From positions 500,880 to 564,879 of the forward strand of contig JALVSY010000007.1 of assembly GCA_027036135.1 (NCBI GenBank): a stretch of 64,000 bases of DNA, written 5' to 3'. A model generated the notes under the pieces. The model saw only the letters and a program-made list of their open reading frames with translations. It did no database searches and had not been told where the DNA came from. This document shows, piece by piece, positions 1 through 64,000 of the stretch; the first letter of the stretch is position 1; the number at the start of each line of letters is the position of its first letter. This DNA is from Pyrodictiaceae archaeon (GTDB taxonomy: Archaea; Thermoproteota; Thermoprotei_A; Sulfolobales; Pyrodictiaceae). The translations under genes and the position numbers were made by a program.

Positions 1-126
1 ACCCCGCCACCAGAGAAGGACCCCGGCCTAGGCATAGGTAGGCACTACGCCTGGCAGACACCGCTGCACCGAGAAGCGGTCAGGAAAGCCCTAGAAACAC
101 TCCACGGACAAGGAACCAGCCCCTAG
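1..126 (+). CDS. 3' end of a protein truncated by the window edge (TPPPEKDPGLGIGRHYAWQTPLHREAVRKALETLHGQGTSP*), function unknown
   Basis: Open frame 1 from base 1 to TAG at 124-126. Confidence 0.35.
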   Translation, partial: TPPPEKDPGLGIGRHYAWQTPLHREAVRKALETLHGQGTSP

Positions 127-420
127 CCAAGAAGCATACAAATCAGCTAGCCCCCGGTCAAGACGAACCAGGTACACCTACACACACCCAGCACTCCATC
201 CAAAAGGCTAAGACACAGCCCCAGCACGCAGAGAACAGAGTACCAACAGAGCCTAGGCGCACACCCAGGGCACCACGACCAAGACTCTCACAAGCCATTC
301 TACGCGACACAAGCTCCGCGAGCTCAAGAGAGCCCCCGGTGAACACATAAAACCCCGAACCTCAGAGCCGCCACTAACGGCAACCTTAGCCAGCCAACGA
401 GAGAGGGCCCAGCCGGAGCC

Positions 421-852
421 ATGACACTATTAGCTGTTGCTTTAGAGAGGCTAGGATCACTATACACTGAGGCGTCGGAGGAGGCGCTACGCCTAGCCGA
501 GGATATCCTGGCCCCGGCTGGGCCCATACCCCGTAAGACTATTCGTGGTCTCCTGGGCCGCGCTCTCCGCAACGGAGCCTGGAAAACTCTACCACGGGAG
601 ACCCGGGCCCTCCTCCTAGCGGCTGCTCGCAGCCCTGTACGGGTCTATCGCTCACCGCGTTTGCTCGCGTTGCTTCGCCGTGCGTGGCTACTAGTAGAGC
701 TAGCCACGATGAGAGGCAAAGCAGTGGTGGCTGCACTAACACATCTCCTCGCGAGGGGCGTGGCTCAGGGGCTCTACTCGTTGCTCCGGAGAGGCCTAGA
801 CAAGCTCATAGCGATAGGGATCCAGGTACTAAACAACCCCTGGCTACGATAA
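421..852 (+). CDS. Hypothetical protein, helical, Leu/Ala/Arg-rich
   Basis: 143-aa ORF ending 7 nt before the next gene. Confidence 0.5.
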   Translation: MTLLAVALERLGSLYTEASEEALRLAEDILAPAGPIPRKTIRGLLGRALRNGAWKTLPRETRALLLAAARSPVRVYRSPRLLALLRRAWLLVELATMRGKAVVAALTHLLARGVAQGLYSLLRRGLDKLIAIGIQVLNNPWLR

Positions 853-859
853 TCCGGTC

Positions 860-1681
860 ATGGCCAGAGAACCCCTCGTCTCAATAGTAATACCCACACT
901 CAACTCCGAGAAAACCCTGCCACTAACGCTAGAATCCATAAAGAGGCAAACCTACAAAAACATAGAGGTAATAGTAGTTGATAGCTATAGTCAAGACAAT
1001 ACAGTAAAAATAGCAAGAAGATATGGGGCGAAAATTCTGCTAACCCGTGGAGGCTTGCTCTGGGCAAGATATATTGGCCACCTATACGCTAGGGGGAAGA
1101 TAGAACTCCTTCTCGACTCAGACCAAATACTCAGTCCCAAAACCATTGAAATCGGTGTAAATAAGTTATTGGCGGGCTATGACATGTTAATACTTGAGGA
1201 GCAGAGCTACAAGCCTCACACACTTGTACAATGGCTATTCTACATTGATAGAAAACACGTGCACGAAATAATGGATCTGAACCCGTTACACGGTGTGCTC
1301 CTGGCAAGGATGTATAAGTATTCTATCCTAGATAAAGCCTTTAAAAATATAAGACAGAAGCTTCCACTTTCAGTAATGTTTAGGTTAGTGTCTCAAGACC
1401 ATGCAATAATATACTACGAGGCCTGGAATATATCAAACAAAGTAGCATTAGTCAAGAATGCAGTCTACCACATAGAGCCCTCTACGCTAAAAAGCCTAGT
1501 AAGGAAATTCTACAGATATGGTAAAACAGAATATAGAGTGGGTAAGTACTATCACGAACTTGCTAAAAAAAGAACACCCAGAAAGATAGGGTTAACCCCA
1601 CAGTCATGGATTTCACTATTACTATGGTTTTTAAAAGCAGTACCATATATACTTGGAACACTAGCTAGTGTGGAACAATGA
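860..1681 (+). CDS. Family 2 glycosyltransferase (GT-A fold)
   Basis: N-terminus PLVSIVIPTLNSEKTLPLTLESIKRQTYKNIEVIVVDSYSQDNT. Confidence 0.9.
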   Translation: MAREPLVSIVIPTLNSEKTLPLTLESIKRQTYKNIEVIVVDSYSQDNTVKIARRYGAKILLTRGGLLWARYIGHLYARGKIELLLDSDQILSPKTIEIGVNKLLAGYDMLILEEQSYKPHTLVQWLFYIDRKHVHEIMDLNPLHGVLLARMYKYSILDKAFKNIRQKLPLSVMFRLVSQDHAIIYYEAWNISNKVALVKNAVYHIEPSTLKSLVRKFYRYGKTEYRVGKYYHELAKKRTPRKIGLTPQSWISLLLWFLKAVPYILGTLASVEQ

Positions 1682-2613
1682 CATATAATGATTATCCGCT
1701 AGTATCAGTAGTTATTCCAACTCATAATAGAAAAGATAAATTGATTAGACTCATAGATTCTCTCTTGAAATCCAATTATCCCAGAAATAAGCTCGAAATA
1801 ATAGTAGTTGACGATGCATCAACAGATGGTACATGCGATACTATTAGGCAATTATATCCGGAGGTGAAACTACGATGCAATGATGAGGAAAAATATGTTG
1901 CGGAGTCGCGTAATATTGGTATCAAGATATCTAGAGGAAAATACATATTTTTAATAGATGATGATAATATTGTAGACCCTAATACGATAAAAGAATTAGT
2001 AGAATTCATGGAAAAAAATCCGTATGTTGGTGTTGCCGCTCCGTTGATGTATTTTCTAAAAGATCCTAGAAGAATATGGTGCGCTGGAGTAAAAAGAAAT
2101 TATTGGTTAACGATTACAAAATATATTGGCTACGGTAAAATAGATGATGGAACAATAACTTCTCCTTATGAATCAGAGGATTTTCCTAATGCTTTTATGG
2201 TTAGGAAGGAAGTTATTGATAAGGTTGGTCTATTTAATTCGAAATTGTTTCCAATACATTATGAGGAGTCAGATTTTTGTCAACGTATACGAAAAGCTGG
2301 ATATAAGGTGATGCTTGTTCCTACCGCAAAAGTTTGGCATGATGTACCTTTACCAAGTACAAGATTTAATAATAGAGATAATAATAATAAATACATGAAT
2401 ATGACAAGAATATATTATACTGTAAGAAACAGAATAATATTTCATAGACTCTATAGTAAAAACATTTTGCAAAAGATAATTTCGGTATTGTCCGCTATAT
2501 CTATAATACTTCTACACTACACCCCTCGTATGTTGAGACATAATAGAAATAAGTTTAAGACATTTAGTACTATCCTGAAGGGTATTATAGATGGACTATT
2601 AATGAAATTATAA
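1678..2613 (+). CDS. Family 2 glycosyltransferase
   Basis: VSVVIPTHNRKDKLIRLIDSLL...VVDDASTDGT, FLIDDDN; ATGA overlap with the upstream GT. Confidence 0.92.
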   Translation: MTYNDYPLVSVVIPTHNRKDKLIRLIDSLLKSNYPRNKLEIIVVDDASTDGTCDTIRQLYPEVKLRCNDEEKYVAESRNIGIKISRGKYIFLIDDDNIVDPNTIKELVEFMEKNPYVGVAAPLMYFLKDPRRIWCAGVKRNYWLTITKYIGYGKIDDGTITSPYESEDFPNAFMVRKEVIDKVGLFNSKLFPIHYEESDFCQRIRKAGYKVMLVPTAKVWHDVPLPSTRFNNRDNNNKYMNMTRIYYTVRNRIIFHRLYSKNILQKIISVLSAISIILLHYTPRMLRHNRNKFKTFSTILKGIIDGLLMKL

Positions 2614-2632
2614 TACAAGAATAAGATTAATC

Positions 2633-5311
2633 ATGAAAAGAAATATATTAATTAGCAAATATCATAGCATTATTATCTTGTTATTGATTAGTACTATAGC
2701 TATAATAGTAATTCATTGGAAAGTATTTGAAAGTTATGCTTGGCCTAAAGTAGTACTGATAACAGATAAAATAGGAATATTTACTAAAATAGCGCTAATT
2801 TTAGGAATTAATCCTATAAGATTTAAAGAGATTTTATATATGTTATTTGATTTTATTTCATTATTAATAATTATTTTATCTATTAGAAAATTTAATGTTA
2901 GATTTAATATATTAAGTATTATTACAATGCTGGCTGCTCTGCTCTATTTTGTGTTCTATCCATATAATAGGCTTATGGATGCGTGCTTCAGAGGCTTATA
3001 TGTATTAATGACATTAGGATCTTCATTATCAATTTATGCATTAATATCTATAATAAGCGATAAAAATATAAAACAAACCATAAAGGATTCGTTTATATAT
3101 TCTTTGTTTTTACTTATAGTATTCATTACGGTAGGACAGTGGGATCCTAGGATATTTCTTTATCCATTAATAATTATATTATCTATTACTATAATACAAT
3201 TCATAATACTGATAATCAGTAGATATGTAAAATTCTTTATTAAATCCCTAATATTTATTGTACCTCTTACTATATTGCTTTATGCAGTAGGAAAAATTAG
3301 AATGAAGCTGGCAGAGTCAATATCACCTATAGTACCGTTTAACTTAAATGCATTTCTTGGCTTCTATGATGTATTTCACTTAACTTCAGGAACTTCATGG
3401 ATTTTAGTGAATAAGCCTTCTTTAACTTTAATTCATGTGGCTTCATTATTGCTTACAGTTGATTTATTATTGATCATATTGTTCCTTACAGTAATGCATT
3501 CTGTAGATGAACAAATTTATAATATAAGAGCATATATATATGCTCTTATATTAATATATATAAGTATTATGATATTTGAATTAAATATACATAATGTAGT
3601 CAAATTTTTCTTAATGAATAGAGAAGATGGATTTTTATTTGCTAAATTATCTATTATAAAATATATATTATTAATGTTTAGGGTACCAAGATTTATGGAC
3701 TTTACTAATAAAACAATTATAACAACACTAATTATACTAGCTGGCTACCTAATATCTAAGGTAAACAAAATATCTGAATCAAGTACAAGGATAAATGCTA
3801 TATTAATACTAATTATGATAATATCATTGTCTCTAGCCTTGTGTAATGGATTTATGTTAAGGCCGCTTATAAATAGAGGAGCTATATTTAATCCAAACCC
3901 GAAATCAATAACTTTCTTAGGTATACCTAGCAAGATACTGACCAGGAGCTTTCCTATTGCTGATTGGAATAAGGAGAAAATATTGCTTAACTCTTTCTTA
4001 TTCGGTAAAATAAAGATTGGTTCATTACAGCTCTATGATCATGGGGTAATACCAATAGAGTTTAAGCCATATGCAGATAAATTTATAAGGGCTGGATTTT
4101 TTGTTAAAATTGTGCGCCTACATAAATTTTTTGCTGTTGTGCTGCTTAATAGGACATTGTTATATGGCCGACCAATTCTTATACCGCAGGGACTTTATCT
4201 AGGAAGTATTGTCTGGTCAAAAGGTTATGTACCAATATACCTGGATCAAATAATTCCAAGAAGATATGCTAAGGAACTTATAAATTTGCATTTGCCAATA
4301 GTTATATATAAAAATAAATATATTATAGAAAAGAACTTAGCCGTATGGCTTCTACTAAATAGAGTAGTAGATATTAATAACTCTAACTTGATTATATTGG
4401 TTCCTTCAAAATATACTACATGTTTTATTTCTAGCCTTACCTGTTGGAGTCCGGGCTTTATAGGGGATCCGCATCAAGGAATATTCTATGAACCAGGAAA
4501 CTATGAATATGATTATACGTATAAATTAAATTGGGGAGTTATTCAGGGAAGAGACGTTTATAAACCATTTATTATGCACTTTTTCTCCAAGAGGACAGGT
4601 AACTATATAATATTGTTAAGACTCATGAGTACTGGTAAAGGAATATTAGATATTTATATTGATAATATGAAATATAGTTTAGCTATAAATAGGACAGAAA
4701 CTATTGATTCCCGATTAGGATTTATATGGTTTAATATATCCAATGTTACAATTCAGAAAGGTATACATACTTTAAGAATATACTGGATTTCTAGAAATAA
4801 AAATCATCCAACTATATATATAAATTTAGTATTAATAATTCCGAGAAAATTATGGCAACAAGCATTTGAGTATGCCATGAAGTATATAGAGAAATATGGG
4901 ATTAATATGATAAATTTACAAAAATTCTTTAAAAAATCTCAAATACATATAAAGGAAAGTATAGAAAATTATCCATTTATTGGTAAAAAGATAATTATTA
5001 AAATAACAGTATTTAACGCAAATATTTCTCCAATAGCATTTGATACCAGAATACTATGGGGTTATACCTTAAGAGTGCATGGTAGCGGAACTCGTATCAT
5101 ACTATCAGTTCCTATAGATTACGTAAAAGCAGGTATACTGGTTGTTCCTTATTCAAAGAATTTTAGTATTTACATCGAAGGCTATGAAGGCTACACGACT
5201 CCGAAAGGCTTATTAGAGATACTTTTTGCTGATATTGCAACAGTAGTATTACTTTATTTTATCTTTACAGAAGCTTATAAGATAAAACGGTATTCGATAA
5301 AATATAAGTAG
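2633..5311 (+). CDS. Large polytopic membrane protein in the glycan locus, with a C-terminal soluble domain
   Basis: 892-aa ORF, many TM segments in the N-terminal half, extremely AT-rich. Confidence 0.75.
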   Translation: MKRNILISKYHSIIILLLISTIAIIVIHWKVFESYAWPKVVLITDKIGIFTKIALILGINPIRFKEILYMLFDFISLLIIILSIRKFNVRFNILSIITMLAALLYFVFYPYNRLMDACFRGLYVLMTLGSSLSIYALISIISDKNIKQTIKDSFIYSLFLLIVFITVGQWDPRIFLYPLIIILSITIIQFIILIISRYVKFFIKSLIFIVPLTILLYAVGKIRMKLAESISPIVPFNLNAFLGFYDVFHLTSGTSWILVNKPSLTLIHVASLLLTVDLLLIILFLTVMHSVDEQIYNIRAYIYALILIYISIMIFELNIHNVVKFFLMNREDGFLFAKLSIIKYILLMFRVPRFMDFTNKTIITTLIILAGYLISKVNKISESSTRINAILILIMIISLSLALCNGFMLRPLINRGAIFNPNPKSITFLGIPSKILTRSFPIADWNKEKILLNSFLFGKIKIGSLQLYDHGVIPIEFKPYADKFIRAGFFVKIVRLHKFFAVVLLNRTLLYGRPILIPQGLYLGSIVWSKGYVPIYLDQIIPRRYAKELINLHLPIVIYKNKYIIEKNLAVWLLLNRVVDINNSNLIILVPSKYTTCFISSLTCWSPGFIGDPHQGIFYEPGNYEYDYTYKLNWGVIQGRDVYKPFIMHFFSKRTGNYIILLRLMSTGKGILDIYIDNMKYSLAINRTETIDSRLGFIWFNISNVTIQKGIHTLRIYWISRNKNHPTIYINLVLIIPRKLWQQAFEYAMKYIEKYGINMINLQKFFKKSQIHIKESIENYPFIGKKIIIKITVFNANISPIAFDTRILWGYTLRVHGSGTRIILSVPIDYVKAGILVVPYSKNFSIYIEGYEGYTTPKGLLEILFADIATVVLLYFIFTEAYKIKRYSIKYK
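3520..3553. repeat. 34-bp perfect palindrome inside the membrane-protein CDS
   Basis: TAATATAAGAGCATATATATATGCTCTTATATTA equals its own reverse complement. Confidence 0.9.
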
Positions 5312-5367
5312 TGTGTGCAAACATGGTTATTAGAATATAAAATATAAAGACGATTAGGATGAAATAG

Positions 5368-6600
5368 ATGATGAGTAGATCGGGTAGAGACGAGAGTTCA
5401 TCAATATGTAGGAGGATGGTGAAGGGTCACCCTATAATTATTTATGTTTCTCCATTTAAGCCTGAACCAGGTTCTGAGTATCACGAGTATTTTGTTAGAA
5501 CACTTAGGAAACATGGAGTGCCAGTAATAGTACTTGCTGGTATACCTAGGTCTGAAGATTATAAAAAGAAATATGGTTCCATTGAAAAATACGGTAATAT
5601 TATAGTTTTTAGATCGTTCTGGGCCCCTAGGATACAGTCGATGAAAACATTTTTTTCAAGTATAAAATATGCCGTGTTATCGTTAAGATCTTTAATAAGG
5701 GTAATAGGTATTGCTAAAAAGCTCTCGTCATCTGTAATAGTTATTTTTAATTATGGAGCTACCAGGGAACCAGGTATTATATTAGGTGAGCACCACCCCT
5801 TAGGTATGCTTCTTGCAAGGCTTGCTGGCGCAAAGGTTGTATGGATTATACATAACTTTCTAACAACTACCCAATTAAAGAGAGAGGTTAGAGAACATGG
5901 CCTTCCTAGGTTAATTAGTCTCTTTGTTATACTTTATTATATTTTTATTAATAAACTTGCGGCCATATCTTCGCATAAAATAGTAGTTCTTGTAAACGGT
6001 CCGAATGCATACATAACGGAGTATTTTAAAGAGATACTAAAAGAAAAGAGAAAGGTTATTGAAGAGGTTCATCCTGTATTTATGGATAATAATATAAATA
6101 TAAATAATAGTGCTAATAGTATATTAAGTAATATATATAATAAAAAGTCTTATATATTAATAGGATGTATAGGATATATAAGACGAGGAAAAGGATATCA
6201 TGTTTTATTAGATTGGCTTAGAAAGCTTAAGAATAAAAATTATGATCTTTATCTTAAATTGAGGGTTCTTATTGCCGGATTTGTTGCAGATAAAAGAGAT
6301 ATAGCTAACTTACAGTATATTATAGAGCTTATAAAAATGAAAAAAAGATATAAATTAAATAATGTTATATTTTTATTAAATAATTTAACTGATGAGGAAT
6401 TTAAAAAGTTAATTAGTATTAGTGATGTAATCTGGTGCGCTTACGAGAAAGATTATGGTCCTAGCGGAATATTAGCATGGGCCAAAGGATACAAGAAAAG
6501 AGTTATTATAAATAACTCTTCAATTTGGGCAGGAGAAGAGCCGACTAAGATCAATACATTTAGTGAGCATGTAAGCAGAATATTAGAGAGCCTTGATTAA
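5368..6600 (+). CDS. Family 1-type (GT-B) glycosyltransferase
   Basis: HPLGMLLARLAGAKVVWIIHN... and C-terminal SDVIWCAYEKDYGPSGILAWAKGYKKRVI. Confidence 0.75.
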   Translation: MMSRSGRDESSSICRRMVKGHPIIIYVSPFKPEPGSEYHEYFVRTLRKHGVPVIVLAGIPRSEDYKKKYGSIEKYGNIIVFRSFWAPRIQSMKTFFSSIKYAVLSLRSLIRVIGIAKKLSSSVIVIFNYGATREPGIILGEHHPLGMLLARLAGAKVVWIIHNFLTTTQLKREVREHGLPRLISLFVILYYIFINKLAAISSHKIVVLVNGPNAYITEYFKEILKEKRKVIEEVHPVFMDNNININNSANSILSNIYNKKSYILIGCIGYIRRGKGYHVLLDWLRKLKNKNYDLYLKLRVLIAGFVADKRDIANLQYIIELIKMKKRYKLNNVIFLLNNLTDEEFKKLISISDVIWCAYEKDYGPSGILAWAKGYKKRVIINNSSIWAGEEPTKINTFSEHVSRILESLD

Positions 6601-7738
6601 ATTTAGGCTTTCAACTTCTTCCTATAATATAAGGATTATTGTGCTTGTTGTTACTTATAATTCTGTGGGTTTTGTTGGAAGGCTTTGTGGCTCTATTCTT
6701 TCCCAGGATTATGATTTGTCGCGTGTCTTGGTCGTTGTTGTTGATAATGGATCTGTTGATGGTACTGTTGAGGAGTTTTTGAGGTGTCTGGAGAAGGGCA
6801 GTGTTAACTATGTTGTTGTTAAGCTTGGTAGGAACTTGGGGTTTACTCCTGCTAATAATGTTGGCTTGGCTCTGGCTAGCAGGGTTTTGGGCGGGTTTGG
6901 TGACAAAGTTGTTCTCTTGTTGAATCCTGATACTTATTTGCTTGATAAAGGGTTTTTCCGCGTAGTTGATAGGGTTTCCAGCGCTTTACCTGTGGTGGGG
7001 TTTGCTACTGTTTCGGGCGAGGGCGGTGAGGTTGTTGATAGTATAGGTATGTTTGTTGATTTTCTTGGGAATCCGCAGGACTTGTTCTGCTGTGTTAGGT
7101 TTACTCCTAGGCTTCGTAGGCTGGTTCTCGATGTTCTTCCTCGGCTTTGCTTGGTCCCGCTTGTTTGTTTCGCGGCTGTTGCTATACGTGGTGATGTTAT
7201 CTCTAGGCTTGGTTTTTTGAGGAATGACTACGTGATGTACTTTGATGATACTGAGTATTGTCTCCGGTTGTGGAGTAGCGGTGTTCCTGTGGCCGTGTAT
7301 AGGGGGTTTATGGTTTGGCATGCTCGTGGGGGGACGCAGAGGAGCCGAGGAGATCCTAGGGGTAGGAGCGACCAAGTATTCATGGACATACCTTATCATT
7401 TCGCGAAGAACAACTTGTTGCTAGTATATGAGTATCTTGGGCCTATTCGCTATTTTCTGCGGCTTCTGCTCTACGGAGTAATAGGAGCCATTTGGCGTAG
7501 GAGATACCTAGCGTTCGCGATCACTGATAGCATAAGACTTATAGTTAAGAGAGGGGTCCGGAGAAGGAGGCTCCCGAGGGGCCTTGTACCATTCAGTCCC
7601 AGGACGTGGACGCTCCTATGGGCGTTGAAATATTTTATAAGGTATCCGGCGAGAGGACTGAGCGAAGCAATATCCTATGGAACCAAGAGGGCCTCACTAG
7701 AATATATAAGGCTTCGTGTCTTGAAAAGACTTCGCTGA
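6593..7738 (+). CDS. Family 2 glycosyltransferase, rhamnosyltransferase-like
   Basis: VLVVTYNSVGFVGRLCGSILSQDYDLSRVLVVVVDNGSVDGT; LLLNPDTYL; MYFDDTEYCLRL. Confidence 0.9.
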   Translation: MIKFRLSTSSYNIRIIVLVVTYNSVGFVGRLCGSILSQDYDLSRVLVVVVDNGSVDGTVEEFLRCLEKGSVNYVVVKLGRNLGFTPANNVGLALASRVLGGFGDKVVLLLNPDTYLLDKGFFRVVDRVSSALPVVGFATVSGEGGEVVDSIGMFVDFLGNPQDLFCCVRFTPRLRRLVLDVLPRLCLVPLVCFAAVAIRGDVISRLGFLRNDYVMYFDDTEYCLRLWSSGVPVAVYRGFMVWHARGGTQRSRGDPRGRSDQVFMDIPYHFAKNNLLLVYEYLGPIRYFLRLLLYGVIGAIWRRRYLAFAITDSIRLIVKRGVRRRRLPRGLVPFSPRTWTLLWALKYFIRYPARGLSEAISYGTKRASLEYIRLRVLKRLR

Positions 7739-8132
7739 AGCCTAGAAGCATTTTATATTATGCTAGTTTACATGTAGACTAATGTATCTTTTGATATATT
7801 TAATACCAATTTAGCGCTGTAAAGACTTGATAAAACAAAAGGTAATAATGAAGAATATATTATGTTTTATCTTTCCATACCCCTATAATAATAATGTACC
7901 TTGTCATACTGATATTATTATTATGATTTTTATTGAAAATAAGAGAAGCAGGTGATATTTTCCCGCCCCCTCTTGTAGCCACTCATAGCAGGGATTCAAG
8001 CTTGTGGGTTTGGAGACCGAGTGTCTCTATTGTGTACTTCTACGTTGTTAAGCATGGGGTATAGTTTTGCTAAACACGGTGATAAAGGTTCTGTCATAGT
8101 TTTATATGTTCGCTGATAACAGAATAGATTAA

Positions 8133-8423
8133 TTAAATGGTAGACAACGTCCTCCACTATTTTTCTTAAGTGGCTTAGCCCGGGGCCGTCTGCTTCTCCT
8201 CGGCAACCACTTTTTAGGAGATGTTCTTAGAGACGTTCTTAAGGATAAGCGGATGCTATCTAGGGCAATTAGTTATGATTATGAGAAGGAGATGTTAACG
8301 AAGAGGAAGTATAAAGTCTCCTGCTCCGAAGTTGATGAAATTCTGTGTAAATACTTGGCTTGGAGAAAGATTCTTGCGAGTATTGCAATAAAACCGATAA
8401 ATATTCATCATCTAATTCTATAA
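8133..8423 (+). pseudogene. Possible gene remnant (96 codons, no ATG near start): LNGRQRPPLFFLSGLARGRLLLLGNHFLGDVLRDVLKDKRMLSRAISYDYEKEMLTKRKYK...
   Basis: Manual translation of an otherwise gene-free ~960-bp gap. Confidence 0.3.
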
Positions 8424-8701
8424 TATTGTTTGACTAGGCGAGGGAAGGCGTGTTCAGAGCTTGAGCCTAGAGGAGTCATTCTTAATATCGACCTTATGTA
8501 GAGGTAGGTAAGGACGCGTATCTAAGCGGGAGGGAGTGATTAGTAAGCTGGACGGGGATCTAGTGATGCATGCACGGCTCATGGAGCCTCATACAGCTAC
8601 AGGATACATTTAAAGTAGAAGGGATTATCATGGCTATACAGCTGGCTTTGCAACACTGCTAAAGGGGCCCAGAGGACTCAGGAGGTGGCAAGGATTTAGC
8701 T

Positions 8702-10201
8702 ATGAGCAGGGGACTCGCTACCGCACTACAGAGGATAGTTAAGGGTTCTGGATTAGTGCTTGCCGGGGCTCTCGTAGCCCTAGTTCTTAACTTCTTTAGC
8801 AAGCTTATTCTTGCTAGGGGCTTCTCGGTATCCGATTATGGTGTGTTCAACCTTGCTATAGCTGTTCTTAGCTTCTTGGGCCTCCTTGTTGCTCTGGGTC
8901 TTCCTGAGGGTGTTGCGAGAGAGGTGTCTTATTACAGGGTCAAGGATCCTGGGAGAGTAGAGAGTATTGTATCGATGTCGTTTTTCTTGGCCTTGGTTGC
9001 GGGTGTTGTTGGAGGTGTTTCTCTGTTCTTTACCTCGGGTGTGCTGGCTGGGTTTCTCCGTGTGCCTATGCTCTCGTTTGCGCTTCGTGCTCTCTCGTTT
9101 GCTCTCCCATTCCAGGCCTTGCTTACTTTGGTAGTTTCTGTTGCTAGAGGTTTTGGGAGAGTTAGAGAAAAGATATTCTTTCAAGATATCGGTGTCTCGT
9201 TGTTCTGGCTCTTGGGACTCCTTTTCGTCTATTTTGTTAGTCTTCCCTTCTGCTACGTGTTCGTGGCGTATGTGGCGGCGTATGCTTTGTCCCTTGCTGC
9301 TCTCTTGGCTTATGAGAGGAGCCGGGGGCTGCTGAGCCTTGGTCTTGTATTTGACCCAGGGCTTGCTGCTAGGCTCTTATCGTTCTCCTTGCCTCTCCTC
9401 TTCACGGGTGTCATGGGCTTTGTCATGAACTGGACTGATACCTTGATGCTTGGTTATCTTCGGGGTCCTCGCGTGGTTGGTGTGTATAATGCTGCTGCTC
9501 CTCTTGCTAGGCTTTTAACGGTGCCTATAGGGGTTGCTGGCTTCATGTTTCTCCCCGTGGTTTCCGAGCTGTATGCTCGTGGCGAGATGAGTGAGCTTCG
9601 GAGGGTTTACCAGGTTGTGGCTAAGTGGCTTTTCCTGGTTTCTCTTCCGCTCTTTGCGGCGTATGTGTTGTTCCCTGGGCTCGTTGTATCGGTGGTTTTT
9701 GGTGCTAGGTATATTGGTGGTTCTGTGGCGCTTGTTGTTCTCTCGCTGGGCTTCATATTCCATGTCTTAATGGGTCTTAATGGTATGAGCTTGGTAGCGC
9801 TTGGCGAGACTAGGCTTATAGCTCTCTATAACCTAGTGGCGGCTCTTCTCAACGTGGTACTGAATGCTCTGCTCATACCTGTCTATGGCATTGTTGGTGC
9901 TGCTGCTGCTACGGCGGCCTCATATATATTGGGGAACACGTTGTCAACATTGAGGCTCTATAAAGAGTATAGAGTTCAGCCCTTTTACGCTAGCTATGTG
10001 AAAACCTTGGGGATTGCATTCCTGTTGCTAATTGCGTTGAAGGCACTAAGTATGAGGGCGCCTGGATGGTTAGGTGCAGGCCTCTATATCTCTTTATATA
10101 TGATATTCTTTCTCTTACTCCTTGTGGTCACGAGAAGTATTGATAGAGAGGATGTAGAATTACTTCGAGTATTAAGGGGGGTCTTAGCTCAAAAGTTTTA
10201 G
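8702..10201 (+). CDS. Wzx-type flippase / polysaccharide biosynthesis membrane protein
   Basis: 499 aa, ~14 TM; GSGLVLAGALVALVLNFFSKLILARGFSVSDYGVFNLAIAVLSFLGLLVALGLPEG. Confidence 0.93.
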   Translation: MSRGLATALQRIVKGSGLVLAGALVALVLNFFSKLILARGFSVSDYGVFNLAIAVLSFLGLLVALGLPEGVAREVSYYRVKDPGRVESIVSMSFFLALVAGVVGGVSLFFTSGVLAGFLRVPMLSFALRALSFALPFQALLTLVVSVARGFGRVREKIFFQDIGVSLFWLLGLLFVYFVSLPFCYVFVAYVAAYALSLAALLAYERSRGLLSLGLVFDPGLAARLLSFSLPLLFTGVMGFVMNWTDTLMLGYLRGPRVVGVYNAAAPLARLLTVPIGVAGFMFLPVVSELYARGEMSELRRVYQVVAKWLFLVSLPLFAAYVLFPGLVVSVVFGARYIGGSVALVVLSLGFIFHVLMGLNGMSLVALGETRLIALYNLVAALLNVVLNALLIPVYGIVGAAAATAASYILGNTLSTLRLYKEYRVQPFYASYVKTLGIAFLLLIALKALSMRAPGWLGAGLYISLYMIFFLLLLVVTRSIDREDVELLRVLRGVLAQKF

Positions 10202-10447
10202 TCTCTTCGTTCTTGCAGACAAGCGTGCATAGTGTCGGAGACTGTGAGATGGTGAGACCTTGTTTCACGATTTTATCTTTTGGGAATTATATTGGGTTAT
10301 TTGTGCATTTGTGGCCTTATACTAGGCGTAAAGGTTTTCGGTTGAGGGACGGATTTTTATGCTGTCTTTAATTCTGTGCGGCGGAGGACTTGTATGGGCT
10401 GTTATGTATGTAGTGCTTAGTAGTCTTGGTGCTGGTTTGGTTATGCC

Positions 10448-11668
10448 ATGGGGGGTGGGTTCATGAGGATAGCGCATGTGGTGCAACGCTATAGGCCTGC
10501 TTCCTTAACGGGCTCTGAGCGCTATATAGATGCATTAACAATTTATATGCTGGCTAGGGGTCACAAGGTTGACGTATATACTTCCACGGCTCTAGACTGG
10601 TGCAGGCTTTTCGTCCCCTTCGGGCAAGCACTCCCGCAGGGCGTCGAGGATTATGGTTACTTGAGAATTGTGAGGCTCAAACCCAGCTACTTCAAGCAAC
10701 TCACATCAACGGCGCTCTGCCTCCTATTGAAATTACCTCTCCCCTGTTTTCTCCGCGGCCCTAGGCTATCTAGTCTATCTAGCTTGATGCTAGAGGATTA
10801 CGACATTATTGGAGTAACCCCTGCCCCTTTCCCATATTTACTGGATACGCTGCGGGCTGCGAGGAGAATCGGCGCAGGGCTTGTAGTAATGCCTTTTATG
10901 CACTTTGATCTAAGAGAATACCGTAACCCTTACCTGCTCTCAGTTATTGGTGCAGCCGACGCTGTTATTGCCGCAACTCCCTGCGAGGCAAAAATATTGA
11001 TGCGCGTATATGGCGCTAGGAGGGTCCGGGTTGTTGAGCCTGGTTTATGGATTAGAGAGTGGCTTCAAGGCATGCCGGGTAGAGAGGAGGCAAGGCTCAA
11101 GCTCGGTCTAGGAGAGGACGAATTCGTTATCTTACTTCCCCATAGGGCACGGGCTAAGGGGGCCTACCACGTGCTCGAGGCAGCAACGATCGTTGCGAGG
11201 AAGGGTATTCCAATCAGTGTCCTTGTCTTCGGCTTTGTTAAAGACAAGGGATTCGAGAGGCTAAAACGCCTAGCAACTATTAACGGTGTTAAAGTAAAGG
11301 ATCTCGGAGCCGTTGATGAAGTAACGAAGAAGATCCTATACGCGGCAAGCGATATATTAGCGCAACCATCCATAGCTGATTCCTTCGGAATAGTGTACCT
11401 AGAGGCATGGGCAGCGCGGAAACCAGTAATAGCAGCTGATACCCTTGCCATGAAGTGTGTCGTGAGGCATGGTGTTGATGGTTTCCGCGTACCTTTTGGA
11501 AACGTTAAGGCACTAGCAGAGAAGTTTCTAAGACTAGCACTTGACCCGGGGCTCAGAGAGCAAATGGGTGAAGCAGGCTATAGGAAGGTTATAAGGCGAT
11601 ACGATTGGAGGATAATTGGTAAGAGAATGGAGGAAGTATACTATGAAGTCGCATCCTCGGCTCAATGA
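10448..11668 (+). CDS. Family 1 glycosyltransferase (start possibly 10463)
   Basis: MRIAHVVQRYRPASLTGSERYIDAL...; ASDILAQPSIADSFGIVYLEAWAARKPVIA. Confidence 0.92.
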   Translation: MGGGFMRIAHVVQRYRPASLTGSERYIDALTIYMLARGHKVDVYTSTALDWCRLFVPFGQALPQGVEDYGYLRIVRLKPSYFKQLTSTALCLLLKLPLPCFLRGPRLSSLSSLMLEDYDIIGVTPAPFPYLLDTLRAARRIGAGLVVMPFMHFDLREYRNPYLLSVIGAADAVIAATPCEAKILMRVYGARRVRVVEPGLWIREWLQGMPGREEARLKLGLGEDEFVILLPHRARAKGAYHVLEAATIVARKGIPISVLVFGFVKDKGFERLKRLATINGVKVKDLGAVDEVTKKILYAASDILAQPSIADSFGIVYLEAWAARKPVIAADTLAMKCVVRHGVDGFRVPFGNVKALAEKFLRLALDPGLREQMGEAGYRKVIRRYDWRIIGKRMEEVYYEVASSAQ

Positions 11669-12809
11669 CGTCATCGGTATGCTTGTAAACGGTGAGCTAA
11701 GAAACACTCTATCCAGTCACTATCATAGCATCCTTCACAGGGTTGCAGAGATTAGTACATCGGCTAAGGGAGCGCGCCACGTACTCCTAGGAATAGCGTA
11801 TCGCATTGCCCGTAGATTAGGGTTGCTTAGCAGCCCTGCTGTCGGCGAATTAACTTGGGAAATGAATCTCCTTGCCTTGCTCGATATCGTGTATCGTGGA
11901 CCCGAATATAAGCCGTTAATCGAGGCGCTCGACAAGGACGGAAAAGAGACATTAGCGCTATATATATCTGGGCTTGCGTGTCAGACTGGTGTCCAGCAGC
12001 TATGCGAAAAAGCGAAGACGCTCTTTGAGGAGAAATGTCGCTTGCTAGAAGCAATAAGAAAAAGAATACATGTCATACGCAAGCTAGGTGTGAGCCATAC
12101 AAGTGGCCGACCAATATTGCTAGTTAGAATATATGACCCTATAGGCCCGCCTCGCCTTCTTACAGACAGTCTTGACATATTAACAGAGAGCATAGCAACT
12201 ATTAAGCCAAACATATTTAAGAAAATTATTAACAATGCAACGTCGCTAGCAGTACTCGACGTTGGAGCATACAATGGCGAGACCAGTACCAGGTATGCAG
12301 CATTAATGCTCCGCGAAGGAATAAAAGGGACTGTATACGCTATCGAGCCTGACCCGGTATCATACAAGCTCCTAGAATATAATGCACGTCTCTTAGGGCA
12401 TCCAATAAGAACCATCCACGCCTTCCTCGCCTCGAATTATGGTTATGAGATGCTCGTTCCACGGGGTCCTTCTTCGTCCATGTCGAGTATTGCAGGGGCG
12501 GCGGGAAAAGTAAGAATCCGGGTTATACCAGCACACGTTATTGTGGAAAGGGCCTTGAACGAGTCAAACGCGGATCATCTGCACGTAAGAATAGATACAG
12601 AAGGCGCAGAGGACCTCATAATAAACGACCTAATCAATACATTTAAGAGGCTCAGAAGCTTTTCAGCTGAAATAGCTGTTTATCACCGCTTAGGGGATCT
12701 TCTTAAATTCTATAACAAACTGAAGGGCATAGCAACTGGTTTTACACTTGTATGGGCCTCATGCGATTTTCGAGACCTTATGCTCGTCGCTTATAGAGCA
12801 GCTCTCTAG
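11643..12809 (+). CDS. FkbM-family methyltransferase
   Basis: VLDVGAYNGETSTRYAALM...GTVYAIEPDPVSYKLLEYNARLLGH; RIDTEGAEDLII. Confidence 0.8.
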   Translation: MKSHPRLNDVIGMLVNGELRNTLSSHYHSILHRVAEISTSAKGARHVLLGIAYRIARRLGLLSSPAVGELTWEMNLLALLDIVYRGPEYKPLIEALDKDGKETLALYISGLACQTGVQQLCEKAKTLFEEKCRLLEAIRKRIHVIRKLGVSHTSGRPILLVRIYDPIGPPRLLTDSLDILTESIATIKPNIFKKIINNATSLAVLDVGAYNGETSTRYAALMLREGIKGTVYAIEPDPVSYKLLEYNARLLGHPIRTIHAFLASNYGYEMLVPRGPSSSMSSIAGAAGKVRIRVIPAHVIVERALNESNADHLHVRIDTEGAEDLIINDLINTFKRLRSFSAEIAVYHRLGDLLKFYNKLKGIATGFTLVWASCDFRDLMLVAYRAAL

Positions 12810-13024
12810 TCATGTGTAGTATATTGTTGTGCTATCTCTTATGGCAAGTAATAGTAGGCCGGAAACGATAGTAAATAAGATAACGATGTCTCATAGCGTA
12901 TAGCTTGGTGCAGCGTCTTAATAAACGATGGTCACATGGTTTACATCTTTCTTTAGCCATGTTCTTTAAATAAAAGGATGACGGGTAGTGCCTGGCTGCC
13001 AACAGTCTTACCGGTTGTCATGCA

Positions 13025-13807
13025 ATGGTCAAGGTTGTTGAGGCTACGAGGCCCCAGGTAGTATTCCACCTAGCAGCATTAACCCCAGTTTCTGAGAGCT
13101 TTTCACCAGCCAGTAACCTATGCAGAGATAAACTATATTGGACAGTAAACCTGCTCGAGGCTCTCCGGAGACACGGCTTTGAGCAACTTCGGCTCTTCGT
13201 ACTAGCTGGCACCACGGAGATGTACGATACCCCGGAACCTATTGAGGATGGCCGGGCTTTTAGCCCAAAGAGCCCCTATGCGGTCAGCAAAGTCGCTGCA
13301 ACGTACTATAACGAGTATATGTGGCATACATACAGGATGCCGACAGTAACAGTTATCCCCACAAATACCTACGGGAGGGCACATGTGGGACAGAGACACT
13401 TCTTCATAGAGAAAATAATTACCAGCATGCTCCTCGGTGCCAAGGAGATAAAACTAGGCAACCCAGAGACCATAAGAGACTGGATGTTCCGCGAAGACCA
13501 CGTCAATGCATACATAAAGGTAATGGAGGCAGCACTTAACGGAAAAGAAGTATTCGGTCAAAGATTCTACTTCGGTACAAGCAAGGACTATATAACCAGA
13601 GAGACGTTCGAAAAAGTTAAGCGGCTCATAGGCTGGGAGGGCCGTGCTATTTGGAACGTATACCTACGCCCAAATGATAGCAAAAGAATAATCGTCAACC
13701 CCGAGAGAGCAAAGAAAGTACTGGGCTGGGCTCCGCGCTACAATCTCGAGGAAGGGCTACGAAGAGCCATAAACGAGTGGAAAGAAGTACTCAGCCTAAC
13801 CTCATAG
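13025..13807 (+). pseudogene. NAD-dependent epimerase/dehydratase lacking the N-terminal Rossmann glycine motif
   Basis: ORF starts MVKVVEATRPQVVFHLAALTPVSESF...; TTEMYDTPEPIEDG, SPYAVSKVAATYY; in-frame TAG at 12986-12988 upstream. Confidence 0.75.
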
Positions 13808-15181
13808 CACTTGTGTTATTATCTTGTCTAGCTCTGGGTGCCTCGCTGACCTAAGATGCCTCAGTAGTAGCTCGCGTAGCCTTTGCGCTATCTCCCTCTC
13901 CTCCTCTACGAGGTTTTGTTTTTCTCCCGGATCCCTGTCTATTTTGAAGAGCTCTCTTTGATCATGGTGCTTTGCGCCGCACCGAGGACATTTCTCTGGC
14001 CGATTGTGCATGAAACTTTCAATATACTTCCATGATCCAGCGATTATGCCGAAAAGCGTATCTAGCCCTGGCTTATCGGCCACCATCCCGAAGTAAAGAA
14101 CTCGGTTCCCATCCATGTCGGGGGCATTGGGCAATGAAAGGTCTAAGCCGTCCCATCTCCTAGAAAGCCTTCTATATAGCTCCTCGTCTATTGCACCAGA
14201 TACACGTAGGATGCCGAAAATTGTTGGCGCGACATCAACTAGTGAGACGCGATTAAGCATGATTGGTTCCTCTCTCCCTGCAGGTTTTATAGCAAGGAAG
14301 GATCTAATTACCTCCTCGTGTACTGTGTGGTGATCGAAGAAGGCGCCGTGTTCTCCTAGCGACTCGCCGTGATCAGAATAGATAATGATTAATGTGTCAT
14401 CGTATAGGCCCGTGTCACGTAACTTGTCTATGAAGAGGCGAAGCGCCTCTCCGACGCTGCATGCTGCTGCCTGGTACCTTTCAATAATGTCTTCGATTGT
14501 GTGGGCTCCCCAGGCTACTAGGTCGCGTAAGTAGCGCCTCCACTGCTCATCTATTACTTTCTCGAGGAGAACCGAGAGCGGTGTACCGGGCCGGCGTTTA
14601 GGGCTACAATGGGTTACGAGATAAGGTGTATGTGTGTCCCAGATATGCACAAATGCTAGGAATGGTTTCTTCGCCCCCTTTAGGCCACGCAATACTTGAC
14701 CAAGAATGGTGATAACGGGAGGATAAGGTGTCGGAGGATTTCGGAAAAATGCATGAGCTATCTTTCGCGAAGCCCGTAGCGCGGCGTGCTTTGCAACGTA
14801 ACTAAGCTTTATCAATCCGTGGCGCAGGGCTGGCAGCTCTATGTATCTTTTGAAGCCTCTACGATGCCAACGTCCAAGAATATCATAGGCCATTGTCTCG
14901 TAGCCATTAGAGGCAAGCACTTCGGGTAGCCAATTATCCCTTGTCCTAAGCCTAAGTAACATTGTCTCGGTTCCTGTAACCCATGGTCCATGGCGTAGGA
15001 TGCCGTGCCTTACCGGGTACATGCCAGTAAAAACCGTTGTAACTACGGGATCCGTTCCGTAGAGAGGTGTGTAGACCTCTTTGTAGACTAGCCAGTCAGA
15101 GCCAAGTGCACTAGAAACGTATCGGGCATAGTCGCTTCGTAACGCATCTATGTGAATAATCAATATATTGGGTCTAGCCAT
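13802..15181 (-). CDS. Alkaline-phosphatase-superfamily (sulfatase-like) hydrolase or transferase
   Basis: PNILIIHIDALRSDY; YGTDPVVTTVFTGMYPVRHGILRHG; DDTLIIIYSDHGESLGEHG; no C/S-x-P-x-R formylglycine motif. Confidence 0.85.
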   Translation of the reverse strand: MARPNILIIHIDALRSDYARYVSSALGSDWLVYKEVYTPLYGTDPVVTTVFTGMYPVRHGILRHGPWVTGTETMLLRLRTRDNWLPEVLASNGYETMAYDILGRWHRRGFKRYIELPALRHGLIKLSYVAKHAALRASRKIAHAFFRNPPTPYPPVITILGQVLRGLKGAKKPFLAFVHIWDTHTPYLVTHCSPKRRPGTPLSVLLEKVIDEQWRRYLRDLVAWGAHTIEDIIERYQAAACSVGEALRLFIDKLRDTGLYDDTLIIIYSDHGESLGEHGAFFDHHTVHEEVIRSFLAIKPAGREEPIMLNRVSLVDVAPTIFGILRVSGAIDEELYRRLSRRWDGLDLSLPNAPDMDGNRVLYFGMVADKPGLDTLFGIIAGSWKYIESFMHNRPEKCPRCGAKHHDQRELFKIDRDPGEKQNLVEEEREIAQRLRELLLRHLRSARHPELDKIITQVL

Positions 15182-15495
15182 ATCTTACCCCATTAATCGT
15201 GTCGTATTATCCAAAACATAGCACTTGACTACGTGCCTTCCTTAATATGAGTTGAGTACCTGTAGCTATGTAGCAACGAGCCTAGTATAGTTACGACGGA
15301 GGATATACGAGAGAGGCACTTGCTCCGCCTAGCTATGGCTTAATTAAGGCAATGATTCAATCAAGTCCAGCATGAGGTATCTTTGTTACTAGTGATATTA
15401 GATCCATCATGAAGCTCGCTTTATATTGTGAAATATCCCACCTTAACTATAATGTTGATGACCATGTGACCATGTTGGCCACCTCATCGTCTGCA

Positions 15496-16119
15496 TTATT
15501 GTTTTCTTAGCTCTGCGTATAGCTTGTATAGCTCGTCTATTCTCTTATTTGTCCCGTCAATTCTCTTGTTTATTTCCTCTATCTTGACTAGCAGGGTTTC
15601 TTGAACTCTATCAATCCTCCTATTAGTCTCCTCAATCTTGGCTAGCAAGGCTTCTTGTACCTTGTCGATTCTCCTATTAGTATCGTCTATTCTTCGGTTA
15701 GTCTCCTCGATCTTTGCTAGTAGGGTGGCTTGGACGGAATTTATTCTTGCTGATAGAGTTTCTTGTACCTTGTCTATTCGTTTATTTGTTTCCTCTATCT
15801 TGGCCGATAGCGTCTCATGTACCTTGTCTATTCTCTTGTTAGTCTCATCTATTCTCTTGTTTGTTTCATCTATTCTCTTATTGGTTTCCTTTATTTCGTC
15901 TCCTAGCTCTCTCCTTGTCTCCCGTATCTCTTCCCTTAGCTCCCGTGTCTCCTTATGGGTTAGGTCTAGGTAGAGGAGCAGAATATCCTCTGTGCTAAGC
16001 TTTTGCTTCTTCTCAAGCTTCTCTAGAATCCTCTTAGAAACCTGGCTAAGCACAGTAGACAATACCGCTTCCTCGGCCAAGCGCCTTGCCCCGGGGGTAC
16101 CTATTAGTTGTAGGACCAT
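15496..16119 (-). CDS. Heptad/hendecad coiled-coil protein, paralog 1
   Basis: LAEEAVLSTVLSQVSKRILEKLEKKQKLSTEDILLLYLDL plus (ETNKRID)n / KVQETLLAKIE repeats, tail ELYKLYAELRKQ. Confidence 0.85.
   Translation of the reverse strand: MVLQLIGTPGARRLAEEAVLSTVLSQVSKRILEKLEKKQKLSTEDILLLYLDLTHKETRELREEIRETRRELGDEIKETNKRIDETNKRIDETNKRIDKVHETLSAKIEETNKRIDKVQETLSARINSVQATLLAKIEETNRRIDDTNRRIDKVQEALLAKIEETNRRIDRVQETLLVKIEEINKRIDGTNKRIDELYKLYAELRKQ
15780..15895. repeat. Tandem ~21-bp coding repeats (ETNKRID units)
   Basis: Repeated tctattctcttgtttgtttcatctattctcttattggtttc pattern. Confidence 0.7.
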
Positions 16120-16319
16120 AATTACTTTATTAGGGGATGCCTCGGCTGGCTTAGGGTTTTTCGTTTTCCTCGGCGGCTCCGAGGGTGTGGTTCCCTAGTG
16201 CTGTTCCTGGCTTTTCTTCCTGGTTCCTGGCTGTGTTCCTGGAGCGGCTGCACGGTGATGGCTGGGCACTATTTTCTACCTCCCGGGTGTTCACCCTAGG
16301 TGGCAGGGGTGGTTCTTGT

Positions 16320-17399
16320 TTGAGGGGTGTCTTGCTTCATGGGGGGCTTGGTACCCGGTTGAGGCCTTTGACTCATACTGGTCCTAAGCAGCTTATCCGT
16401 GTCGCTGGTAAGCCGGTTTCTCAGTGGGTGTTGGAGGATCTCCGTGACGCTGGTGTAAGGGAGATAGGAGTGGTTCTTGGCACAGTGTCTCCTCTCCGTG
16501 TCGTGGAGTACTATGGTGATGGCTCGTGGCTAGGGGTTGAGCTGACCTATATTTATCAAGGATACCCGTATGGCTTGGCTCACGCCGTTTATCTTGCCAG
16601 GGACTTTGTCGGGGATGAGCCCTTCGTGGTGTATCTCGGCGATAATATCCTGGCTGGTGGTATCAGGGAGTACGTGGAGAGGTTCTTGGAGAGCGGCGCC
16701 GACGCCATGGTCTTGCTCGCGGAGGTTGAGGACCCGCGGCGCTTCGGGGTAGCAAAGTTCGATGAAGGGGGCCGTCTCGTTGGGCTTGTCGAGAAGCCCC
16801 GTGTACCGCCGAGCAACTACGCGCTCGTCGGGGTCTACATGTTCCGCCCACCCCATATCTTCCGAGCTATTGAGGGCCTTAGGCCTAGTTGGCGCGGGGA
16901 GCTCGAGATAACCGATGCTATCCAGCGCCTCATTGACTGGGGCCTAAGGGTAGACTACGCCGTCGTGGAGGGGTGGTGGAAGGACACAGGGACTCCCGGT
17001 GACATTCTCGAGGCTAACCGGTTGCTCCTCGACGAGAAGATACCCGGGGCCCGTCTAGAGGGCGTGGTGGAGCCCGGTGCCCGTGTAGAGGGGAGAGTGG
17101 TTGTCGAGGAGGGTGCCCGTGTAGAGAGTGGCGCGGTTGTCCGTGGCCCCGCCTATATTGGCCGGGGGAGCAGGGTTGGGCCGGGCACCTACGTGGGGCC
17201 TTACACGAGTCTGGGCTGGAACACCGTGCTCGAGAACGTGGAGATAGAGAACAGTGTGGTAATGGATGGCGCTAGGCTGGTCAACGCTGGCCGCGTCGTG
17301 GATAGCCTCGTGGGAGCCGAGGCAGAGATAGCCACGAGCACCGGGCTGCCGAGCGGTCACCGGTTCATAGTCGGCGAGAAGGCGAGGATAAGGCTCTAG
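16320..17399 (+). CDS. rmlA: Glucose-1-phosphate thymidylyltransferase, long archaeal form with beta-helix tail
   Basis: RGVLLHGGLGTRLRPLTHTGPKQLIRVAGKP; TTG start at 16320 fits better than the ORF-track start at 16185. Confidence 0.9.
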   Translation: MRGVLLHGGLGTRLRPLTHTGPKQLIRVAGKPVSQWVLEDLRDAGVREIGVVLGTVSPLRVVEYYGDGSWLGVELTYIYQGYPYGLAHAVYLARDFVGDEPFVVYLGDNILAGGIREYVERFLESGADAMVLLAEVEDPRRFGVAKFDEGGRLVGLVEKPRVPPSNYALVGVYMFRPPHIFRAIEGLRPSWRGELEITDAIQRLIDWGLRVDYAVVEGWWKDTGTPGDILEANRLLLDEKIPGARLEGVVEPGARVEGRVVVEEGARVESGAVVRGPAYIGRGSRVGPGTYVGPYTSLGWNTVLENVEIENSVVMDGARLVNAGRVVDSLVGAEAEIATSTGLPSGHRFIVGEKARIRL

Positions 17400-17415
17400 G
17401 AGGGCATGGGTAGCC

Positions 17416-18432
17416 GTGAGGGTGCTGGTTGCTGGCGGCGCGGGGTTCATGGGTAGCAACTTTGTCCGCTACCTCCTAGGGCGCTACCCGGACGCCGAGG
17501 TACTGGTCTATGATAAGCTTACGTATGCTGGCCGCCTGGATAACCTAAGGGACGTGTACTGGGACAAGAGGTTCAGGTTCGTCCTCGGAGACATTGGTGA
17601 CGAGGAGCGACTAATGGAGGTTATAAAGAGCTTTGAACCGGACGTGATAGTTAACTTCGCGGGCGAGACCCACGTAGACCGGAGCATCAATGAGCCAGCC
17701 CCCTTCCTGGAAACCAATGTTGTTGGCGTGTTCCACCTACTCGAGGTTGCTAGGAGGCTCGAGGTGCCCCGCCTAGTACATATAAGCACCGACGAGGTCT
17801 ACGGCGACCGATGGAACCTCCCCCCGGCCAGTGAGGATGATTGTTTCAGGCCGAGTAGCCCCTACTCTGCTAGCAAGGCCTCCGGGGACCTACTATGCCA
17901 AGCTTATTGGAGAACCTATAGACTACCAGTAATTATTCTACGGCCCTCTAACAACTATGGCCCATACCAGTACCCGGAGAAGCTCATACCACGGACAATT
18001 ATCCGCGCACTACACGACAAACCGATACCGCTCTACGGCGGGGGATGGCAGAAACGGGACTGGCTATACGTAATGGACTTCGCGGAGGCCCTGGATACTG
18101 TTATGAGGCGGGGCTCCCCGGGGGAGGCCTACAACGTGCCAGGCTTCAACGAGAAGACCAACCTGGAGGTCGTGAGGGACATACTGAGGCTCATGGGCAA
18201 GCCAGAGACACTGATAAAGACGGTGGAGGATAGGCCTGGTCATGACCGCCGCTACGCAATGAGGGGCGAGAAGATACTCTCCCTGGGCTGGCGCCCAAAG
18301 ACACCGTGGCACAAGGGACTAAGGGAGACCATTGAGTGGTACCTGGGGAATGAGTGGTGGTGGCGCCCCCTCCTAGGCGACGAGTTCTTCGCCGAGGACA
18401 CGCCCTGGGAAACGAGGCGACAAAACGGCTAG
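17416..18432 (+). CDS. rmlB: dTDP-glucose 4,6-dehydratase
   Basis: MRVLVAGGAGFMGSNFVRYLL; ISTDEVYGD; SPYSASKASGD; ETIEWYLGNEWWW. Confidence 0.95.
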   Translation: MRVLVAGGAGFMGSNFVRYLLGRYPDAEVLVYDKLTYAGRLDNLRDVYWDKRFRFVLGDIGDEERLMEVIKSFEPDVIVNFAGETHVDRSINEPAPFLETNVVGVFHLLEVARRLEVPRLVHISTDEVYGDRWNLPPASEDDCFRPSSPYSASKASGDLLCQAYWRTYRLPVIILRPSNNYGPYQYPEKLIPRTIIRALHDKPIPLYGGGWQKRDWLYVMDFAEALDTVMRRGSPGEAYNVPGFNEKTNLEVVRDILRLMGKPETLIKTVEDRPGHDRRYAMRGEKILSLGWRPKTPWHKGLRETIEWYLGNEWWWRPLLGDEFFAEDTPWETRRQNG

Positions 18433-18444
18433 GAGGTGTAACCC

Positions 18445-19347
18445 GTGGCGCGCGTACTCCTGACCGGAGCCGGGGGCCTCCTCGGCCAGAAACTGGTAAA
18501 GGTACTAGCGGATAGGGGCCACGAGGTAGTAGCTGTTTACCGTGTCCACGAGCCCCCAGCGGCCCAAGGCGTTAAGCCGGTTAGGCTGGACGTGACTGAC
18601 TGGGTTAGGCTAGAAGACCTAGTGCTAAAGACCCGGCCAGGCACAATAATACATGCAGCGGCCTACACTGATGTGGATGGCTGCGAGAAGGACAAGCAAT
18701 GGGCGTGGAGAGTAAACGTCGCCGCCACTAGGAGCATAGTAAGGGCAGCAAGGGTCGTCAACGCGCACCTAGTCTACGTCTCCACTGACTACGTGTTTGA
18801 CGGCGAGAAGGGGATGTACAGGGAAACCGATACACCGAGCCCCGTGAACTACTACGGGTTAACAAAGCTCGTAGCAGAGGAGCTTGTGAGGAGCAGCGAG
18901 CTACTATACACAATCGTTAGGCCGAGCGCGATATACGGTATAGGGGGCTCCAAGAAGAGCTTCGCCGAGTACGTAGCAGAAAAACTAGCCCAAGGGGAAC
19001 AAGTCAAGGCACTCACAGACCAATACGTGTCACCGACCCACAACGAGCTATTAGCGGAGGCCCTAGCCGAGATAATAGAGCTCAAGCCACTAGGCACGCT
19101 CCACGTAGCAGGCCCCAGGATGAACCGATACGAGTTCGCCAAGAAAATAGCAGAGACACTAGGCCTACCAACAAGCCTAGTAAAGCCAGCAACCATGGAG
19201 GAGATGCAGGGGAGATGGGTAGCGAGGAGACCCAGGGACTCAAGCCTAGACACGGGCAAGGCGCAAAACCTACTAGAGACACCTTTCAGCGACATAGACG
19301 AGGCAATGAAGAGACTAAAGAGAGACTGGGAGAACAAGGGTAGGTAG
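18445..19347 (+). CDS. rmlD: dTDP-4-dehydrorhamnose reductase
   Basis: RVLLTGAGGLLGQKLVKVL; IIHAAAYTDVDGCEKD; YVSTDYVFDGEKGMYRETDTPSPVNYYGLTK. Confidence 0.95.
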   Translation: MARVLLTGAGGLLGQKLVKVLADRGHEVVAVYRVHEPPAAQGVKPVRLDVTDWVRLEDLVLKTRPGTIIHAAAYTDVDGCEKDKQWAWRVNVAATRSIVRAARVVNAHLVYVSTDYVFDGEKGMYRETDTPSPVNYYGLTKLVAEELVRSSELLYTIVRPSAIYGIGGSKKSFAEYVAEKLAQGEQVKALTDQYVSPTHNELLAEALAEIIELKPLGTLHVAGPRMNRYEFAKKIAETLGLPTSLVKPATMEEMQGRWVARRPRDSSLDTGKAQNLLETPFSDIDEAMKRLKRDWENKGR

Positions 19348-19349
19348 CG

Positions 19350-19904
19350 ATGCCCTTCGAGTTCCAGAGACTAGAGATACCCGACGTAGTACTGGTAAAG
19401 ATAAAGATGTTTAGCGACGAGCGCGGCTTCTTCGCGGAGCTCTACAAGAGAACACCGTTCCTAGCCAGCGGCATACCCTATGACTTCGTCCAGGTCAACC
19501 TCTCCTACTCCAGGCGGGGCGTGGTTCGGGGGCTTCACTACCAGCTCAAGCCCCACGAGCAGGGCAAACTAGTGTATGTTCTACGGGGCCGGGTAGTGGA
19601 CGTGGCCCTCGACATTAGGAAGGGGAGCCCCTGGTACGGGCGACACGTCATGGTTGAGCTTACGCCGGGTACTGGTCTCTGGGTTCCGCCGGGCTTCGCG
19701 CACGGGTTCCAGGCGCTCGAGGACACGTTGTTCCTCTACCTAGTAACCAAGGAGTATAACAGGGAGGCGGAGAGGTGCATACGCTGGGACGACCCAGGGC
19801 TAGGAATACAGTGGCCCATCAGAGACAACGTGGTGATCAGCGACAAGGACAAACAATGCCCAGGGTTCAGGGAGGCGGAGACAAACTTCGAGTACCCAAT
19901 ATAA
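19350..19904 (+). CDS. rmlC: dTDP-4-dehydrorhamnose 3,5-epimerase
   Basis: DERGFFAELYK; QVNLSYSRRGVVRGLHYQ; WVPPGFAHGFQALED. Confidence 0.95.
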   Translation: MPFEFQRLEIPDVVLVKIKMFSDERGFFAELYKRTPFLASGIPYDFVQVNLSYSRRGVVRGLHYQLKPHEQGKLVYVLRGRVVDVALDIRKGSPWYGRHVMVELTPGTGLWVPPGFAHGFQALEDTLFLYLVTKEYNREAERCIRWDDPGLGIQWPIRDNVVISDKDKQCPGFREAETNFEYPI

Positions 19905-20316
19905 ACAGTGATACGCGGAACTATGAGACATGCCTTTGGCTAGGCAACTACTCCTCGCCGAGGGTATGGGTTAGCGATTCCCCAAGGGAGCCTATGCTGG
20001 CCAGGGATCAGGGCTTTTTCCCGGGCACTGGCCAGGGCCTAGGCGCGTTATAGCAACGTCTCGCTGTAAAGGATGGTCTCCCCAAGGGTTGGTGCCTAGG
20101 CGTGGAGGCCGTGCTCGGCGGTGGTCTTACTAGCCCGGGGTTGAGCCATAAACCGGGCCGGGGATAGCCACTATGCAGCGCACAGAGTCAATAGGCTCTC
20201 CTCGAGGAGCCCCTGGGCCTCTATGTGTGATTTGGCCAGCGCTCTACAAGTAGGGAGACACTGAGTCACCACACCCTCTCCGCTACGCATCAATTATAGG
20301 TTATAATTTAGTGTTT

Positions 20317-20955
20317 TTACCGCCCTCTTAGCTCTGCGTATAGCTTGTATAGCTCGTCTATTCTCTTATTTGTTTCCTCGATCTTAGCAAGTAGTGTTTC
20401 CTGAACCCTATCAATCCTCCTATTTGTCTCTTCTATTTTTGCTAGTAATGCTTCCCGTACATGATCTATCCTAGCCGATAGAGACGTCTGTATAGAATCT
20501 ATCCTCTTGTTTGTCTCATCTATTCTCTTATTGGTCTCCTCTATTTTTGTTAATAGTGTTTCTTGTACTTTGTCTATTCTTTTATTGGTTTCATCTATGC
20601 GTTTATTTATCTCCTCTATTTTGGCCAAGAGGGTCTCTTGTACGCGGTCTATCCTCTTATTGGTATCGTCTATGCGCTTATTTGATTCATCTATTTTAGC
20701 CAATAATGTCTCCTGCACGTTACCAATTCTCTTGTTCGTCTCGTCGATGCGTTTGTTCGTCTCATCTATTCTCCTATTGACCTCTCTGATCTCTTCCCTT
20801 AGCTCTCTCCTTGTCTCCCTTATCTCCCTATGGGTGAGATCAAGGTACAATAATATCAGATCTTCTGTGCTGAGCTTCTTCCCCTTCTCCAGCTTCTCCA
20901 ATATCTTCTTAGAGACCTGGCTAAGAACAGAAGACAATACAGCCTCCTCGGCCAA
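20317..20955 (-). CDS. Heptad/hendecad coiled-coil protein, paralog 2
   Basis: Same N-terminal module and ETNKRID/KVQETLLAKIE repeats as 15496-16119. Confidence 0.85.
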   Translation of the reverse strand: MAEEAVLSSVLSQVSKKILEKLEKGKKLSTEDLILLYLDLTHREIRETRRELREEIREVNRRIDETNKRIDETNKRIGNVQETLLAKIDESNKRIDDTNKRIDRVQETLLAKIEEINKRIDETNKRIDKVQETLLTKIEETNKRIDETNKRIDSIQTSLSARIDHVREALLAKIEETNRRIDRVQETLLAKIEETNKRIDELYKLYAELRGR

Positions 20956-21520
20956 AGCCCAGAACCCCGGATACCCTCTTCACTCCCTAAGCCAGGCAAT
21001 ATAGCTACCCCGCGAGGCCCCCTCTCCGGCACAAGTAACCAGGGAAAAGAAGACTGCACTACAGAAGGCACAGGGAAGCACTGCCCTAGTAGAACTGAAC
21101 CCCGGTCTCTTCCTGAGCAATATATGGTAGCAAGCGACGCTATTCCCGAGGCAGGGAACCAAGTACAGCGTATAGAGACGCGACACGGCAGTTACATGAT
21201 GCGTATAGAGAAACGAATAGTGACCCGCTGGAACAGTGCCTCATAATCACCCCGAGAGGCGTGTAATGAGCAAGAACCAGGAGAAGCAATACCAGCGCGC
21301 AAGGGAGAAGAGATGGTCCCCGTCTCTAGGAGCTTTCTTAACTCAGAGAGTACAAGGAGCGATCCTAGTGAGATGCCTCTACTTAGGCGGCAAAAATGCA
21401 GGAGTGTCTCATCCAGATATTAGATAGCATAAACGCGGTAAAGGTTGTCCTGGTTGTGTTTGCTAGAAGTCTCATAGTGTAGACTAGGTTTTAATAATCA
21501 TTAAATAGATCTGGGTACAT

Positions 21521-21886
21521 GTGGGTAAACTGCGCAACGTTTTGCTCACAGCACAAGTAGCTTTGGCTCCCTCTGTGCCTGAGAGGTACTTGGCTCCCAT
21601 TAAGGTGTATTGGGGAAGGAAGCTCGCGATGTCCGTCGCTTTGGAGTTTAACCCTGTGACGATAATTAATAGGGCTGTCGACGAGTTACCTAAAGCTATT
21701 GATGCAGGAGCTGAAGTTTACCGGGTTCTCGAGAAGGGTACTAGGCGGCTTAGGAGCTTCTACGAGCTATTGGTCGGTGGAGCTGATATAGAGGCTGTTG
21801 CCGGCAAGGCCCAGGCACTGAGGCGGGATGAGCTTAGCCGCCTACTCCGCACCGAGATACACCTGCTCTCCGCAGAGCCGGGATGA
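21521..21886 (+). CDS. Hypothetical helical protein
   Basis: 121-aa ORF overlapping the next gene by 4 nt (ATGA). Confidence 0.55.
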   Translation: MGKLRNVLLTAQVALAPSVPERYLAPIKVYWGRKLAMSVALEFNPVTIINRAVDELPKAIDAGAEVYRVLEKGTRRLRSFYELLVGGADIEAVAGKAQALRRDELSRLLRTEIHLLSAEPG

Positions 21887-22314
21887 CGAGAATAGTTCAG
21901 AGGCTTGCGGGTAGACAAGCAGTAGCGACGCTGCAAAGGCTCCTATGGAGCGCTACTAGAATCCTACACCTAGCCTACCTCGCTACCGGGAGAAGCGATG
22001 CGAGAGACACGGCAATGCTGCTCTACTCCCTCGAGAAAGTAGCGGGGAGAGAGATGGTCGAGAGGCTTGGCTACTTACTCGCATCAGCTACTCTGATGAC
22101 CCGCGGGAGGAGAGAGGAGGCACTAGCACTGGCAGCATACGCTACCAGAGACCTACTAGTCACCGCGCCCAAGTCGCCGCTGAGAAACACAGAGGCCTGG
22201 AGGAGTGCTCTCCAATTAACATACCTGCTTGAGGTGGGCAGCGACGTGGATGGAAGACTCCTCGAGACGTGGGGCCTCGGCAGGGCCCTAGAACAAGTCT
22301 ACATGGAGGGCTAA
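21883..22314 (+). CDS. Hypothetical helical protein; candidate partner of the downstream PIN gene
   Basis: 143-aa ORF overlapping the upstream ORF and the PIN frame. Confidence 0.5.
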   Translation: MTRIVQRLAGRQAVATLQRLLWSATRILHLAYLATGRSDARDTAMLLYSLEKVAGREMVERLGYLLASATLMTRGRREEALALAAYATRDLLVTAPKSPLRNTEAWRSALQLTYLLEVGSDVDGRLLETWGLGRALEQVYMEG

Positions 22315-22994
22315 GGGGGGCAACCGTAGAAGAGACGCTAAGAGTACTCATAGACACTAATATCCTGGCCCACATTTTCGCCAAGGGCTCGGGTAGGCTT
22401 AGCTTCTGGGCTAGAGCCCTCCTAGTAAGAGAACTCCTTGGGAGAAACGACACGATTATTGTGGTATACGAGGAACAAGTAGAGTACGAGATAAGGCGTG
22501 CACTAGACAACATGATAGTAACCGGTGCTATAACAGTTGAGCCAAAGCTCGAAGCCATAAGGAACATTTACAGAGACTACAGTGACCTTATAAATAGCTG
22601 CGTAGAGCTCGGCAAGTGCAAGGTAGCAAAGAGACAAGAAAGCCACATCGCACGAGCGGCAAGCTTAAACAGGTAGCTAGAGGCATGTCGTCTAAGACTA
22701 AGAGGGAACATAGGCAGCGACTTAATACTAATAGCAGCGGCGGAGGAACAAGAAGCGGTAATACTGACTAGCGACGTATCCACAATGTACCGAGCCTACC
22801 GCGAATGCCTACACAAAAGAGTAAGAATACCCTCAATGTACCTACTCGAAGTAGACGAGAACACTAGGACACTGAGGTACCACGTATGTGGACAAACTAT
22901 ATCCCCGCTGGAAGAGGCCCTCAATAATACAGCCAAAAACACTAGGCATAAACCGGGACACAACAATACGAGAGTGCTAGGTGAAACAAACTAA
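22269..22994 (+). pseudogene. PIN-domain protein interrupted by one in-frame TAG at 22674-22676
   Basis: RVLIDTNILAHIFAKGSG...ARAASLNR*LEACRLRLRGNIGSDLILIAAAEEQEAVILTSDVSTMYRAY; same frame open on both sides. Confidence 0.75.
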
Positions 22995-23070
22995 CCGTAA
23001 ACAAGTAGACACGATTCTCCTGAAGCCTCTAGAGTAAGAGTATGTTCTTGTTAATGCACTATTATCCTAT

Positions 23071-23080
23071 ACCTATAGGT
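23071..23080. promoter_or_regulatory. Candidate operator palindrome ACCTATAGGT upstream of vapB-1
   Basis: Perfect 10-bp palindrome within TATACCTATAGGTGGTATA; recurs at 24124. Confidence 0.5.
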
Positions 23081-23149
23081 GGTATAAGGAACGTACTGCG
23101 GCTTGGGTAGGCTTATTGGTGGTTATCCGTGGCTCCCTTGATAGAGGGT

Positions 23150-23401
23150 ATGGGCTTGGGTAGTTATGTGACTGTCTCTGTGAAGGTGAGGCGGGAACTT
23201 AAGGATGAAGCTGAGAGACTGGGTATCAAGCTATCTGAGGTTCTTCGACGGGCGCTTGAGGAGGAGGTTGAGAGGCGTAGGCTGGAGATGCTTAAGAAGG
23301 AGCTTGAGGAGCTAAGCGATGCCCTAGAGAGGATAGACGTGGAGCGATTTGTGAAGTATATTAGGGAGGATAGGGAGAATGACCGAGAGGTTATTGTTTG
23401 A
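23150..23401 (+). CDS. VapB-like antitoxin (intact); ORF-track start is GTG 23129
   Basis: MGLGSYVTVSVKVRRELKDEAERLGIKLSEVLRRALEEEVERRR. Confidence 0.8.
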   Translation: MGLGSYVTVSVKVRRELKDEAERLGIKLSEVLRRALEEEVERRRLEMLKKELEELSDALERIDVERFVKYIREDRENDREVIV

Positions 23402-23786
23402 CGCCTCCTCCCTAATATACGCTCTTAAGCTTAGAAGACTAGATGTACTTCGTGATAACCATGTTCAATGGCTTACAATTTACGAGGCCTTGAACGGGCT
23501 TTGAAGGGAAGCTAGCCTAGTTAAATCAATTAGCGCTGAGAAGGCAGTGGCCCTAGCCAGGGTGTTTGGCAAGGTACTAGGACATATGAGTATTCTTAGC
23601 CCCCGCGGCCTTGAAGAGGAAATCCTAAGGACTGCACTAGAGCATGGAGTAACCGTATACGATGCATCCTATATAGTATTGGCAAGGAAAATGGCCTCAT
23701 ACTCGTAACAGAGGATAAAAAGCTAAGAAACAAAAGCAGCGGAAATAATCACTGTAAAAAGCCTAGAAGAAATCGTCAAGAAATAA
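23379..23786 (+). pseudogene. VapC-like PIN toxin with one nonsense and two frameshift lesions
   Basis: MTERLLFDASSLIYALKL...YEALNGL*REASLVKS...VTVYDASYIVLARK/NGLILVTEDKKLRNK/KAAEIITVKSLEEIVKK*; TGA 23502-23504, A-runs 23688-23691 and 23732-23735. Confidence 0.8.
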
Positions 23787-24123
23787 TAAGGTACTAGGTT
23801 CTTGCCAGGGTCTTAAAGAGTACAGAGACTAGTAGAGAGTATGTCATCAATGATAAGGACGTGGCAAGGACACCTCAATGCTTAGCAGCGACACGGGAAC
23901 CTGACGGCTTTAATCGCAGTTGATCTGATGCTGTTCCATATCCCTATGCCTCTAATTGCAGCGATAATTGGAGTTGTTGAAGAGTATCATCTTGTGGTTT
24001 AGGCGGTGGCTGCCTGGGAGCTGGAGGGCTTGGGAGTGATTGGTTGAGGACTTGGCGGCTTTCTTGGCTGTGGATGGGGGCTGCGTTGGTGAACTGGTGG
24101 CTGGTAGACCTTATATGTGGTCT

Positions 24124-24133
24124 ACCTATAGGT
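24124..24133. promoter_or_regulatory. Candidate operator palindrome ACCTATAGGT upstream of vapB-2
   Basis: Same 10-mer as 23071-23080; lies just after TTATAT and 12 nt before GTG 24146. Confidence 0.5.
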
Positions 24134-24145
24134 GGTATTTTGGCG

Positions 24146-24380
24146 GTGGCTGTGGGCTATGTTACTGTTTCTGCTAAGATTCCTCGCAAGCTGAAGGAGC
24201 TGTCTTGACATGTATGGGATTAAGCCTGGCCCGGTGATCCGGAAGGCTCTGGAGGAGGAGGTTAGGAAGCGCATGCTTGAGGAGATCGAGGCCCGGGCTA
24301 GGGAGCTGGGCAGCAGGGTCTCCCATATACCTGACGAGGAAATCGCTAAGCTGATACGCGAGGATCGAGGAAAGAGGTAG
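24146..24380 (+). pseudogene. VapB-like antitoxin disrupted by a frameshift near 24200-24210
   Basis: VAVGYVTVSAKIPRKLKEL / MYGIKPGPVIRKALEEEVRKRMLEEIEARARELGSRVSHIPDEEIAKLIREDRGKR* in another frame. Confidence 0.75.
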
Positions 24381-24388
24381 GCAGGGGG

Positions 24389-24790
24389 ATGTATTTATTC
24401 GACGCGAGCGCCTTGGTGAACCTGGTTAAGAAGGGCAGGGTTAAACCACTCGCCAAGGGGGCTACACTAGATCTGGCACTCTATGAGTCCCTGAACGCCC
24501 TGTGGAAAGAGTACAGACTGCTGGAGAGGATCGACGAAGAGACAGCACTGAGGTTCGTGGACATTATCAGCGACGTGTTCAGCGTTATAGATGTGTTGTC
24601 GGTGAGGGGCCTTGAGAGAGAAGTCTTTGAGCTAGCAGCTAGGGATGGCTTCACGGTGTACGATGCATCCTACCTATACGTGGCGATGAAGAATGGCTAC
24701 ATGCTCGTAACCGATGACAAGGAGCTTAGAAACAAGGCCTCAAAATACGTAGAGACAGTCTCCAGTAACGAGCTAGCAGATAGACACTAA
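24389..24790 (+). CDS. VapC-like PIN toxin (intact)
   Basis: MYLFDASALVNLVKKGRVKPL...YESLNALWKEY...FTVYDASYLYVAMKNGYMLVTDDKELRNKA. Confidence 0.88.
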   Translation: MYLFDASALVNLVKKGRVKPLAKGATLDLALYESLNALWKEYRLLERIDEETALRFVDIISDVFSVIDVLSVRGLEREVFELAARDGFTVYDASYLYVAMKNGYMLVTDDKELRNKASKYVETVSSNELADRH

Positions 24791-25126
24791 GTTTATGGAA
24801 GAGGGGTTCTCGCAGAGCAGCTACACCGCTACCTCCGAGCCCGAGAAGAGATATCTGGGACTTTCTACCCGAAGAGGCAACACTTAGTAGTTAGCGATTT
24901 AGCACTTGTTGTTGCCTGGCTGGGAATGACTTCTCAACGTTTCACGGCCGAGTTTCTTCTTCAATGCCCGGTATAGTGCATGCCGCGGCAACTGCTTTTG
25001 GGCATTGCTGACGCGTTTTAAAGCCTTGCCCCCGGGTCTTGTTTACATGCAATACAATTATAAGTACAGAGGGATACAATCTATAGTTCTCGGTTCTGCT
25101 TCCATCTTGGTTTAAGGTAAGAGGCG

Positions 25127-25678
25127 TTGCCTGTGACGTACAAGGTGCTTGTTCCGAGGAAATTTGTGCTGGAGACCGGTGACGTGGTAGCTCTTACCGA
25201 GAAGGATGCCGAGAGGCTTGCTAGGGATACTGTATTTAGGCTCTGGGTTCCCGACATCGGTTCCGTTCACGAGTATCTTGTAGAGGCCCAGGGCTTTGAA
25301 AAAGCTCTCCCAGCGATGCCGAAGGGAGAGAAGTATAGCCTACGTAGAGCCATAGATAATGCTTGGGAACTCCACCTAAGACTCTATGATGACGGCTTTA
25401 TTGATGCCGAGGTCGAGGTTAGGAGAGAATACATAGAGCACTTGACATCGGGTCAGAGACTCAACATAGTATACGAAGCGTATGACTCGTACAAAGGCGT
25501 ATACGATAAGCTTCACTTATGGTACGCGCCTTCGCGTAGCTGGGTGATAGGCATAATTGATAACTTCAGCCTGGAGTTGCACGAGCCGGGCAGACTGATT
25601 CCCTGGAAACCCATAGTCCTCGGCGTGGCAGCAGGCATACTAGTTACATATAGGTTGTTAAAGCCGCGAAAACACTAG
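25127..25678 (+). CDS. Hypothetical protein with C-terminal membrane anchor
   Basis: 183-aa ORF ending WKPIVLGVAAGILVTYRLLKPRKH. Confidence 0.65.
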   Translation: MPVTYKVLVPRKFVLETGDVVALTEKDAERLARDTVFRLWVPDIGSVHEYLVEAQGFEKALPAMPKGEKYSLRRAIDNAWELHLRLYDDGFIDAEVEVRREYIEHLTSGQRLNIVYEAYDSYKGVYDKLHLWYAPSRSWVIGIIDNFSLELHEPGRLIPWKPIVLGVAAGILVTYRLLKPRKH

Positions 25679-25890
25679 GGTCAATACCCTCCCTTAAGCC
25701 ATGAAGCCTTGTAGAAATGGCTTCCCGTAGAGGATGGTTCCCGGCTCTTCCTATATGGACTCCTTTGGCTAAGTAGTACTGTCTCTGGTAGGCCGGCCTA
25801 CCTAGCTTATGGTAAGTGTTAAAGCAGGGATACCCGGTCCTCGCCGGGAAGAGTGGCGAGGTGAGGGATAGAATTACTGGCTCGAAGCGA

Positions 25891-27198
25891 TCCATGAGGA
25901 ACTTCACGGAGGTTCTTGACTCTGCTAGGTGGGGGCCGCTTCATTGGAGAATATTCGCTGTGATTGCCGACAATTATTTCTTTGACGGTATCCTGTTTTC
26001 TATTGCGCCTCTTCTCCTCTACCTAGTGGCACCGCCAAGCGTTGCCTCGCTAATATTTGCCCTAAACCTGTTAACCGAGTCCCTCGGAGCCATTGTTCTC
26101 GGGAAGCTCTCCGACACGTATGGTAGGCTAAAGATATTCGCCGTCTCAATGGCCCTGGAGGCTGGCAGCCTTGTAGCATTATTCTTCCTCTACAGAGATG
26201 TCGTTGCACTAGCAGTACTTACCAGTATAATAACGTTCAGTATAGGGGGAGAGTTCGGCTCATCCTATGCAATGATGGCCGAGTTGTCACCAGCCAATCA
26301 TAGGGGGAAGGCAATACTCCTAGCAACCAACTTCTGGAACCTAGGTAGCATGCTCATAGCTGCTCTCAGCATACTGTATGCTAGGCTATCCTCCTCGCCA
26401 ATACTACAAGTCAGGTATCTCCTCGTAACCGCCCTAGGCGTCGCGATAGGAGCTGGTCTTGCTAGGCTCCTTTTACCGGAATCGCCTAGGTGGCTCGTGC
26501 TAAGGGGGAGGATAGAGGACGCAGAGAAGGTAGTCAAGAAGATAACTGGCTACAAGGGTGAGATAGGCTTCTACCTCCCAAGGGAAAGCGGAATCGGCGT
26601 CAAAGAGGCGCTTAGCAAGTACCTCTTTAGATTCATAATACTAGCAATCGTTACTATATCAATATACATAACCTACGACATAACAGCGTTTTATATACCT
26701 TATGCTCCTCACTTCAGCTTCGGGGAGAGGATAGTCAGCTATGTTATCCTCTACTCGAACCTGGGCTCATTCATTGGCGCATTTATGCTAGTACCATTAA
26801 TAGATAGGAGTCGGAGGATATCCATAACCTCTAGCCTCCTAGGAGGCCTAGTCACGTCGATATTCCTCCTCATAGCTAATGAGACGAGGAATATACACCT
26901 CTTCTATGCGATGCTTTTCCTCAACATGGTCTTCAATGAGTGGGCCTGGGCCAGCCTAAGCGTCCTTGAGAGCGAGCTATTCCCGACTGGTACGAGATCC
27001 AGCGTCATAGGGCTCCTAGTCGCGCTCCAAGGAATAAGCGGTGCACTAATCGTCTATCTTGGCCTCAGGGCAAACGTCGTGGCTTTATTCGCATCAGTAA
27101 TCACTCTATGGGCTCTAGGCCTAGCAGCATCAATAATGTGGCACATAAAGGGTGTTGAGAGCGCGAGGCGCGGGATAGAGGAACTGGTGAAGCAGTAA
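25891..27198 (+). CDS. MFS transporter, sugar-transporter-like
   Basis: LGKLSDTYGRLKIF; LLPESPRWLVLRGRIEDAEKVV; ~12 TM; ORF track starts at 25816, likely start MRNFTEVLDSARWGPLHWR. Confidence 0.9.
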   Translation, partial: SMRNFTEVLDSARWGPLHWRIFAVIADNYFFDGILFSIAPLLLYLVAPPSVASLIFALNLLTESLGAIVLGKLSDTYGRLKIFAVSMALEAGSLVALFFLYRDVVALAVLTSIITFSIGGEFGSSYAMMAELSPANHRGKAILLATNFWNLGSMLIAALSILYARLSSSPILQVRYLLVTALGVAIGAGLARLLLPESPRWLVLRGRIEDAEKVVKKITGYKGEIGFYLPRESGIGVKEALSKYLFRFIILAIVTISIYITYDITAFYIPYAPHFSFGERIVSYVILYSNLGSFIGAFMLVPLIDRSRRISITSSLLGGLVTSIFLLIANETRNIHLFYAMLFLNMVFNEWAWASLSVLESELFPTGTRSSVIGLLVALQGISGALIVYLGLRANVVALFASVITLWALGLAASIMWHIKGVESARRGIEELVKQ

Positions 27199-27230
27199 TG
27201 AAAATCCTTCCACGCACTAAGAACAGAGAG

Positions 27231-27440
27231 CTATATATAGCCTAGCGCTCTTAGTCTCTCCTTCACCTTTTCTTCGTCCTCTTTGCTCATTTCAGGGGTT
27301 TCTTCCTCTGTTCCAAGGGCTTCCTGTAGTAGGAACTCTACTAGCTCCTCTACCGTGTTAAAGCCTCCCTGTTCCTCTATGAATTGCTTTGCTTTCTCGT
27401 AAAGCTCCTTGCTTATAGCTATGGTTACTTTCTCGGCCAT
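27231..27440 (-). CDS. Small ribbon-helix-helix/CopG-like protein
   Basis: MAEKVTIAISKELYEKAKQFIEEQGGFNTVEELVEFLLQEAL...ERLRALGYI. Confidence 0.7.
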   Translation of the reverse strand: MAEKVTIAISKELYEKAKQFIEEQGGFNTVEELVEFLLQEALGTEEETPEMSKEDEEKVKERLRALGYI

Positions 27441-27460
27441 GTCTCGTTCCCTGGTCTTGG

Positions 27461-28819
27461 TTATTTGTGCTGGGTTATTATTTGTTCTAGGTGACTTCTT
27501 ATCTTCTCTATCCTTATCTCGCCACGGTTACCCTTCTCTAGGGTCTCCTCTGGGTCGTAGACTGTGTAGACGCCATGCCAATCATGCACCGCGTCGTCTG
27601 GTCCTCGGTCGTTCTCCTCTAGGTAGTTGGTTGGCCAGCCCAGGGTCCCGGCTGGGCGCCACCATAGGTCGTCTAGGTAGAGCATGAGGTCTGGCGGATC
27701 CCCATTGACCTCGGGGTATATCTCGGCTGGGCGGTAGGCCTTGTTTAGCCATTGCTCGTTGCTTGGGCCCTTGATTTTCTCTAGGTCTCTGCGTAGCTGC
27801 TCTAGTGTCTCCTCGTAATACTTGGGCTCAACGGCGCCCTTTTTCTCCCTGCCCTTGAGGTTTATGAATACTCTGCTATAGTATCCTCCCCACGCCCAAG
27901 CAATAGTATGCTCCCAGTCCACCATGTCCTCGCGTAAGTCGGTGCCCGGTTTCAGCCCAGCCGGGTCTACTTTTAGCTTGAGGTAGCCTTGCTCGATTAG
28001 CCACTGATTTAGGAGGAAGGCCCCCTTCATTGCCTTTATCCCGTGGTCGCTCACTATAACGATTACCGTGTCTCTTGGCAGTTTCCTGTGTAGTTTCTCG
28101 AACCACTCGTCTATCCTTCGGTAAACCTCTGGTACTACCTTGCTGTATTCGGGGTGGTGCTCGTACCTTGGGTGGGTTTTGTCAAAGTATCTCCAGAAAG
28201 CGTGGTGGGCGCGGTCAACGCTTATCTCTACGTGGATGAATATGTCCCATTGCTTCCTCGTAGCAAGGTACTCTACTTGGCGCAAGTGGTTGTCAAGCAT
28301 CTGTAGTAGCTCTCTAGCCACCCGGGACTTGTCGTGGCTCCGATAAACTATGTCGAACCTTGTCGGCCCAGTCGCGGCCTCTAACTCCTTTCTCAGCCAT
28401 GGGGGGAAGGTGTAAGGCTTCTCCGGCCCAGGCGTAGTGAAGTCCGTGACCATGAAGCCATGGACAGGCTTCGGAGGGTAAGTCGGGGGTACTCCGTAGA
28501 GGCCTACTCTTAGACCCCTCTTCCCCGCCCAGTCCCAGATGGTCTCGGCCCGTATGCTCCTGCTATTCACTATATAGTAGCTGAACTCCCCTGGGCGGCG
28601 GTGTCTGAACCCGTAGACGCCTAGCTCTCCCGGCGTCTTGCCCGTGAACATGGTCATCCAGGCGGGAACCGTTATGGGTGGGTGGCAGCTCCTCATAATG
28701 TATCTCTGCGACTCTGCTACTAGGCCAGAGATGTAGGGGAAGTAGCGCTCACCAAGCTCGGTATAAAGCACGCTAGGAGGCAACGAGTCCAGCCCGAGGA
28801 CGAAGACTCTTCTAGTCAT
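27461..28819 (-). CDS. Type I phosphodiesterase / nucleotide pyrophosphatase-like (AlkP superfamily)
   Basis: VFVLGLDSLPPSVLY; PPITVPAWMTMFTGKTPGELGVYGFRHR; VIVSDHGIKAMKGAF. Confidence 0.9.
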   Translation of the reverse strand: MTRRVFVLGLDSLPPSVLYTELGERYFPYISGLVAESQRYIMRSCHPPITVPAWMTMFTGKTPGELGVYGFRHRRPGEFSYYIVNSRSIRAETIWDWAGKRGLRVGLYGVPPTYPPKPVHGFMVTDFTTPGPEKPYTFPPWLRKELEAATGPTRFDIVYRSHDKSRVARELLQMLDNHLRQVEYLATRKQWDIFIHVEISVDRAHHAFWRYFDKTHPRYEHHPEYSKVVPEVYRRIDEWFEKLHRKLPRDTVIVIVSDHGIKAMKGAFLLNQWLIEQGYLKLKVDPAGLKPGTDLREDMVDWEHTIAWAWGGYYSRVFINLKGREKKGAVEPKYYEETLEQLRRDLEKIKGPSNEQWLNKAYRPAEIYPEVNGDPPDLMLYLDDLWWRPAGTLGWPTNYLEENDRGPDDAVHDWHGVYTVYDPEETLEKGNRGEIRIEKIRSHLEQIITQHK

Positions 28820-28907
28820 CTTGGTTAATACACCCCGCAGGACAACAACCTGGTGAGGAGCCCTAGGACTGGATAATAAATTGAGAAGATGTCTTGACTC
28901 TACGCCT

Positions 28908-29465
28908 CTACTTGCTTACATAGTTTATCTTCTCAAGTATTAAGCCTAGGAGCTTCTCAGTGTTCTCCTCAACGGTATTGTTAACAGTGTCTAGGACTAT
29001 GTCCGGGTTCTCGGGTGGCTCGTAGGGGTCGCTTATCCCGGTGAAATGCTTAATCTCCCCCCTCAGCGCCTTCTTGTACAAGCCCTTCGGGTCCCGTTTG
29101 ATGCACTCTTCCAGGGGGCACTTAACATAGGCCTCTATGAAGGGAGCCTCCTCCTCAACAATCCTCCTAACCTCTGCCCGGACATCGCGGTAGGGCGAGA
29201 CGAAGCTACACAGGACTATCACGCCGTTCCTAGCCAGTAGCCTGGCTATCCACGCGACTCGTAGGAGGTGTCTTCGGCGCTCCTCCCTGGTATAGCCGGC
29301 ATCGGGGTTAATGGTTCTCCTAACCCAGTCGCCGTCAAGAACCTCTACGCGGTACCCCATGGCTCTCAGCTTGTCGGCAACTCTAGTAGCTATTGTGGTC
29401 TTCCCGCTACCGGGCAGCCCAGTGAGCCAGACAACGAGGCCACGGTCAAGGCACTTAGCAGGCAT
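28908..29465 (-). CDS. cysC: Adenylylsulfate (APS) kinase
   Basis: GLVVWLTGLPGSGKTTIATRVADKL; VEVLDGDWVRRTINPDAGYTREERRRHLLRVAW. Confidence 0.95.
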   Translation of the reverse strand: MPAKCLDRGLVVWLTGLPGSGKTTIATRVADKLRAMGYRVEVLDGDWVRRTINPDAGYTREERRRHLLRVAWIARLLARNGVIVLCSFVSPYRDVRAEVRRIVEEEAPFIEAYVKCPLEECIKRDPKGLYKKALRGEIKHFTGISDPYEPPENPDIVLDTVNNTVEENTEKLLGLILEKINYVSK

Positions 29466-29537
29466 GTCTTAGCAACCCCTCCAACTATGCACTTCCAAAG
29501 GGGACTAAGTATCCATTGCTCACTGTTAGAGGCCTCT

Positions 29538-30326
29538 TTATAGCCCTGCCAGCACCTGGGCTATCTTCATGAGCGCAACTATTACCATGGTTGCTGCCAG
29601 CGCCCTTTGCGCTAGTACTGTCCGTGTCCTTCGGAGCAAGTGGGCTGCGAGAGGCGTAGCTACGAGAGCACCAAGGGCAAGTACAAGGGCCATTAATGGG
29701 TCTAGGTGCCCTGATAGTGTGTATACGAGGGCTACGAGCACAAATGCCGGAAGCTTGACCAGTGGTGTAACGGCTATAGCGCTTCGGAGATCAAGGCCTA
29801 TTTTCCTCTGAGCAAGCACTACTACCGCGCTGTAGCCCCCGCCTATGAGCGCCTTGTATGCCCCGGCGAGCACGCCATAGAACACTGCTACCCAGCTCAT
29901 ACTCGTCGGTGAGGGGTCTTCTCTGTGACTATGTATGCTCATGTACAGCATCGTTGCTAGGGCTAAGAGGAGTACAGAATATGATGAGACCACTACGCTA
30001 CGAGGGAGCTTGGCAGCTATGGTAGAGAGCCCTAGTGCTGCTATGAGCGACGCGGACGCGAATAACGCTAGTGCTCTTCTAGCCTCGATTGCTTTAGGGG
30101 AAATATTGCCTAGCCTATGATGCATAGCTAGCACCGGCAACGCGGAAACAACTTGTGCTAATGCGGCGGCGCCAGCCACGCTGCGCGGATCATAGCCCAG
30201 TACACCGCAGAGGACTAGGCTAGCTACTAGCCCGAACCCCGCGGCAAAGGAGTAATCGAGGAGCGCTGCCACGAACCCTGTGACGAGCCAAAGCGTTACC
30301 GAGGCATAGCTCATTACTAGTTTCAC
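29538..30326 (-). CDS. TauE/SafE-family (TSUP) sulfite/organosulfonate exporter-like permease
   Basis: ~8 TM; two-repeat pattern with GVLAGAYKALIGGGYSAVVVL. Confidence 0.75.
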   Translation of the reverse strand: MKLVMSYASVTLWLVTGFVAALLDYSFAAGFGLVASLVLCGVLGYDPRSVAGAAALAQVVSALPVLAMHHRLGNISPKAIEARRALALFASASLIAALGLSTIAAKLPRSVVVSSYSVLLLALATMLYMSIHSHREDPSPTSMSWVAVFYGVLAGAYKALIGGGYSAVVVLAQRKIGLDLRSAIAVTPLVKLPAFVLVALVYTLSGHLDPLMALVLALGALVATPLAAHLLRRTRTVLAQRALAATMVIVALMKIAQVLAGL

Positions 30327-30441
30327 CGGAGTAGTTATTAATTAGATTTAATTATGTCTCCCTACGTGGCCTAAGAGGCAGGCATTAATAAGATTTAATT
30401 AATCAGCTACGTATTGCTCCCTTCCCGGGGCGCTAGGAGAC

Positions 30442-30678
30442 ATGGGCGAGCAGGCTAGGCGCGCCAAGTACACCACTGTCTCGATACCTGTCACTCTCTA
30501 TGAGAGGATTAAGCGCCTCATAGAGGGAACAGGCTTCACGAGCGTATCCCAGTTCGTCGCCTATGTTTTGAGAGAAGTTGTCGCGGAGATGGAGGAGGAG
30601 AAGTTAAGGAGCGAGACTGTTACCGAGGAGGAGAAAAGGGCTATTATTGAGAGGCTTAAGCGCCTAGGCTACCTCTAA
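30442..30678 (+). CDS. Small ribbon-helix-helix/CopG-like protein upstream of sat
   Basis: AKYTTVSIPVTLYERIKRLIEGTGFTSVSQFVAYVLREVV...IIERLKRLGYL. Confidence 0.75.
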   Translation: MGEQARRAKYTTVSIPVTLYERIKRLIEGTGFTSVSQFVAYVLREVVAEMEEEKLRSETVTEEEKRAIIERLKRLGYL

Positions 30679-30710
30679 TCCCAAGGGTTATAAGCAAGGG
30701 GTGAACTGCC

Positions 30711-31871
30711 GTGGTGTCCAGACCCCATGGCGGGAAACTAGTTGACCGGACAGTCTCTCCTCGCCGAGCCGAGAGGCTAAGGGAAGAGGCAAAGGAACTC
30801 CCAAGGATAGAGCTCGGCTCCGGGCTAGCAGCCGATGTAGCCAACATCGCTCACGGAGTCTATAGCCCGCTTGAAGGCTTCCTCGTACAAGAGGACTATC
30901 TGAGCGTCCTCGACGATATGAGGTTGAGCAACGACTTGCCCTGGACAATACCGATAGTCCTAGACGTTGACCCAGGAGAGATAAGCGGGGTCAAGGAGGG
31001 AGATGATGTGGCACTCTATTACCGGGGCGAGCCCCTTGCACTAATGCGCGTTGAAGAGATATATGGCTGGGACAAGAAGGAATACGCCCAAAAAGTCTTC
31101 AAGACAACCGACCCTCGTCACCCCGGTGTGAAGAAGACCTTTGTACGGAAAGAGCTACTAGTAGGAGGCCCAATAGACCTAGTGGGAGAGATGCCGGAGC
31201 CCTTCGAGAAGTACCGGCTATGGCCCAAGGAGACAAGGGTACTGTTCGGGGCACGTGGCTGGAAGACCATAGCAGCGTTTCAGACGAGGAATGTGCCTCA
31301 CCTAGGCCACGAGTACGTCCAGAAGGCCGCTCTAACGTTTACAGATGGCTTGTTCATAAACCCGCTCGTGGGGTGGAAGAAGCCAGGCGACTACCGCGAC
31401 GAAGTCATAGTAGAGGCCTACCAGGCACTAATCAAGCACTACTACCCACGGGACAGCGTTGTCTTCAGCGTACTCCGCATGGAGATGAGGTACGCGGGGC
31501 CAAGAGAAGCGATACACCATGCAATAGTTAGGAAGAACTTCGGAGCAACACACTTCATAGTAGGCAGAGACCACGCAGGAGTCGGGAACTACTACGGCCC
31601 CTATGAGGCATGGGACTTGTTCAAAGAGTTCCCAGACCTGGGCATCACGCCGCTCTTCGTCCGCGAAGCCTTCTACTGCAAAAAGTGCGGCCAAATGGTA
31701 AACGAGAAAATATGCCCTCACAGCGAGGAATACCGAGTAAGAATAAGCGGGACAAAGCTACGCGCGATGATAAAACGAGGAGAAAAACCACCAGAGTACA
31801 TGATGCGACCAGAAGTCGCAGAAGTAATCCTAAGACACCCTAACCCCTTCATATCAGAGGATGAACTATAG
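30711..31871 (+). CDS. sat: Sulfate adenylyltransferase (ATP sulfurylase)
   Basis: QTRNVPHLGHEYVQKAALTF; GRDHAGVGNYYGPYEAWDLF; ISGTKLRAMIKRGEKPPEYMMRPEVAEVI. Confidence 0.96.
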   Translation: MVSRPHGGKLVDRTVSPRRAERLREEAKELPRIELGSGLAADVANIAHGVYSPLEGFLVQEDYLSVLDDMRLSNDLPWTIPIVLDVDPGEISGVKEGDDVALYYRGEPLALMRVEEIYGWDKKEYAQKVFKTTDPRHPGVKKTFVRKELLVGGPIDLVGEMPEPFEKYRLWPKETRVLFGARGWKTIAAFQTRNVPHLGHEYVQKAALTFTDGLFINPLVGWKKPGDYRDEVIVEAYQALIKHYYPRDSVVFSVLRMEMRYAGPREAIHHAIVRKNFGATHFIVGRDHAGVGNYYGPYEAWDLFKEFPDLGITPLFVREAFYCKKCGQMVNEKICPHSEEYRVRISGTKLRAMIKRGEKPPEYMMRPEVAEVILRHPNPFISEDEL

Positions 31872-31934
31872 TAGATAATATGGCCGGATCTGCGACGGTG
31901 CCAGGTCACGACGCCTAAAGAAAGATAACACATG

Positions 31935-32417
31935 TTATTGTTTTCTTAGCTCTGCGTACAGCTTGTATAGCTCGTCTATTCGTTTGTTTGTCTCCTCTAT
32001 TTTAGCCAAGAGAGTCTCCTGCACCTTATCTATCCTAGTCGATAGGGATTCCCGCACCTCATCAATTCTTCTATTAGTCTCCTCTATCTTTGCTAATAGG
32101 GTAGCTTGTACAGAATCTATTCTAGCTGATAGAGTCTCTTGTACTTTATCGATTCTCTTATTGGCCTCATCTATTTTTGTTAGCAAAGTTTCTTTTATCT
32201 TGTCTATCCTCTTATTAGTATCGTCTATTCTCTTGTTTGTCTCTTTTATCTCTTCTCTTATTTCCCTCATTTCTTTGTGCACGAGGTCAAGATACAATAG
32301 CATCAAGTCCTCTGTGCTTAGCCGCTTTCCCTTCTCAAGCTTCTCCAAGATCCTCTTCGATACCTGGCTAAGCACCGTAGATAGTACTGCTTCCTCGGCC
32401 AAACCCGCAGAGCCCAA
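31935..32417 (-). CDS. Heptad/hendecad coiled-coil protein, paralog 3 (TTG start)
   Basis: GLAEEAVLSTVLSQVSKRILEKLEKGKRLSTEDLMLLYLDLVHKE...; tail ELYKLYAELRKQ. Confidence 0.85.
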   Translation of the reverse strand: MGSAGLAEEAVLSTVLSQVSKRILEKLEKGKRLSTEDLMLLYLDLVHKEMREIREEIKETNKRIDDTNKRIDKIKETLLTKIDEANKRIDKVQETLSARIDSVQATLLAKIEETNRRIDEVRESLSTRIDKVQETLLAKIEETNKRIDELYKLYAELRKQ

Positions 32418-32551
32418 GTACTTACTAGCACTAAGTAACCATTATTACTTTATGAGAGCATTGGCTCCTGAAAAAGAAGCGATCTTTCTTAACAAGGCAT
32501 ATTGATTAATCTTATTCAGAAAGGCTTGAGGCTGGGCTACTTTTTCATAGA

Positions 32552-32662
32552 ATGTGGGACGACCTAGTAATAGCGGTGCAGATACGGAGGCTAGGGATAA
32601 GCGAAATATACTCAAACGACCGAGATTTCGACAAAGTGTCTCATATACGTAGGCTTTTCTAG
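32552..32662 (+). pseudogene. C-terminal remnant of a PIN-domain toxin
   Basis: MWDDLVIAVQIRRLGISEIYSNDRDFDKVSHIRRLF*. Confidence 0.6.
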
Positions 32663-32779
32663 GGTCTTGGAGCGAAGCACTGAGATAGCGCTATGCTTAT
32701 CTCTAAGTCGACTCCTCGTTCATTAGAAACAAGGTTTCCCTGAATTAAATTGTTAGGGTCAGAGGCCCGGCTCTAGTAT

Positions 32780-33835
32780 GTGGGAGGGTGGTGCTATGTG
32801 CATATATGCACAGAGGTAGCGGAGAAGCTACTACGTATACCTAGGCTCTATGTTGTCTATCACTGGGATGCTGATGGTGTTGCCTCGGCTGCGCTCGTCC
32901 TGCGCCACTTGGGCTCAAGGGTTAGGGGGCTTGGGGTGCCACGTATAGGCGTCTATGCTGCTGACGCAGTTCCCTTACCCGGTAGCGGTGCTGCATTGTT
33001 GGTGCTTGATTATGGTCTCCCGGGCTCTGTGTACGAGGAGCTTGCCCGGAGACATGGTGGGGAAGTACTGGTTATTGATCATCACAGGGTGGCTCCTCCT
33101 AGTGGGGGAGGCGTTGTTTATTGTAACCCGGTTGCAGTGGGTCTTGGCGGGGAGGAGGACTATCCTGCTAACAGTGTCCTCGTTTACAGGCTCCTCAAGT
33201 CACCACGTGACCCGGGTGACCGTGTCCTAGCGGCTCTAGGTGTGGCTGGCGACTTGGCGCCGTACATCGATGCTGGGAGGCCTCATCCTGGGCTCCGAGT
33301 TGCCTCGGAGCTGCTAAGGGGCACTGGGATCTCCCTTAGAGAGCTCCGCCGCGTAGCGGAGTCTATTGATTCTTGTTACCGCTTACTGGACGAGGACTGT
33401 CTACGCTATGCTCCGCGGAGGGCAGCAGAGGACCCCGCTGGGCTAGTGAGTGATGAAAGGCTGCTCGGGGCCCGGGAGAGGGCTGAGAGGCTCGTGGAGG
33501 AGGCCATGGAGAGGGCTCAGCTGCTCTCGGAGACCGGGAAGGTACTGGTCTACTTCCTTGAGATGGATGCCTATGTTACGAGCGCTGTTGGTAGGAGACT
33601 AGCGGCTAGGAACCCGGACAAGGTGGTTGTATTGGTGCATAGCTTGCCTAGCCAGGGCCGGGGCACTATATATGCGAGGAGTATATCCCATGGGCTCAGC
33701 AGCGTGGCTGATCTGCTGAGGGCTAGGGATGTGAGGGTCGCGGGTAAGACAAACGTACTCGTAATAGAGTACAGCGGCGAGGAGTACGAGGAGCCACTAA
33801 GGATTCTCCTCGAAGCGATTAAGGTGGCACTATAA
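32780..33835 (+). CDS. DHH-family phosphoesterase
   Basis: YVVYHWDADGVASAALVL; LLVLDYG; VLVIDHHRV. Confidence 0.85.
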   Translation: MGGWCYVHICTEVAEKLLRIPRLYVVYHWDADGVASAALVLRHLGSRVRGLGVPRIGVYAADAVPLPGSGAALLVLDYGLPGSVYEELARRHGGEVLVIDHHRVAPPSGGGVVYCNPVAVGLGGEEDYPANSVLVYRLLKSPRDPGDRVLAALGVAGDLAPYIDAGRPHPGLRVASELLRGTGISLRELRRVAESIDSCYRLLDEDCLRYAPRRAAEDPAGLVSDERLLGARERAERLVEEAMERAQLLSETGKVLVYFLEMDAYVTSAVGRRLAARNPDKVVVLVHSLPSQGRGTIYARSISHGLSSVADLLRARDVRVAGKTNVLVIEYSGEEYEEPLRILLEAIKVAL

Positions 33836-33971
33836 TTCCTTCCATGATATCTTCATACCCCCGTATCATTTTATATACAAGTTATTATCTATGTAATAAT
33901 CTAGGAACAACTCTTCCAGAGCAATTCTATCGGGTACAATCAAGACTAATGCTGCCTAGGTGTAGCTCGCT

Positions 33972-34589
33972 ATGGCTAGGAGGCGTAGAAGGAAGGAGAG
34001 AGAGTGGTGGGAGTATTATAGCCCGAGGCCCGAGGAGTACGAAGTAGTCGGCCGCCCCGGCAAGCTCGTTGAGAAGCCTAGTCACCTCTACCTAAAAGGC
34101 GGTCTTGCCAGGTTTCGGCGCGTGGAGCGCATCTGCACAAACTTTGGTATCTACCAGGGGTTTCCGCCGCGTAATGCCTTGGAGAGGATGCTTGTCGAGA
34201 TGCTCGTCCTTGTTCCCGCGGAGTATGTTCTCCCGGGTAGTGGTTCCCGGTTCTGGCTAGTACGCCTAGTCTTCACCAGGGTTCCCGTGAACTGGCGCTA
34301 CCGCATACCAGCATGGCGCGCAGAGCCCTGCTACACGGGTGACGAGTGGATACTGCGCCTATGTTTAACCGATAAGGAGGCATGGCTACTGGCCCGTAGC
34401 GCTAGGAGCGTTGCTCATTGTGTAGAACCCCTAATAGCCCATGCAAAGATCTATGCCGGCGTAGAGCTCCTGGATAAGAGGCTCCAACTAGTAGCCCCAC
34501 TACAAGTACTAAAGAGGAGTGTGAAGGGCTATAGGCTGGTATACGAGAAGCCCTACCCCTGGTACTACAAAATAGAGAAACTAATCTAA
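33972..34589 (+). CDS. Conserved-looking hypothetical protein
   Basis: 205-aa ORF with strong coding character. Confidence 0.7.
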   Translation: MARRRRRKEREWWEYYSPRPEEYEVVGRPGKLVEKPSHLYLKGGLARFRRVERICTNFGIYQGFPPRNALERMLVEMLVLVPAEYVLPGSGSRFWLVRLVFTRVPVNWRYRIPAWRAEPCYTGDEWILRLCLTDKEAWLLARSARSVAHCVEPLIAHAKIYAGVELLDKRLQLVAPLQVLKRSVKGYRLVYEKPYPWYYKIEKLI

Positions 34590-34680
34590 TTCTTTAAATC
34601 TAAGAAATGAATATAAAATTTTAACATTAAATATGTAATAAAAAATATTTATTAAAATCTATGTACTAATGCTGAGCAGA

Positions 34681-35802
34681 TTAAGTGCTCGTTATCCCCC
34701 TTCTAGTCCTCCTTCCAAGGCCTATACTTTCAGCGCTTTTCTCCACCCTAGTCTTATAAACTATGTATGATACCGCCCACGTTATAGCGAACGTGAATAC
34801 TATTATAATGCCTATATTGGTCCAAGCAGATTCTCCGTTAATCTCAGCTATCCAGTTCCAGAAGGCACCCTTAAGATTAAATTCTGATTGGATAAGCCCT
34901 AGTAATTCCATAGTACCCACAGCATAGGCAACCATTACCGATATTAGTGTCATTGTCAAGTTGTACCAAAGCTTCCTGATAGGGCTTCCAAGAAAGGCCC
35001 AGTTATAGGCAGTGTTCATGAAGAAGCCATCAGTGGTATCTAGTAATGTCATTCCCGCTGTGAAGAGGAAGGGGAATACCAGTAGCTCCCAGAAAGGTAT
35101 CTTCATGAACACGCCAGCAGCTGCTGCAGATATAGCTAGTAGAGCTGTTTCCGAAGCTGTGTCAAAGCCTAGGCCGAAGAGGAATCCTATCGGGTACATG
35201 TAGTATTGATTATCAATTATCTTAAATAATTTCCTAAAGTATCTGCTCATGAATCCTCTTTCTAGTAATGCTTTTTCCAGTCTTTTTTCATCTAGGTTTC
35301 TTTCCTTGGAAAATTGTTTATATATTTCATATATCTCGAGTAATACGAAGAAATTTAAGGCACCTATGAGGTAAAGGAAGCCACCACTAACAAGTGTACC
35401 CACTATTGTGCCTATATTCTCTAACGTAGGAAGGCTTGACACGACCTTCCTTGTAGCAACCATTAAAGCTATTGCTAACAGTATAACTACCGTGGAATGT
35501 CCTAGTGAGAAGAATAAGCCCGTAAAATATGCAGGTTTTCCTTCTTGAACTAATTTCCTTGTTGAATTATCTATGGCTGCCAAGTGATCAGCATCAAGTG
35601 CGTGTCTCAAACCAAAGACATATGCAAGGACGCCCAGAGTGAGAAAAGTTGCCGCAACATGGAGATCTTTAACACGTATCATATAATTACCTACTGCCCT
35701 TGACGCTGAGAAGAGCCAGTAAAAAAGCAAGGCAGTAATTACGGCTTCAGCACTATAGAATAAGATTATTTTCCGCTTAGGTATTGGGCCTTTCTCGGCC
35801 AA
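34681..35802 (-). CDS. NiCoT-family nickel/cobalt permease
   Basis: GLRHALDADHLAAIDN signature; GFDTASETALL; ~8 TM. Confidence 0.92.
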   Translation of the reverse strand: MAEKGPIPKRKIILFYSAEAVITALLFYWLFSASRAVGNYMIRVKDLHVAATFLTLGVLAYVFGLRHALDADHLAAIDNSTRKLVQEGKPAYFTGLFFSLGHSTVVILLAIALMVATRKVVSSLPTLENIGTIVGTLVSGGFLYLIGALNFFVLLEIYEIYKQFSKERNLDEKRLEKALLERGFMSRYFRKLFKIIDNQYYMYPIGFLFGLGFDTASETALLAISAAAAGVFMKIPFWELLVFPFLFTAGMTLLDTTDGFFMNTAYNWAFLGSPIRKLWYNLTMTLISVMVAYAVGTMELLGLIQSEFNLKGAFWNWIAEINGESAWTNIGIIIVFTFAITWAVSYIVYKTRVEKSAESIGLGRRTRRGITST

Positions 35803-35818
35803 TAAAAATCACCTCTTT

Positions 35819-35848
35819 GGTGCACCGAGAAAGGTAATAAAGTGCACC
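35819..35848 (-). promoter_or_regulatory. Two GTGCAC palindromes between TATA-like element and NiCoT start
   Basis: GGTGCACC at 35819-35826 and AGTGCACC at 35841-35848, 22 nt apart, next to cctttataag. Confidence 0.4.
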
Positions 35849-36054
35849 TTTATAAGAGTTTCTATTATGTGAAGATAAATAATCTGAAATAATAATTAAT
35901 GAGGAGAACAAGTTCTAATAAACACGATACATTGAGCACATTAGTGTTTATACATCTTTATAAGAGTTCTAAGAAGTTGTCGTCCAAGAAGCCAAGAGTA
36001 CAAGTCAAGGAGGCTAGGAAAAGGTTCAAATAATTAAACTCAGTAATTGGTCTT

Positions 36055-36444
36055 GTAGCCGACAGAATCCGTGAGCTTCCCGCCGATGCTGCCCGCTTAG
36101 CTGGCTATCTCTAGGAGAGTATTCCTAGAAGGCTTTGGGCTAGATGGAAGTATATGTGAGTGCTGAACCTGGCCAGACTCATTATTAAGCTGAGCCGCGA
36201 GGCAGGAGTTGATTCCTACTCTGTTGACTGAGCCAAGGAGCTAGACTGGAGCCTGAATTACAGCGAGCTTAAAGACTATGTATCTAAGAGGCTTGTGGTG
36301 AAGACAGCTCTTGAGCTTAAGGGGGTTAAAGTATACATGGAGTATCTTGAGGAGTCGGCTGCTCCCGTAGTGGGGCTTCCCGGGGGACGGGTTACAAAGA
36401 CTCTGCGAGGAGTCCGTGAGGTAGGTCTACGCGCTCCAGAGTAG
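36055..36444 (+). pseudogene. Decayed ORF: one frame with three internal stops
   Basis: VADRIRELPADAARLAGYL*ESIPRRLWARWKYM*VLNLARLIIKLSREAGVDSYSVD*AKELDWSLNYSELKDYVSKRLVVKTALELKGVKVYMEYLEESAAPVVGLPG... Confidence 0.5.
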
Positions 36445-36972
36445 CCCGTATTGCTTGGCCTTCTTCTTTACCCAGTCTATTAGGCTTCGTATTATCTCCG
36501 CAGCCGTTTTCTCGCTTATCTCTGCTATGTCGGGGCCGTGGTAGAAGAATACGTGCAAAAGCGCGGCTTGTGCCCTCCTCTCCGCTATCTCTCTGTCACT
36601 TGTAGCCTCCACCACCTTCTCTACGATGGTGTCGAGCTTCTGTCTCGTTGAGGGTATCAAGAGCCCTTGTGTTATCCACCACTCTATGTACTCCCCGGCT
36701 TTCTCAGCGCCCTTCTTCTCTGCTATCCTTTTTGCCTCCTCCTCTATTACTGGTAGCAGCTTCTTAGCCACTAGGAGGCCTAGTAGGCTCTTGTATGCTG
36801 CCCAGGCCTTCTCAGCAGCATCCCTCACATCATCTTTGGAGAGAAGTCTTAGAGCCTCTTCAGTAAACAATAAGAGGTTCTCATGGTGAACCCTCCCAGC
36901 AACCTCTGCGGCGGCCCTCAGCCTAGCAAGAAGCTCCTCCAACGATACAGCTACAGCAGCCACCAAGGGCAC
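36427..36972 (-). CDS. PaREP1-like helical protein
   Basis: LSKDDVRDAAEKAWAAYKSLLGLLVAKKL...AALLHVFFYHGPDIAEI. Confidence 0.55.
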   Translation of the reverse strand: MPLVAAVAVSLEELLARLRAAAEVAGRVHHENLLLFTEEALRLLSKDDVRDAAEKAWAAYKSLLGLLVAKKLLPVIEEEAKRIAEKKGAEKAGEYIEWWITQGLLIPSTRQKLDTIVEKVVEATSDREIAERRAQAALLHVFFYHGPDIAEISEKTAAEIIRSLIDWVKKKAKQYGLLWSA

Positions 36973-37115
36973 TCCTAGTGGCTTAGAAAATGGCTCCAGG
37001 GTATTAAGGACTAGAGAATCGTTATTCGGAACTAATTGCGTTCCCTTAAGGTGCTCCTTGTAGAGCGGGATAGGCTCTACTAGCTCGTTGCTCCTGGGCT
37101 CAGGAGTAACTATTG

Positions 37116-37202
37116 TGGCGCCGGGGGCGGGATTTGAACCCGCGCGGCCGTGCGGCCACCGGCTCTCCAGGCCGGCCCCTTAGACCGCTCGGGCACCCCG
37201 GC
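37116..37202 (-). tRNA. tRNA-Ser (anticodon GGA), CCA encoded
   Basis: Reverse complement GCCGGGGTGCCCGAGCGGTCTAAGGGGCCGGCCTGGAGAGCCGG...GCGGGTTCAAATCCCGCCCCCGGCGCCA; acceptor GCCGGGG/CCCCGGC, T-arm GCGGG/CCCGC, long variable arm. Confidence 0.95.
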
Positions 37203-37311
37203 GCCCAGGACACTCCCGGAACAGCTTAGGAGAGTCCCCTGGGGCCCTATATTCCCTTGTATCCCGAGAGAAGAACGTATCACCTAGTACCCGTTACCTA
37301 TACTCTACGAG

Positions 37312-37836
37312 GTGTGTTCCTCCGTGTTGTTTCGTAGGCGCCGAGAATACGTAGTGAGACGCGGCGTGGAGTTCGTTCTCCGCTCACCGAGCTTCGAGAA
37401 CGGAGCCCGTATACCAGTTCGTCATACGTGTGACGGCGAGGATGTATCACCCCGGCTTGAGTGGAGCAACGCGCCCCACGGAGCCAAGTCTTATGCATTG
37501 ATAATGTTTGACCCGGACGCCCCGGTTGGCACCTTTATTCACTGGGTGCTATACGATATACCTGGTAACCGGAGCTACATAGACGAGAACGTCCCCAGGG
37601 CTCCGCGTGTCCCTGGCCTAGGCCTCCAGGGTGTCAATGACTTCGGGTTCCACGGCTACGGCGGTCCCTGCCCACCGCCAGGGCACGGGGAGCATCGGTA
37701 CTTCTTCGCGCTACACGCCCTCGATATAGACGATGTAGGGCTTGGGCCAGGAGCCAGAGCAACACAGCTTATAGATAGGATAAAAGACCACGTAATAGGC
37801 TACGCCGTGCTCATGGCTCGGTATAGCAGAGGATAA
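37312..37836 (+). CDS. PEBP / YbhB-YbcL family protein
   Basis: FVLRSPSFENGARIPVRHTCDGEDVSPRLEWSNAP; LIMFDPDAPVGTFIHWVLYDIP; GYGGPCPPPGHGEHRYFFALHALD. Confidence 0.93.
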   Translation: MCSSVLFRRRREYVVRRGVEFVLRSPSFENGARIPVRHTCDGEDVSPRLEWSNAPHGAKSYALIMFDPDAPVGTFIHWVLYDIPGNRSYIDENVPRAPRVPGLGLQGVNDFGFHGYGGPCPPPGHGEHRYFFALHALDIDDVGLGPGARATQLIDRIKDHVIGYAVLMARYSRG

Positions 37837-37987
37837 TAAGGCAAAATAGCCACGCTAACCTAGCTACATTTGTCCTAATATACTCGCGGCTCCTTGGCCC
37901 CGTTACACGGTGCTTCGGGGCTCTCATGGACTCGCTCCACACTTCTTTCTAGAACCCGTCCCTGTCTAGGGCCTCCATCTCCTCAAC

Positions 37988-38402
37988 TTACCTTACTAGC
38001 GCGGCTAATAGGACGTGATGCAGCTTCTCATCCTCTAGTACTGCTTCTAGGGGAAGGACCAGCCTGGGATTACTTGTCTCCTCAAGGAGCCTTGTTACTA
38101 GCTCTATCGTTTTCTCCTCCTCTATTGAGTGCTTATCTTCTTAAGCTCCGTTAGCTCCTCTCTGGTCAATAAGCCTTGCTTTCCAGAGGCTATCTCGGCG
38201 GCAGCGATGTAGAATCAAGCCATGCTTCCTCAAGTCACCCGCTATCCCCCCTTATTATTGCGTGGAGTATTGGTGAGGAAGCTTCTCAGCTAACTATTCT
38301 AGTTCCTCAGTGTAGCGCTTCTCATCGGATGAGGCATTCAAAAAGGCATCTATGAGCCCCTCTGGCAAAACACTTTCTCCCCGCTCTCGTAGTATTTTGT
38401 GG
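37988..38402 (-). pseudogene. Decayed acidic protein gene
   Basis: Reverse-strand blocks KILRERGESVLPEGLIDAFLNASSDEKRYTEELE*LAEKLPHQYSTQ* and EDKHSIEEEKTIELVTRLLEETSNPRLVLPLEAVLEDEKLHHVLLAALVR*. Confidence 0.45.
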
Positions 38403-38495
38403 CCAGGTACTTCAGCTAGGTGTTGAAAATAAGCTATTGAGTAGCTATTCCTGGGTAAGAGAGAAAGACCCCAGGGTCTTCTTCCTCACTGCTAG

Positions 38496-39602
38496 GTGGT
38501 GAGGATAGGCTTGAGTCGCGCAGCGCTCTTCCTCGTAACGGCCCTCGTCATACTTGTGATAATAGGCGCAATAATCTACTATGGTTACACCCATATCGGG
38601 AAGGAGACAGCCACACCCACAGTAACAGGTGCAGCGGCGAGCGCATCACCGGTCTCCACGACAACCCGGACGGCTGCAGCGAGCACAACTACTCAGCAGG
38701 CCCAGAGCGTGATAAAGATAGGCACACTGAGGGGCGGCGTATCGAGTCTAGACGTGATATTAGCCAAGCACCTTGACTCCGTGAACGGGTTCAGAGTCAA
38801 GCCCTTGTTCTTCACCACTACCCTTGACCTAGCAAACGCTATTGCGCATGGAGACATAGACGTAGCGATTATACCCGCGGAGTTCGTGGCTAAGCTGAGG
38901 GAACAAGGTTCGGACGTAGTAATAATAGCTGTTGACTTCTACCAGAACCAGGCAATAGTGGTGCAAGGAAAGGAGAACATAACGAGTATTGAGCAACTAA
39001 GGGGCAAGAAGGTAGCAGTATTCAAGCCGACAGGTACCTACGCTATGTTCAAGGCATACATGGAGGCAGTGTACGGTATTGATCCCGAGAAGGACTTCGT
39101 ATTGGTGAACGCGCCGCCTCCGCAGATAGTGCAGGCCTTCGCGCGGGGCGATGTTGACGCGGCTGTTATCTGGGAGCCTTTTGTCTCAAAACTAGTAGCT
39201 GATTATGGGGGTAAGATACTAGTAACATATCAGGAGCTGTGGAGGAAGTGGAGCGGGCACGTAGGCGATAACGGTGTGATGATAGTCTATGCTGCCCGGG
39301 CCAAGTGGGCCCAGAAGCACCCGGGCCTAGTGGAGAAACTATTAACGGCTAGGAGTATGGCAGCAAAGCTCTGGGACGAGAACGAGACGCTCGCGGAGAA
39401 GATACTCGAGAAGAACTATGGCCTAAGCCCAGAGGCGGCGAAGCTTTGCTGGAAGAGACTAAGAATGGAGACGGCCAAGACCCTAGACGAGCAACTAGTA
39501 AGGAACATACTGGCGGTATGGGAGCTGGCCCGGGAGGGAGGCTACATATCCTCGAGTCCGGAGTCCCTAGCAAAGGGCGCATTCTGGCAGGCTGGGCGAT
39601 AG
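38496..39602 (+). CDS. ABC transporter substrate-binding protein, NMT1/SsuA-like
   Basis: N-terminal TM then VIKIGTLRGGVSSLDVILAKHLD...; GDVDAAVIWEPFVSKL. Confidence 0.88.
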   Translation: MVRIGLSRAALFLVTALVILVIIGAIIYYGYTHIGKETATPTVTGAAASASPVSTTTRTAAASTTTQQAQSVIKIGTLRGGVSSLDVILAKHLDSVNGFRVKPLFFTTTLDLANAIAHGDIDVAIIPAEFVAKLREQGSDVVIIAVDFYQNQAIVVQGKENITSIEQLRGKKVAVFKPTGTYAMFKAYMEAVYGIDPEKDFVLVNAPPPQIVQAFARGDVDAAVIWEPFVSKLVADYGGKILVTYQELWRKWSGHVGDNGVMIVYAARAKWAQKHPGLVEKLLTARSMAAKLWDENETLAEKILEKNYGLSPEAAKLCWKRLRMETAKTLDEQLVRNILAVWELAREGGYISSSPESLAKGAFWQAGR

Positions 39603-40318
39603 CCCTCCTAGCGATACTTGTCACCTGGTATGCCTTACACCTGGTTTTTCCCCGCCAGATACCTGGCATAGTAGCTACAATGGCTTTCATAGCAGAGGAG
39701 GGCCCCGAGAAGATCCTCTACAATACGGGATTGACGCTCGCGAGGAGCACACTAGGCTTCTTAATAGGGTTCCTATGCGCTCTTCTCCTAGGCTTTCTCT
39801 ATACCCTTCACCCAGTGCTTCGGGAAGCTGTAAGGGCTCTTAACACGATTCTCCAGAGTATATCGGTTCTCATCTGGATAGTTGTGCTCGTAATGGTGTT
39901 CGGTGTTCTAAGCCCATTGCCACCAGTCCTCGTTGCTAGCCTAGTGGCTCTCCCAATAGTATTGGCGGCGGTTGTGGCAGGGCTTGATTCTTCCAGCAGG
40001 AAGCTAGCAGAGCTGGCAACGATGCTCGGGGCGAACAAGCTCCAATACTACCGGGACTTCTTGTTACCGAGCCTGGCTCCCTCTCTAGCTGGTGCTACTC
40101 GCTCGGCGCTTGGAGCAGCTCTGAGGATAAGCGTCGTAGCCGAGGCCTTTGGGAGTAGTGGGGGCATAGGATACATGATAGCCAATTACTATAACTTGGC
40201 GGAGCCGCGCGGGGTATTTGCTTGGGGAACCATACTAGTCATAGTGATGATTCTCGTGGATAAGCTGTTGCTAGAGCCCTTGGAGAAGAGGGCTGCGAGA
40301 TGGAGCATAGAGGCATAG
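39518..40318 (+). CDS. ABC transporter permease (SsuC/TauC-like); start overlaps substrate-binding gene
   Basis: ELATMLGANKLQYYRDFLLPSLAPSLAGATRSALGAALRISVVAEAF; ATG at 39518 is the last in-frame ATG before the conserved region. Confidence 0.88.
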   Translation: MGAGPGGRLHILESGVPSKGRILAGWAIALLAILVTWYALHLVFPRQIPGIVATMAFIAEEGPEKILYNTGLTLARSTLGFLIGFLCALLLGFLYTLHPVLREAVRALNTILQSISVLIWIVVLVMVFGVLSPLPPVLVASLVALPIVLAAVVAGLDSSSRKLAELATMLGANKLQYYRDFLLPSLAPSLAGATRSALGAALRISVVAEAFGSSGGIGYMIANYYNLAEPRGVFAWGTILVIVMILVDKLLLEPLEKRAARWSIEA

Positions 40319-41050
40319 CGCTTCGGGCAATGAGTATCTACAAGAGCTTCGGCGACCGCCTCGTCCTCAGCGGCGTTAGCATAGAGGCTTACAGGGGGGA
40401 AGTAGTGGCTATTGTTGGGCCCAATGGTAGCGGGAAGACAACACTGCTACGAATAATAGCTGGGCTCGAGAAACCCGACAAGGGCCGAGTAGATCTCCGT
40501 GGCAGAGCTCTTCTTGTTTTCCAGGAGAACCTCCTGCTTCCCTGGAAAAAGCTAAGAGACAACATAGCCCTAGGTCTTGTCTATGCTGGGCTGCCTCGCA
40601 GGGAAATAGAGAGGAGGGTGAGCGAGGCAGCTAGGCTACTAGGACTTACAGAGTATCTTGACAAGTATCCTTGGCAGGTAAGCGGGGGGCACTGCGAGAA
40701 AAGCCGCGATAGCGAGGATACTCGTTCTTGACCCTGATATCCTTCTCTTAGATGAGCCACTAGCAGGCCTCGATACTAGGACGCGGCGCGCATTACTGGA
40801 GAGAATCGTGACAATAGCGCACGAGAGGGGCAAGACAGTGATACTTGTCGACCACAGTGTTGAGGCTGTGGCGCCCTACGCTGACAGGATATACATTATG
40901 AGCTACCCGCCTACACGGGTAGAAGCGAGCATTGACTTAAGAAAAACCGAGCCGGGGAAACGCCTCTCCCTAGTATATAGTATCTTGAGCGAGCTAGGCC
41001 GTAGAGAAGCCCTGGGCGCTACCCGGGGAGAGCCTGGGACGGGTACGTAG
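40300..41050 (+). pseudogene. ABC transporter ATPase, frameshifted in a G6 run inside the signature motif
   Basis: IVGPNGSGKTTLLRIIAGL...YPWQVSGG / TARKAAIARILVLDPDILLLDEPLAGLDTRTRRALL...; run at 40684-40689. Confidence 0.85.
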
Positions 41051-41275
41051 TCTCCGCCTATGGCGGGGCACTTGCTCCTTTACGTACACGGCGAGGTAGG
41101 CGTGAACAAGCCCGGCCAGCTGGGAGGCCTTCTCGGGCTCGTCTCGTAAGAGCTCGTAGAAGTCCTTACCGTGCCTCTTGGCCGAGAGAGCTGTGAGCAC
41201 GGAGTAGTTACCCGCGCCTATCCTCTGCGTACACGGTTTTTTGCATAGAAGGGGCCTTGTACCGAGACTTATCAC
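40994..41275 (-). CDS. Possible small protein
   Basis: RIGAGNYSVLTALSAKRHGKDFYELLRDEPEKASQLAGLVHAYLAVYVKEQV looks coding; 3' end overlaps ABC gene. Confidence 0.35.
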   Translation of the reverse strand: MISLGTRPLLCKKPCTQRIGAGNYSVLTALSAKRHGKDFYELLRDEPEKASQLAGLVHAYLAVYVKEQVPRHRRRLRTRPRLSPGSAQGFSTA

Positions 41276-41466
41276 CCCTTAGGAGTAGCCAAGAGGCCAT
41301 GAAGGGGTATTACTGTTCTTAAGTGTTTTCCTAATACCTTTTCCCGTGTTATGGAGTGTTATTCCCGGAACCGTACCATATATAGTTGCTAGGCGCCCAG
41401 AACCGATGACTGGGGGACGGGATCAGCACCACTCCCTGCGAGTAATACTGTGGAGAAGGAGAGGCC

Positions 41467-42927
41467 TTGCCTGCTCCCCGAAGCCTAAGAGAGTACCTAG
41501 ACAAGCTAGAGCAGGAAAATATGCTGAGGAAGATAAGTACACCTCTAAGCCCGGTTCTCGAGATACCAGCTGTGCTCCGCCATGCTATGAGGGCTCGTGG
41601 CCCCGCCCTGCTCTTCACGAACGTGAAGGGCTATCCTGGGTGGAGGGTAGCTGGCAACCTCTTCGGCTCCCTTGAGAGGGTAAAGCTAGCCCTGGGGACA
41701 GAGAGGCTTGAGGAGATAGGTGAGAGACTAGTCTCGTTTGCCTGGAACCCGCCACCCTTGGGGCTTGGGGAGAAGATCCGGGGACTTCGCCAAGTACTCG
41801 ATATGGCCCGCTATGCTCCTCGTAAGACAAGGAGGGCTGGTTTCGAGGAAAACGTGCTAGAGAGCGACGAGGCGGTGCTAGATAAACTACCGTTGTTCAA
41901 GACCTGGCCGCGTGACGGGGGCCGCTACATAACCTTTGGCCAAGTATACGTGAGGGATCCCGAGACTGGTGTCACTAATATAGGCGTGTACAGGGTCATG
42001 GAGAAGGCCCCCCGCGAGGCAGTTATTCACTGGCAGCTCCACAAGAGGGGGAGACATGCCTACCTATCGGCGCTGGAGAAGGGGGAGCCCCTGCCAGTAG
42101 CCATTGTTATCGGGGCTGAGCCAGCAGCGATGCTCGTAGGAGTCATGCCTATTCCTTACCCGCTTGATAAGCTCTTATTCGCTGGGATAATGGCTGGCCG
42201 CGGCATAGAGGTCTACGAGCTGCCTAGCGGCTTGCTGGTCCCGGCCTCCGCAGAGATAGTAGTGGAGGGAGTGATTGAGCCCGGCAGGGAGTCAGAGGAG
42301 GGCCCCTTCGGCGATCACTGGGGCTACTACGATAAACCCGTTCACCGCTTCCCGGTTATGCGTATTGAGAGGATATGGGTGAGAAGGAACCCAGTCTACG
42401 TTGGAACCGTTGTCGGCAAGCCGGTCATGGAGGACGCGTATATAGGTAAGGCTGTTGAGAGGATATTTCTCCCTGTTCTCCGAACCCTTCTCCCAGAGAT
42501 AGTCGATATAAACTTCCCGGTGCACGGCATGTTCCAGGGCCTAGCAATAGTCTCTATAAGGAAGACCTACCCGGGCCAGGCAAAGAAAGTAATGATGGCG
42601 CTATGGGGCCTCGGCCAGACCTCCCTAACAAAGATAATCATAGTCGTTGACCACGACATCGATGTCCACGACATGGACCAGGTAATATGGGCGGTCTCGG
42701 CCAATGTTGATCCTCAGAGAGACGTAGTAGTGGTTCCTGGCACGCATACAGACCACCTTGACCCCGCGACGCCGGTTCCTGGCTATGGTAGCAAGCTCGG
42801 GATAGACGCTACGCGTAAACTACCAGAGGAGAATAACTGGCAAGAATGGCCAGAGGAGCTAGAGGAGCCACCCGAGCTAGCCAAGCTCGCGGAGACGGTG
42901 CTGCGGAGAGAAGGGGTGCTGCAATGA
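41467..42927 (+). CDS. UbiD-family decarboxylase
   Basis: REYLDKLEQENMLRKIS; PALLFTNVKGYPGWRVAGNLFGS; EGPFGDHWGYYDKP; VVDHDIDVHDMDQVIWA. Confidence 0.94.
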   Translation: MPAPRSLREYLDKLEQENMLRKISTPLSPVLEIPAVLRHAMRARGPALLFTNVKGYPGWRVAGNLFGSLERVKLALGTERLEEIGERLVSFAWNPPPLGLGEKIRGLRQVLDMARYAPRKTRRAGFEENVLESDEAVLDKLPLFKTWPRDGGRYITFGQVYVRDPETGVTNIGVYRVMEKAPREAVIHWQLHKRGRHAYLSALEKGEPLPVAIVIGAEPAAMLVGVMPIPYPLDKLLFAGIMAGRGIEVYELPSGLLVPASAEIVVEGVIEPGRESEEGPFGDHWGYYDKPVHRFPVMRIERIWVRRNPVYVGTVVGKPVMEDAYIGKAVERIFLPVLRTLLPEIVDINFPVHGMFQGLAIVSIRKTYPGQAKKVMMALWGLGQTSLTKIIIVVDHDIDVHDMDQVIWAVSANVDPQRDVVVVPGTHTDHLDPATPVPGYGSKLGIDATRKLPEENNWQEWPEELEEPPELAKLAETVLRREGVLQ

Positions 42928-43847
42928 CAGAGGCTAAGCCCTACTGGGACCCAGGGAGGGTATCGCGCTATACCCGGTTCTCTGCCCTAATGCGCCTAGT
43001 ACGCATAGAGCACACCTTGTTCAGCCTCCCCTTCGCCTATGCTGGCGCAGTCCTAGCCTACGCGGCGGGGCTTGGATGGTGGCAAGCACTCTGGATAGGC
43101 CTCGCGGTCCTCGGGCTCCGGACAGCCGCTATGAGCTTCAACAACATAGCCGACCTAGACATTGACCGGCTTAATCCCCGCACAGCTAAGCGCCCCCTCG
43201 TAACCGGGGCTGTTAGGCTACGCGACGCCTGGCTCCTCGTGATAATCGGTAGCCTGCTCTACTACGCCTCGGCAGCGGCTCTGAACAGGTACGCGCTCGT
43301 CCTTAGCCCAGTACTATGGCTACTAGCCATGACGTATCCCTATGCTAAGCGGGTTCACTGGCTCCCACACATCCACCTAGGCCTAGTACTTGGATTCGTT
43401 GTGTTCGGCGGCGCAGTCGCGACCTATGGCGCGGTGGCGAGGAGCCTCGGCGATGTCCTCGCCCACATTCCGTGGGTCTATGTTGTCGCTGTTGCTCTCT
43501 GGGTGGCTGGCTTCGACACCTACTACGCAATAATGGACATGGACTTCGACAAGAGGATGGGGCTCGGAAGCATACCGGCAAGACTTGGCGCGAGAGGGGC
43601 TCTCTGGGCTAGCCGAGTAATGCACCTAGTCACAGCAGTGCTACTAGTAGCGAGTATACCACTATACCGCCTAGGAGCGATAGGCGCAGCAGGCATAGCG
43701 ATCGGCGTACTGCTCCTCATGTACCAGCACGTTCTCCTAGCACGCGGAGGCCTAGAAGCAATACCTAGGGCCTTTAACACGAACCTTGCCCTGGGCCTCG
43801 TGATAGGCCTGAGCGTGCTCATTGATAAGCTACTACTAATTCTCTAG
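42924..43847 (+). CDS. UbiA-family prenyltransferase
   Basis: RIEHTLFSLPFAYAGAVLA; FNNIADLDIDRLNPRTAKRPL; DTYYAIMDMDFDKRMGLGSIPARLG; ATGA overlap with ubiD. Confidence 0.94.
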   Translation: MTEAKPYWDPGRVSRYTRFSALMRLVRIEHTLFSLPFAYAGAVLAYAAGLGWWQALWIGLAVLGLRTAAMSFNNIADLDIDRLNPRTAKRPLVTGAVRLRDAWLLVIIGSLLYYASAAALNRYALVLSPVLWLLAMTYPYAKRVHWLPHIHLGLVLGFVVFGGAVATYGAVARSLGDVLAHIPWVYVVAVALWVAGFDTYYAIMDMDFDKRMGLGSIPARLGARGALWASRVMHLVTAVLLVASIPLYRLGAIGAAGIAIGVLLLMYQHVLLARGGLEAIPRAFNTNLALGLVIGLSVLIDKLLLIL

Positions 43848-43893
43848 CTCAACGACATCCAGCTATATTAGGCAAGGGCTCCTCTTCTAACAA

Positions 43894-45024
43894 GTGCCCG
43901 GGATAAGCACCTTGGCGGATCCTCGTGCATCTAGGCTGGCTCGCCTCATAGCAGAGTACTGTGTCTCCATAAGGAAGGGTGATGAGGTAGTAATAAACGC
44001 GGGGCTAGAGGCGCTCCCGCTAGTGAGAGAAGTATACAGAGAAGTCGTTACACGTGGTGGCTATCCGCTCCTAGTGAACCTGGGCGATGAGGTACTGGAT
44101 GAGATAATGTATCGCTACGCGCCCGACGATGTATTGGAGCACGTTAGCCCGGTAGAGGAGGAGCTAGTCAAGCGCATAGACGTGACGATAAACATACTGG
44201 CGCCGAGCCACACAAAGCACCTCACCGGCGTAAACCCTGAGAGAATAGCGAAGAGGAGCAAGGCGAGATTCAACCTAACAAGGATATTCATGGAGAGAAG
44301 CGCTAAGGGGGAGCTACGCTGGACAATAGCGCCTTACCCGACCCGGGCTCTCGCACAGGAAGCAGGTATGAGTATCCTTGAGTACGAGGAATTCGTCTAC
44401 CACGCGACAATGGTTGACCGAGAGGACCCTGTCAAGGCCTGGCAGGAGCAAGCAAAGTGGCAGCAGCGCATAGCGGACTTCCTAAACCGGGTGCACGAGC
44501 TACGCTACCAGGGCCCAGGCATAGACTTCTACATAAGAGTTGATGGCAGGAAGTGGATAAACGATGATGGTCGCTACAATATGCCGGGAGGAGAGGTCTT
44601 CACAGGGCCAATAGAGGATAGTGCAGAGGGCTACATAGAGTTCGACTACCCAGCTATATGGAGAGGCCACGAGGTGGAGGGCGTCAAGCTAGTATTCAAG
44701 AAAGGCGTCGTTGTGGAAGCCCATGCCCGCCGCGGAGAGGACTTCCTCCGCAAAATGCTCGAGACAGACGAGGGGGCAAAGAGGCTAGGAGAGCTAGCAT
44801 TCGGCCTAAACTACAACATAACAAGATTCACTAAGGAGATACTATTCGATGAGAAAATAGGCGGAACAATGCACATTGCCCTTGGAGCATCCTATCCAGA
44901 GACAGGTGGAAAGAACCAGTCAAGCATACACTGGGATATGATAAAGAGCCTACGAAGCCACAAAGTCTACGCAGACGGCGACCTAATATATGAGAACGGC
45001 AAATTCATCGAGGACGTTATATAG
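43894..45024 (+). CDS. Aminopeptidase, M29 (thermophilic metalloprotease) family
   Basis: RLARLIAEYCVSIRKGDEVVINAG; NYNITRFTKEILFDEKIGGTMHIALGASYPETGGKNQSSIHWDMI. Confidence 0.93.
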   Translation: MPGISTLADPRASRLARLIAEYCVSIRKGDEVVINAGLEALPLVREVYREVVTRGGYPLLVNLGDEVLDEIMYRYAPDDVLEHVSPVEEELVKRIDVTINILAPSHTKHLTGVNPERIAKRSKARFNLTRIFMERSAKGELRWTIAPYPTRALAQEAGMSILEYEEFVYHATMVDREDPVKAWQEQAKWQQRIADFLNRVHELRYQGPGIDFYIRVDGRKWINDDGRYNMPGGEVFTGPIEDSAEGYIEFDYPAIWRGHEVEGVKLVFKKGVVVEAHARRGEDFLRKMLETDEGAKRLGELAFGLNYNITRFTKEILFDEKIGGTMHIALGASYPETGGKNQSSIHWDMIKSLRSHKVYADGDLIYENGKFIEDVI

Positions 45025-45290
45025 TCTTGTTAACTAAAAAATCTTTATAAATAACAACACTTTTCTTTCCTTCTTAAGGCCTCTAACCCCATATATTTCT
45101 GGCCTAGGGGGCTCAGAGAAAGCGTTATCAAGGAAGGACATGGCTTCAGTAAACACGTAGCCTAGCACTATCCCATGAATGGCCCCGGACGCGGCTACTG
45201 GTTCCCGGGGCTCCACTAGCTACAGCTTACCCGTCCCGGCCACGTGGCTGGCTAATGATTGGTAATACTCATGAAGGTGTACTATAGGAG

Positions 45291-46091
45291 GTGAGAGGAA
45301 TGTCGGCTATAAAGGTGTCACAAAGCCTTATAGAGAAGTATATAGAGAGTTCTCCCCTCTTGCTTAAGGCCTATAGATTGCTTGAGGAGGATGAGGAGGT
45401 CAACGAGTTACTAAGGGTTAGTAACATAATGGCTGTTGGTAGGCTAAAGTACAATGATCATGGCATTGTACATGCAAGGATAGTATCTGGTACAGCTCTT
45501 CACCTCCTCGACCTCTTGGTGAAGGCTGGTAGGGAGCCATCAACCCTTCGCGACGGTACCGCTAAGAGCATGGATGATGTAAGGCTCATAGTGTTGTTCT
45601 CTGCTTATCTACACGATATTGGCAATTCTGTCCACAGAACGTTTCACGAGTACCTCGGCGCCCTCCTCGCCAAGGATATACTGAATAGGTTGTTACCTGA
45701 GCTGGGTATCCGTGGTAGGAGACTCTATGATATAAGACAAGAGGTCATGCACACGATATTCGCTACAGAGTACAATACTCGCTGCTTAACAATGGAGTGC
45801 GGCATAGTAAAGATAAGCGATGGACTGGACATGGCTGAGGGAAGAGCCCGCGTACCATACAAGATGGGCAAGCTCGATATGCACGCAGTCTCAGCGATAA
45901 GCATTAAGAAGGTAGAGGTTGAGCCCGGAGAGAAGCCAATAAAGATAACAGTGTATATGAGCGATATGGCTGGCCTCTTCCAGGTAGAACAGGTATTAAT
46001 GCCCAAGATAGTGACTAGCTCAATAGACGGCGACGTAGAGGTATACATAAACGTGGATGGCAAGACCCGGAAATACTATCCCAAGGACTAA
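45291..46091 (+). CDS. HD-domain phosphohydrolase
   Basis: NDHGIVHARIVSGTALHLLDLL; LIVLFSAYLHDIGNSVHRTFHE. Confidence 0.85.
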   Translation: MRGMSAIKVSQSLIEKYIESSPLLLKAYRLLEEDEEVNELLRVSNIMAVGRLKYNDHGIVHARIVSGTALHLLDLLVKAGREPSTLRDGTAKSMDDVRLIVLFSAYLHDIGNSVHRTFHEYLGALLAKDILNRLLPELGIRGRRLYDIRQEVMHTIFATEYNTRCLTMECGIVKISDGLDMAEGRARVPYKMGKLDMHAVSAISIKKVEVEPGEKPIKITVYMSDMAGLFQVEQVLMPKIVTSSIDGDVEVYINVDGKTRKYYPKD

Positions 46092-46147
46092 GCTCCCCAC
46101 CACCAACACCTAGCTCTCTGAAGGAACAACAGCTGGTACAAGGGGCT

Positions 46148-46831
46148 ATGAAGAAGCTCAGAATAGTCCTGGTAGAGTCGCCGCTTGAGCTAGTACCCCG
46201 GGAGATATGGAGTCATCCACAGGTAAGGAGATATGCTAAGCGATTCGAGATAGAGCCAGGCGAGACCCTGCTAGACAAGACCTACCATTATTACGCTATG
46301 GCCGGGCTAGAGGAGAAATGGAAGCGCGGTAGACCCGACATAGTGCACTTCTCCCTACTCCTGCTACAGGATAGCCTGCTCAACCAGAGAGGCCTCCTAG
46401 AGACCTATGTACACGTGAGGGATGGACGTGTCTACTACGTTAGGCCCGAGACCAGGCTACCAAAACACTACGATAGGTTCAAGGGGCTCATGGCCCAGCT
46501 ACTAATCCACGACAAGCTCCCACCCGGTAGCGAGGAGCCACTCATAGAGAAAACCGCTGATAACCTAGAGGAGCTAACGAGACGCCTAGGAGGCCTCATA
46601 CTACTCTGGGAGAGAGGCGAGCCAAAGCCCCTCAGCCACATAGTAGAAGAGGCAATTCAGGAAGAACTCCCCATAGGCGTGGGGATGTTCCCGCGAGGAG
46701 ACTTCAGCAAGAAAGCGCTCAGGCTCGCCACGCGCAGGTACCGGCTAAGGGTAAACATGTCCCTCAAGGCATGGAGTGTGCTCCACTACGTCCTCTGCGA
46801 GGCAGAGAAGCAACTAGGAATAAGGCTATGA
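46148..46831 (+). CDS. nep1: rRNA pseudouridine N1-methyltransferase Nep1/Emg1
   Basis: LRIVLVESPLELVPREIWSHPQV; LLDKTYHYYAM; GRPDIVHFSLLLLQDSLLNQRG; RLPKHYDRFKGLM. Confidence 0.93.
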   Translation: MKKLRIVLVESPLELVPREIWSHPQVRRYAKRFEIEPGETLLDKTYHYYAMAGLEEKWKRGRPDIVHFSLLLLQDSLLNQRGLLETYVHVRDGRVYYVRPETRLPKHYDRFKGLMAQLLIHDKLPPGSEEPLIEKTADNLEELTRRLGGLILLWERGEPKPLSHIVEEAIQEELPIGVGMFPRGDFSKKALRLATRRYRLRVNMSLKAWSVLHYVLCEAEKQLGIRL

Positions 46832-46852
46832 CAGAGACAATAAGGAACCCAG

Positions 46853-47080
46853 TTATACAACGACAGGTATCCGGGCCCTTCTCAGCAGCTCGCGGAACTC
46901 TTCCAGGGAGAGGCCAGCGAGCCTAGCAGCAGTTCTTATATCGCCCTTCTCTATGTAGTATTTGAGTGCTTCTTTTATCCTTGGTGGCTGCTTCTCTATG
47001 AAGTCCCAGTCGGCCATACTCCTCCTAATCCTCCTAGCTTCTTCCTCTTCCTCGAGAATTTCTGCTAGCTCTGCTTGCAT
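46853..47080 (-). CDS. UPF0175-like short antitoxin, copy B
   Basis: EARRIRRSMADWDFIEKQPPRIKEALKYYIEKGDIRTAARLAGLSLEEFRELLRRARIPVVV. Confidence 0.7.
   Translation of the reverse strand: MQAELAEILEEEEEARRIRRSMADWDFIEKQPPRIKEALKYYIEKGDIRTAARLAGLSLEEFRELLRRARIPVVV
46948..47038. repeat. 91-bp exact direct repeat, copy 1 (pairs with 47713-47803)
   Basis: Base-by-base identical tctctatgtagtatttgagtgc...cctcctagc. Confidence 0.9.
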
Positions 47081-47628
47081 AGCTTCTCTACCTCCTCTAC
47101 TGCTTTGTTTAGCGCCTTAGAGGGGAATATGTGTAGCGTATCATTGCTATACTCGTCGAAAATGCTGCGAGGGTTATCGCAATCCGGTCGTAGTATTCCT
47201 CGCTTTGTTGCCTCCAGGAGTATCTCTAATGCCCTCCACACCTTTACGCCTCTTAATTCTCGTAGAAGCCGTGGCGCTAATAGGGCTGCACGATTCTCGG
47301 TCAATACTATGTAGCCTCTCCTTCTTCCAATAACTAGGCATAGGGCCTCCGGGAGATCCATTGACGGCATTTGTGGGTGGAGGTGGCTCAGCTCGATGAG
47401 TCTACGCGCTTCCTCGATCTCGTCGGGCGAGGGTGTGTAGAGTGCTAGGGCTCCCTGTGCAAGCCCATGCGCAATCCATGCTATTGTGTTTTCGGATTTA
47501 ACCTCGTTCAGTACCTGCTCCGGGACGAATACTGCACGGAAGAGTTGGAAGAGAATGTCTCTACGCCTATAGCGGGCCCAGTCTATAAGGAAGCAAGTAT
47601 CTGCTATCGCGAACATGTTACGCGACAT
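47065..47628 (-). CDS. PIN-like (DUF3368-type) toxin
   Basis: AIADTCFLIDWARYRRRDILFQLFRAVFVPEQVLNEV...MDLPEALCLVIGRRRGYIVLTENRAAL. Confidence 0.8.
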   Translation of the reverse strand: MSRNMFAIADTCFLIDWARYRRRDILFQLFRAVFVPEQVLNEVKSENTIAWIAHGLAQGALALYTPSPDEIEEARRLIELSHLHPQMPSMDLPEALCLVIGRRRGYIVLTENRAALLAPRLLRELRGVKVWRALEILLEATKRGILRPDCDNPRSIFDEYSNDTLHIFPSKALNKAVEEVEKLCKQS

Positions 47629-47845
47629 TAGGTATCCTCGCCTTTATGCGTAGCTCGTTGAACTCCTCTATGGTCAGGCCAGCTATGCGGGATGCTACGT
47701 AGAGATCACCGGTCTCTATGTAGTATTTGAGTGCTTCTTTTATCCTTGGTGGCTGCTTCTCTATGAAGTCCCAGTCGGCCATACTCCTCCTAATCCTCCT
47801 AGCCTCCTCGGCGCTAACCACGTAGACGTTCTCTGAAGCAGACAC
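47618..47845 (-). CDS. UPF0175-like short antitoxin, copy A
   Basis: EARRIRRSMADWDFIEKQPPRIKEALKYYIETGDLYVASRIAGLTIEEFNELRIKARIPNVA. Confidence 0.7.
   Translation of the reverse strand: MSASENVYVVSAEEARRIRRSMADWDFIEKQPPRIKEALKYYIETGDLYVASRIAGLTIEEFNELRIKARIPNVA
47713..47803. repeat. 91-bp exact direct repeat, copy 2
   Basis: Identical to 46948-47038. Confidence 0.9.
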
Positions 47846-47957
47846 GCTTGCCCCCTAACTTGTTTAAGAACCTTGTAGCGGGTTTTAGCCTTATAGCGGA
47901 AAAGGAAGGAGCCATGCTCTGCTTGGGCATCGCTGTGGTTTACTAGGTTCTTGTATG

Positions 47958-48977
47958 CTATGGCCTTAGTCTGGGTACTCTCGTGGCTAGCTCGGAAAGA
48001 ATAGCCTCGCCGACCTCTCTCGTTGAGTGGTTCCCGCCTAGGTCGGGTGTCGTCATCCTCTTCCCCCATATCACCTTTTCTATTGACTCGCTGAGCGCCT
48101 CAGCAATGACCAGTAGTTCTTGGTCGCCATGCTCTTGGCCGAGGTATTCTAGGAGGTACTGTGTAGCTCTTAGAGCCGATACGGGGTTAGCTATCCCCTT
48201 ACCAGCTATATCCATGCCTGTTCCATGGATGGGCTCGAATAGTGCTCCTCTCTCCCCGAGCTGTGCGGAGGCGAACAAGCCTATGCTGCCAGCAATGGCT
48301 GCTGCTATATCGCTCAGTATGTCTCCGTACTGGTTGAGCGCGACAAGCACGCCGAGCCCACTAGGGTTCTTGACAATATGGTAGGCAGCGCTATCGACCA
48401 GCAAGTCCGTGGCCTCTACGCCGGGGTAGTTTCTCGCAGTGTTGTAGAACTCTTCGAGGAATAATCCATCAGTTGCACGGAGAACAGTAGCCTTATGTAC
48501 AGCTATTACCCTTTTATACCCTAGTCTCTTTGCCTGCTCGAACCCGGTCCTAGCTATTCTCCGTGCAGCTCTCCGCGTAACAATCTTCAGCGCTACAGCA
48601 ACGTCGCCGAACACGCCCTCGACTCCAGAGTATATTCCTTCGGAGCTCTCACGCACAATTACTAGGTGTGTGTTCTCTGTCTCGAATCTCCGGATATCAG
48701 CGTAGATTCCTAGCAGTCTCCTTAGCTGGAGAGTTATGCTCCTATACCCGCCCCGGCTAGGGGTAGCCAATGGCCCCTTAATGACGGCGTCGGCGCTTAG
48801 CACTAGTTCCTCGAACTCACTTGGATAGGGCTGCCCCGTCTCCTTATAGTAGGCTAGCCCCGCCTCTACGCGGACAAGCTCTATGCTATCTATACCCGAG
48901 AGCAACTTCTCAGCGAAAACCATTATCTCGGGGCCGACACCGTCGCCGGGGATCAGTACTACACGGTACCGGGGCAT
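47958..48977 (-). CDS. Isocitrate/isopropylmalate dehydrogenase family (decarboxylating, likely NAD-type)
   Basis: VVLIPGDGVGPEIM; YRSITLQLRRLLGIYADIRR; DILSDIAAAIAGSIGL; HGTGMDIAGKGIANPVSAL. Confidence 0.92.
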   Translation of the reverse strand: MPRYRVVLIPGDGVGPEIMVFAEKLLSGIDSIELVRVEAGLAYYKETGQPYPSEFEELVLSADAVIKGPLATPSRGGYRSITLQLRRLLGIYADIRRFETENTHLVIVRESSEGIYSGVEGVFGDVAVALKIVTRRAARRIARTGFEQAKRLGYKRVIAVHKATVLRATDGLFLEEFYNTARNYPGVEATDLLVDSAAYHIVKNPSGLGVLVALNQYGDILSDIAAAIAGSIGLFASAQLGERGALFEPIHGTGMDIAGKGIANPVSALRATQYLLEYLGQEHGDQELLVIAEALSESIEKVIWGKRMTTPDLGGNHSTREVGEAILSELATRVPRLRP

Positions 48978-48983
48978 CGCTTC

Positions 48984-49496
48984 TCACCATGGTAGCCTCC
49001 CATGCCTCTTAACGTACTCAACGAGTCCGCCTGCCCTAAGTATGCTGAGCAACGGCTCCTCTAGCCCAGCGACTCGCTCCACGACGCCCCGTGTAACATT
49101 AGTCACTATGCCCTCCTCAATCCTGACCTCAACGATGTCTCCCTGCTCCGTGACATCGGGGACCCTCTTAGCAACTATGACGGGCAGCCCAGAGTTAATA
49201 GCATTCCTATAGAATATCCTGTGAAAGCTCTTAGCCATGACCGCCCCGATGTCAATCATTTTTAGTAGCCTAGCGGCGTGCTCCCTGCTACTTCCATAGC
49301 CAAAGCCCTCGCCAGCAACAATCACGTCACCGGGGCGCACCTTCTCGTAGAACCCGGGAATGACGTCAGCAAACACGTAGGGGAGCATGTCTTCTAAGCG
49401 CCCCATCTTACTATACTTGTACTTCCCGCTAATGATGTGATCCGTGGTAATGTTGTCTCCCAGGACCCATGCCCTGCCACGAACAACAAGGCTCAT
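48984..49496 (-). CDS. LeuD-type (de)hydratase small subunit
   Basis: RAWVLGDNITTDHIISGKYKY; VAGEGFGYGSSREHAARLLK; FYRNAINSGLPVIV. Confidence 0.93.
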   Translation of the reverse strand: MSLVVRGRAWVLGDNITTDHIISGKYKYSKMGRLEDMLPYVFADVIPGFYEKVRPGDVIVAGEGFGYGSSREHAARLLKMIDIGAVMAKSFHRIFYRNAINSGLPVIVAKRVPDVTEQGDIVEVRIEEGIVTNVTRGVVERVAGLEEPLLSILRAGGLVEYVKRHGRLPW

Positions 49497-49527
49497 AGCC
49501 TGCTCATCCCTAGGGCAATGATTGGTC

Positions 49528-50796
49528 TTAGATGAGGCTTCTTGGGTCAGTTATTCTACCCGTTACCGCCGCCGCGGCAGCAGTTAACGGGCTAGCCAGG
49601 TAGACCTTGGAGTCGCGGTGCCCCATTCTCCCAACAAAGTTCCGGTTACTAGTACTGATAGCAGTCTCGCCCTCGCCTAGTAGGCCGAAGTGGGCACCGA
49701 GGCACGGGCCACATGTACCATATGTTACTACACACCCAGCTTCCGCGAGAACATCTATTATCCCATCCCTAGATAGTTCTTGGAAGACGCGCCTAGATGC
49801 TGGCACAGCTATGCATCTCACACTCTCCCGTACATGGTGCCTCCTAAGTATGCGCGCAGCGGCCACGAAGTCCTCGTAGCGCCCATTAGTACAGCTCCCA
49901 ATGAACACCTGGTCCACCTCTATCCCCTCTACCTCGGCTACTGCTTTGACATTGTCTACCCTTGGCGGCGCAGCGACGAGGGGCTCTAGGCTACCCAGCT
50001 CCAGTTCTAGCTCATCACTGTACTCCGCGCTGGCATCAGGGTAGAGCCTTGGAGCCTCAACATCATATTTCTCTAGGAGTGTCTTGGCGGTGAGCTCGTC
50101 TACTGGGAAGAGGCCGAGCTTAGCCCCGGCCTCAACAACCATGTTGCTAACTGTGAGCCTTGCCGCGAGGCTGAGTGCCTCCAAGTCGCCCTGAAACTCG
50201 AGAGCCTTATAGATGGCACCGTTAGCGCCCAGCACGGATACGAGTTTCAGGGCGACATCCTTTCCCATAACGCCTCGCGGTAGCTCAGCACCGCTAAGCC
50301 TTACACGCACCTGCTCGGGTACACGTATCCAAGCCTTACCGGAGACAGCTGCTACAGCAGCATCAGTGCTACCGACACCGGTAGCAAAGGAGCCAACTGC
50401 GCCAAGGGTAACTGTGTGGCTATCAGCGCCAAGGATTATTCTCCAAGGCCGTGCATAGCCCTCCTCAACCATCACCTGGTGACTAATACCCCGGCCAACA
50501 TCGTGTAGCCTAACTCCATGCTTCTTGGCGAATCTTCTCATCTCTTGGTGGACCAGGGCAGCAGCCACACTAGGAGCAGGCGCTGCATGGTCTATGAATA
50601 GTATAAGCCTTCCCGGATCGACCTGGTCCTCCATGCCCATTTCCCGGAGAACACGTAGCGCCAAAGGAAAGGTACCATCATGCATATAGACGTAGTCGAT
50701 AGGAACCACTACATGTTCCCCGGGTGACGGCGCCTTACCCAGCCTCTTAGCCAGAATCTTCTCAGTCATAGTAAGGGCTGGCAACGCAGTGCTCAC
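49528..50796 (-). CDS. LeuC-type (de)hydratase large subunit, aconitase family
   Basis: DHAAPAPSVAAALVHQEMRRFAKKHGV; LGADSHTVTLGAVGSFATGVGSTDAA; FIGSCTNGRYEDFVAAARIL; NRNFVGRMGH. Confidence 0.94.
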   Translation of the reverse strand: MSTALPALTMTEKILAKRLGKAPSPGEHVVVPIDYVYMHDGTFPLALRVLREMGMEDQVDPGRLILFIDHAAPAPSVAAALVHQEMRRFAKKHGVRLHDVGRGISHQVMVEEGYARPWRIILGADSHTVTLGAVGSFATGVGSTDAAVAAVSGKAWIRVPEQVRVRLSGAELPRGVMGKDVALKLVSVLGANGAIYKALEFQGDLEALSLAARLTVSNMVVEAGAKLGLFPVDELTAKTLLEKYDVEAPRLYPDASAEYSDELELELGSLEPLVAAPPRVDNVKAVAEVEGIEVDQVFIGSCTNGRYEDFVAAARILRRHHVRESVRCIAVPASRRVFQELSRDGIIDVLAEAGCVVTYGTCGPCLGAHFGLLGEGETAISTSNRNFVGRMGHRDSKVYLASPLTAAAAAVTGRITDPRSLI

Positions 50797-52064
50797 TCCC
50801 CCATCGTTATCTCGGGGAAGTACCTGGTAGCTATCTCGTAGAGCTCCTCGTCGCTAAGCGAGCCCTGCTTCTCCCCCCTCTCATAGAGCCCAACAATCTC
50901 CTCGTGCATAGCTGCTACACGTGGATCATTCTTGTCAACTCTCTTCCCCACCTCAGGGAACCTGAGGCGGAGCCAGGCAACAATCGCTGCACGGCCACCA
51001 TACGCGTTAACCTCTATGCCGGGACGGCGCCCGACAAGACTAGGGTTGAAAGGCAAGTATATCTCCGGGTTCTTGAGCAAACCATCAATATGTATACCGG
51101 CCTTGGTGTTGAACACGTTACGGCCAACAATCGGCTGAAACTCTGGGACACGGTACCCGATCTCCTCAAAGAACCTAGCTACCCGGGGCAACACGGAGAG
51201 ATCTACATCGCCGCTACGCCCGGTCAAGCCAACGTAGTGAACAAGCATTACCTCTAATGGGCAGTTCCCAGCCCTCTCGCCTATACCGAAGAGCGTGCAG
51301 TTACTGTAATCGGCGCCGTAAATCCACGCAGCAAGGTGATTGGCCACGACGAGGCCGAAATCGTTATGCCCATGAAACTCTAGCTGGTGCGAGCCAAGCC
51401 CCAGCTCCCTGAGCCTCCTTATGAGCGCTGGTATTCCCCGTGGGAGGGGAACATCCGGGTACGGGAGGCCAAGCCCAAGGGTATCGGAGAGTCTGAACCG
51501 GATAGGTGTCCCGTACTCCTCGCTAAGCCTCAGAAGCCTCTCCACAAGAGGCCTAATGTTTGTCTCGAAGCTGGCCCGCGTCACGTCCTCGAGGGCGCAG
51601 CGAACAGTTATTCCCCTGCGAAGGGCCTCACCAATAACACTAACATACTTCTCCAACGCCCGCTGTCGATCAACGCCGAGCTTGTAGTAGATATGGTAAT
51701 CACTTATACTAGCAAGGATAATTGTCTCGTCAAACCCTGCCTCAAGCACGAGCCTCAAGTCATTAAAACTAGACCTTATCCACGCCACCGGCCTAGGCCT
51801 CTCAGCGCCATACTCTTGTATACGCCTAGCTAGCTCCCTGTCACGACTAGTATAGAGAAACAACTCCGTAGACTCTATAGCGCCCCTGCCGCCGAGCTCT
51901 ACGAGGAACTCGTATATCCTCAACCCCTCCTCGACACGCAGCGGCCTCCAACCCTGTTGCCCATCCCTAAGCGTGGTATCGGTAACAGCGAGCCTACGCC
52001 CAGCAAGTAACCCGTCAACGGGTATACGGGGGAAATCACTGTACGGAAAAACATCGTGGAACAA
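50793..52064 (-). CDS. IPMS/homocitrate synthase family member, best resembling Re-citrate synthase
   Basis: TDTTLRDGQQGWRPLRVEEGLRIYEFLVELGG; ESTELFLYTSRDRE; ISDYHIYYKLG; EFHGHNDFGLVVANHLAAWIYG; NCTLFGIGERAGNCPLE; 4-nt overlap with LeuC. Confidence 0.85.
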   Translation of the reverse strand: MFHDVFPYSDFPRIPVDGLLAGRRLAVTDTTLRDGQQGWRPLRVEEGLRIYEFLVELGGRGAIESTELFLYTSRDRELARRIQEYGAERPRPVAWIRSSFNDLRLVLEAGFDETIILASISDYHIYYKLGVDRQRALEKYVSVIGEALRRGITVRCALEDVTRASFETNIRPLVERLLRLSEEYGTPIRFRLSDTLGLGLPYPDVPLPRGIPALIRRLRELGLGSHQLEFHGHNDFGLVVANHLAAWIYGADYSNCTLFGIGERAGNCPLEVMLVHYVGLTGRSGDVDLSVLPRVARFFEEIGYRVPEFQPIVGRNVFNTKAGIHIDGLLKNPEIYLPFNPSLVGRRPGIEVNAYGGRAAIVAWLRLRFPEVGKRVDKNDPRVAAMHEEIVGLYERGEKQGSLSDEELYEIATRYFPEITMGE

Positions 52065-52434
52065 CCTAGCTTCTCCAAGCCTATCCCTATGCCGACTTAA
52101 TGCAGAGCCACCCCGCTCACATCTAATCCGATGCGAACTCTATGCGGCAAGAAGCGCCCAGTGCAGGGAATAAAGACACAAACCGTGATAGAGGGTACGA
52201 ATCCAAGTAAAATCTCTAAGAAAAACCGTACCAGAAACGTACACCGAGCATGAAACGCAGAGGAAGAAATTCACCCGGATTAATGAAACAATACGAAGTA
52301 GATCCGCACCACTCCACAAGCACGCAGCATATAGGATGAATTAATAACGTATTAGCATCGGCTAGAGGAAAGAGAACTAGAGAACAAGAAAGAAGATACA
52401 AAAGATCCCGGAAACCTTACTAGCTCTACTAGTT

Positions 52435-52518
52435 AAAGGGATGAAGAACTTTCGGTCGCCCCGAGGCAGTGCCACGGGGCGTATATGTGGTGAGGAATTT
52501 TCCTCCCCCTGACCCTTT
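52435..52518 (+). ncRNA. Candidate structured RNA with closing stem, C/D-like K-turn motif and two internal hairpins
   Basis: AAAGGG(52435-52440)/CCCTTT(52513-52518); AUGAAGA and CUGA next to it; CGCCCCG-A-GGC-AGT-GCC-A-CGGGGCG (52457-52481); GAGGAA-TT-TTCCTC (52492-52505). Confidence 0.45.
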
Positions 52519-52661
52519 GTTTCCAATTCACTATACTTCATAACTGTTGATATTATGGTGCGGCAGTAAACTAGAATGAGTGATGTGTTTCTTGATCAGC
52601 GTTATTATTGTCCTATTATATTAATTAGTGTGGGTCCCTCTCCGACTAAAATGGTGGGGCT

Positions 52662-52934
52662 ATGGCTCTTCGTGTTAAGGTCGATGAGAAGGGTAGGATA
52701 ACGTTACCTAAGGAAGTGCGTGTGGCACTTGGTATAAGACCGGGGGATGAATTGTCAATAGATATTGTTGGAGAGAAAATAGTTATTGAGAAGAGTACTA
52801 ACCCCTTTGAGAAGCTAGGCAAGCTCCTCGGCGATATATCGTTTAGTAGGAAATTACGTCTCGTGGCTGAGCAAGAGGCTCTGAAGAGCATTAGGGAGAG
52901 GCTGAGTAAAAATGCCGAGGAAGTATCTGCTTGA
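52662..52934 (+). CDS. AbrB/SpoVT-type antitoxin (VapB)
   Basis: RVKVDEKGRITLPKEVRVALGIRPGDELSIDIVGEKIVIEK. Confidence 0.92.
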   Translation: MALRVKVDEKGRITLPKEVRVALGIRPGDELSIDIVGEKIVIEKSTNPFEKLGKLLGDISFSRKLRLVAEQEALKSIRERLSKNAEEVSA

Positions 52935-53328
52935 GACGGGCTTCCTATTAGCTCTTAACCCCAATGATAGGAATCATGATTGGGCTATGGAAGTCCTTAA
53001 CAAAGCCAGGGAAGGAGGATTCAAAATCTGTATATCGCCAGCTGCACCGATAGAGATTTCGCTGATGTTAAGAAGCAGAGGAGTGAGTGATGACATTATA
53101 GCAGAGGTGTTCAAGGCAATGGATGACGCAATAAGTCTTTATACAGAACCAGAGTATTGTAGCCTAACGCTAAGACACCTTGCTTATGCCGCGGAGCTAC
53201 GATCGAAGTACCGAGGCTTGACCTTCTTTGATTCAGTGCATGCTGCGATAGCCATTACTAATAGGCTAATATATCTTGATCTAGACACTGTCGTACGAAA
53301 AGTAGTTGAGTCTGAAATGGGGCACTAA
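52912..53328 (+). CDS. VapC-like PIN toxin
   Basis: KYLLETGFLLALNPNDRNHDWA...LTFFDSVHAAIAITNRLIYLDLD; overlaps the antitoxin gene. Confidence 0.88.
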   Translation: MPRKYLLETGFLLALNPNDRNHDWAMEVLNKAREGGFKICISPAAPIEISLMLRSRGVSDDIIAEVFKAMDDAISLYTEPEYCSLTLRHLAYAAELRSKYRGLTFFDSVHAAIAITNRLIYLDLDTVVRKVVESEMGH

Positions 53329-53392
53329 TGTAGAGCTTGTATAGCCTCCTATATGTTGGGAGCGCAAAAGTAAGCAATTGTGGCACAAGATC

Positions 53393-54187
53393 TTAGCTTC
53401 CAATTATTAGTGGGTCTGTACTCGTTATCCTCCTTAGGAGCTCTATTACTGAGAGTGCTGCTAGCCAGCTCGTCCTCGGATTAGTCTTGCTGGGCACATT
53501 CTCTACCCTTATCTCTATCCGTGAAGCCTTTGACTCGACTAGTATTATGTGAGTGTTCCTCTCGACACTGGGGTCAACTATTACTTCTACTTCGGCTTCT
53601 TTGCCCGCTGCTAGGCTTAGGGCTGCAGCGACGTTGACGTTGAAGGGGAATCGCTTCACGGCCTCCCTCGCGGGGCCGTGGTAGAGTACTTTTCTCTCCT
53701 TGGCCTCGATGCCTAAGCTTCTCGGCGGCTTAATAGTCCTCAGCACTACCCTGTCTATGCCTACTGTTCTTAGTGCCCTCACAGCGTCTAGCCCAGCTAT
53801 TGCCCCCGTGGGCGCGTATATCTTGGCCCCGGTCTTCTTAGCGGTGGCTACGAGTTTTTCTCTTAGCTCGTCGTCGAGTAGTGCTCCAACGCTTAGGATC
53901 ACGAGGTTTATCCCGTGGGAGAGTATCTCTTCGCCGTACTGTCTTACTGCTTCCTGGCTAGCAGCCTCTATTACATAGTCCATGCTGTGTTCTAGGAACT
54001 CTTTGAGCGAGGTAGTGATCGGTACTTCTTTCCCTAGCCTCTCTTTTAGCTTCTCGCACTTCTCGGGATAAATATCCATCATTACTACTAGGTCTGCGTC
54101 CACAATGCCGCTGCCGAGGGCCCCGACGATCTCTGAGGCTATTGCGCCGCACCCTATGAGGCCTATGCAGGGCCTAGCATTGTTCAA
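53393..54187 (-). CDS. nadX: L-aspartate dehydrogenase
   Basis: IGLIGCGAIASEIVGAL; DYVIEAASQEAVRQYGEEILSHGINLVILSVGAL; APTGAIAGLDAVRAL. Confidence 0.93.
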   Translation of the reverse strand: MNNARPCIGLIGCGAIASEIVGALGSGIVDADLVVMMDIYPEKCEKLKERLGKEVPITTSLKEFLEHSMDYVIEAASQEAVRQYGEEILSHGINLVILSVGALLDDELREKLVATAKKTGAKIYAPTGAIAGLDAVRALRTVGIDRVVLRTIKPPRSLGIEAKERKVLYHGPAREAVKRFPFNVNVAAALSLAAGKEAEVEVIVDPSVERNTHIILVESKASRIEIRVENVPSKTNPRTSWLAALSVIELLRRITSTDPLIIGS

Positions 54188-55055
54188 CTCTCTTCATCTC
54201 CGCGGAGAGATCGATTCTCTCCGGGTGGTAGAAGGGATAACTGGTACTAATCACGTCTACCCCGCTCGCGGCGTACACGGCTATGTTCCAGGGCCCTATA
54301 CCGCCACTAGCCTCCACCAATACCTTGTCGCGTAGCCCGCTCTCCTCGAGCAAGCGGAGAGCCTGCCTAACCTCGTCCGGGGACATGTTGTCCAGCATGA
54401 CTATGTCTGCTCCGAGCCTCGCAGCAAGCACGGCATCCTCGGGCCTAGACACCTCAACCTCTAGTTTGTGTGCAAAGCTCTTCCTCTCAACAGCTCTCCT
54501 CAGGGCTTCCTCGAGGCTACCTATTATCTCCACGTGGCTATCCTTGACTATGAGTGCATCGCTTAGTCCCCAGCGGTGGGTGTCGCCTCCACCGTGGCGG
54601 AAGGCTAGCTTGGCGCAGAGCCGGAACCCTGGGGGAGTCTTGCGAGTAGCGGCTACTCTTACCCTACTGTTAAGCCTTCTAGCCATTAGTACGAGGCGCT
54701 GCGTAGCAGTAGCAATACCCGAGGCATACATGAGTAAGTCGAGCAGAGTTCTCTCAAGCAACAAGAGGTCGCGCGCACTCCCGCGTATGCGCATAACTAC
54801 GTTTCCTTCGTGGAACCATTGCCCGCTCTCAACGTGCTCGAGTACCCGTAGGCCGAGAAGCTCCAGGGCCTCAGCGGCCTCGGAAGTACAGGAGGCGACA
54901 CCACTGCTCTTAGCCCTTATAATCATCTCTGCACAGTCATCGCGTATGCCGAGAGCCTCGGTGGTAGCATCAATGTAGGGCGCGTCCTCCTTTATCCAGT
55001 GAAGCAGCTCCTCCGCTATCCTCCGGGACCAGAGCCCCGGGGACAGCCTCGTCAA
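54174..55055 (-). CDS. nadC: Nicotinate-nucleotide (quinolinate) pyrophosphorylase
   Basis: ERTLLDLLMYASGIATATQRLV; VAATRKTPPGFRLCAKLAFRHGGGDTHRWGLSDALIVKDSH; VEASGGI. Confidence 0.94.
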   Translation of the reverse strand: MTRLSPGLWSRRIAEELLHWIKEDAPYIDATTEALGIRDDCAEMIIRAKSSGVASCTSEAAEALELLGLRVLEHVESGQWFHEGNVVMRIRGSARDLLLLERTLLDLLMYASGIATATQRLVLMARRLNSRVRVAATRKTPPGFRLCAKLAFRHGGGDTHRWGLSDALIVKDSHVEIIGSLEEALRRAVERKSFAHKLEVEVSRPEDAVLAARLGADIVMLDNMSPDEVRQALRLLEESGLRDKVLVEASGGIGPWNIAVYAASGVDVISTSYPFYHPERIDLSAEMKRVEQC

Positions 55056-55124
55056 GGCTGCGGCACCACCTAGCGGGCAAGGAGACCTTCAGTGGAGAGA
55101 CGCGCATGTGTGGAATCCACCGTG

Positions 55125-56072
55125 TTATTTCCTCGGCTTCTTGCCTACTAGCTCTAGTCCCCTCTCAACAGCTTCCCGTGCCCTCTTCGCTATATTGCTT
55201 GGTATCTCTACTTGGGGCTTCAGTGTCTCTAAGCTGTGGACTATCTTCTCTAGAGTGATCTTCTTCATGTCTATGCAGACTGTCCGTACTGATACAGGAT
55301 AGATAGTAGCCTCTGGGTAGAGACGCTTAGCCCGGTAGGCGAGGCCCTCCTCGGTCCCAATTATGTAGGAGCCCTTGGGGTCTGTGCGGCCTATGTAGCG
55401 GAGCATCTGGCTAGTACTACCAATATACTCTGCGAGCCTGCGAGCTTCGCGAGGCGCCTCGGGGTGTACTAGTACTCGTGCCTCGGGGTGCTGCTCCTTC
55501 GCGAGTCTAACGTAGTACCCGCTCACAAGGTACTCGTGAACCGGGCAACGACCATGCCTCGGTACCGGGATTACTTGTTTCTCGGGCACGTTTTCCTGGA
55601 CCCATTCGGCGAGGTTCTTATCGGGCGCGAAGAGTACCTTCTCAGCCTCGAGCCTCTTCACGGCATCTATGGCCGAGGCACTGGTGACCACGTAGTCTGC
55701 CTCCGCCTTGGCCTCCACATAAGAGTTCACATAGATAACGAGGGGCGCACCGGGATGCTCCTGCTTAGCCTCGCGGAGCAGCCTAGGAGTCGCGAAGCTG
55801 GCTAGTGGGCACCCAGCAGCGGGCTCGGGGTGAAGAACTATGCGGTCAGGGTTAAGGAGCTTAGCAACCTCTGCCATGAAGCGTACCCCGGCCAAGACTA
55901 TTACGTCTGCCTCGGTCTCCATAGCCTTTATCGCTAGCTCGAGGCTATCCCCAACATAATCAGCGGCATCCTGTATCTCCGGGAGCATATAGTTATGTGC
56001 AAGGATTACTGCTCGTCGCTCACGCTTAAGCTTCTCAAGCCTGTCAAGGAGCATTTTAACATAAGTACTCAC
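55125..56072 (-). CDS. nadA: Quinolinate synthase
   Basis: VILAHNYMLPEIQDAADYVGDSLELA; GVRFMAEVAKLLNPDRIVLHPEPAAGCPLA; VHPEAPREAR. Confidence 0.95.
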   Translation of the reverse strand: MSTYVKMLLDRLEKLKRERRAVILAHNYMLPEIQDAADYVGDSLELAIKAMETEADVIVLAGVRFMAEVAKLLNPDRIVLHPEPAAGCPLASFATPRLLREAKQEHPGAPLVIYVNSYVEAKAEADYVVTSASAIDAVKRLEAEKVLFAPDKNLAEWVQENVPEKQVIPVPRHGRCPVHEYLVSGYYVRLAKEQHPEARVLVHPEAPREARRLAEYIGSTSQMLRYIGRTDPKGSYIIGTEEGLAYRAKRLYPEATIYPVSVRTVCIDMKKITLEKIVHSLETLKPQVEIPSNIAKRAREAVERGLELVGKKPRK

Positions 56073-56176
56073 TATTTACACCCAAGTTAAACACGCAGCC
56101 CAGGCCCAATAATAAGAACGGCGGTATCTAAGCCTGCCAACTAGATGAGGACCATTCACGGAGGAGGCGATTAGCC

Positions 56177-56479
56177 ATGGATGCGATAAGCCGCCTAGTA
56201 GACACCGTGTATACTGCCCTCAGCGTGGTGAGGAATGCCTGCAGAGACCCATGTACTAGGACTATTTGCGAAGAACTAGAGGATGCACTAATGCTCCTCC
56301 TAGACGAGGCTGGCGACACGGAGCAAGTAGCACCAATGGCTCTCCGCGCCGTGGAGCAAGCGGCAACGGCTCTTACAGAGGCAGCAGAGAAGGCTAGGAG
56401 GAATGGCTGTAGCCGCGCAGCAGTATTGTTCGAGCAGGCCGCGGAGCTTCTACGCAGCATAATACATAGTACCGTATAA
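56177..56479 (+). CDS. Hypothetical helical protein with four Cys
   Basis: 100-aa ORF; RNACRDPCTRTICEELEDAL. Confidence 0.55.
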   Translation: MDAISRLVDTVYTALSVVRNACRDPCTRTICEELEDALMLLLDEAGDTEQVAPMALRAVEQAATALTEAAEKARRNGCSRAAVLFEQAAELLRSIIHSTV

Positions 56480-56574
56480 TTGAATACTATGGGGATAGGC
56501 TTATATAGAAGACTATAACCTATACTAGCCAGGAATACAGAGTAGCAATACTCCGCATATAATGGTGATATAAA

Positions 56575-57107
56575 ATGGTAGATGATATATATATATATCT
56601 AGGAGAAAATTTCTAAGCGGCCTCATTGCCTCATCAGCTTTAGTATTTCTATCCCCTATAGTTTCAACCGCTAGAAGTCTTAAGCCGCAAGAAAACGCTG
56701 GCCTAAAGATTGAAACCTCTATCGAGGGTGTGAAGGAATTTAACTTTGACCTCTATAAGCTACTCTACATAAAAAGCCATACCATAGTATCCCTTAAGGG
56801 ATTAAAGAAATATGATGCCAAGGTATCAGCTTTTACTCTAAGAGGCATTGTAAATGGTATGATGGAGCCTTCTATATTGTTTATAGATGAGAGCACTAGT
56901 GGTAAAACAACTATAATAGCCTATGCTGATGATGAGGAATACATGATAAAAAGCATTAATAAATCACAGCCTACCACTAAGAAAGTAATACTATCATTAC
57001 TAAACTCTATAGAAAGTGAAGCATCAAATAAAGGATTTAAAAAGCTAGTTAGATACATTGATATAATAAAGAAAAGTATAGAAGTAATTAAAGGTGATAC
57101 CCTATGA
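56575..57107 (+). CDS. Tat-signal-bearing small protein; ATG 56575 and the signal frame are offset by an (AT)6 tract
   Basis: Frame from 56586: YIYISRRKFLSGLIASSALVFLSPIVSTARSLKPQENAGLKIETSIEGVKEFNFDLYKLL...; ORF track begins only at internal ATG 56730. Confidence 0.6.
56587..56598. repeat. (AT)6 dinucleotide tract at the 5' end of the Tat-protein gene
   Basis: ATGGTAGATGAT-(AT)6-CTAGGAGAAAATTT. Confidence 0.8.
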
Positions 57108-57364
57108 CAAGCAAGGACGAGTTAAAAGCATTTTATATCGAAGAAAAAGATGTAGATGCCTATAATACACTATTTAGTAGAATTAGTGATATTGATGATC
57201 TTGATAAGAGTCCTAATATAGAGCCGGAGACATTTGTTGCACCAGTTACGGCAATTGTCTATGTAATAGGTCTTCATGATGTGATTATTGCTTTGAACTA
57301 CGGATTTTATGTTAACGCAGCCGTATATGAAAACTTATATAAATGGGTTCATGTATGGGGATAA
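57104..57364 (+). CDS. 86-aa precursor-like peptide with acidic N-terminal half and hydrophobic/aromatic C-terminal half
   Basis: MTSKDELKAFYIEEKDVDAYNTLFSRISDIDDLDKSPNIEPETFVAPVTAIVYVIGLHDVIIALNYGFYVNAAVYENLYKWVHVWG; ATGA overlap upstream, radical SAM gene 3 nt downstream. Confidence 0.65.
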   Translation: MTSKDELKAFYIEEKDVDAYNTLFSRISDIDDLDKSPNIEPETFVAPVTAIVYVIGLHDVIIALNYGFYVNAAVYENLYKWVHVWG

Positions 57365-57367
57365 GCT

Positions 57368-58387
57368 ATGATCCCTCGGCAAATTTCAATTATTTTCACG
57401 TATAAATGTAATTTCTTTTGCGATCATTGTTCCATGATGGCGTCTCCTAGCGAAAACATGGTTTTTGATTTTAGTCTATTTAAGAAAATTATTGATGAAG
57501 CGCGTGAAATCCCCTCAATATATACTATAGTGTTTACTGGTGGAGAACCAACACTTTATTTCAAGAAACTTTTACGATTTATAAACTATTCTTATGAGAA
57601 CGGTTTCAATACCCGCTTAATCACAAATGCTTGGTGGGCGTATTCGTACTCTTCTGCACTATCTATGGTACGTGAGCTAAGAAAGTCTGGCTTAAGAGAA
57701 ATTAACATAAGTTTTGATGATTTCCATTATTATTGGCTTAAGAAATATTATAAAGGCGAAGAAAATCTAGTAAATGCCGTCAAAGCCTCTCTTGAAGAGG
57801 GGCTTCGTACACTAATTGCTATAGCACGCTATAGTAGTGGTCAGAAAATAACAAAAAGTTATGTAGTAAATCTATTAAAGAAAGAAGGAGTGGATTTCAA
57901 AAGGATAATAATTTCTGAGGGGTATATATCGAAAATAGGACGAGCACTAAATGTACATACGACGTTCAATAGAGATGACTTAAATATTTTAAGAAACGAG
58001 GTTAGGAAACCATGTACCGAAATAGGTACTACAATAACGATTAAGCCGGATGGTAAAATACTTGCGTGTTGTGGGCATATAATTAGAACCAAAGCAGCTG
58101 ATCTATTTGAGGTTGGTAACGCGTATAACGATAGTCTTCGTGAAATCATTAAACGTCTATGGAGAAATATTCTCTTTTGGACAATTTATCTTAAGGGACC
58201 ATATTATGTACTAAAGAATATACTAGAGACAAATGATAATATAGAGGATAATTTTATCAGTAAATGCGAGATATGCTATCTTCTAGGAACAAAATTTAAA
58301 TCTAAACTTATTAATTATTTCTATAAGAATAAATATAATATAATTAATAGTCTAAGGATATATTATAAGGGATATAAAGATGAATAA
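57368..58387 (+). CDS. Radical SAM protein with SPASM-like C-terminal Cys cluster
   Basis: TYKCNFFCDHCSMM (CX3CX2C); VFTGGEPTLYF; KPDGKILACCGH, FEVGNAYNDSLREIIKRLW, KCEICY. Confidence 0.9.
   Translation: MIPRQISIIFTYKCNFFCDHCSMMASPSENMVFDFSLFKKIIDEAREIPSIYTIVFTGGEPTLYFKKLLRFINYSYENGFNTRLITNAWWAYSYSSALSMVRELRKSGLREINISFDDFHYYWLKKYYKGEENLVNAVKASLEEGLRTLIAIARYSSGQKITKSYVVNLLKKEGVDFKRIIISEGYISKIGRALNVHTTFNRDDLNILRNEVRKPCTEIGTTITIKPDGKILACCGHIIRTKAADLFEVGNAYNDSLREIIKRLWRNILFWTIYLKGPYYVLKNILETNDNIEDNFISKCEICYLLGTKFKSKLINYFYKNKYNIINSLRIYYKGYKDE

Positions 58388-64000: not shown

Follow-up and report, generated by a model that had tools for sequence, protein, structure and literature searches.

A candidate slippage-driven AT switch before the twin-arginine signal in two diverged archaeal operons

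In a draft archaeal genome of 2.21 Mb in 40 contigs, a run of AT units lies between the start codon and the twin-arginine (Tat) signal of a gene for a predicted exported protein, and the number of units sets the frame in which the signal is read. A second, diverged copy of the operon has the same design. The run is probably a phase-variable (contingency) locus driven by slippage, and both copies would be OFF in the assembly. Phase variation driven by repeats has been described mostly in host-associated bacteria, and there are few documented cases in archaea. With this layout in two diverged operons, the present genome, probably that of a hyperthermophile and lacking MutS, offers a clear candidate in which the question could be tested directly from AT counts. 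According to a review from 2025, extending the search to archaea may inform explanations of phase variation (PMC11868660).

Start region and reading frames of the Tat gene

The window, i.e. the whole stretch of 64,000 nucleotides that was analysed, is part of contig C7. Around the start of the Tat gene the following features were located:

56501..56507, + strand: putative TATA box of the operon (TTATATA), read from the sequence
56564..56569, + strand: Shine-Dalgarno-like GGTGAT, 5 nt upstream of ATG 56575, read from the sequence
56575..56616, + strand: OFF-state frame starting at the main ATG, MVDDIYIYLGENF and stop, from translation
56582..56584, + strand: second ATG, sharing the frame of the Tat signal at n = 2 mod 3, from frame reading
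56585..56598, + strand: (AT)7 run, the proposed switch, from the sequence
56586..57107, + strand: frame of the Tat-signal protein, open over 173 codons, in the assembled state without a start codon before the twin arginine, from sequence and homologs
56598..56615, + strand: twin-arginine motif SRRKFL, its first base being the final T of the AT run, from sequence and homologs

Reading in the Tat frame is uninterrupted between the TGA at 56583-56585 and 57107; the frame starts with YIYI, directly followed by SRRKFLSGLIASSALVFLSPIVSTARS. Re-reading of the frames bore out the initial annotation in placing ATG 56575 out of frame with the Tat signal, with a stop after 13 codons, and in finding no ATG, GTG or TTG upstream of the twin arginine in the Tat frame, where only YIYI follows the TGA. 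The count of six AT units given there has to be corrected, since the pure run comprises seven. Removal of one unit does lead into the Tat frame, as had been proposed: at n=6 ATG 56575 is joined to the signal. In silico, this ATG is in frame with the signal at n=6, 9 or 12 and the second one, ATG 56582, at n=5, 8 or 11. With n=4, 7 or 10 (n = 1 mod 3) neither of them reaches it, and the assembled n=7 is thus an OFF state. A GTG at 56730 was also considered as the true start. It lies downstream of the whole signal peptide and was rejected because the Tat signal would be lost, though family-wide conservation shows that the signal is translated.

Runs of this kind are rare. AT runs of at least six units occur at four sites in the 2.2 Mb assembly (7, 8, 8 and 8 units), two of which are the Tat gene of the window and its paralog, at the identical place in each. 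First- and fifth-order models built from the composition of the window give an expectation of about 0.04 (first-order) to 0.5 (fifth-order) runs of at least seven units per genome strand, compared with the four observed in pattern searches. According to the ORF lists, the other two runs, both (AT)8, are intergenic. The one at C7:60372-60387 lies in a short ORF (MLAMRVMFIRTNYNIYIYI...) that is extended or ended according to n, and may be due to chance. The one at C16:479248-479263 precedes a 256-aa ORF that starts like a signal peptide; about 55 nt separate the run from the ATG, and an effect on promoter spacing is possible.

Among 60 relatives, seven contain such runs, and at the nine sites read none joins an ATG to a Tat signal. 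A search for an AT run followed by RRxF-like codons in 232 genomes of the class gave four matches outside this genome, no more than the reversed control. In a further genome (G035), a methyltransferase-like gene (Methyltransf_11/23; locus L072, G035:C15:139900-142900, minus strand) is broken into two frames, the break coinciding with an (AT)7 run, and reads ...LKRGG before and IYIYITTRSKGFPFHGYPYDFW... after it; the gene would be in frame at n=6 or 9. It also suggests that frames in the group are broken at AT runs, with a sequencing error being possible.

The Tat protein and the second copy of the operon

The product of the Tat frame is a predicted Tat substrate. The motif SRRKFL (SRRKFI in the paralog) is followed by a hydrophobic stretch and an A-x-A-like putative cleavage site, S-T-A before RS in the window protein and S-I-A before RS in the paralog, as read from the sequence. 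In addition, the translocase component TatC is encoded in the genome (113 bits, above the cut-off). A profile of both Tat proteins detected homologs at locus L061 with an E value of 8e-9, at L060 with 1e-6 and, weakly, at L065 and L059 (database size set to 5000). Their twin-arginine signals are conserved as KRREFL (L060), RRRELL (L061) and TRREFL (L059). All three genes have an in-frame ATG before the signal and no AT run. The Tat reading is thus real, an in-frame layout is normal, and the AT run is a peculiarity of the present genome. Neither a Pfam family nor a convincing solved relative was found for the protein, and the AlphaFold single-sequence model of its mature form is poor (pLDDT 54).

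Three further genes of the operon follow the Tat gene in the window:

57104..57364, + strand: small protein of 86 aa, resembling a precursor of ribosomally synthesized peptides (RiPP), its ATG overlapping the stop of the Tat gene (57104-57107), from sequence and homologs
57368..58387, + strand: radical SAM (rSAM)/SPASM protein, best family TIGR04078 (YydG/EpeE peptide epimerase), under the cut-off, from family search
58380..58961, + strand: membrane protein with a bacterial PH-like domain (PF10882), from family search

A protein search revealed one paralog of the Tat protein in the genome, at C30:286779-287261, with 36% identity. It belongs to a second operon built from the same kinds of genes, for a small protein, for a protein of the radical SAM/SPASM type and for a membrane protein of the PH-like type, the last two being swapped in order. 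Between the two operons the Tat proteins are 36-40% identical, the rSAM proteins 48-49% and the PH-like proteins 38%. The 5' end of the paralogous gene is ATGTTGACAG-(AT)8-CAAGACGAAAGTTTATAAGC, consisting of ATG, 7 nt, (AT)8 and SRRKF, and the spacing between ATG and tract is the same in the window; GGAGAGTGAT precedes the ATG of the paralog. This ATG is likewise out of frame with its Tat signal, reading MLTDIYIYIKTK... to a stop (30 aa), and the offset is opposite to that in the window. In both genes the main ATG is in frame only at n = 0 mod 3.

The two copies are old, since few four-fold degenerate sites match between them (21 of 54 in the rSAM gene, 7 of 28 in the PH gene and 4 of 21 in the Tat gene), so that silent sites are near saturation. 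Despite this the pure AT run has been kept in both. The S-R-R-K codons adjoining the tract show synonymous differences at all four positions, and the Tat frame therefore seems to have been under selection at the protein level as far as the tract. An ABC transporter ATPase and an ABC-2 permease (L005 7589-9261), encoded as a pair in divergent orientation beside the paralogous operon, might serve the peptide in export or immunity.

The AT run as a putative switch and its alternatives

The initial annotation had offered a phase-variable switch, an assembly error or initiation at AUA. The first of these is favoured here because the ATG-(AT)n-SRRKF layout recurs in the paralogous operon, where n is different and the signal is again out of frame. 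Slippage of the DNA polymerase would lengthen or shorten, by whole AT units, the run that separates the start codon from the Tat signal. Whenever n is a multiple of three, ribosomes starting at ATG 56575 would enter the SRRKFL signal, and the protein would be made and exported by Tat; with n=7, translation would stop after 13 codons. This OFF state may also mean that less of the small precursor-like peptide and of the rSAM enzyme is translated, as the ATG of the next cistron overlaps the stop of the Tat gene. The second operon copy would carry its own switch, and cells with ON and OFF alleles would coexist.

The features agree with those of known contingency loci, where the repeat is typically found at the 5' end of a gene for an exported protein (PMC2831843): the run is longer than expected by chance and its unit number sets the frame. 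In bacterial loci based on simple sequence repeats, too, a repeat just downstream of the start codon determines the frame of an exported or surface product, and several loci occur per genome; the present case differs in its archaeal hyperthermophilic host, the dinucleotide AT, the RiPP-like operon and in being known from assembled sequence (PMC11868660). The poly(A) tract at the 5' end of Listeria inlA is similar in that slippage yields a very short peptide and reversible silencing, but it is a mononucleotide tract, whereas the archaeal one is a dinucleotide tract present in two paralogous operons (PMC2831843). MutSL is absent from hyperthermophilic archaea, and in Sulfolobus acidocaldarius frameshifts in short mononucleotide runs are prominent (PMC4471258). 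MutS is absent from the present genome. However, NucS is encoded and might limit errors, and a highly mutable tract would be expected to be longer than (AT)7-8. Furthermore, ATA and TAT are common in the operon, so that a pure short I-Y-I stretch is only mildly surprising, and the OFF state of both copies in the assembly would fit decay as well.

Such decay, in which the Tat genes of a horizontally acquired operon drift out of frame by slippage without adaptive switching, is unlikely. It would agree with the low GC content of the operon (35% versus 49% in the window) and its appearance as an accessory insertion, with the degraded second cassette at L065 in another genome and with the split methyltransferase gene of G035. 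Yet no other damage is seen in the four genes of either copy, both Tat frames run for 170 codons without a stop, and either two unrelated events at the same spot or one old event with preservation of the rest would be needed. Rather unlikely is transcriptional slippage, i.e. stuttering of the RNA polymerase on fixed (AT)7 and (AT)8 runs, which would generate mixed mRNAs with some in frame and hence a constant low level of product instead of a heritable switch. It would account for AT runs kept in both copies though neither is in frame, and with one additional unit in the RNA both could be read, the window gene at n=8 from ATG 56582 and the paralog at n=9. However, no archaeal dinucleotide case was found in the literature searched, and the documented cases lie mostly on homopolymers (PMC1088944).

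An error of assembly or sequencing, with a true n of 6 or 9 and a gene simply in frame, is unlikely too, though like decay and transcriptional slippage it is a live alternative. A draft in 40 contigs invites this suspicion, as the consensus of a metagenome-assembled genome can err at repeats, but two homologous genes on different contigs would both be affected, by independent errors with different n (7 and 8), and the other long ORFs listed in the window are intact. That translation begins inside the run at AUA or some other unusual codon, already in the Tat frame whatever the value of n, is very unlikely, even though between the upstream stop and the signal of both copies the only sense codons are ATA and TAT (plus CAG in the paralog). 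It leaves unexplained why a Shine-Dalgarno-like motif and an ATG, in frame at n = 0 mod 3, stand at a fixed distance in both copies; the relatives use an ordinary in-frame ATG, and to our knowledge no AUA start has been proven in archaea. Programmed ribosomal frameshifting on the AT run from the ATG frame into the Tat frame can almost be dismissed. For archaea, one -1 case has been established with fucA1 of S. solfataricus, where the gene of a thermophile is likewise out of frame at an A/T-rich run (PMC8211752). Unlike fucA1, both genes lack the X-XXY-YYZ heptamer, and a common programmed frameshift is unlikely since the copies require opposite single-base shifts, -1 (or +2) in the window and +1 (or -2) in the paralog.

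The radical SAM cassette and its relatives

The operon around the putative switch resembles an epipeptide-type RiPP system. The rSAM protein of the window contains the CxxxCxxC motif (C14-x3-C18-x2-C21) and matches the SPASM domain (PF13186) above the cut-off. Both rSAM proteins match TIGR04078 over the whole length, with 97.7 and 96.5 bits compared with a curated cut-off of 300; at a score so far below it, the enzyme is predicted as one that may act like an epipeptide epimerase. Its small neighbour is rich in Val, Ala and Ile in the homologous loci. As in the epeXEPAB (yydFGHIJ) operon of Bacillus, a small peptide gene adjoins a YydG/EpeE-like rSAM gene, a membrane protease occurs in two relatives, and the paralog has an ABC pair next to it (PMC8326336, PMC7026026). 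The archaeal system differs from that of Bacillus in the sub-threshold score of its enzyme, its occurrence in Thermoproteota and its extra partners, a Tat-exported protein and a PH-like membrane protein. Tentatively, two independent AT switches could randomly toggle whole epipeptide-like operons via translational coupling, leading to mixed populations of producers and non-producers as a form of bet-hedging without MutS.

The site of the cassette in the window is occupied in a complete genome of the same genus (G004) by a different gene of 581 aa between homologs of the same flanking genes, and the cassette thus looks like an accessory insertion. In the genome of a close relative (G001), where the flanking gene is 96% identical, the contig stops before the site. 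With a profile of the two rSAM proteins, relatives were detected in ten other genomes among 401 of the phylum at E 1e-25; none was found at E 1e-30 in the other 231 genomes of the class or at E 1e-15 in 60 near relatives. Scans of genome contigs and viral contigs with the Tat and rSAM alignments gave remote rSAM proteins only (L020, L021, L022), and a comparable operon was absent at both genome-contig matches examined.

Several relatives share the arrangement of a Tat-signal protein, a small Val/Ala-rich protein, an rSAM protein and then membrane proteins, with an Rce1-like membrane protease near the cassette in L060 and L061. The finding points to an epipeptide-like cassette shared by several Thermoproteota, for which no description was found in the literature searched. 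The locus L065 (G282:C1:1261000-1271500) contains at 4893-6618, in reverse complement, a second, degraded Tat/rSAM/PH cassette in which the rSAM and PH genes are broken. At L062 (4556-7834) and L063 (G313), a related rSAM gene has as neighbours an ABC transporter gene and a gene for a small protein whose long leader is followed by a Val/Ala-rich tail, an arrangement that is RiPP-like.
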